A stretch of DNA of 39,521 bases from Stramenopiles sp. TOSAG23-2. Taxonomy: Eukaryota > Sar. The stretch is from contig LT649312.1 of NCBI GenBank assembly GCA_900128395.1, positions 1 to 39,521 on the forward strand, read 5' to 3'. A model generated the notes under the pieces. It saw only the letters and a list, made by a program, of their open reading frames with translations. It had not been told where the DNA came from and ran no database searches. This document shows positions 1-39,521 of this stretch, in pieces (position 1 is the stretch's first letter; each line of letters starts with the position of its first letter). The position numbers and the translations under genes were made by a program.

Positions 1-2322
1 CGTAATAATGGTAAAAATAATAATAATATGACATTGAAAGGATACGTGAATCAAGTCGGTAAAGATAGTTATGGTGAGACATATAGTACACCTTTAGAAA
101 TAGCAACAGACCAAGCCATTATTGATTATCTATTCTCCATTCTATTAGATGGAGAAGTAATAGATGGAGATAGTTATTATAGTTATTATAGTTTGTATAA
201 GGAAGCATTTCCACGCGGTACACCATTAGCATGTGCATGTGAAAAAGGACGTTTGGATGATGTGAAATTATTGATTACAAGCCATGATGTGAATGGTAGT
301 AAAATGACATTGAAAGAATACATAAATCAAAAAGGTAAAAGTAGCAATGGCGAAGAATGTACACCTTTAATAATAGCTGCACAGACAGTAGCAAAGTATT
401 TCATCGAGATCATATATCCAGATGCATCTAAATTAGAAAAGAAGTATTATGCAGAATTTCGACAAGGTACACCATTAGTATGTGCATGTCAAGAAGGACG
501 TTTACAGGATGTGAAATTATTGATTACAGGCCATCGGGTGAATCAAGAAGGTAAAAATAGTTCTGGTATAAGATGTACACCTTTACAGATAGCAACAGAC
601 CAAGCCATTATTGATTATCTATTCTCCATTCATTTAGATGGAGTAACACTTAATACAAATACATTGACTGGTGTATATAAAAACGAATTTCCGCGTGGTA
701 CGCCATTAGTATGTGCATGTGAAAAAGGACGTTTTGAGGATGTGAAATTATTGATTATAGGCCATGATGTGAATGGTAGTAATGGTAATAATAATAATAA
801 TATGACATTGAAAGAATACGTGAATCAAGTCGGTAAAACTAGTCGTGGTAATGATTATACACCTTTACTGATAGCTGCAGAGAACAAACATTTCCAAATA
901 GTTAAATATTTAGTTGAGATCATTTATCCTCATGCATCTAAAGTAGAAAAGAAATATTATGCAGAATCTCCAAAAGGTACGCCAATAGTATGTGCATGTG
1001 AAAAAGGACGTTTTGAGGATGTGAAATTATTGATTACAGGCCATGATGTGAATGGTAGTAATGGTAATAATAATATGACATTGAAAGAATACGTGAAGAA
1101 AGTCGGTCAATGTAGTGATGGTTATGACTATACACCTTTAAAAATAGCTGCAGAGAATAAACATCAAGACATATTAGACTATTTGGTAGATGCTGCATAT
1201 GCTGATGAAACTGAGATAGTAAGGAAATATAAAAAAGAATTTCCAGACGGTATGCCATTGGTATGTGCATGTGAAAAAGGACGTTTGGAAGATGTGAAAT
1301 TATTGATTACAGGCCATGATGTAAGAACAAGTGGTATGACATTGAAAGAAATGATAAATCAACCAGGTACAACTGGTGAAGGTGTTCGTACACCTTTAAG
1401 AGCAGCTGCAGAGAACAACCACCTAGAAATTATTGAATATATTGTAGATAGTGTATATGCTGATGAAACTGAGTTATTTCGAAAGTATAAGAAAGAATTT
1501 CAAGGTAATGTATTAGTATGTTTATGTGAGAAAGGACGTTTGGATGATGTGAAATTATTGATTGAAGACCATGATATGAATGGTAGTACAGATATTGGTA
1601 ATAGTATGACATTGAAAGAATATGCAAATCAAGTTGGTATAACTAGTAGAGATTGTTCTGAGCAAACACTAACACCTTTAGAAGCAGCTGCAAAAAACAA
1701 ACATTTTCACATAGTAGATTATTTAGTTGATATTATATATGAAATAAGAGATTTAAATTTGTTGGTCAAAAAATATATGAAAGAATTTCCAGAAGGTACG
1801 CCATTAGTATGTGCATGTGAAGAAGGACGTTTTGATGATGTGAAATTATTGATAACATGCTATGATGTGAATGGTAGTGATGGTAACAATATGGCATTGA
1901 AAGAAATGGTGAATCAAAAAGGTAAAAACAGTTGGGGTGGTGAATGTAAACCTTTGAGAATAGCTGCAGAGAAAGAACATTTTAAAATAACAAAGTATTT
2001 AGTCGAGATTGTTTACCCAGATGCAACTAAATTAGAAAAGAATTATTATATATATTATGGTGGCACGCCTTTGGTATGTGCATGTGAAAAAGGACGTTTG
2101 GATGATGTGAAATTATTGATTGAAGACCATGAGGAGAATGGTAGTAATGGTAATAATAATAATATGACATTGAAAGAATACGTGAATCAAGTCGGTATAG
2201 ATAGTGAAGGTGATGAACATACACCTTTAAGTGCAGCTGCAAATAATGAACATTTCCAAATAGTTAAATATTTGATTGAACAATGTGAAGCTGATCCTAA
2301 TATACGTGAATCAAGTCGGTAA
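1..2322 (+). CDS. Ankyrin-repeat array, 5'-truncated N-terminal part of the kinase/Nudix/PARP gene
   Basis: The frame is open from base 1, and bases 1-27 already read as the Asn-rich linker that precedes each repeat, so the gene starts outside the window and the ATG at 28 is internal. It holds eight copies of a long module of about 80-95 residues, each with a line like TPLVCACEKGRLEDVKLLI followed by a variable NGSNGNNN linker, MTLKEYVNQVGK and TPLxxAAENKHFQIVKYLV. These are paired ankyrin helices, so a protein-binding array is expected. It ends at TAA (2320-2322) directly after a repeat line. The downstream frame carries the same repeat on without any ATG of its own. I therefore read this as the N-terminal part of the next entry, separated by a frameshift. 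Whether the gene is broken in the cell or by an assembly error cannot be told here. Confidence 0.8.
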   Translation, partial: RNNGKNNNNMTLKGYVNQVGKDSYGETYSTPLEIATDQAIIDYLFSILLDGEVIDGDSYYSYYSLYKEAFPRGTPLACACEKGRLDDVKLLITSHDVNGSKMTLKEYINQKGKSSNGEECTPLIIAAQTVAKYFIEIIYPDASKLEKKYYAEFRQGTPLVCACQEGRLQDVKLLITGHRVNQEGKNSSGIRCTPLQIATDQAIIDYLFSIHLDGVTLNTNTLTGVYKNEFPRGTPLVCACEKGRFEDVKLLIIGHDVNGSNGNNNNNMTLKEYVNQVGKTSRGNDYTPLLIAAENKHFQIVKYLVEIIYPHASKVEKKYYAESPKGTPIVCACEKGRFEDVKLLITGHDVNGSNGNNNMTLKEYVKKVGQCSDGYDYTPLKIAAENKHQDILDYLVDAAYADETEIVRKYKKEFPDGMPLVCACEKGRLEDVKLLITGHDVRTSGMTLKEMINQPGTTGEGVRTPLRAAAENNHLEIIEYIVDSVYADETELFRKYKKEFQGNVLVCLCEKGRLDDVKLLIEDHDMNGSTDIGNSMTLKEYANQVGITSRDCSEQTLTPLEAAAKNKHFHIVDYLVDIIYEIRDLNLLVKKYMKEFPEGTPLVCACEEGRFDDVKLLITCYDVNGSDGNNMALKEMVNQKGKNSWGGECKPLRIAAEKEHFKITKYLVEIVYPDATKLEKNYYIYYGGTPLVCACEKGRLDDVKLLIEDHEENGSNGNNNNMTLKEYVNQVGIDSEGDEHTPLSAAANNEHFQIVKYLIEQCEADPNIRESSR

Positions 2323-2430
2323 AACTAGTGATGGTTGGCCATGTACACCTTTAACGATAGCTGCATGGTTCGAACATTTCCAAATAGTTAAATATTTGAT
2401 TGAACAATGTGAAGCTGATCCTAATATTGC
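2251..2430 (+). repeat. Imprecise 124-bp duplication of ankyrin repeat sequence at the frameshift
   Basis: The stretch starting CATTTCCAAATAGTTAAATA at 2251 recurs at 2375, an offset of 124 bp, which is not a multiple of three. At the junction (about 2300-2306) the end of one repeat runs into the middle of another (ACGTGAATCAAGTCGG) within a short ATA microhomology. This looks like unequal recombination between repeats and explains why the reading frame changes here. Confidence 0.65.
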
Positions 2431-5400
2431 AGATAGTGATGGATGGAATGCATTACATCATGCAGCAGGTCATAACAAAACAAATACTGATGTGATTAAA
2501 CTATTATTAATTCATATGACTTTTGTTAGTATTGTGAGTGAAACCCGAGACGGGGGATCATACAGTCCCACATACTGTTGTTTTGAATATAATTTCAGCC
2601 CAATTCGAGAAGCAATTATTGCACTTATAGATAATTGTGAAATCAACGGATATATTGATAATGATATTCACCCTGAACGATATGTATATATAGCCTGTTC
2701 AAAAAATCCAAAAGAATATATCAGTTTATACAATGGTTTACCAAATGATCATCAAAAATTAATCAAGAAAAATCTTCACTCTCTTATACCATCCGTAAAT
2801 TGTTATGCTAATTTATTGCAACAAACATTAAAGGATAATGTTGATGTTAAATTTCACATTTCACCATCACAAATAAACATAGAAGTTAGGAAAATGGAAA
2901 TACAATATGAAAAAGTTGTTGAATTGCAAAAGCAATATTATGAGCTAAATAGCAATATTAATATTGATAACTGTAATGATAATGCTTCAATTATTGAACG
3001 AAACAAGGCTAGAGAAAAATATCACAAACATGCCAATGCATACATAAATATTATGAACAATAATTCATTTGCTGAAGCATATATTAATTATCTTAGCCAG
3101 GCATATAGAACACTTACAATTGTTAATGATATTATGAAAACAAACTTTTATTTTTTTGGACCAAATACATTATCAGATAAACACAAAGAGAAACTCAAAA
3201 AATGTATCATAGAAGCAGGTCTAGATGATAACGACGACGGCAACGACATCGATGATGATGAAAGCGCTTTACCAATGAAAATTAAAATGGAAATGTTGGA
3301 TGCAATAAAAAAAGACAATATTGACAATTTTCAAAACTTAATAACTGAATATTCAACCCGTTTATCCAATGATTATGTAATTAATGAATTGAAAGAAGAA
3401 GCAAAAGCGGCCAATAACACACCTGCTATAGAGTTAATCCAGGAATGGTGTAATGAATTTATGGATGTAAATGCAGATATGGCATCAAGTGACAATAATA
3501 ATGATCAAGAAGCCAGTATTGAAAATATTACGTTAGATATTAGTACCGACAAGGATGGAGCAGACAATGTAGGTAGCGCCACAAACATATTAGACTATAA
3601 TTGTTTACACGAGAGATTTCACCATTTTCAAAGCAATTTTACTAGTTTATTTGCAAAAATTAGCAAAGACTCAACCAACGACATAACAGTAGAATTCATG
3701 GGAAATTTGTTAATGAAAGTGAACAAATTAATTATATATGCAACGGTATTCATGGATGAGATAAAATCATCTATCGATATAATAAAAGTATTATTAGATG
3801 AATTTGATGTATGCAAATTGAAGTATGAACAATGGAAGGAAATAGTAACGAAATTTGCTATTGTAGATGACAACAGCAATGCAACCTTCAATTGGGAATA
3901 CGTATATGAGTTTAATTGGGACCAAGTATATCAGGAGTTTAAAGAAAAAAAAAAACAATTTAAGAAATTATTGAAAATGTTAAAACATGCAAAACTAAAT
4001 ATGGATGACCGTGACGAAGATGATGACGAGCAAGAATTAGAAAATAATTTAAACAAAGCCAGGGACGACGTGAAGAAAGCATCAGACGAATTAAACAAAC
4101 AATCATTGGAACTTTTAAAAATTGGACGAGAACATTTTAGGGAAATAATACTACAATTTGGCAAGAAGATAGCCCTTGGAGGATTTAATGATGTAGGAAC
4201 TGTTTGGAAAGCAATTTATCATAAAGATTTGTTTGAGAAAGATGCAGCCCCGAAGAATCATCTCCAATCATTAAATGTGGTAGAGTTTGTTAAATTCAAA
4301 AATAAAAGTTATGTGCTAAAAAAATATAATTTGATAGATGACAAAACACGAAGAGGGTTTCGTCGAGAAATAAGAACTCTGTTGAGATTAAATCATCCAA
4401 ATGTTGTGTCTGTAAATGCAGCATTTCAACAAGTTGAAAAAGAAAAATTTTCAGGTGGGACACTCGAAAAATATTCTGGTTTCATACTCATGCCACGTTA
4501 TCAGAATGGTGATCTATTGCAATGGTTAGATGATAAACGGCCGAGTGTTTATCAAGTACGTGTTGTGCTTCAAGACGCACTTCGTGGTATTGCCGCGTTG
4601 CATAAGGAAAATATCATACATTGCGATATAAAACCAAAAAATATATTTGTTGATGCAAATGAGAATGGTTACATTGGTGATTTTGATGTAAGTCTAGATA
4701 AAAAAAGTAGAACAATGGCATCAAAATTGCGAAGTACGTCCATGGCAACAGGATTTAAAGGTGGTACCTGGGAATACATGGCACCAGAAATAAAGCAAGA
4801 AACAAACGCTTCTAATGCAACCTATTTTTCCGATATGTATTCTTTTGGAAAGTCTCTAAAAGAAACGTTACAAATTGCAAGTAAGATGGAAGTAAACGAG
4901 AAGAAATCGGACATGGATTCACAAAATCCTCAGACAACAACAAATGATAATGAAGAAGATCAAAGTCAAAAAAATATTTTAAAATTTGTAAAAGCACAGC
5001 GAGAAAAATTGGACGAAGCAAGAAATGATTTAATACTCAAATTGATGGATAAAGAGCCGGAAAAGCGAGGGAATGCAAATGATGCGTTAAATCATCCATA
5101 TTTTGGAAAAGCTGTAGCCGAACATCAAAACAAACAGGTATGTAATATTTATATATAAACCAATTTTATTAATACTAACATGTTTATTTTTGCATAATCA
5201 TATATACAGGATAAGGAATTGGAAAAGAGTATAACGCACATTTTAAGCCTTCGCCAAGCCGAAGCAGATCGTTTAAGTGAATTTGTGCAATGGGGATATA
5301 CAAACCAAAATACTAAGTTTATTAAGTTGAACCATCAACATAATTACATTGTTGAAGAATCGTATCGGAAATGGAGAAGGTCGGGTAATGTTGCTACGGT

Positions 5401-7366
5401 TGATCTGGATGAAAATTCAATTGATAAAACATTTTATAATTATAAAACTAGAGACATTGATACTATGAATCACCGACGTTTGTATTCTATTTTTTTTGAG
5501 AAACATAAGCAGGCTTCAAACAATGGCGCAAACTTTTCTTGTAGTGGACATTGTTTTGAAAACAACAATAGTTTGATTCAAACGTTTGTGAGAAAAGATA
5601 CTGTTGCTGAATTACGATTTAGTTTAAAAGAAAAGGAAGAAGAAATTGCTGCACTCAAGGCAAAAATAGGTAGACTAGAGGCAGAGCTTGCAAAGACTAA
5701 ATCGTTATTAAAAAATACGCAAAAGGAATTGAAGGACAAAGATCGTCTTTTGAAAAAAACGCAAAGGGAATTGAAGGACTGTTACAATGAACTTCAAAAA
5801 AAAGAAGAAAAACTGAATTTACAAAAGAAACTCTATAAGAACAAAGATCGTCTTCTAAAAAAAGCACGTTCGCAAATGCGAGGGGATAGAAGGAAATTAC
5901 GCCCATTTGCTATGCCACCATATTGGAGGACGCATTTATTAGGTGAAACAAAGCCAAAACATTACAATACTGAATTTATGAAGAAAAAAATGGAAGAGTT
6001 GATACGAAAAACAAGTGTATTTAAAACAACAGATAAAGCTAAAGTGATAAAAGTTGAACGAGTGGAATATCCAGCATTATGGGCTAGTTACTGTGGCATG
6101 GCCGAGCAAACGCGTAAACGTCATGCAAAGGTATTGAAAAAAAATGAACATAGTTTGAAAATGAAGATGGGACAGAAACCTATAACATATAGACTTCCAA
6201 AAGATCGAGGAGGTAGAAGGGCTCCCTTATATACTATAACAACAACTAATATACGTAGTAATTATGATCGATCAAAAGTCTCTAAGACTTATAAAGGTGC
6301 TGGTATTCTCCCATATGCAATCGATAAAAATGGCACAATAAAAGTTCTATTAGGTCGAATAAATTATGGGATTATGGAACCATATGCCGACTTTGGTGGC
6401 CTGCGTGATCCTGGTGAAGATAGTACAAAATTTACTGCATCACGTGAGTTTACAGAAGAAACACAAGAGTTATTTAAGCACAATCAAGCAGAGACAATAG
6501 CTATGTTAGAGAACGAGAATACGAACAATGTTGTGAGGATACATAATGAATCTGCCCATTATGTTATGTATATGCTAAAGGTCGACTTTAATAAGTATCC
6601 TAAACATTATAAACAAGCACTGGAAACACCATCAAAATTGAAACATAAAATAGAATTATCAGAAATGAAATGGATTCCGTTAAAAGATATCATTAAAGCA
6701 GTCAAACAAGCCAAAAATAAAGGGCACTGTTACGATGTTGCCGTGAACAATGATAAGGAAATTATTTTAAGGAAAGAATTAGTTGACACATTGATTATTG
6801 CATATGACGGAGGTATTTTGGATAAAATAGTGAAAAAATCTTACTCTAGTATATCCAGGAAAAAAATATCTGCATCTATACAATATCCATTGTTTCAACT
6901 TGATACGCGTATTAATGAATTTTATTTATGGCATGGAACGAGTGCAGAGTCTGCTAAAATTTTGACCAGCACAGGCCTGCCAACAGAACACCTTGCTGGT
7001 TCAAACTCTGGTGCATTATATGGCAATGGAATGTATTTTGCTGAAAATTCTTCAAAATCCGATCAATATACACAGCCAGGTCGTCAAGGTCGTCGCGTTT
7101 TATTACTATGCCGTGTGGCACTGGGGAAAATATTTTACACGCCAAAAGCGTTGATAGGATTAAAACATCCTGGCCCTGGATGCAGTAACAAGTTTAAAAA
7201 CTTAAAGTCGACGCAAGGTGCTAAAAAGTTAGGTAGTGCTCTATTTGACTCCATTGTAGCAGATGGAAAAACGAATCGTTTTGGTGCAAAACAGATACAC
7301 CGAGAATTTGTAATATTTGATGCACAAAGATGTTATCCTGAATTCATAGTTTTGACTCCATTGTAG
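2276..7366 (+). CDS. Ankyrin-kinase-Nudix-PARP multidomain protein, joined 2276-5137 and 5210-7366
   Basis: Two exons join in phase across a 72-bp intron. There is no ATG at the start of this frame, so it continues the array upstream. Exon 1 has a terminal ankyrin repeat, about 500 residues of acidic and coiled-coil sequence, then a protein kinase (about 4130-5120): Lys in YVLKKYN, Glu in RREIRTLL, HCDIKPKN (Asp at 4622), DFD (4679) and MAPE. Exon 2 has a coiled coil (5600-5880), then VERVEYPALWASY (about 6053-6090), the usual start of a PARP catalytic domain. A complete Nudix-like domain follows (about 6290-6830; box from 6395, with REFTEET). The PARP then resumes: LWHGT (His at 6932), GMYFAENSSKSDQY (Tyr 7034), REFVIFD (Glu 7304), a full H-Y-E triad. 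The PARP half resembles tankyrase, but no zinc-binding cysteines are seen. The last few residues are altered by a 107-bp duplication. Confidence 0.8.
5138..5209 (+). other. Spliceosomal intron, 72 bp
   Basis: The donor is AG|GTATGT at 5138, the branch site TACTAAC is at 5173-5179, and the acceptor is ATATACAG ending at 5209. Removing it joins codon ...NKQ to DKE... in phase 0 and links the kinase exon to the PARP exon, both open on either side. If retained, translation would stop after six more codons (TAA at 5156). It is the only intron I recognise in the window. Confidence 0.88.
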
Positions 7367-7457
7367 CAGATGGAAAAACGAATCGTTTTGGTGCAAAACA
7401 GATACACCGAGAATTTGTAATATTTGATGCACAAAGATGTTATCCTGAATTCATAGT
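7244..7457 (+). repeat. Perfect 107-bp tandem duplication at the 3' end of the PARP exon
   Basis: Bases 7244-7350 and 7351-7457 are identical and adjacent. Because 107 is not a multiple of three, the frame shifts at the junction: the protein ends after PEFIV with LTPL and a TAG at 7364, whereas the second copy would continue PEFIV into WYKH and TAA, as in the homologous end of the neighbouring PARP copy. The catalytic Glu lies before the junction, so the triad is kept either way. Confidence 0.95.
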
Positions 7458-7499
7458 ATGGTACAAACACTAAACACACTAAACACTAAACATGCATAG

Positions 7500-7943
7500 G
7501 TGTATTATTTATGGCATGGAACGAAGGCAGTGTTTGCTAAGATTTTGACAAGTACAGGTCTGCCAACAGAATACCTGGCTAGTTTAGGTTCACTATATGG
7601 CTTGGGAATGTATTTTGCTGAAAATGCTTCGAAATCGGATGAGTATGCAATATCTAAACAACCTGGACCAGGTCATGGAGTACTCTTGTTATGCCGTGTC
7701 GCATTAGGCAAAATATTTTACACGCCCGCAGGATTAAAAGGTTTAAAACATCCTGGCCCTGGATGTGGCTCTATGTTTGAAAAATTGGAGTCAACACAAG
7801 GTGGCAAAAAATTAGGCAGTGTTCTTTTTGACTCAATTGTAGCAGACAGAAAAAGTAGGGGCAGGTCACAGCATCATTGAGAGTTTGTTATATTTGATGC
7901 ACAAAGGTGTTATCCTGAATTCATTGTGACGTACAAACGCTAA
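7500..7943 (+). pseudogene. Second copy of the PARP C-terminal half, with an in-frame TGA
   Basis: This segment repeats the part of the PARP domain that lies after the Nudix insertion: YLWHGT, LTSTGLPTEYL, GLGMYFAENASKSDEY, VLLLCRVALGKIFYTP, HPGPGCGSMF. It has diverged clearly from the first copy. At 7878 a TGA stands where the first copy has CGA, just before the catalytic Glu. After it the same frame goes on with EFVIFDAQRCYPEFIV to a TAA at 7941. There is no ATG and no N-terminal part of the domain, so it is most likely a decayed tandem duplicate. A bare AG at 7498-7499 would splice into this frame in phase 0, so a former or alternative terminal exon is a weaker option. Confidence 0.75.
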
Positions 7944-8143
7944 AGACACGTTTTTTAGAATATCGTTATTTTTAGAATATCGTTAATCATATAACGCTTC
8001 GTATGTTCTATTCAATATCTAACTGTCTTACACTGGACATTATTTGCAATGTCTGGTTGTCTGCTTATTTATTATCGGAGGAGATGATGGTAATGTTGGT
8101 AGTGGCAATAATTCCGAGAATGTACGAGTAGAATATTATTGTT

Positions 8144-8353
8144 GAAATATATATGTTTGATCCAAGTCGATTTTATTTGTTTTGAAAAGCATACATGTGT
8201 GGGGAGTTTATGAATTCGGAATTCGGTGTGGAGAAGAATCTAAAATCTGAAATATATATGTTTGATCCAAGTCGATTTTATTTGTTTTGAAAAGCATACA
8301 TGTGTGGGGAGTTTATGAATTCGGAATTCGGTGTGGAGAAGAATCTAAAATCT
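8144..8353 (+). repeat. Perfect 105-bp tandem duplication
   Basis: The unit beginning GAAATATATATGTTTGATCC at 8144 repeats at 8249 and ends with GAATCTAAAATCT at 8353. It lies in sequence without a credible gene. The unit contains the near-palindrome GAATTCGGAATTC. Confidence 0.9.
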
Positions 8354-8624
8354 AAAATCTAGTACGTATACGTATATGTGGTTAAAATCTAAAAGTTATG
8401 AGTGAGTTACTGAACCTGGTGGACAGGCGTATGACGGTGCTAAATTGACCTAGTAAAAAAGTAGTGTAAGAAAAAATTAAGTATAAACCATCCCCGAAAT
8501 CTTCACGTTTGAAAGTTAGCGAATATAGTATTATGCTGAGCACATGAGCACATGAGCAATGAGCACATGCGCTCACTGATTCTATAGCGATTAGTATACT
8601 ACAGCTCTTATTCAAAATATAAAA

Positions 8625-9200
8625 CTATTAATAAGTATAATAATCATATTTGTATCAAATTATATATCGGATATTTATTATAATAATTTTAAAGTGATAA
8701 AATACTGGAATTTTGGGCATGAAATCAATTTGATGAAAAATGAAAATCCGAGAATCATGATTTCATACCCAAAATTCCAGTATTTTATCACTTTAAAATT
8801 ATTATAATAAATATCCGATATACAATTTGATACAAATATATGATTATATAGTTATTAATACTATTATATTTTGACTATATAATTCCATAATTAAAAAACC
8901 AAGGTATACGACATAACAATACTGGAATTTTGGGCATGAAATCATGATTCTCGGATTTTCATTTTTCATCAAATTGATTTCATGCCCAAAATTCCAGTAT
9001 TTTATCACTTTAAAATTATTATAATAAATATCCGATATACAATTTGATACAAATATATGATTATTATAGTTATTAATACTATTATATTTTGACTATATAA
9101 TTCCATAATTAAAAAACCAAGGTATAGAAATAATGCATTTACTTACGGAAAATATTTTCACCTGAAATCTTGTTTTTAGTGCTATGTAGTGCTAAAGCCC
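8625..9200. repeat. Rearranged foldback (inverted-repeat) element
   Basis: The sequence carries two hairpins built from the same arm (TATCGGATATTTATTATAAT ... TACTGGAATTTTGGGCATGA). The first has its centre near 8740 and the second near 8955. The roughly 30-base loop of the second is the reverse complement of the loop of the first, as if the centre had flipped. The right side continues through CCAAGGTATAGAAATAATGC to GTGCTATGTAGTGCTAAA, shared with the element at 9208-9745. I see no coding sequence. It is a truncated or rearranged relative of that element. Confidence 0.75.
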
Positions 9201-9207
9201 TGGGCTG

Positions 9208-9745
9208 GCCCAGTCTGTGCATTAATTACTTACGGAAAATTTAGCACTACATAGCATTAAAAACAAGATTTCAGGTGAAAATATTTATCGTAAGTAAATG
9301 CATTATTTCTATACCTTGGTTTTTTAATTATGGAATTATATAGTCAAAATATAATAGTATTAATAACTATAATAATCATATATTTGTATCAAATTGTATA
9401 TCGGATATTTATTATAATAATTTTAAAGTGATAAAATACTGGAATTTTGGGCATGAAATCAATTTGATGAAAAATGAAAATCCGAGAATCATGATTTCAT
9501 ACCCAAAATTCCAGTATTTTATCACTTTAAAATTATTATAATAAATATCCGATACATAATTTGATACAAATATATTATTATTATAGTTATTAATAATATT
9601 ATATTTTGACTATATAATTCCATAATTAAAAAACCAAGGTATAGAAATAATGCATTTACTTACGGAAAATATTTTCACCTGAAATCTTGTTTTTAGTGCT
9701 ATGTAGTGCTAAATTTTCCGTAAGTAATTAATGGACAGACTGGGC
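9208..9745. mobile_element. Foldback/MITE-like element with about 254-bp inverted arms
   Basis: The left end GCCCAGTCTGTGCATTAATT (from 9208) is matched in reverse complement by the right end AATTAATGGACAGACTGGGC (to 9745). The inverted match runs almost without a break to a 30-base centre at about 9462-9491, so nearly the whole 538 bp can fold into one hairpin. There is no transposase, so it would be non-autonomous. I could not define a clear target-site duplication, and the superfamily is unknown. Confidence 0.75.
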
Positions 9746-10686
9746 TAGTGTAGCTAGCTGGGCTAGCTAGCCACGATTGATTTTTAATTTTTTGTCGCGT
9801 TTTTTAGAAAATTATTATTCTAATTATATGCACATCAAAAAACCTTTTTAGATGAGTTCTGGGAGTTACAAAATCCCATTCTTGCTGATTTCAAACCATG
9901 AAATAAATATCCGATTATTTAAAATAAATTACAAGAAACAATTAAAAAGATTGTAAGATAATCCAAAATAATTACATGAAGGGAGGAGTAATTGATTAAA
10001 TATAATTGATTATTATTGATATATATATTTTGGATATCATAATATTTCATATTTCTCATACGTGTAAAACGATCCTTCCAGTAGTAGTGTATAAGTTGAA
10101 ATAAAAATGATTATTAAAATTCCAAATAGCATTTTTAGCATTGCACAGCACAGGAAATCACCACCACCACCATCATCAAACAGCAATCTGGCAATCCAGC
10201 AATCACGATCCCAATAATAAAACTTAAAAAAAAATGTATTATTTTTTATATTATTTTATTGCATGCTGGATTGCAGTTGCTATTTGCTATAATATTAATA
10301 TTAAAATATCTATGAGGATGAGGGATCTTCTCGTGTGTGCACATAATAGTTTGCACTGGTTTTCATGACATATTAAGCCAGGTCTTAGACTTTTCAAGGA
10401 AAATAAAAATATACGTATATTCTCTTTGAATATTATTTATTTCTTTGTTTTATTAAAACGATAGTAAATTCTTTTTGTATACATATAATCGAAATAATTA
10501 TTTATATAAAAGAAATATTTAATATTTAGTATTAATAAATTTATATTTTGTTTATATCTATAATCGTTGGCTATTATAGGGTATACTTATAAGAAAACGA
10601 ATTTGTATCAATAAAGATATAATAGTATAATAAACGTTGCTATTTTTAAACTATCTAAAATATCTTTTTTTTTTACATTTGCGAAT
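9746..10686. other. AT-rich spacer and presumed promoter of the NLR-like gene
   Basis: No open frame of interest is seen on either strand. There is a short CACCACCACCACCATCATCA tract near 10160. An imperfect inverted pair (GGCAATCCAGCA near 10190, TGCTGGATTGCA near 10264) flanks an A/T stretch. The last 60 bases are AT-rich with a run of T just before the ATG at 10687. A core promoter cannot be identified from sequence alone. Confidence 0.4.
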
Positions 10687-13600
10687 ATGGCTGAAGTTAT
10701 AAATCCTGGACAAAAAGGTGGACAGGAAGATAGCTCAAAGCCCATCATTTGCTTAGCAGGTTGGTTTTATACTGATGAAAGCAGAACTTGGAAATCCTTT
10801 ATTAAACACCCAGATCTCGAAAATATACTAGAAAAATATGGTATAACAGTGAATAATCGCGTCCCAAAAAAAAAAAAAGAGTGTGACTTTTTATTAGTAA
10901 GTGAAGGGAATCCAGAAGATGAAAGAAAGGACAGCAAGGGAAAAAAATATTATTATAGGAATATAGCGCGAATAAAAATAAAAAGTAGCGAAACCAATCC
11001 TCAACAAAGTGATGAAAAACAAATTTGGATAGATGGATCGGATAAGTATGAAGCTGCAAAAAAATTAGGCATCGAAATAAAACACGACAAGGATGCACGT
11101 GCATACATTCAAGAATTGTTGAGTAATTCATATGAGATACATGAGTTAACAAAGGAGGGAACAGATGATGTGTGGCAAATAAGAAGATATGGACAATTTT
11201 TAATACACCTTTGGAAGCACAAGAAGCATACAATTATCCGTGGAATCGTTGCATTTGATAATGCAAAGAAGAAGATGGACGAGCTTGTCAAAGAAAAACG
11301 AAAAGAAGGATATGATGATATTGATAAAAACGAAAACTCGGAGTTCATAGGTCCCTCAAAACCATTCAAGTGCTCATCATTTCCACAAATAACGCCATTT
11401 TTATCTACTAAACAGAAAAATGAAAGAATTAAAGTATTTATACAAGATATTAAAGATTGCACGAAAAATAATTTTAAATTCAATATTATCATGAGTGATC
11501 TTGGGATGTTTGTAGAAATATTTTTACTGGAATTAAAGAAGTGTAAAAATAATAAGAAACTACAACGTATAAAAAATGGCATCAAAGAACAATTCAATCG
11601 TTTAGTGGAAGTTGCGAAGGAAAAAAAAAATACAGAAAAAGAAGGCAAAGATTGGTATTTTCTTTTAATACTTTTTCCTATGATCATAGCAATGGACGAA
11701 AACGAAAAAAACTATATACTTCAAAGGGATATGAAACGCATTGAGAACCAATATTACAACAGAAAATCTAAAACAGAGTCTAAAAAGGACAAATCACGTC
11801 AGGTTCCTAAGGAGCCTACTCATGACGATATGTATAAAACACATATACTTTCATGTAACCAACAAGAAAAGTTTAAAGAGCTACAACAGAAATTCAAAAA
11901 CTCAAAATCTATAGACAAAGTAGAAATAAAAAATTTTCATAAAGCTATTCGTGAGTCCATATCCCTAAAAACACTACAGAAAATGATTAAGTATATGAAG
12001 ATTAAAACGGACATAGCCGACATAGCCGAAATCCATAGCAATGAAGATGCGAAAAAAACAGAAATTACTGAAGACATAGTTGGTTTTGAATCAATCGATC
12101 CAGACGGTGGTTTGTTCACCAAAGCACCAATGGAAACTTCTAACAGTGGTGTCAACAACTTTTGCGCAGCATTCAGCTGCTGCTTTACAAGTCAAAAAAA
12201 CAATTATGTAAATTTTGTTCGCATTGGTATACTTATTCTCGAAGCAATTCCACAAATATTCAGGTTTGCTTTTGTGCACCGATGGAACAATTTATACCCG
12301 CATTTCGAGTTTAAAATAAAGCAAGCAGAAAGTGGGCGTCGATTAGTTGATGGGGGGGATGTAATTCGTAGGGCATCTAATGAAAAGTGGACAATTAGTA
12401 GGATTCAGCAGCATCAGGTAAAAAAGAGGTTTTATACATGTATCATGAGTGAGGATCTCAAAACAGAACTCACGGGCCGTATACAAAACTTAAAAAGAGG
12501 CGATGGTGAAGTATGCCTGGTTTTTCATGATACAGATAATTTCAAATATTTAAAAGCGCAGCATATTATAAAGATAGAAGAGAAAGAAAACCTCATTAAT
12601 TCCAATGATAAGACACTGAAATTTGAGTATAAATTCACATCAATTATTCTTATGACCTTCAACGATTTAATCGTTAATAAAATATTTGAAAATACGTATG
12701 TAACTAAAAAAAAAGAAAAAGAATATGAAAAAACGTACCTATGTGAAAAATTGCTTTTGGAAAATCTTTTGAAAACCACGCTTGAAAAATCCAGTGAGCA
12801 AGTTGACATTGTACATCGTATACCTGGACCAAATTGGGACAAAATTAAAGGTAAAACCATTGATGAAAATAGTAAACATCTTTTCGAAAACGCCATGATT
12901 GATGACTTAGATGTCACATGCATGAATGCCATTTTTAAAAATATAGGGGGCCTTTGTGACATGAAATCAGATCAATTCAACAAAGGGGAAAAGGAGAGAA
13001 AAAAATTGTACAAAAACAAGAACATTACGACTTTTGAAGCTTGGATAGATAAGGTTGGTGAATCAAACATTTCACCAGAAGTTATTCTTAATGAATTAAA
13101 ATTTATACGCAATAAAAAATTAGCACATCGTCATAGTACTAAGGTGCCTGACAAAGAATGGCGATATTGCAAAGAACTGTTTTTATATTTTTTGGGTATA
13201 TTGATAGAAAACAAATGGCTCAGCAAAGAGGAGGTCACAAAATTAAAAAAAAAAGTTAAAGAGGCAGAGGCTGTTAATATGAGCGACGGTATGAATACCG
13301 TGGAAAACATCCAAAGTAGAATGGAAACATTATTTTCAAATATTGACACGCAAGTAAAGGAATTTGAAAAAAACGTATCAAAGGTAAAGAAGGACGCACA
13401 ACAATTTGGAGACATAGTATCAAAGGCAGGTGATGATACACAGAGATTGGGAAAAGTTGTAACGAAGTTTGAAAAATTCGCAAGTTGCTTCGAAGATATG
13501 ATAAAAGTGTTGAATCTCAACAGTAATAATGATATAATAAAAAATGAAGAACGAAAAAATGACATGCAGAAACCTGTGAGTGATAAGATTAATTATAGCA

Positions 13601-16600
13601 ATGATTCTGGTGAAATAATTCATATAATAGTGGCCCAATTATTACTTTTAACTAAGCTAGCCGAAGGAGACAATGTTAGTAGAGAAAAACAATCCGATTT
13701 GGCCAGGAATCTAAAAAGGGCTTTGAACCAAGTGATGGATATAAGGAAAGATGTATCTTCTGGATGGTACCGCGCTTTAGACCTTCCTTCCATATTAGCT
13801 CCAATGAAAACATTAGCATTAAAATTAAATGCTATCTCATTGACAAATCCCGGAATGAATACAACATCATCACCAACAACAACAATATCATCAGATTCTA
13901 TATCCTCTGTTACAGGGCTTATTTATTTATGCATACCAAATATTGAAAAAGATAAATATGAAAATGTTAATATTCAATTTTTATTAGAAGCACAACATAT
14001 ACAACAATTTACAGGTGCAAAACTTTATCAAGGGAATTATGAAACGTTTTTAGAAACAATTGACTCACATGAAAATCAATCTATCAAATGGATACATTTT
14101 ATTGGACATGGTGGTAAAAATACATTTGGACGTGATTTAGGACTTGTATTAGCCGATGATAAAGGAAATTTAGAACATATTGAAGATGAACGTTTAATAA
14201 AAACATTGCGTACACGTACAACGCAACTCGAATTAGTAACATTTAATGCATGTTCTACAAGTAAATTAGTGGCCGCAATAACAAAACAAAATGGAGTGAA
14301 ACATTCATGGGGATGGTCAACAAAATGCCATGGTTATGCTGCAGCTATTATTGGAAAATGGTTTTATTATCATCATATAGTATTAAAGAAGTCCGTATTG
14401 GATGCATTTGAATGTGCAAAAAGTTATGTTGATGTAAAAACAAAAGTGATTGGAAAAGGTGTTGATAATGTTCTCATTTCAGAGGAACAATTTGTATTTG
14501 GTGATCCATCGAAAAAAACAAAAATTGATAACATGGATGTAGCTGGTATACCATTATTACTAAATAACAAATGGCAAGATAAATTTCCATATGCCTGGTA
14601 TGCACTTTCATATAAAAAAACATGGTCGAAGAAAATTCATAATAATAAATTTAATGAAGTGTTATATTATGTTTGTAGCAATGAAAATGAAATTTGCACT
14701 GTAACGGGCATACGTGGATGTGGTGGTGCAGGTAAAACTGTACTTTGTTTACAATTGGCTCAAGATCCGTTGATCTATTCGACATTTAAACACGGTGTTG
14801 TATATATCAAAGCAGGACAAGAAGCAAGACCGCTTAATATATTAAAACAATGTTTTAAACAATTGAAAGAGGACAAGAAATTAATTAAATTAAATATAAA
14901 GGATGAAAAAGATTATGAAATATATCTTGATGGAGAGAAAACGTTTGGGGTTGACGATGAAACAATGACGCGAAATTGGGTCAATGATAAAAAGTTAAAG
15001 TGGTTAGTTGAAAAATTACAGCAATATTTGCAAGGCATAGATTTACATGCTGTTGTTATTATTGATGATGTTTGGTCCGACAAGTGTTTTGATCACTTAA
15101 CTTCAATAATACAAGCAAAGGCATGCAATTCGCGTATTGTTATATCAACAAGAAATAGTACCATATTGGAAGGTAAAGATAAAAAAGAATTTTGTTTAGA
15201 TACATTAAATGAGACGGATGCCATTGATTTTTTCAAGGGGCAAACAAATGATAATGATAGTAATTGGAACGAAAACGACTTAAAAGATATTGTTAACAAG
15301 ACTGGCAAACTTGTCCTTTTTCTCTCCATATTAGCAAAAAAAGTTAACTTTAAAAACTACGAAGATGGTGGTTTAAATCGTATACTAAAAGCATTAGATC
15401 CTAATCGATCGACATTAAGAAACACTTCAATTGGATTAAAAAAAATCTTCAATAAAGCAGAAGATGATGTAGCATATGGAAAATCTGCATTAGCTTGCTT
15501 ATCAATTGGTGTTGATTTTATTGAAGATGATATTCAAGATGATCAAGGTAAAGAGGTACAAAATAAATATATCATGTTGGGTATATTTCCTGAAGATAGT
15601 GAAATATCATATGAAGCATTAAAGGTATTATGGAATTTTGATGATATAAATTATGTCGAAGAACATGTTGAATATTTTTCTAATCAATCTCTTTTAGTTA
15701 ATAATCGAACAGGTAAATATATTAAAATGCATAATTTACAGTGTAGATATGTGATTGAACGTTTGAAGGAAGATAATGATGGTATTGAAATTGATCAATT
15801 ACTTAAAATTATAGCAAGTACCATGGTTGAATTTCCAAATGCTTTTAAGGATTGTGTTGAAACGACCAACATTATTTGTTCATCGATTATATGTGCATGC
15901 GAGAGAGGGCGTTTGGAAGATCTCAACATATTGCTTGAAGCTAAGGATAGTGTTAATAAATTCGGCAAAAGCATTCGTGGTCATGAATGTACACCTTTAA
16001 TGGCAGCATGTGTATGTGGGCATTTAAAAATCGTAGAATTGCTATTGAGTAAAGGTGCTGATGTTTTACAAGCAGAAAGTCGATTTGGTTGGACTGCTTT
16101 GCATTGGACTATATTATGTGAACCAAAACCAGACGAATATATCCAGATAATAAATAAGCTTTTGGAGGTAAAAGCAGAAGCATTAGTAAATCAAAGAACA
16201 CGGCAAGGGGAAACTGCGTTAGATTGTGCAAGTAACAGACTTGATTCTGTTGAATTTTGTGAATTATTGAAAATGAAAGGGGGGAAACGAAGGGTCGAAT
16301 TAGAAGAATATACGAGGAAAGCTGAGCGGATAAATTACTTGTTTGAGGCGGTAAAAGATGATGATATGATAAGCATTTACATAGGTGAGCTAACTAATGG
16401 TGATGAAAATAGTGTACTAGAACATTATGTGGATGATAATGGCAATAATCTGCTTCATCATGCTGCAATGCATAGTAAAAATGCCGATACAATGAAATTA
16501 TTATTACAACACACGTTGTTAGAGGAAGCTGTATTTAAAAACGAAATCACAAAAAAGACACCATTAGATGTTGCAAAGGAACGTAAGAAAAAAAACGACG

Positions 16601-17031
16601 AAACAGAGATTAAAAACAAAATTACTAAAAAGGCGCCATCGGAAATTGAAGTTATGATTGCATTGTTAATGAAAACCAAATACGTAAAAGATTTATATGC
16701 AGCTGTTAAAAATGATAACCAGGCTTCAATAATAGAATGCATAAAGCAGCTCGATAGTCTAGCTTTAATACTGTATGGCAAGGGTGAAAAGATTATACTA
16801 GGGCATTATTTGAATGATGCTTGCAATAATCTGCTTCATCATGCTGCAATGCATAGTAAAAAGGCCAGTACAATGAAATTATTATTACAATACATGTTGT
16901 TAGAGGATGCTGTATTTGAAAACAAAATCACGAAAAAGACACCATTACAGGTCGCAGAGGAACGGAAGAAAGAAAACGACGGAACAGAGATTAAAGAGAT
17001 AATTACATTGTTAAAGATGAAATTTGAGTAG
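10687..17031 (+). CDS. NLR/STAND-like protein: BRCT-HEPN-CHAT protease-NB-ARC-ankyrin
   Basis: A single 2114-residue frame without introns. Residues about 18-145 look like a BRCT domain (GWFYTDE, LENILEKYGITVNN, KYEAAKKLGIEI). Residues about 735-870 match the DZIP3-type HEPN domain, with R808-x5-H814 in FIRNKKLAH. A heptad-like coiled coil follows (about 870-945). A CHAT caspase-like domain spans about 1090-1290, with His1141 in HFIGHGG and Cys1189 in FNACST. The NB-ARC has a P-loop GCGGAGKT (Lys1350), Walker B VVIIDDVW (Asp1460-1461), RIVISTRN (1483-1490), a winged-helix line IMLGIFPEDSEIS, and MHN (1681-1683) in place of MHD. Ankyrin repeats fill residues about 1735-2114, starting with the ICACERGRLEDL line seen in neighbouring genes. 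Residues 150-730 are Lys-rich and unassigned. The architecture implies a ligand-triggered ATPase switch controlling a protease. Cell role and ligand are inference. Confidence 0.88.
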   Translation: MAEVINPGQKGGQEDSSKPIICLAGWFYTDESRTWKSFIKHPDLENILEKYGITVNNRVPKKKKECDFLLVSEGNPEDERKDSKGKKYYYRNIARIKIKSSETNPQQSDEKQIWIDGSDKYEAAKKLGIEIKHDKDARAYIQELLSNSYEIHELTKEGTDDVWQIRRYGQFLIHLWKHKKHTIIRGIVAFDNAKKKMDELVKEKRKEGYDDIDKNENSEFIGPSKPFKCSSFPQITPFLSTKQKNERIKVFIQDIKDCTKNNFKFNIIMSDLGMFVEIFLLELKKCKNNKKLQRIKNGIKEQFNRLVEVAKEKKNTEKEGKDWYFLLILFPMIIAMDENEKNYILQRDMKRIENQYYNRKSKTESKKDKSRQVPKEPTHDDMYKTHILSCNQQEKFKELQQKFKNSKSIDKVEIKNFHKAIRESISLKTLQKMIKYMKIKTDIADIAEIHSNEDAKKTEITEDIVGFESIDPDGGLFTKAPMETSNSGVNNFCAAFSCCFTSQKNNYVNFVRIGILILEAIPQIFRFAFVHRWNNLYPHFEFKIKQAESGRRLVDGGDVIRRASNEKWTISRIQQHQVKKRFYTCIMSEDLKTELTGRIQNLKRGDGEVCLVFHDTDNFKYLKAQHIIKIEEKENLINSNDKTLKFEYKFTSIILMTFNDLIVNKIFENTYVTKKKEKEYEKTYLCEKLLLENLLKTTLEKSSEQVDIVHRIPGPNWDKIKGKTIDENSKHLFENAMIDDLDVTCMNAIFKNIGGLCDMKSDQFNKGEKERKKLYKNKNITTFEAWIDKVGESNISPEVILNELKFIRNKKLAHRHSTKVPDKEWRYCKELFLYFLGILIENKWLSKEEVTKLKKKVKEAEAVNMSDGMNTVENIQSRMETLFSNIDTQVKEFEKNVSKVKKDAQQFGDIVSKAGDDTQRLGKVVTKFEKFASCFEDMIKVLNLNSNNDIIKNEERKNDMQKPVSDKINYSNDSGEIIHIIVAQLLLLTKLAEGDNVSREKQSDLARNLKRALNQVMDIRKDVSSGWYRALDLPSILAPMKTLALKLNAISLTNPGMNTTSSPTTTISSDSISSVTGLIYLCIPNIEKDKYENVNIQFLLEAQHIQQFTGAKLYQGNYETFLETIDSHENQSIKWIHFIGHGGKNTFGRDLGLVLADDKGNLEHIEDERLIKTLRTRTTQLELVTFNACSTSKLVAAITKQNGVKHSWGWSTKCHGYAAAIIGKWFYYHHIVLKKSVLDAFECAKSYVDVKTKVIGKGVDNVLISEEQFVFGDPSKKTKIDNMDVAGIPLLLNNKWQDKFPYAWYALSYKKTWSKKIHNNKFNEVLYYVCSNENEICTVTGIRGCGGAGKTVLCLQLAQDPLIYSTFKHGVVYIKAGQEARPLNILKQCFKQLKEDKKLIKLNIKDEKDYEIYLDGEKTFGVDDETMTRNWVNDKKLKWLVEKLQQYLQGIDLHAVVIIDDVWSDKCFDHLTSIIQAKACNSRIVISTRNSTILEGKDKKEFCLDTLNETDAIDFFKGQTNDNDSNWNENDLKDIVNKTGKLVLFLSILAKKVNFKNYEDGGLNRILKALDPNRSTLRNTSIGLKKIFNKAEDDVAYGKSALACLSIGVDFIEDDIQDDQGKEVQNKYIMLGIFPEDSEISYEALKVLWNFDDINYVEEHVEYFSNQSLLVNNRTGKYIKMHNLQCRYVIERLKEDNDGIEIDQLLKIIASTMVEFPNAFKDCVETTNIICSSIICACERGRLEDLNILLEAKDSVNKFGKSIRGHECTPLMAACVCGHLKIVELLLSKGADVLQAESRFGWTALHWTILCEPKPDEYIQIINKLLEVKAEALVNQRTRQGETALDCASNRLDSVEFCELLKMKGGKRRVELEEYTRKAERINYLFEAVKDDDMISIYIGELTNGDENSVLEHYVDDNGNNLLHHAAMHSKNADTMKLLLQHTLLEEAVFKNEITKKTPLDVAKERKKKNDETEIKNKITKKAPSEIEVMIALLMKTKYVKDLYAAVKNDNQASIIECIKQLDSLALILYGKGEKIILGHYLNDACNNLLHHAAMHSKKASTMKLLLQYMLLEDAVFENKITKKTPLQVAEERKKENDGTEIKEIITLLKMKFE
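16351..17028 (+). repeat. Duplicated ankyrin module at the 3' end of the NLR-like gene
   Basis: The segment around AATAATCTGCTTCATCATGC at 16444 recurs at 16825, an in-frame offset of 381 bp (127 codons). The two modules share NNLLHHAAMHSK, TMKLLLQ, ITKKTPL and the Lys/Glu-rich tail. The first carries a few extra residues (KITKKAPSEIEV). This looks like a fairly recent in-frame expansion of the sensor end. Confidence 0.8.
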
Positions 17032-17124
17032 ACTCCAGGTTCGAAAGAATTCAGGGAGCGAAGAATCAGCATAAAGCCAAGGCTAGGAAAGACAATTATG
17101 CCAATGGCCAATACTTTTTGTACA

Positions 17125-17400
17125 TCAGTAATATATTATTATTATCTCTAGGTCCAATTCCGTTAATGTATTGTTAGTTTTTAACAATTCACCAATAGCT
17201 AATACATCCTCATCTGTAAGACTCCTGTAACGCAAACCCACACTTCCCTCACGAAAATCTACCCCATAACAATCCCTCAACCCATCCACAATACCTTCAT
17301 TTTTATCATTTAAATCGACCACCTTTTTCTAATAAATATTCGACCACATCCATTTTACCATAAAATGCACTTAAATATAGTACGAGCGTATGATACACAA
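17125..17400 (-). pseudogene. Ankyrin/LRR chimeric gene fragment
   Basis: On the minus strand, from about 17400 downward, the sequence reads LVLYLSAFYGKMDVVEYLL, an ankyrin repeat like YLSALHGNMGVADYLVAKGG in the gene at 30588-31814. A +1 frame change near 17310-17320 is needed to continue into VDLNDKNEGIVDGLRDCYGV. It then passes directly into an LRR start, LTDEDVLAIGELLKTNNTLT, like the beginning of the LRR array at the right end of the window, and stops soon after. There is no start codon at a sensible place and only one LRR, so it is a broken remnant joining the two repeat families. Confidence 0.7.
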
Positions 17401-17937
17401 ACATTTTTACAATTTACAATTACCTATCTCTACACTCTCTTTTCCTTTTTCCTTCTTTGTCGCACTTCCCCCCTCACTAGTGTAGTAAACGGGTTTATTT
17501 TATTGCATCAAAATTTAATAAAATGTCAAAATTGAAAAAAGATATAAAATATAATGGCACACTATTGTATTTTTTAATGTAAAAATGAACAAATAAAATC
17601 ACATAAAATCTACATAGAATATTATACTTATTAGTATATAAACACACGAATGAACTAAAAAAAAAGAGAGGGGCACGCTGCAGCTGCAGGCCCGAAGGCA
17701 GGGAGAAGACGGATTTTGAGATGTTAATCGATGTAAGCTGGTAAGGTTTTCGGCATGATTTTTGAGATCGGCAATATAACCAGGGAGATTAAGATATAAC
17801 TTTCACGTAAGCTGGAAATCTCAGCTGGGAAGACTCTGCGCTTGCCAGAGTAACTTTCCCGTTCTTCCCGTTTTCCCGGTTTTACACACTCTCCCTCAAC
17901 GGAAATGTTACTGGAAATATTACTGGTAATGCGACCT
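17401..17937. other. Spacer with a locally GC-richer stretch
   Basis: This lies between the pseudogene and the 3' end of the C2-domain gene. Bases 17401-17670 are AT-rich with nothing recognised. Bases about 17670-17900 are clearly richer in G and C than the surroundings. They contain GCTGCAGCTGCAG, two GTAAGCTGG motifs (about 17735 and 17811) and a small hairpin ACTCTG-CGCTTGC-CAGAGT near 17833. No reading frame or known RNA family is recognised. Confidence 0.35.
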
Positions 17938-20900
17938 CTAAAACGGACTAGTCGGGCTCACTCCAGCACCACCTAAATCAATATACTCCTGTTTCAATCG
18001 ATTTGTCTCTGCTTCATACTTGTGATCATCATATACTTTAAAAAATGCACGGCGATCTAATCGTGGTATGGTAGTATTCATATCTGCTTCTTCATCTTGT
18101 TCAAGTAAACGTCGATCACTTTCTGATAATTGTTGCAATAATTGACCTAATTCTTCAAGTTTTAATGTATTTCTTGGATCGTCAACGTCATCAATAAATG
18201 TATTTGGATCTGCATGTTGGTCGTATTTTGGACTAACAGGACCACGTTGATACCGTTCAAATGGTGTTTCCACGGAATGATCTTCTTCAAAATAATCCAA
18301 TGGCTCAGTATATTGTGTTTTACCTGGTCTATTATTCATATTTTTCTTTCGTCGATGATTATTATCTTTATTCTTTGGAGATAATAAATTAGATAATTTC
18401 GTGTTAATACGTAATGGCGTGCCATTGTAATGATCTTGCTCATATGCACTTCTTCCAGTATCATTGTCGATTATATTCCATGGTAAATCAGATGGAAAAC
18501 TTGTTTTGGCACCTGTAAAATTTGTATCATTTCTATTTCGACGTTTTGGATAATCTTTACGTTGTAAATGGCAATCTGTTCGTGATTTTACATGCGACCA
18601 ATCTAATTTTTTACCTATTCTACGTCGATTGTTTTTCTTAGTTTTCTTTGCAAAAGTTGTTTCTTTATCATCAATATTTTTGTTATTATCATCATCCTTT
18701 ATTGCTGTGGTAGTACTAATATCGGGCATCGTATTTTCACCACCACCACCATTTGAAGAAGCAGTATTATTCATTGATCCTATCATCCCACCTTCTTTCT
18801 TTCCCGCCATCATCGTTCGTTTTTTCTTTTTCTTACTCGCAGAATGATTTCTTCTTCCAAGACTTGGATTACCATGTGCCAATCCACCCTCAACAGCTTT
18901 AGCTGGTTCAAACTCCATCAATTTCATTCGTAAACGGATTGTACCACGAACAATATCTTTATTCATTTTATTTTCCAATATTTTTGTCACATCACATTTT
19001 TCAACATCAGTATCTAATATTATTGTATTATCTCCGTTATTATTGGCATTTTCACGTTCGTTACTTGGCATTAATGTATCTAATGGTATAGAAACCATTC
19101 CTAAAAAAATCTGTTTATTAAATCGATCGTTATCTCTTACTTCAATATCTAATACAAAATCATGAATCATAGCACTATCTCCCATTTCATTTAAATTTAA
19201 TTTAAATAAAAACATTGTATTGAATGTTGGATCCAATGTGCGCTTTTGCTCTTTTGTTTTTCGACATAAATATGGCATATTTTTTCGCTTCAACGTTAGT
19301 ATAGCATATGGATCACGATTTTGTGCCCTTTCTTTGTATATATGCGATGCGACGGTTAAATTTTGTGCAGATACAATTTCAATACCAAATGAATTCGGTA
19401 CTTTCGTACCATTATTGGTGTTTAGTAAAGGTGGTGAATTGAATGCTTCTTTTAACCATAATTTTGATGTTTGCTCCGTTTCCTCTTCATTGTCTTTAAT
19501 TGGACTTTTCAACATATTCGACGAATTATCATTATCATCACCATTATTTTTATTCCCACGTTTCAAAAATTTGTTCTTTCCCTCTTCCATTTTTTCATTA
19601 TTACTATTATTATTATTATTATTATTACCATCCATTGTCGCCCCTTCATCACGGCTATTGTTTTTCTTCGTCGATGGTGTGATAGCACCACCACTACTAC
19701 TATTAGTATTAGATGCCTTATTACTATTAATTCGTTCCTGTTTCAATTTTAAATTATATGCCTTCATTCGCTCCCTTGCTTTTGCACCTAATTTTACAAC
19801 ACGAGAAGAACGTTTTGAGACTTGTACGTTATTATTATTTCGACCACCACGTGGAGATGTACCTTGTTGTGAAGTATGAATCAACATTTTTTCTCGATTT
19901 TCACGTACTTTTCTTAATTCCGTACCTATCCCATTGCGCTTAACTTCTTTTAAATGCAAATAAAATTCTTTTTTTTGAGTTACTAATTGTTTATGTATAC
20001 TTGTATATAAAGGATCGCTTGTTCCCAACTCTTTTAAGATATTATTACTATCCTGTATTGTTTTAATTAGTGTGACCGATCGTGGTAATTTATACAATGT
20101 TAAGCGTACAATATATCCTTTAACAATTGCTTTTAATATTCTATACGAAATATTTAACTTTTTTTGTTGAATTCGTCTATGATCTTCAGGTGTCATAACT
20201 GTTTCCAATATTTCTTCAACTTTTTTATCATTACTATTATTGACATCTACTTTTAATTCCTCCATCTCCTTGTCATTACCATCAAATTTGTTTATATTAT
20301 TATTATTATTCTCATTCTTTGGCGTATGAGAAGGGGATGAAGATGCACTTTCCAATTCTTTCAATTGTTTATTGAACTTTTCTTTCAATTTTTGTTGCTG
20401 TAATAATCTAATTGATGGCATGATTCTTATCTTCCACCATCTTTGCAATATACCTGCAGCATGTAAACGTTTCTGCTTTTCTTTGTGTCGTTGTACAGCT
20501 CGTAACTTGATAGAATTTAACTGTTTTGCCTTTGTTTTATTTTTAGCTAATTGTTGTTCTTTGTATTTGTTTGATAATTGTATAGCTTGTTCTTTATATG
20601 ATAGCAATGATTTGCCATAATTTTCTTTCTTTTCTTTCTTTTCTTCTTGTATGGTATTACTACTACTAGTAGAAATTATATTTAATGGTATAGTAGCAGG
20701 GCTGTCCATATCGTCATTATCATTTTTAAACATATTTGATTGTAAAAATTCATCAAATGATTTCATTGGTGTATATTTTGCTTCTACTTGTTGAATCAAA
20801 GATGCTGCATTTTCAACAGCAACATTTTTTACTTGATTATTTACTGGCGTTTTAATATTATATTTATTATTATTACTTCTATCATCACCATCATTATTAT

Positions 20901-23646
20901 TATTACTTATTGCTGAATCCATGAATACATCACCATCTTCTACTACTTTTGCTGATTCTTTCAATTTTTTCAACAACTTTCGTTTTTTCTCTTTCTTCTT
21001 ATGTTTTTTCATTTTTCGTTTTTCTTTTAAATATTTTAAATATTTACGACTATGATATTTCTTTCGTTTCTTCTTCTTTTTCTTGTTTTTTTTCCTTTTA
21101 CTACTACTACTGCTGCTTTTTTTTCTTCCTTTACTTTTTTTCTTACTATGTTTTTTGCCTCGAAGATTATTATCATCATCATCATCATCACTTTCAGAGT
21201 CCTCGTCATCTGTATCTGTACTTGATGAACTGCTGCTGCTGCTGCTACTACTACTACTACTACTAATGCTGCTGTCTGTGCTACTACTATCCATGCTGCT
21301 ACTATAAAAACGATCACTAGGTATTGCTTTTCTATCATGTTGCTCTTCTTCTTCTTCTTCTTCTGTTTCTGTGGATTCATCATCATCGTCAATAACATAA
21401 TTATTAATATTATTAATAGACTTATTTGTAACTATGTTATTATTATTTCTATCAACTACCTCCATTGTATTATCTGGAACATTTTGGTAATTATTATCCT
21501 GGTTTGTATTTTTCTGATAATTTATTTCATTTGCTAATTGAATCTCGCCTTCTGCGCGTTCCAATGCATCTTCTGCTTCTTGTAACGCTAATGCTTGTAT
21601 TTTCATTCTACGTTTCCATGTATCAACAGCGTCATTGTCATTATTATTACTGACATTTGAAATCATTGGTGTATTCAATATAATATTATTTTTACTATCT
21701 TCATCATCCGATGCTTCCTCGTCCGTTGCATCATCATCATCATCATCATTATCACTCACAATACCATCTTCTCTTTCGTTTTTACTTGGTGAAATCGTAT
21801 CGACAACGATGTCAGTGGCAATATTATCAGTAGTGGTTCCCGTTTTTGCATCTATAATTTCATCAATCAACGTATTTGTTATGGTTTCTTTTGGTGGTAA
21901 TGTTATACCATCATGTGATGCATTTTTGCGACTACCAACATTATTTAGAATCTCATCAATTGCAGTTGTATCATTATTTATATTTGTATTTACAAATTTA
22001 TTTGCACGTTTTGCTAATTGTGCGATAGCATCATTAACGATACTTTCAGAAGATTCTTCCTGGATAACATGGTCATTCGTTTGAAGATTACTAGATCGTC
22101 CATCTATGGTAGTCGTTGTATTCATATTCATAGATGATACACTCGATGTTGTTGTTGCTGTTGTTGCTTTTGGTTCTAGTAAACGTTGTTCAACAACATC
22201 CAATTGAGGTGATAATGGGTTGTTTTTTAATGTTGTTGGATAATTGTTGATATTATTATTATTATTATTGCTAAAATTATTCAAAGAAGGTGGTGAAAAT
22301 GGTGGAGGTACTAAACCTTCCGAACCAGTACTATTTAATAATCTATCTGTCTCCGTATCATTACTTGTATAACTACTATCAATATTTCCACCACTAGATT
22401 CAATAAAATCATCTTGATCATCATCATTGATCGTATCTTGTTTTATAACATCCATTTCCTGTTTTGCACGTTTTAATAAATCTAACATCGGATCTTTTTC
22501 TGTTTCTAAATCATCATCAACATTTTCAAACGTTGTATTATTTATAATCGTTGCTTTTGCAGGTGGTGGTGGTAAGGATGGTGAATTGAAATTATCGTCT
22601 TCTTCTAATGATGTAACATGGATCGTTTCTGATTTTCTACGTCGTTCTCGTAATATATTCTTCAATTCATCATTTGCACCTTTATAATACGGACTATCAG
22701 TGTTGTTGTTGTTGTTGTTGTTGCTATTACTAGTATTGTCTCCTCTTTTTTTTGTAATTGTACTATTAGTAGATGAATGTAAAAACATGTTTGCAAAGGA
22801 TGTATGTAATATATCACGTTCATCTCTTCGTTTTTTATCATGTGTTGCATATAATTGATCATGTATATATTGTTCTCTATCTACTGTATTCATACGTTGT
22901 CTTTGTTTGAAATATGTTGCTGTATCCATTCGTGTACGCGTAGGTGGTAATTCATGTTCATCAGCTTGTTGTTGTTGTTGTTGTTCCTCAACACTACTTC
23001 CTTGGCGTAATGATGAGGAAGAAAAAACTTTATCATGTTGCATATTAATATATGTTTTTGGTGATATATTATCATTATTATTATTATCATTAAAGTTGTT
23101 GTTATTTATTCTTGTTGGTGATTTGTAATTTTTTTTAATTAATTCATCTTTTAATTTCTTTTCTTGAAATTTTAAATCTTGTTGTTCTAAATTTTTCAAT
23201 TTCATTACTAAATCATCTACTTGTTGTTCTGCTAATTCTGTTGATAATTGTGACAATGTTATATCTTGTTGTTGTTGAATATTGTTATTATTCGTTCCAT
23301 CACTATTATTATTATTATTATTATTATTATAATTATTATTATTACTCCCACCTTGTCGTGCATTTAAAATATTTTGTACCTGACCCTTATCATTAATACC
23401 AACATCATTTAACCATCGATTGTAACTATTATCATTACCATCATTACTACCATCACCATTTCCTCCTGTATTACTTGTAATGGCATTGACAGTCTCTAAA
23501 TATTTTTGACGTGCTAACATTTGTTGTTGTTGTATTTCATTTACTTGTTTAATATTGATATCAATACTATTATGATCTCCTTCCTCTTGATATAAATCAT
23601 CATTATGACTAGTTGCCAATTCTTCCAATGAAAATAAGCTCGACAT
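17938..23646 (-). CDS. Large low-complexity protein with C2 domain and IQ-like helix
   Basis: A frame of about 1900 residues. The upstream ATG at 23670 adds eight residues (MCTFIIYN); I prefer the ATG at 23646 (MSSLFSLEELA). Most of the protein is disordered and full of Asn, Gln, Ser and Asp/Glu runs. It includes a Ser run (about 21237-21290) and a Lys/Arg-rich basic block (about 20960-21140). An IQ-like helix, AAGILQRWWKIRIMPSIRLL, lies near 20400-20465. A C2 domain lies at about 19050-19400: FGIEIVSAQNL, NRDPYAILTL, DPTFNTMFLFKL, VRDNDRFNKQIFLG. The Asp residues of the calcium loops are largely present, so calcium-dependent membrane or protein binding is plausible. The overall function is unknown. 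The 5' end faces the LRR-membrane gene, so the spacer may hold a divergent promoter. Confidence 0.8.
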   Translation of the reverse strand: MSSLFSLEELATSHNDDLYQEEGDHNSIDINIKQVNEIQQQQMLARQKYLETVNAITSNTGGNGDGSNDGNDNSYNRWLNDVGINDKGQVQNILNARQGGSNNNNYNNNNNNNNSDGTNNNNIQQQQDITLSQLSTELAEQQVDDLVMKLKNLEQQDLKFQEKKLKDELIKKNYKSPTRINNNNFNDNNNNDNISPKTYINMQHDKVFSSSSLRQGSSVEEQQQQQQADEHELPPTRTRMDTATYFKQRQRMNTVDREQYIHDQLYATHDKKRRDERDILHTSFANMFLHSSTNSTITKKRGDNTSNSNNNNNNNTDSPYYKGANDELKNILRERRRKSETIHVTSLEEDDNFNSPSLPPPPAKATIINNTTFENVDDDLETEKDPMLDLLKRAKQEMDVIKQDTINDDDQDDFIESSGGNIDSSYTSNDTETDRLLNSTGSEGLVPPPFSPPSLNNFSNNNNNNINNYPTTLKNNPLSPQLDVVEQRLLEPKATTATTTSSVSSMNMNTTTTIDGRSSNLQTNDHVIQEESSESIVNDAIAQLAKRANKFVNTNINNDTTAIDEILNNVGSRKNASHDGITLPPKETITNTLIDEIIDAKTGTTTDNIATDIVVDTISPSKNEREDGIVSDNDDDDDDATDEEASDDEDSKNNIILNTPMISNVSNNNDNDAVDTWKRRMKIQALALQEAEDALERAEGEIQLANEINYQKNTNQDNNYQNVPDNTMEVVDRNNNNIVTNKSINNINNYVIDDDDESTETEEEEEEEQHDRKAIPSDRFYSSSMDSSSTDSSISSSSSSSSSSSSSSSTDTDDEDSESDDDDDDNNLRGKKHSKKKSKGRKKSSSSSSKRKKNKKKKKKRKKYHSRKYLKYLKEKRKMKKHKKKEKKRKLLKKLKESAKVVEDGDVFMDSAISNNNNDGDDRSNNNKYNIKTPVNNQVKNVAVENAASLIQQVEAKYTPMKSFDEFLQSNMFKNDNDDMDSPATIPLNIISTSSSNTIQEEKKEKKENYGKSLLSYKEQAIQLSNKYKEQQLAKNKTKAKQLNSIKLRAVQRHKEKQKRLHAAGILQRWWKIRIMPSIRLLQQQKLKEKFNKQLKELESASSSPSHTPKNENNNNNINKFDGNDKEMEELKVDVNNSNDKKVEEILETVMTPEDHRRIQQKKLNISYRILKAIVKGYIVRLTLYKLPRSVTLIKTIQDSNNILKELGTSDPLYTSIHKQLVTQKKEFYLHLKEVKRNGIGTELRKVRENREKMLIHTSQQGTSPRGGRNNNNVQVSKRSSRVVKLGAKARERMKAYNLKLKQERINSNKASNTNSSSGGAITPSTKKNNSRDEGATMDGNNNNNNNSNNEKMEEGKNKFLKRGNKNNGDDNDNSSNMLKSPIKDNEEETEQTSKLWLKEAFNSPPLLNTNNGTKVPNSFGIEIVSAQNLTVASHIYKERAQNRDPYAILTLKRKNMPYLCRKTKEQKRTLDPTFNTMFLFKLNLNEMGDSAMIHDFVLDIEVRDNDRFNKQIFLGMVSIPLDTLMPSNERENANNNGDNTIILDTDVEKCDVTKILENKMNKDIVRGTIRLRMKLMEFEPAKAVEGGLAHGNPSLGRRNHSASKKKKKRTMMAGKKEGGMIGSMNNTASSNGGGGENTMPDISTTTAIKDDDNNKNIDDKETTFAKKTKKNNRRRIGKKLDWSHVKSRTDCHLQRKDYPKRRNRNDTNFTGAKTSFPSDLPWNIIDNDTGRSAYEQDHYNGTPLRINTKLSNLLSPKNKDNNHRRKKNMNNRPGKTQYTEPLDYFEEDHSVETPFERYQRGPVSPKYDQHADPNTFIDDVDDPRNTLKLEELGQLLQQLSESDRRLLEQDEEADMNTTIPRLDRRAFFKVYDDHKYEAETNRLKQEYIDLGGAGVSPTSPF

Positions 23647-24656
23647 GTTGTATATTATAAACGTACACACACACAGCGTATATATATATATGTGGTAAGT
23701 TATTGACTGACGACTACACTATCGTAGAATAAAGGTAGAGGTAATATGTTTGAACTTCTATTCTCACTACATCTACATCTACATCTACATCTACATCTTC
23801 TGCAATCATCATCAAAATACACAATATATATATATATATATTAATTTAAAATCATAAAATCCCATTGTTAGTAGTGTTAAAATTGTTGCAAAATTGGAAA
23901 ATAATTTTCAAAAAATTAAAATTTGCCAAATGGATTAGAATGGAGGAGGGATTTTATTAGTATTTTTACGTCCTTTGAGACTTTTATTTAGTATACATAC
24001 AGCATCAATAAATTTGAAACCAATTATCCGCTTTTGTCATTTCAAAATATTAATATATTTACATAGTATTCCATGTGGTATTATATGTAATATTGTACGA
24101 AATTCATTCATCTTTTTTATTATTACTACTATACTACTACAGGTACTTTTTTTTTTTCAGTTATAAAAAAACAAAGCACCTTAACCTGCCAAACAATAGC
24201 AACAACAATAAAAGTAAGCTGTAAGCTACAAGAAACAAGATACAAGATATACAAGATACAAGATAAAAGATAAGAAACATACTGCAACTATTATACTCTC
24301 CATTCACGCTATATAGAACTTCTGTAGGGGTTGTATACATTGTTTTTTACCTTTTGGTGTGGTTTTTATTCCTTTGGTCAACAATATTGAAGATCGTGCC
24401 AACAAAAATATCCCGAAAAAGTATTTTAATATAGATATAAGTAAACTACATATATAAAAGTTTATTGCAAAGGAATTGCTATCGGTTTTGGTAGGACTCC
24501 GTTTGGTAGGTATAGATACGAAAGATATTTCATTCACGTTTTATTCCTTCTTTTAAAGCTGTATACAGTATACAGGTGGATTGCTTTTGTCTCGACGGAG
24601 CTGCTTCTTTGGTTATAGTCAGAGTGGTTAGTTATTACTTAATCTGTAGGTTAAAT
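23647..24656. other. Divergent intergenic region with microsatellites
   Basis: This lies between the starts of the C2-domain gene (minus) and the LRR-membrane gene (plus). It contains a (CTACAT)n tract at about 23768-23798, a (TA)n tract near 23826-23840, and an imperfect ACAAGATAC repeat at about 24230-24270. Bases 23987-24062 match, in reverse complement, a stretch at 27481-27546 on the far side of the next two genes. No gene is supported. Confidence 0.5.
23987..24062 (+). repeat. Left member of a dispersed inverted repeat pair
   Basis: TTTAGTATACATACAG at 23987 and CCGCTTTTGTCATTTCAAAA near 24028 recur with few changes as the reverse complement of 27481-27546. Identity is strongest over the CAATTATCCGCTTTTGTCAT core. 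The pair brackets the LRR-membrane gene and the methyltransferase fragment. Confidence 0.55.
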
Positions 24657-26852
24657 ATGAAGCTGTTTATTTTTAGTCTATGTCTGTCAATGGCTGTTGC
24701 TGCAGAGAGGTTGGATCAAAGAGAACTGGATGCATGGCAGAAGGTATGGGACCATTGGGATCTTGGTAATAAAACAATGTCTTATAATGACTATGTTGAT
24801 CAATATATAATAGATGTTGACAAACAATTCACAATGGATAAAACTTGTCGTAATGACCCGTGTAAAAGTGAATTGTGTTCGCGAATAAGCGATATAGAAA
24901 CTATCGGATTTAATTCTTTTACGTGGCGAGGAGTCGGGGTATATTGTACCTCAACAGCATCTCCAACAATTATTACTATATTATCGATCTCTGGGGCTCA
25001 ATTGTCAGGTCAGATACCTCCACAGGTAGGCAACCTCACCAATTTGGAAGGTTTGGCAATTTATAATAATCGTCTATCCGGCAAAATACCACCAGAAATA
25101 GGCAGACTTACGAGGCTGAAACGTTTGAATTTGTGGGGAAATAGATTATCCGGCGAAATACCACCCGAGATAGGTAAACTGACTAAACTCACGGATTTGT
25201 ATTTAGACTCCAATGGCATATCAGGTTTAGTCCCGCCAGAGTTAGGGAATCTAAATGACCTACGATTTCTTAGTCTTGCTAACACTTCATTAACGGAAGA
25301 TCTTCCCATTGAATTGACACAGTTGAACAATATGATATCTATGACGATTGGAATGAATAGATTCAATTACCCGCAACCGATAGAGATCCAACAGTTTTGC
25401 AAAGAACGGGGAAGGTCGTGTTTCGGTACACCGCCGATGGGTTGTTCTGCTTATGGGAAGGAATATCAACAAGCATTGAATTTCCAGACATGTACCAGAT
25501 GTACGTATCCACTTTGGTTGCGCATTGTACTGTGTATATTGCTAGCATTTTTTCTGTATGCCGCAATGCGTTTATATGTCAAGTTTACTTTATCTCACAC
25601 AAATGCAATTTCTGAAGTCGTGGCATCTATTACCATTATATCTGATCATGGTCAAATATCAAGTATTTTAACAAACTTGAATCTTGTTTATCCTAATTCT
25701 ATAATGGAAACTAGGGCATATCTAAAAGGGTTTTCGTTGGATATACTTGCAATGGTAAATGTACAATGTTTTGGGCGACATGCCGATAAGGGAAATTTCG
25801 ATTCACATGATACAGGTGCTTACGAAGGCATAACACTTTTGGTTAGTATATTTATCATCGGATTATGCATCCCATTAATAAAATGTTGGGCAAATTTTTA
25901 TCGGCGGTGTTTCGATTCCACATTGCGTCGAGATGAACTACTTGATCGTTTCTATAGTATTTTTTCAATATTGATATCATTTATACTTGTTCAAATGGTG
26001 AGTGCTTTGATTAACTATATGTCGAATTTTTATTTCGTATTTTTTATACTTGTTTTATTGAGCTTTCCATTATTGATAATCTACTGGATTATGCTTAAAT
26101 ATTTTCGCGAAATTCGAGTATATCAAGGAAAATGGGATGGTGCAATGTGTCGTTGTTGTTGCCCAAAAAAATTTCCCAGTATGTGCTGCATATGCTGTTG
26201 CTTTTTTAAGCCATTAAACCTTAGCAAACAGCGTTTAAAGAAACGGTTGCATTTTTTTGTAAGTAGGTTTTCAAATCGTGCTCCTTACTGGCAATTTGTT
26301 TTATGGATAAGGCAAATAGCTATTGTTTTTATTGCTTTATTTTTTGCAACCGAACCGATAATAATGATAGTTCTTGCTACGATTGCATGTATAGTTTTTT
26401 TAGTATGGCATTTACGTGTCCAACCTTTTGTACACAAGTTTCAAAACAATGTAGAAAGTGTACTATTAGCATCGAGTATTGTTTTACTGATATTATGTGG
26501 CATTTATAGTGAATTAACTCGTAAAAAAATCATGCTCGTAGATTCTGCTATTAGTATTGTGTTTTCCATCGTGATTTTCTTGATTTTATTTGGATCACTG
26601 ATAGGAGGAGTCTATTACTTGAAATTATGGACAAAGATGAAAGAATCTTTCATAGCTATGTTGAAAGAAACTGATGAAAAGGATAAAATTCGAATGGCAG
26701 GAGGGGTAGAAATAGTAAATCACAGAAAAAGTGTTTCAAACCTTGCAAAACAAGTGAATTGTTCTGTAGAAGATTTAGAAGGTCATATAGAAGATGGAAA
26801 TAGAAGATTGTCTATTGTAACAAATCCCTTATATGTAAAAAATGACTCATAA
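24657..26852 (+). CDS. Plant-type LRR membrane protein with multi-pass C-terminus
   Basis: The frame opens at 24576, but I choose the ATG at 24657 because MKLFIFSLCLSMAVAA is a good signal peptide, giving 731 residues. The ectodomain has DxxLNxWQKVWDHWDLG-like and CRNDPCKSELC lines, then about four or five plant-type LRRs (LSGKIPPEIGRLTRLKRLNL, LSGEIPPEIGKLTKLTDLYL). A Cys-rich part (CKERGRSCFG, CSAYGKEY, CTRC) follows, then the first membrane helix (PLWLRIVLCILLAFFLYAA). About six more hydrophobic helices follow, separated by a cytosolic Cys cluster (MCRCCCPKKFPSMCCICCC) and RAPYWQFVLWIRQ. The layout recalls LRR proteins with TRP-like membrane regions in other protists. A cell-surface receptor or channel is plausible but unproven. 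The tail of about 80 residues is hydrophilic. Confidence 0.82.
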   Translation: MKLFIFSLCLSMAVAAERLDQRELDAWQKVWDHWDLGNKTMSYNDYVDQYIIDVDKQFTMDKTCRNDPCKSELCSRISDIETIGFNSFTWRGVGVYCTSTASPTIITILSISGAQLSGQIPPQVGNLTNLEGLAIYNNRLSGKIPPEIGRLTRLKRLNLWGNRLSGEIPPEIGKLTKLTDLYLDSNGISGLVPPELGNLNDLRFLSLANTSLTEDLPIELTQLNNMISMTIGMNRFNYPQPIEIQQFCKERGRSCFGTPPMGCSAYGKEYQQALNFQTCTRCTYPLWLRIVLCILLAFFLYAAMRLYVKFTLSHTNAISEVVASITIISDHGQISSILTNLNLVYPNSIMETRAYLKGFSLDILAMVNVQCFGRHADKGNFDSHDTGAYEGITLLVSIFIIGLCIPLIKCWANFYRRCFDSTLRRDELLDRFYSIFSILISFILVQMVSALINYMSNFYFVFFILVLLSFPLLIIYWIMLKYFREIRVYQGKWDGAMCRCCCPKKFPSMCCICCCFFKPLNLSKQRLKKRLHFFVSRFSNRAPYWQFVLWIRQIAIVFIALFFATEPIIMIVLATIACIVFLVWHLRVQPFVHKFQNNVESVLLASSIVLLILCGIYSELTRKKIMLVDSAISIVFSIVIFLILFGSLIGGVYYLKLWTKMKESFIAMLKETDEKDKIRMAGGVEIVNHRKSVSNLAKQVNCSVEDLEGHIEDGNRRLSIVTNPLYVKNDS

Positions 26853-26953
26853 GGAATAATTTAGAGTAGACACAATCATATTACACTTTATGTAGGAAAT
26901 TGAAAAACGACACTATATAAATAGATATCTTTTCTTCCAAATGAACTACACCA

Positions 26954-27268
26954 ATGAACATTTTAAAAGAGAATGACCATTGGGGTACACCGAAATATGC
27001 GCGTGGAAATCTCTCCAGCATCTCATTCTCTAGAAAAGACATGAAAGCGGTATCTCCAACTAATAATATAGTCCATGATAAAGAAATCGATTTCTTCCAT
27101 CATTCCGTGAAGTATGATTGGATTTTAACCAATCCTCCTTTCTCAAAGGCTCGATGCATTTTAAAGAGACTCAAACAAACAGAAAAGCCATTTATAATAT
27201 TGCTGCCTATACCCCTCGCATCAAAATACGCAGTATTTTTATTGAATTATTTAGAAACGATAATATAA
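26954..27268 (+). CDS. Fragment related to DNA N6-adenine methyltransferases
   Basis: A short frame of 104 residues, 101 bp after the LRR-membrane gene. It begins NILKENDHWGTPKYA, like the start of Dam-type enzymes, and then has IVHDKEIDFF and DWILTNPPFSKA, the catalytic NPPF motif (27131-27142), followed by KPFIILLPIP. The glycine-rich cofactor loop expected between the first and second parts is missing, and the family is normally longer. I infer an internally deleted remnant, probably inactive. Such genes occur in large DNA viruses and in protist genomes, so past transfer is possible. A functional short protein cannot be excluded. Confidence 0.55.
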   Translation: MNILKENDHWGTPKYARGNLSSISFSRKDMKAVSPTNNIVHDKEIDFFHHSVKYDWILTNPPFSKARCILKRLKQTEKPFIILLPIPLASKYAVFLLNYLETII

Positions 27269-28012
27269 TCTTCAGCTGGTGATTATTCCTCCTTCGAGGA
27301 TTCATTTTATGTCTCTCAACAGCTTCTTTAATCCCAATGATATATCCATTGTTTTTTTTTCCAATGCTATGTCTATGTCAATTTGTCACGCGTAATTTTC
27401 CATTGTTACGACGGAAAAAGTAGAGCTAAATTTATGACAAAAGTACCTTCTTTATGTAATAACATATTATACAAAATATACATTATTTTAAAATGACAAA
27501 AGCGGGTAATTGATATAAACATAGTAGATACTGTGTGTATACTAAATATTGCAATCAAATGGCATAAAAATAAATAAGGAGAGTGATGATGATTATTATA
27601 TTTTTGGATCTTTTGCTTTTGCCAATCCACAGGCAATAGCACGTTGCAATAATAAAAAAAAAATAGTAAATTATTTTACTCGTTTCTCTTCTAATTAAGG
27701 ATAATAGTTTGTACCAACTCCACCAAACTTTTAGAAGAGAGAGAAGAGTATGGAACCATAGTATAATTGATGCCTTGATTAAAATGTTGTTCTTAAACAT
27801 TTAATTCAAACTCCTTAAACAAATAGGTAAATATTATTTATTCATTCTAATTTAATTGAATAATTGCTATAAGTGGAGAAGGAAAGAGGTATTTATATAG
27901 ACGAAAGTGCGAAGAAAGGGAAAGAAGCAATTATATATTATAAGAAACAACAAGAAATAATCATTTATTTTACGACACAAACAACAACAACAACAACAAC
28001 AAGAAAAAAGCA
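27269..28012. other. AT-rich spacer and presumed promoter of the phosphatase gene
   Basis: No gene is supported. Bases 27481-27546 hold the right copy of the dispersed inverted pair. The 40 bases before the ATG at 28013 are A-rich with a CAA repeat (ACAACAACAACAACAACAAC), a plausible 5' leader. Confidence 0.45.
27481..27546 (-). repeat. Right member of a dispersed inverted repeat pair
   Basis: Read on the minus strand, this stretch starts TTTAGTATACACACAG and contains CAATTACCCGCTTTTGTCAT, matching 23987-24062. Confidence 0.55.
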
Positions 28013-30037
28013 ATGCCGGAACCACAAATTGGGGATCGTGTACGTGTCATAGGACGTAATGCAATACATGAAGGTACATGCAAATATTTTGGGACCACAT
28101 TATTTCGTGAAGGATATTGGGTTGGTGTTGCATTAGACTATCCAAATGGTAAAAATGATGGTTGTGTAGAAGGTACCAGGTATTTCAATTGTAGACCTAA
28201 TTATGGTTTATTTGCTAGGGTGCAAGTTGTTGAAATATTACAAACAAGGCAACAAATTCAACAACGACAAGTGCAGCAGCAGCAACAGCAGCAACAGCAA
28301 CAACCACTAGCACAAATGCAACAACAACAACAACAACAATCACGACAAAACAATGGTTTATCAACAACCTCATCCTCCCCACCACTACGTATTAAATCAT
28401 TAGGTGGACAACTACGAGTAAAATCAAATATATTTCGATTTGAAAAGGTTCGAAATGAATGGTCAGAAATTGGAGATGGGTATGTTAATTTATATGTTGC
28501 AATGAGTGAAAGAAATGTTCCACGTGTTACACTTCAAGGTGCACGTAATAATCTTGGAATTGTTAATCATTATATTGAAATTGAGACAAAACTTGAACCA
28601 AATGTTGGTAGTGATCGTGCTTGGGTATTTCGTGCAAAAACATTACAAGATGATAAAGGGGAAGTATTAGCTTTGCAATTTCAAACACCAAAAGATGCAA
28701 TGGATTTCTCATCACATTTTGCTCGTTCTTGTCAAACAGTTCGACAATACAGAACAAAAGGTAGCAATAGTAATAATAATAGTATCAATAATAATAATAT
28801 CAATAATAATAATAATAATAATAATAATGCAGCACCACCACCAGCTCCACAATCTAATAATAATAATAATAACAATAATAGTAATGGTCAAATGGCACCA
28901 CCACCACCACCACCACCACCACCAGAAGAAGAAGAAGAAGAAGAGGAGGAGGTGAGACAACGGAATAATTATAATAATGCAAATGGTGGTTTTACTACTA
29001 CTAATAGTAATGGTAACCTTTCGAAAAAAATTCAAAAACAACGAAGACGTTTAAGTATTGCTGGAAACGATGCACGTGCAGATGGTGTAGTACATCGTTC
29101 TTCCACAACAAATCCAAATGGAAATAAAATGGATACAAGGAAAAAAGGTGCAAATTTAAATGGTCAATTTCAAGCTACATCAAGCAACACTATTGTTAAA
29201 AGTTACATTGGTATGTCAAAAAAAGGATATGCACCATATAATATTAAAAAAGAAAACCAAGATGCATGTTTTATGCATGAGGATCCAATTACACAATCTA
29301 TTTTATTAGGTGTATTTGATGGACATGGTGAGCATGGACATCGTGTATCCCGTTACATAGAGCGCAATGTACCACCAGCCATTTTTAAGCATCCTAGCTG
29401 GAAAAGTACACCAAAAACGGCAATGACAACTGCATTATTATCCAAGGAGAAAGAAATATTGCAAAATCGATCGATCAATACATCGTTAAGTGGGACAACA
29501 GCAGTAGTTGCAACTGTACGTAAAAATATATTAACCGTAGCAAATATTGGAGATTCCAGATTGATATTAGCATTGAGAAATAATAAAAATCGTTTAAAAC
29601 CATGTAGTGTGACGGAGGATCATAAACCAGATTTACCAACGGAACAAAAAAGAATTGAACGAGCTGGTGGACGTGTATGGGCAATGACATATGATGATGG
29701 TGTAGATGGCCCTGCAAGAGTATGGTTAAAAGATCAAGAATTACCAGGCCTTGCCATGTCACGTAGTATTGGTGATGAAGTTGCAAAACGTGCTGGGGTT
29801 ATCTCCAATCCAGAAATATTTGAATATGAAGTACCAGAACAAGCTGCATTTTTATGTATGGCAACTGATGGTTTATGGGAATTCATGTCGGATGATGATG
29901 TAGTTCATATCATTGAACAAGCAAATGGGAATGGTAAATTAGCAATACAAACATTGATGAAAGAATCAGAACGAAGATGGAAAAACGAAGAGCCTGTAGT
30001 GGACGATACGACGGTAGTCATTGCATATTTTGAGTAA
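28013..30037 (+). CDS. CAP-Gly, Ran-binding/PH-like and PP2C phosphatase fusion
   Basis: A 674-residue frame. Residues 3-75 form a CAP-Gly domain with the tubulin-tail groove motif GKNDG (46-50) and RYFNC. After a Gln-rich linker, residues about 130-245 resemble a Ran-binding (RanBP1-type) PH fold: NIFRFEKVRNEWSEIGDGYV, then DRAWVFRAKTLQDDKGEVLA and DFSSHFARSC. A linker with Asn, Pro and Glu runs follows. Residues about 395-673 are a PP2C metal-dependent phosphatase: GVFDGHGEHG (Asp436), SGTTA, ANIGDSR, SRSIGD, ATDGLWEFM (Asp619), DDTTV (Asp664-665). All metal-binding acidic residues expected of an active enzyme are present. The fusion suggests a Ser/Thr phosphatase recruited to microtubules. 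The leader is A-rich, and TAA ends the frame. Confidence 0.9.
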   Translation: MPEPQIGDRVRVIGRNAIHEGTCKYFGTTLFREGYWVGVALDYPNGKNDGCVEGTRYFNCRPNYGLFARVQVVEILQTRQQIQQRQVQQQQQQQQQQPLAQMQQQQQQQSRQNNGLSTTSSSPPLRIKSLGGQLRVKSNIFRFEKVRNEWSEIGDGYVNLYVAMSERNVPRVTLQGARNNLGIVNHYIEIETKLEPNVGSDRAWVFRAKTLQDDKGEVLALQFQTPKDAMDFSSHFARSCQTVRQYRTKGSNSNNNSINNNNINNNNNNNNNAAPPPAPQSNNNNNNNNSNGQMAPPPPPPPPPEEEEEEEEEVRQRNNYNNANGGFTTTNSNGNLSKKIQKQRRRLSIAGNDARADGVVHRSSTTNPNGNKMDTRKKGANLNGQFQATSSNTIVKSYIGMSKKGYAPYNIKKENQDACFMHEDPITQSILLGVFDGHGEHGHRVSRYIERNVPPAIFKHPSWKSTPKTAMTTALLSKEKEILQNRSINTSLSGTTAVVATVRKNILTVANIGDSRLILALRNNKNRLKPCSVTEDHKPDLPTEQKRIERAGGRVWAMTYDDGVDGPARVWLKDQELPGLAMSRSIGDEVAKRAGVISNPEIFEYEVPEQAAFLCMATDGLWEFMSDDDVVHIIEQANGNGKLAIQTLMKESERRWKNEEPVVDDTTVVIAYFE

Positions 30038-30587
30038 CTGTACTATGTATTGTTGTCGTATGTGTGGTGTTGTTTGTTGTTTGTTGTTGATGTCATTTTT
30101 TATTTAATATATTAAAACAAGATAATATATAAAGCTTCAAGACCTGTGGGAGGATATGACGAAGTAAAAAAAAGACGCGCAAAAAGGAAGTATATTGAGA
30201 GAGAGATGGAAAAGAGGTAAAGAAGAGTGTATTATATTGATATTTTTTGTTGTGTGCAAAAAGAAGAGTGTTGAGATTAAAAAAAAATATTTTTTTTACT
30301 TCTACTTCAGTGTAATTATAATAAGTGTTTTGTTGTGTTGTTGTTATAGTTATTCCTCATCATTCAATTTCCAATTCAATTCAATTTGAATGTAAATTGG
30401 TTTATCATGTAGAAAGTAATAGATAGATAGAACAACGACGGTTTACAATTACTGTTATAATTGTATTTTGGATACATCGAATAATACTTATACATATATA
30501 CATACGTTGTATTAATATATATATATATACTATTATTAAAGGTAAAATAATTAAAATAATTAAATTATAAAATTATAAATATAAAAA
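30038..30587. other. Spacer between phosphatase and ankyrin genes
   Basis: This holds the 3' region of the phosphatase gene (AATATATTAAAACAAGATAA near 30104) and the AT-rich upstream region of the next gene. It contains TTGTTG-rich runs and a (TA)n tract near 30510-30530. No further gene is supported. Confidence 0.5.
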
Positions 30588-31814
30588 ATGAATATGAATA
30601 CTACCGAAGTCACAGTGAATGGCATTCTATCCACTGGCCTTGATGATAAGTCAAAATTACATGCATTGGAGCGACTAAGGGCCAGGGTAAACTTTGAGAT
30701 TACAAAAATACGCAAACATCGCCTACAAAATTATGATTTTTCAACATTACCTGGTATTGATGATATTTGCGTGAAAACAATCATACCATATCTTTGTAAT
30801 GATACTCAAGCATTAGTAAATATGTTTGCAAGAACCACTAAACGTTTTCTTAATGTATCAACAGTACAAGTTGCTTATTATAAAATAGTTTTACCGAGAA
30901 AATATGTTTGTATTCCAGGAAATGAATTGATTCATGGAAGCAAATGTGGTACATTAACACTAAAAGATGCATCGATATTAGTGAATACGTTAAACCATTC
31001 AATCCGGCTGTTTGAAAATAATGATTCAATGTTGCATTGTTTGCACTATGCAGGACTTAATGGCCATTTATCGATTGTGCAGTTTTTGGTAGAGGAATTT
31101 GACATGGATATACATGTAAAGGATGGAGAGGGTAATTGTGTTACGTATTTAAGTGCCTTACATGGGAACATGGGTGTAGCAGACTATTTAGTAGCAAAAG
31201 GCGGTGATTTGCATAACAAAAACAAAGGGGTGTTGGATAGGTTAACAGCACATTATAAGAAAGAATTTCCACGCATTTCGCCATTAGTGTGTTTATGTAA
31301 AAAAGGACGTTTAGAGGATGTGCAATTATTGATTAAAGCAGTCCATGATGTGAATAGTAGTAATGGCAATGGTATGGCAGTGAAAGAATACGTGAATAAA
31401 GCCGGTAGAACCAGTACAGCCAGTAGAAGTCGGGAAGTTACACCTTTAATGGCAGCTGCAGGGGGCGAACATTTCCAAGTAGTTAAATATTTAATTGAAC
31501 AATGTGAAGCTGATCCTAATATTGCAGATAGTTATGGACAGAATGCATTACATTGGGCAGTAGGTACTAAGAGAACGGATACTGGTGTGATTCAGCTCTT
31601 GTTGAATAATATGTCTCTTGATAGTATTAATAAGAAGAGCAGGTGGGGATACACTCCCCTGGACAGGGCATATCAATATAATAATAGACTATTATTTAAT
31701 AATAGTCCAATTCGCTACCAAGAGATCATTAGGCTTATACGTTCAAAAGGTGGAAAAGCAAATGTTCATGATGAAAATGGTAGAGGTTTAATAAAAAATT
31801 CATGCATTTATTAA
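30588..31814 (+). CDS. F-box-like plus ankyrin-repeat protein
   Basis: A 408-residue frame that looks like an intact member of the ankyrin family at the left end of the window. Residues about 50-105 (LPGIDDICVKTIIPYL, then DTQALVNMFARTTKRFL and YYKIVLPRKY) have the pattern of an F-box and resemble the start of the LRR gene at the right edge. Ankyrin repeats run from about residue 145 to 395: YLSALHGNMGVADYLVAKGG, SPLVCLCKKGRLEDVQLLI, TPLMAAAGGEHFQVVKYLIE and QCEADPNIADSYGQNALHW. The QCEADPNIADS line is also found after the frameshift in the kinase-PARP gene. If the N-terminus is a real F-box, an adaptor role in ubiquitin ligation would follow. The match is weak and this is inference. Confidence 0.82.
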   Translation: MNMNTTEVTVNGILSTGLDDKSKLHALERLRARVNFEITKIRKHRLQNYDFSTLPGIDDICVKTIIPYLCNDTQALVNMFARTTKRFLNVSTVQVAYYKIVLPRKYVCIPGNELIHGSKCGTLTLKDASILVNTLNHSIRLFENNDSMLHCLHYAGLNGHLSIVQFLVEEFDMDIHVKDGEGNCVTYLSALHGNMGVADYLVAKGGDLHNKNKGVLDRLTAHYKKEFPRISPLVCLCKKGRLEDVQLLIKAVHDVNSSNGNGMAVKEYVNKAGRTSTASRSREVTPLMAAAGGEHFQVVKYLIEQCEADPNIADSYGQNALHWAVGTKRTDTGVIQLLLNNMSLDSINKKSRWGYTPLDRAYQYNNRLLFNNSPIRYQEIIRLIRSKGGKANVHDENGRGLIKNSCIY

Positions 31815-32147
31815 AATATTAAATACATCTCGTACCAAAAACTAAAAATATATGACAATACAAAAGTAAAAGAAAAGAAAGAGAAGAAAAAAAAGAGGAA
31901 AGAGAGGAGGAAAAAGAGGGAGCGAGAAAAATTTTTTTTTTTATTTATTTTTTAAAAAATAATAATTTTTTAACGATTTTTATAAAGGCGAGTCTTAAAT
32001 CCAAAAAATTTTCGGCAGATTTTTTTTCTAAGAGGTACCCCTTTGGCGTTCATGAAAAATTAAGTTGTCCACCCTGTAATTTTGTTTTATTTTCCGGAAA
32101 CCGGAAAGCCCCTCTCCCCTCTCCACCCTCTTCAAATTCTCTAAAAA
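31815..32147. other. Convergent 3' spacer
   Basis: This lies between the 3' ends of the ankyrin gene (plus) and the CDKL gene (minus). It has a purine-rich GAAAGAGAAGAAAA stretch (about 31870-31930), a long T run near 31931, and TTTTCCGGAAACCGGAAAG near 32090. No gene is supported. Confidence 0.5.
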
Positions 32148-34868
32148 CTAAAAACGATATCGACCCCTTGCCATTCCACCAAAACCATTGCTTGGATTAT
32201 GACTAGTATTACTATTCCATCGATTGAAATTCTTATTTTTAAATCCATGGCTTGATGGTGGATTCCGTAATGCATGGCTTGATGGTGGCGCACGAATACC
32301 AAACCCAGCAGTGCCAAAACCAGCTGTACCTCTACGGATACCATGTGAGCTTCTCAATCCATGGGAGGAACCGACTAAACGCCCACCTACATTACGACCA
32401 GAACTAGATGGTGGTTGCCTACCATGACTAGATGGTGGACCTTTGAAAGAAAAACGATCAGATTGTTGACCATAACCAGATGATCGTTGTCCATAACCTG
32501 AACTATTCACATTGCTATAATTATTTTTCTTGGAATTAAAACCAGACGGTTGATAATAATTCATCGATGTACGTTTATTATGCGAATCATCACGAGAGCT
32601 ATGCGTTCCTCTAGAACTATGCGTTCCATTTCTACCATGACTACTATAACTATGATGATGATTGTGATAGCTGTTATTATTACCATTGCTATTGCTATTA
32701 CTGCTACTATCTACTTCACCAAATTTAAATTCATATGGAACACCACCAGAATCTTTTTCACGAACTAATTTTTCTCTACCAATACGTTGATCATTATTAT
32801 TAATAATATTTTGCCGATTATGATGATCATTACTATTTGTAACATCTTTTGGACCACCACGATGATTACCATTACTACTACTACTACTACTGCTACTATT
32901 ACTATCTTGTTGTTGATGATGATCTGATTTAGTATTATTACCATATCTACTACCAATTAAAAATGATGCATTTGCTTCTTTCACACCACGTTTTGGAATC
33001 GAAGGTCGATATTTATCTTTATTATAACGTCTTGATCTACCACCATGTATTTTTCGTATACCATTTCCTTGATTTTCATCATCTAATCTTAAATTTGGAA
33101 ATGCTACTAAACGTTTTGCTTTAGGAGTCGATGCGCGTAAACCTGGATCATTTTGATGATAATGATGATAATTATTATTATCATTTTCATTATTGTAGAG
33201 ATTATTATTATTGCTACGTTCAATTGGTTTATCATATTGATTTTTTTTATTAATATGTTCACGACTATCTATACCGACCATGCTACTATTTGAACTTTTA
33301 ACATTGACAACGTTGTTTTTACTACCTTCATGATCATCATATTTAGACGAAGCATTATAATCTTGTTGTTGTTGATGTGATGGTGGTGTCATCGCACGGT
33401 TGTTGCCATTGCTATTGCTATTATTATTATTATTATTATTATTAGTAGTAGTAGTATTGCTTTGATTGACATTTGGTAAATGTGAAGAAGATGTTTGTAT
33501 TTTACTTTCTAATTGATCTATTGCATCTTTATGTACTTCTTCTTCAAAACGTTCTAATGATCGATCACGATGTCGTTTTTCCCTACGTTCCCGTCTATCA
33601 ATACTACGATCTCTATCACGTCTACTATCTTTACTACGATTTCTACCACGTTCCCTACGTCGTTCTCGTCTTTCTTCACGTTCAATCGATTTATTATCTC
33701 TACGATTATGATTATTACTATTATTATTATTATTATTTTCCTCATCGATTAATGAACTACTTCGTCTTTCTCTACTTCTACCACGACTTCGATCCCTATC
33801 ATTGTTTCTTCGTTCTCTACTCCTTTCCCTGCTACTTTCACGGCTTCCACGTTTTTCCCTACTTCTACCACGGCTTTCATCACGATTACGTTGTCTACCC
33901 CGATCACGTTTTTTACTACGTTTACGTTTCATTGCAAATTCACTATCATCTAATGCTAAACTAGCTTTAAATTCATCTTTAAAATCATTTGCAAATGTTT
34001 CAAAATGTTCACAACGCATTAATTCCGTACATGTCGCACGTCGGTCTGGATCATAATCTAAACATAAACTCATTGCTTCTAATTGGGATTTATTTATATT
34101 TGCAAATCGTTTTTCAAGTGTTTCCAATTCATTATCTGTAACTTCTGGTATTTTCACACCAACAAATAATGGATTTTGATGGAAAAATTTCATTTGTTGA
34201 TCTGTTAATTTACCAAAACATCGTATGATATGAAACAATTGATCAATATCGGATTCACCTGGGAATAATGGCAAGCCATTTGTAATTTCAGCAAACATGC
34301 AACCAATTGCCCATACATCTACACCTTTCCCATAGGATGTATCCCCAACTAATAATTCCGGGGAACGATACCAACGTGTACTAACATAATCTGTATATTT
34401 TGCTTTTGGACCAGCTAATGTACGTGCAAAACCAAAATCACATATTTTTAATATACCATTTTTCGATACTAATAAATTTTCTGGTTTAATATCACGGTGT
34501 ATTACATTGTGTGCATGGCAAAATTCCAATGCACGGCATAGTTGCCACATGATTTTTTTCACTGCATTTTTACTTAAACCATCTGGATGTTTTTCTAAAT
34601 CTTCTAATATTGTACGATCTACATATTCAAAGACTAAATATAATTTACCTTTTCTACGAAAGACTTCTATTAAGTTGACGATATTTTCATGTTTCAATTG
34701 TTTCAATATACGCACTTCCCGCAATGCTGTTTTACGTACTTGTTCATCTTCATCCGATTCTTTAAATTTTTTAATTGCAACAATTTGTCCAGTTTCTTTA
34801 TGTCGACATTTTAATACAACACCATATGTACCTTCCCCAATTGTACCTAAATTTTCATAATTTTCCAT
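32148..34868 (-). CDS. CDKL-type protein kinase with SR/RD-rich tail
   Basis: A 906-residue frame with a complete kinase domain at residues 1-290. It has the glycine loop GEGTYG (11-16), Lys33, Glu51 in KTALREVRILK (the CDKL form of the helix C motif), HRD (Asp126), DFG (Asp144), a TDY activation-loop motif (159-161) and SPE (Glu171). The FRRKGKLYLVFEYVDRT line is typical of CDKL kinases, many of which act at cilia or flagella. Residues about 315-440 are rich in Arg-Ser, Arg-Asp and Arg-Glu dipeptides, as in splicing-linked proteins. The rest is disordered, with Asn, Ser and His runs and a Gly/Ser/Arg-rich end. All catalytic residues are present, so an active Ser/Thr kinase is expected. Which CDKL subtype is unclear. 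Confidence 0.9.
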   Translation of the reverse strand: MENYENLGTIGEGTYGVVLKCRHKETGQIVAIKKFKESDEDEQVRKTALREVRILKQLKHENIVNLIEVFRRKGKLYLVFEYVDRTILEDLEKHPDGLSKNAVKKIMWQLCRALEFCHAHNVIHRDIKPENLLVSKNGILKICDFGFARTLAGPKAKYTDYVSTRWYRSPELLVGDTSYGKGVDVWAIGCMFAEITNGLPLFPGESDIDQLFHIIRCFGKLTDQQMKFFHQNPLFVGVKIPEVTDNELETLEKRFANINKSQLEAMSLCLDYDPDRRATCTELMRCEHFETFANDFKDEFKASLALDDSEFAMKRKRSKKRDRGRQRNRDESRGRSREKRGSRESSRERSRERRNNDRDRSRGRSRERRSSSLIDEENNNNNNSNNHNRRDNKSIEREERRERRRERGRNRSKDSRRDRDRSIDRRERREKRHRDRSLERFEEEVHKDAIDQLESKIQTSSSHLPNVNQSNTTTTNNNNNNNNSNSNGNNRAMTPPSHQQQQDYNASSKYDDHEGSKNNVVNVKSSNSSMVGIDSREHINKKNQYDKPIERSNNNNLYNNENDNNNYHHYHQNDPGLRASTPKAKRLVAFPNLRLDDENQGNGIRKIHGGRSRRYNKDKYRPSIPKRGVKEANASFLIGSRYGNNTKSDHHQQQDSNSSSSSSSSNGNHRGGPKDVTNSNDHHNRQNIINNNDQRIGREKLVREKDSGGVPYEFKFGEVDSSSNSNSNGNNNSYHNHHHSYSSHGRNGTHSSRGTHSSRDDSHNKRTSMNYYQPSGFNSKKNNYSNVNSSGYGQRSSGYGQQSDRFSFKGPPSSHGRQPPSSSGRNVGGRLVGSSHGLRSSHGIRRGTAGFGTAGFGIRAPPSSHALRNPPSSHGFKNKNFNRWNSNTSHNPSNGFGGMARGRYRF

Positions 34869-36236
34869 GATTATTAGGTATGAAAAGGATTATTGTTTAC
34901 TATATGTCTGTCAATATATATATATATATATATATGTATGTATACACAGACACACACACACACGGCACACTTTTAATGTATCTAATCTGTTTTGATCCAA
35001 GAGCTAGCCGATAAGAATGAATACGCAATGTATATATATATATATCACTTTACACCTTGTAGAAATATATATATAATATTTTGTTTGACTTTGTTTTTTG
35101 AAGTGAAAAATTAAAAAAAAAAAAATAAAAAATGTGAGATTGTGATAGCCGTGTTTTTTTGTATACTAAGCGATAGTAGTGACATAGAATGAAATCATGT
35201 TAATATATTTATACTTAGTATTTTGATGTATAAATTCTATTCCTTCTTCATTTTCTTTTTGTAAATATTTTTTTAGTAAAAATAAATAAATTGAAAGAAA
35301 CCTTTATTATCGGGGTACTTTTTTATATTGGAAAATAATGAATAAAATAATATTCATAAAGTAATATAATTATATATTATGTGATTTATTAATTTCTAAT
35401 AATATAAATATAACAATTGCGGATATTACAGCAATGAAATGTAATTTATGATATTAGGACGAAGTATAACAGTTAATCTGGTTCAGGTTTTCAAAATAAC
35501 GATATGTTTTGGAGTCTACCTGGTATTTACCTGCTAGAATAGATTTACAGGTAAATAGCACCGTGAAATGGTAGGGTTACGGTTAGGGTCCAAATAGGTG
35601 TATATTAACATGTAAATAGTAGTCGGAACACACGACATGTAAATAGCATTGTTATAATGGTTTTGGTGGTGGGTTTTTTTTTGTTTTTTTTGTTGCTGAG
35701 GTCCCAGAGCAACCCAGAGGTATAAAAGGTGCAAAGGTTACTTTTTGGGAAAGGTCACATAGGTAGAGAGGAATCCTCTCTCTAGTTTCTAAGGTTAAAG
35801 GTGCAAAATGCAAAAGCAGTGTGTGATGATTTCCGTCTATATATACATATATAACATATATTTAATTTACGCATAATTTAATGTTTTAATTTTTACTCAA
35901 ATTCAAATGATATAATTCCTACTTCCTACTCTTCAAAAGAATACAATAACTGAAATAATTAATATATATTTACACATTTAATCTATTTTAGGTTTTAAGC
36001 TCTCCAATGATCACACATATTTACACCATTTGCATATCCGACCATTGCTATATATACATCTCGCTACATCGCACAACAATATATGGACATTTATACTAAT
36101 TGAGATTCGATTTTTGAGTATGATAGTACAAAAGTACGGATGCACTGGAAAGAAAAGCATGTCTACTTTCGCGTATAATTACAAGTAATTAAATATAGAT
36201 CTCCCATGATCTTACAAGTACATATTTTCTCTAAAT
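34869..36236. other. 1.4-kb AT-rich intergenic region
   Basis: The part next to 34868 is the presumed promoter of the CDKL gene, with (TA)n and (CA)n tracts at 34915-34962. An inverted pair TATTTACCTG/CAGGTAAATA lies near 35524-35556. Around 35590-35650 ACATGTAAATAG occurs twice. A small palindrome GAGAGGAATCCTCTC is at 35766-35780. AAAGGTGCAAA occurs twice (about 35727 and 35799). No gene or known RNA is recognised. Confidence 0.45.
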
Positions 36237-37499
36237 CTACTCCTCCTCCCCATCACCTTTTTTATGTCGTAATAAATAACTTGCAATAAAATGACATGGA
36301 TCGATTTCAACTGGTTTATAATTTTCAAATGGTGTATTTATTTTTTTCTCTTCCAATTTCTCACGTCGTTTTAATAATGCAACTAATGATTCTTGTAAAT
36401 CAGGTAAAATATATTTTTCTAAATATTGTTTTGCATTTAATTTTGCATCATCAACAACTGCATATTTACTTGTTTTACGATTATTTAAATTTAAATCAAC
36501 AATAGGTAAATTGCGTACAATGGATACTAATGATTCATCTAATAATAACGATTCGTCATCTTCCATGTTGTTGTTATTATCATTCGATAATAATAACAAT
36601 TCTTGATAATCATATGGTAATTTGTTTTCATTATTTTTTATATTTTGTTTTGATCCTTTATTAATTAAATAATGACCTATTGCTTCATGACCCATCATAA
36701 AACATAAATGTAATGCAGTATCGCCATCTTTATTTTGTATATTTAACTCATTTATATCTTGAATATTATTACATAAATATTCTACAACCTCCATATGACC
36801 TTCTTTACATGCAACCATTAATGAGGTTTCATTATTATTATTTAATACATTCACGAATTGTTGATGTTGTGATGATGATGCATTATTGTTATTATTATTA
36901 CTGTTCGATATAGTTAATAACATTTTACATGATTCTTTTAAACCACACATAGATGCAATGTGTAAAGCTGTATTTCCAGATGGTATTTGTTTTTCCATAA
37001 TACCTAATGTTTCTCCAACAATACTATTCTGTTTCTCCATTGTATTAATATTATCATCATCCGACATTGTACTGTAAATTGATTCTATTAATTCTTTTAA
37101 TATTTTTGGTTGTCGACATGCATGAAAAATTGGTAAATTATTTTTTCTATCTGTTTTTTTTAATATTAATGATAACCAATTTGGTTTATGTTTTACAATA
37201 TGTGTACATAATATGTATACGCATTCATACGATTGTTTTTCAATTGCTAAATGCAATGGCATACGCCCTTGTGCATCTTCCATTATAATATCACCACCTA
37301 ATTTATTTTCTAATAATATTTTTAATGCATTTGAATTATTTACGGATATAGATAAATGTAAAAACGTAGATGAATTATTTGTTTTTTGTTGCGTTGATAA
37401 TTGTTTTTTTAATGTTACATTTGTATTTGCATTTTCAATTAATTCCAATAACAATGCATCGTCTCGATTGTATATAGCATTTGTAATCTTAGATGACAT
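36237..37499 (-). CDS. Ankyrin-repeat protein with Dpy-30-like C-terminus
   Basis: I place the start at 37499 (MSSKITNAIYNRDDALL); an ATG at 37520 adds MITIKSN. The product has about 420 residues. Ankyrin repeats of ordinary type fill residues about 10-330: STFLHLSISVNNSNALKILL, GRMPLHLAIEKQSYECVYIL, GNTALHIASMCGLKESCKML, ETSLMVACKEGHMEVVEYL, GDTALHLCFMMGHEAIGHYL. They are unlike the family at the left end of the window. The C-terminus (QYLEKYILPDLQESLVALL, then DPCHFIASYLLRHKKG) resembles the Dpy-30/RIIa-type dimerisation helices found in many flagellar and adaptor proteins. A role in flagella is inferred from this and from the CDKL kinase nearby. The 5' end lies in a 107-bp tandem duplication. 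Confidence 0.8.
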   Translation of the reverse strand: MSSKITNAIYNRDDALLLELIENANTNVTLKKQLSTQQKTNNSSTFLHLSISVNNSNALKILLENKLGGDIIMEDAQGRMPLHLAIEKQSYECVYILCTHIVKHKPNWLSLILKKTDRKNNLPIFHACRQPKILKELIESIYSTMSDDDNINTMEKQNSIVGETLGIMEKQIPSGNTALHIASMCGLKESCKMLLTISNSNNNNNNASSSQHQQFVNVLNNNNETSLMVACKEGHMEVVEYLCNNIQDINELNIQNKDGDTALHLCFMMGHEAIGHYLINKGSKQNIKNNENKLPYDYQELLLLSNDNNNNMEDDESLLLDESLVSIVRNLPIVDLNLNNRKTSKYAVVDDAKLNAKQYLEKYILPDLQESLVALLKRREKLEEKKINTPFENYKPVEIDPCHFIASYLLRHKKGDGEEE

Positions 37500-37649
37500 G
37501 TTGGATTTGATTGTAATCAAAGTAGTAGTAGTAATGTTTGTCCAATTAATTCCAATAACAATGCATCGTCTCGATTGTATATAGCATTTGTAATCTTAGA
37601 TGACATGTTGGATTTGATTGTAATCAAAGTAGTAGTAGTAATGTTTGTC
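37436..37649 (-). repeat. Perfect 107-bp tandem duplication at the 5' end of the ankyrin/Dpy-30-like gene
   Basis: Bases 37436-37542 and 37543-37649 are identical and adjacent. The copy upstream of the gene carries its own ATG (37606 on the minus strand), which starts the same first 21 codons. It then runs out of frame at the junction and stops at a TGA after about 29 codons. If real, it makes an upstream open frame with the same start as the gene. Confidence 0.95.
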
Positions 37650-37833
37650 TAGATCTTTTGTCTTTTCCATTGTATTCTTCAAGATTGATATATATATCCT
37701 ATTTGTTTTCTATTATTATGTTTTAAATAAGTAAATATATATAACGGACAGACTTTGTTGTATTTAGTGGTGTGTTATTATATATTAATTTATATAGGGA
37801 TATTGTAGTTGATAGTATATAAATAGATATATA
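37650..37833. other. Short spacer between two minus-strand genes
   Basis: This holds the upstream region of the ankyrin/Dpy-30-like gene and the 3' region of the LRR gene, both on the minus strand. It is AT-rich, with nothing else recognised. Confidence 0.45.
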
Positions 37834-39521
37834 TTAATTATTATGTAGGAATATCTCCATCCTTTTCACTTGTTGATACCCGTTTGATCCAGCTTGTTTA
37901 TATTGTTGTATAGCTTTTAATTGTGATTTCATATTAGAACTAAGTTGATTATTAACTAGGCGCAATCTCCATAATGTATTGTTTGTTTTTAATCCATCAA
38001 TAATACTTTGTACATCAGTAATATTATTATTATATAGGCGCAAGAACTCTAATGTCTTGTTTGTTTTTAATCCTTCACCAATACTTTGTACATCAGTAAT
38101 ATTATTACCATATAGGTACAAGTGCGTTAATGTATTGTTTGTTTTTAATCCATCACCAATACTTTGTACATCAGTAATATTATTATCATCTAGGAGCAAT
38201 ATCGTTAATGTCTTGTTTGTTTTTAATCCTTCACCAATACTTTGTACATCAGTAATATTATTACCATATAGGTACAAGTGCGTTAATGTATTGTTTGTTT
38301 TTAATCCATCACCAATACTTTGTACATCAGTAATATTATTACCATATAGGTACAAGTGCGTTAATGTATTGTTTGTTTTTAATCCATCACCAATACTTTG
38401 TACATCAGTAATATTATTATTACCTAGGTCCAATCTCGTTAATGTATTGTTTGTTTTTAATCCATCACCAATACTTTGTATTCCACCATCATCAGTAATA
38501 TTATTATTATATAGGTTCAATACTCTTAATGTATTGTTTGTTTTTAATGCTTCGCCAATACTTTGTACATCAGTAATATTATTATCATGTAGGAGCAATA
38601 CCTGTAATGTATTGTTTGTTTTTAATCCTTCACCGATACTTTGTACATCAGTAATATTATTATTACGTAGGTACAATGTCTCTAATGTATTATTTGTTTT
38701 TAATCCTTCGCCAATAATTTGTACATCAGTAATATTATTATTAGATAGGGACAATTTCATTAATGTATTGTTTGATTTTAATCCTTCACCAATACTTTGT
38801 ACATCAGTAATAGTATTATTATTTAGGTACAATTCCGTTAATGTATTGTTTGTATTTAATGCTTCACCAATACTTTGTACATCAGTAATATTATTACCAG
38901 ATAGATACAATTCCTTTAATGTATTGTTTGTTTTTAATGCTTCACCAATACTTTGTACATCAGTAATATTATTATTACGTAGGACCAATGTCTCTAATGT
39001 ATTGTTTGTTTTTAACCCTTCACCAATACTTTGTACATCAGTAATATTATTATTACGCAGGTACAATGTCTCTAATGTATTGTTTGTTTTCAACAATTCA
39101 CCAATACTTTGTACATCAGTAATATTATTATTATCTAGGTCCAAGTTCGTTAACGTATAGTTCGTTAATGTATTGTTTGTTTTTAATGCATCACCAATAC
39201 TTTGTACATCAGTAATAGTATTATTATTTAGGTACAACCTCGTTAATGTATTGTTTGTTTTTAATGCATCACCAATACTTTGTACATCAGTAATATTATT
39301 ATTACGTAGGGCCAAGTACATCAATGTATTGTTTGTTTTTAACACTTCACCAATACTTTGTACATCCTCATCACGGATGTTCTTTCCATCCAAATTTACA
39401 TTACTGTCAGCAAAATTGACTCCATATTTTTTTGTTAATACAACTCTAAAATAATAACAACGCAAAGGATCATATTCAAGAAATTTTTTACATGTTTTCG
39501 CAAACATATTTATCATTGCAA
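37834..39521 (-). CDS. LRR protein with 18 near-identical repeats, 5' end outside the window
   Basis: The frame is open to the window edge, and the ATG at 39516 is probably internal, because MINMFAKTCKKFLEYDP aligns with VNMFARTTKRFLNVST inside the F-box-like region of the gene at 30588-31814. After YYFRVVLTKKYGVNFADSN come 18 LRRs of the ribonuclease-inhibitor type, mostly 26 residues: DVQSIGEGLKTNNTLETLYL followed by RNNNIT. Repeat 3 has a five-residue insertion (NYTLT) and repeat 12 has DDGGIQ. A basic tail (MKSQLKAIQQYKQAGSNGYQ) ends in TAA. A binding scaffold is expected. The ligand is unknown. Confidence 0.85.
   Translation of the reverse strand, partial: AMINMFAKTCKKFLEYDPLRCYYFRVVLTKKYGVNFADSNVNLDGKNIRDEDVQSIGEVLKTNNTLMYLALRNNNITDVQSIGDALKTNNTLTRLYLNNNTITDVQSIGDALKTNNTLTNYTLTNLDLDNNNITDVQSIGELLKTNNTLETLYLRNNNITDVQSIGEGLKTNNTLETLVLRNNNITDVQSIGEALKTNNTLKELYLSGNNITDVQSIGEALNTNNTLTELYLNNNTITDVQSIGEGLKSNNTLMKLSLSNNNITDVQIIGEGLKTNNTLETLYLRNNNITDVQSIGEGLKTNNTLQVLLLHDNNITDVQSIGEALKTNNTLRVLNLYNNNITDDGGIQSIGDGLKTNNTLTRLDLGNNNITDVQSIGDGLKTNNTLTHLYLYGNNITDVQSIGDGLKTNNTLTHLYLYGNNITDVQSIGEGLKTNKTLTILLLDDNNITDVQSIGDGLKTNNTLTHLYLYGNNITDVQSIGEGLKTNKTLEFLRLYNNNITDVQSIIDGLKTNNTLWRLRLVNNQLSSNMKSQLKAIQQYKQAGSNGYQQVKRMEIFLHNN
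37955..39375 (-). repeat. 78-bp tandem coding repeat array, 18 units
   Basis: The core AATACTTTGTACATCAGTAA recurs every 78 bp (for example at 38002 and 38080). Most units are nearly identical at the DNA level, including third codon positions, and only a few bases around the variable LRR surface differ. The exceptions are the units with 15-bp and 9-bp insertions. Confidence 0.9.

Follow-up and report, generated by a model that had tools for sequence, protein, structure and literature searches.

Within the window, i.e. the whole stretch of 39,521 nucleotides analysed here, we identified a gene whose product is, taken as a whole, best explained as a receptor of the NLR-like (STAND/NB-ARC) type into which a CHAT caspase-like protease is built, a reading that we consider probable and in which we infer sensing, assembly and cleavage. 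Its predicted core, combining a CHAT protease, an NB-ARC/STAND switch and ankyrin repeats, survived our tests by profile searches, matches to solved structures and fold prediction. Computation placed a CHAT fold with its residues, NB-ARC motifs, a winged helix and ankyrin repeats in one open reading frame, found on the + strand at the coordinates of the original prediction, with an ATG start, a TAG stop and 2114 aa; at the base composition of the window, 2138 open codons have a chance probability of ~1e-77. The window gave no match in an Rfam scan, a search for 5.8S rRNA was likewise empty, the protein gave no match in a PADLOC scan, and an NCBIfam scan of the protein returned one weak match, in the ankyrin region.

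10687..17031, + strand: whole gene of the probable CHAT-protease NLR-like receptor protein, single open frame, 2114 aa, ATG to TAG
13912..14550, + strand: CHAT caspase-like protease domain, residues 1076-1288
14107..14109, + strand: His1141, predicted catalytic, kept in P0001, C10, C727 and C169, Arg in C40
14251..14253, + strand: Cys1189, predicted catalytic, kept in P0001, C10, C727 and C169, Ala in C40

The CHAT domain (PF12770, curated cut-off 24 bits) scored above the cut-off both as a fragment (26.3 bits) and in the genome search (25.6 bits), and under it in the whole-protein scan (22.1 bits). It is predicted to adopt a caspase-like fold, the structure model of the protein being built from alignment A7; alignments A3, A4 and A6, which paired the N-terminus or kinase of the relative P0001 with unrelated parts of the window protein, and A5, in which C176 was misplaced, were left out of folding and claims. 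Together with matches to solved structures, these results uphold the proposed CHAT assignment, and H1141 in HFIGHGG and C1189 in FNACST lie exactly where they had been predicted. CHAT proteases act in bacterial defence, and bacterial SAVED-CHAT is activated by its SAVED domain, as the title of its structure entry also indicates. This protein (PDB 8tl0) shares the CHAT fold of the window protein, with the HFIGHG and NAC segments aligning, and differs in having the SAVED domain as its switch where the window protein has NB-ARC.

Relatives were searched among candidates of 0.55-1.75x the query length. Residues 1000-1700 recovered one protein, P0001, among 7150 candidates; P0001 recovered only itself among 7997 scored proteins, and for residues 1-905 none of 7987 scored proteins reached E<=10. 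No relative was confirmed in the scanned viral contigs, nor in the scanned bacterial and archaeal genomes. CHAT profile scores fell below the curated cut-off for P0001 (18.2 bits), C10 (13.8 bits) and C727 (19.3 bits), and CHAT was not among the 25 families listed for C40; the CHAT label of these four proteins comes from aligning them with the window protein. When that protein is compared with P0001, no part is as well conserved as CHAT, and the catalytic His and Cys are conserved in four of the five aligned relatives. Both observations weigh against a structural or scaffold role of CHAT in a non-proteolytic STAND signalling platform, the pair being intact in the window protein as well as in P0001, C10, C727 and C169. 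Such a role would be favoured by C40, encoded in the same genome, whose degenerate CHAT lacks both His and Cys and is still joined to NACHT and WD40, so that members of this family can retain a CHAT domain in the absence of catalysis; we nevertheless regard it as very unlikely for the window protein. C10 and C40 also harbour, above cut-off, an S74 chaperone domain. In transcription regulators of the MyRF type this domain is the part that cleaves itself, and its presence here suggests regulated proteolysis in a setting other than immunity. A regulator of development or stress built from the same parts is, in our view, unlikely, NB-ARC, winged helix, repeats and CHAT forming together the architecture reported for fungal receptors of incompatibility and immunity. 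The modules computed C-terminal to the related CHAT domains differ, and the window protein is part of a small protease family whose modules are mixed and matched.

14683..15354, + strand: NB-ARC, residues 1333-1556, Pfam E 7.5e-14
14716..14739, + strand: Walker A (P-loop) GCGGAGKT, residues 1344-1351
15052..15069, + strand: Walker B VVIIDD, residues 1456-1461
15133..15156, + strand: RIVISTRN sensor segment, residues 1483-1490
15556..15747, + strand: APAF-1-like winged helix, residues 1624-1687, 28.2 bits as a fragment against a cut-off of 27
15727..15735, + strand: MHN, a variant of the MHD motif, residues 1681-1683
15886..16107, + strand: canonical ankyrin repeats, residues 1734-1807, Ank_2 E 6.2e-20
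16404..16625, + strand: ankyrin block copy 1, internal duplication, 87% identity to copy 2 over 222 nt
16785..17006, + strand: ankyrin block copy 2, internal duplication

The predicted switch was recovered with its P-loop, Walker B and RIVISTRN segments at the Pfam E-value listed above, NB-ARC reaching 52 bits against a cut-off of 23.5 in the whole-protein scan; in the structure model, this part has a pLDDT <50. Eleven of the 12 PDB sequences matching the NB-ARC region at E<=1 were plant NLRs, the best being ADR1 (E 1.1e-5) and Sr35 (E 9.2e-4). Plant NLRs such as these carry leucine-rich repeats and CC/RPW8 N-termini; the window protein resembles them in its NB-ARC motifs and winged-helix segment and has ankyrin repeats and a protease instead. 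The winged helix, expected at this place, is APAF-1-like and passes the 27-bit cut-off as a fragment, falling under it in the whole-protein scan (21.8 bits), and the motif described as MHD-like reads MHN, not MHD; this variant and the low pLDDT of the NB-ARC part count against the receptor reading. The C-terminal ankyrin repeats were likewise confirmed, well above cut-off in the whole-protein scan. Their duplicated block, which Tandem Repeats Finder did not list, gave over 58 codons a dN of 0.114 and a dS of 0.099 (NG86), or 0.144 and 0.054 (YN00), a length too short for any claim of positive selection.

12211..12342, + strand: presumed first half of a probable DZIP3-like HEPN, residues 509-552, common to P0001 38-81
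12904..13221, + strand: second half of the probable HEPN, residues 740-845, HEPN_DZIP3 and HEPN_AbiU2 both below cut-off
13108..13128, + strand: R808-N-K-K-L-A-H814, HEPN Rx4-6H-type motif (Rx5H)
13222..13830, + strand: linker ahead of CHAT, residues 846-1048, weak similarity to the P0001 linker
10744..11121, + strand: BRCT of the original prediction, residues 20-145, not established

The HEPN domain proposed for the N-terminal half is plausible. It is weakly supported, by the R808...H814 motif, of the Rx4-6H type defined for HEPN in PMC3710099, and by weak matches in fragment 735-870 (HEPN_DZIP3, E 0.027, 14.7 bits; HEPN_AbiU2, E 0.042); wherever listed, HEPN remained below cut-off (27 bits for HEPN_DZIP3, PF18738), including in a composite (E 0.0077, 16.5 bits). 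The alignment score of the presumed first half with P0001 38-81 was reached by none of 1000 shuffles (BLASTP E 8e-4 in a two-sequence comparison), and taken alone it listed no Pfam family. For the second half, similarity to P0001 was not detectable (320 of 1000 shuffles scoring as high), and the linkers of the two proteins share 19% identity, a score reached by 34 of 1000 shuffles. In the whole-protein scan no HEPN match reached E<=1; from a 407-aa fragment that starts at residue 492 and spans the whole region, no HEPN family emerged with the limit relaxed to E<=10; and the P0001 fragments and P0001 composite had no HEPN match at all. The genome search for HEPN at E<=1, also without a match, proves nothing, its positive control having rung nowhere; a PDB sequence search of the region returned one unrelated match (E 1.6), and the AlphaFold model of residues 1-858, built from the single sequence (mean pLDDT 32.8), is unusable for a HEPN or BRCT fold. 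A receptor in which HEPN would be the main effector, with CHAT trimming or activating the receptor itself, would agree with the intact R808-N-x4-H814 motif and with the N-terminal DZIP3-HEPN described in >50 pearl oyster NACHT proteins in PMC9646362. We find it quite unlikely, as HEPN is not significant by profile and would need a long insertion, and CHAT is far better supported.

At the N-terminal end, the predicted BRCT did not hold. Its profile (PF00533) ranked third among four weak fragment matches (E 0.075, 13.7 bits against a cut-off of 21.3) and found no support in the whole-protein Pfam scan, and the best PDB match to residues 1-160 was unrelated (E 0.96). With a profile of only 6 sequences, BRCT stretches from the same genome, the hhalign score fell inside the null, being equalled by 18 of 73 other segments and 28 of 100 shuffles. 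A divergent BRCT is possible there; the label, unsupported by these sequence comparisons, should be dropped from the description of the protein.

Returning to the receptor with a built-in protease, the NB-ARC-winged-helix unit would keep the resting protein closed until the C-terminal ankyrin repeats recognise either a ligand or a host protein that has been modified, an event that would open the switch. NTP exchange would then allow assembly, putting CHAT (H1141/C1189) in an active arrangement for cleavage of a partner protein, probably as the trigger of cell death or of an immune response, while the probable DZIP3-type HEPN may provide a second, RNA-cutting output. Such ligand-triggered oligomerisation and protease activation, as originally put forward, is reasonable by analogy with the family; we infer likewise ligand sensing, assembly, protease activity, a substrate, RNase activity and an immune role. 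Gasdermin (PF04598) gave no match at E<=1 in 17.45 Mb of the genome, a search that may miss gasdermins as its control rang in one of 14 genomes and above cut-off in none, and the classical CHAT substrate is therefore without a candidate. More tentatively, the protein might be a dual-output intracellular receptor, HEPN RNase and CHAT protease sharing one NB-ARC switch, within a lineage-specific set. Such a set would make up a combinatorial alarm system based on proteases, perhaps in a lineage other than animals, plants or fungi. This set may associate related CHAT domains with NB-ARC/ankyrin, kinase/LRR, helicase-like/LRR and NACHT/WD40 partners, some being fused to S74 and one catalytically dead.

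Part of this design has counterparts elsewhere. In PMC10197012 and PMC12881547, CHAT is described as an effector of fungal NLRs, often encoded near gasdermin genes, and ankyrin, TPR or WD40 are among the repeats reported with gasdermin-controlling proteases. The window protein shares with these NLRs a CHAT protease within the receptor, a contracted protease-in-receptor design, and differs in its mid-protein CHAT, placed after ~1070 N-terminal residues including the probable HEPN, and in a genome without a gasdermin-family match under a weak control. The animal DZIP3/hRUL138-like HEPN-NACHT receptors, described in PMC9646362, PMC8260672 and PMC3710099, likewise have a DZIP3-like HEPN, probable in the window protein, before a STAND ATPase followed by repeats; the window protein has NB-ARC instead of NACHT, with a CHAT protease in between, and the word CHAT is absent from the main text of PMC9646362 and PMC8260672. 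Coral and human TPR-CHAT proteins (PMC12314368), expanded in corals, also join CHAT to repeats, with an N-terminal TPR followed by CHAT and no NB-ARC in that text. The claimed novelty of the architecture is thus reduced, fungi having CHAT NLRs and animals a DZIP3-HEPN joined to a STAND ATPase, and stands for the three modules together, 'CHAT domain', 'NB-ARC' and 'HEPN' not being found jointly in our search of open-licence papers.

Fungi are the source of the reported caspase-like proteases wired straight into NTPase receptors. Should the organism belong to another eukaryotic lineage, finding the same core there, joined to partners of the kinase, helicase-like, NACHT and NB-ARC kinds, would help to decide between an ancient origin and repeated assembly of such death receptors. 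The window protein offers a concrete putative enzyme for assays (C1189/H1141), with the dead CHAT of C40 as a natural comparison.

The open reading frame at 10687-17031 (forward strand) is a single uninterrupted frame of 2114 codons, a run of 2138 open codons having a chance probability of ~1e-77 at the base composition of the window. Whole-protein Pfam scanning placed NB-ARC (E 7.5e-14, residues 1333-1556) and Ank_2 (E 6.2e-20) well above their cut-offs, bearing out two domains of the original prediction. Its CHAT protease and winged helix were also upheld: CHAT exceeded the cut-off of 24 bits as a fragment (26.3 bits) and in the genome search (25.6 bits), with 22.1 bits, below it, in the whole-protein scan, and the APAF-1-like winged helix reached 28.2 bits as a fragment against a cut-off of 27 (21.8 bits, below it, in the whole protein). 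Among solved structures, the CHAT region had a single match, SAVED-CHAT 8tl0 (E 0.0028; the alignment takes in HFIGHG and NAC), and the NB-ARC region matched 12 distinct sequences at E<=1, 11 of them plant NLRs, led by ADR1 (E 1.1e-5) and including Sr35 (E 9.2e-4). The order effector, NB-ARC, winged helix and repeats is that of NLRs, and we file the protein as a variant of an already known kind, the CHAT-NLR.

The N-terminal part is less clear. The proposed HEPN domain was absent from the whole-protein scan and from a 407-aa fragment at E<=10, and its matches stayed below cut-off: fragment 735-870 gave HEPN_DZIP3 (E 0.027) and HEPN_AbiU2 (E 0.042) as second and third of four weak matches, and in a composite of the two presumed HEPN halves HEPN_DZIP3 (E 0.0077) outranked the one other match, at 16.5 bits versus a cut-off of 27. 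The relative P0001, from an ENA metagenome, shares the first of these halves (509-552; 0/1000 shuffles reached its score); for the second, no similarity to P0001 is detectable (320/1000 shuffles scored as high). The segments at 509 and 742 resemble the NF.R and DVT segments of DZIP3-type proteins. Both fragment matches cover R808-N-K-K-L-A-H814, which agrees with the published Rx4-6H rule and its polar residue after R (PMC3710099). On balance, we slightly favour the presence of a HEPN domain. The BRCT domain, also predicted, is not established: it scored 13.7 bits versus a cut-off of 21.3, third among four weak matches, and against a BRCT profile of six sequences from the same genome it did not exceed the null (18/73 segments and 28/100 shuffles scored as high). 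The predicted model of residues 1-858 was unusable (pLDDT 32.8).

P0001 (1367 aa) was the sole protein passing E 1e-3 among 7150 candidates. Its CHAT is 67.5% identical to ours over 212 columns and is followed by a protein kinase and LRRs, whereas our protein has NB-ARC and ankyrin repeats there. Four further CHAT-like proteins, named after their contigs, occur in the same genome:

C40 (L021:1535-7309; degenerate CHAT at L007:1501-2220): N-terminal S74 region, CHAT, NTPase of NPHP3-type NACHT class, WD40
C10 (L022:1911-6278): N-terminal S74 region, CHAT, ResIII/SF1-like P-loop NTPase (above cut-off), weak LRR matches
C727 (L023:1615-5961): same order, NTPase above cut-off, weak LRR matches, S74 by alignment alone
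C169: SPRY-SAM-CHAT-NB-ARC

The CHAT of C169 scored above the curated cut-off (48.2 bits); P0001 (18.2), C10 (13.8) and C727 (19.3 bits) fell under it, CHAT was not among the 25 families listed for C40, and these four were assigned CHAT through alignment to our protein. In C40 both catalytic residues are substituted (His to Arg, Cys to Ala), a sequence feature that would fit a possible pseudo-protease receptor. Peptidase_S74 was above cut-off in C40 (29.7 bits) and C10 (28.7 bits); C727 aligns over this region, yet lies outside the seven S74 profile matches. S74 is a MyRF-like intramolecular chaperone. Across P0001 and the genome's CHAT-like proteins, related CHAT modules thus precede varied NTPase, kinase and repeat partners.

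Neither a protein like ours nor CHAT, NB-ARC and HEPN together was found in the literature searched, which covered few subscription papers and no preprints, so that absence in print is not proven. There, the three papers joining CHAT, gasdermin and NB-ARC were fungal throughout; among the matches listed (six of seven) for at least three of DZIP3, HEPN, CHAT and NACHT, CHAT appeared only in a review of phage defence systems; and Peptidase_S74 with CHAT occurred in a single paper, on Klebsiella prophages.

In the most economical reading, the ankyrin repeats would act as sensor, the NB-ARC and winged-helix unit would open under NTP gating, and assembly would activate CHAT, which would cleave a partner protein, with a putative role in immunity. 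PMC12881547 and PMC10197012 describe CHAT-bearing NLR sensors as a subset of fungal gasdermin-controlling proteins, and a Podospora gasdermin activated by a TPR-bearing CHAT protease; in Aspergillus, a predicted CHAT protein is the product of one allele of an incompatibility gene (PMC11138114). No gasdermin-family protein matched in our genome, in a search whose control exceeded cut-off in 0/14 genomes; caspase family PF00656 had one match (contig C505). At the presumed sensor end, the gene carries an internal duplication (16404-16625 and 16785-17006; 222 nt, 87% identity, start-to-start spacing 381 nt, frame kept). Across 58 codons, too few to claim selection, dN approximates or exceeds dS depending on method, a pattern compatible with the sensor having changed recently.

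At third codon positions, GC amounts to 0.126 in the CHAT segment (residues 1060-1290; 13864-14556), 0.207 in residues 1290-1700 and 0.246-0.329 in the other five segments, differences that may reflect modules of different age. The contig (C79) belongs to a 17.45 Mb assembly of 793 contigs, and neighbouring genes are eukaryotic in look (protein kinases, PARP, CAP-Gly with RanBP1 and PP2C, ankyrin and LRR proteins). Two overlapping frames at 1-5158, encoding ankyrin repeats (1-2322) and ankyrin repeats with a protein kinase (2276-5158), may be a single gene interrupted by an intron or a frameshift. At 7351-7927 the 3' end region of the PARP gene (frame 5219-7366) recurs as partial tandem copies: one 107-nt stretch is repeated exactly, and diverged copies (62-86%) follow. 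Between these and the CHAT gene lie nested long inverted repeats (8646-9748; 279-nt arms at 99%, 257-nt arms at 96%), possibly hairpin-forming or a mobile-element remnant. At 28013-30037, an unusual single frame joins the CAP-Gly, RanBP1 and PP2C domains.
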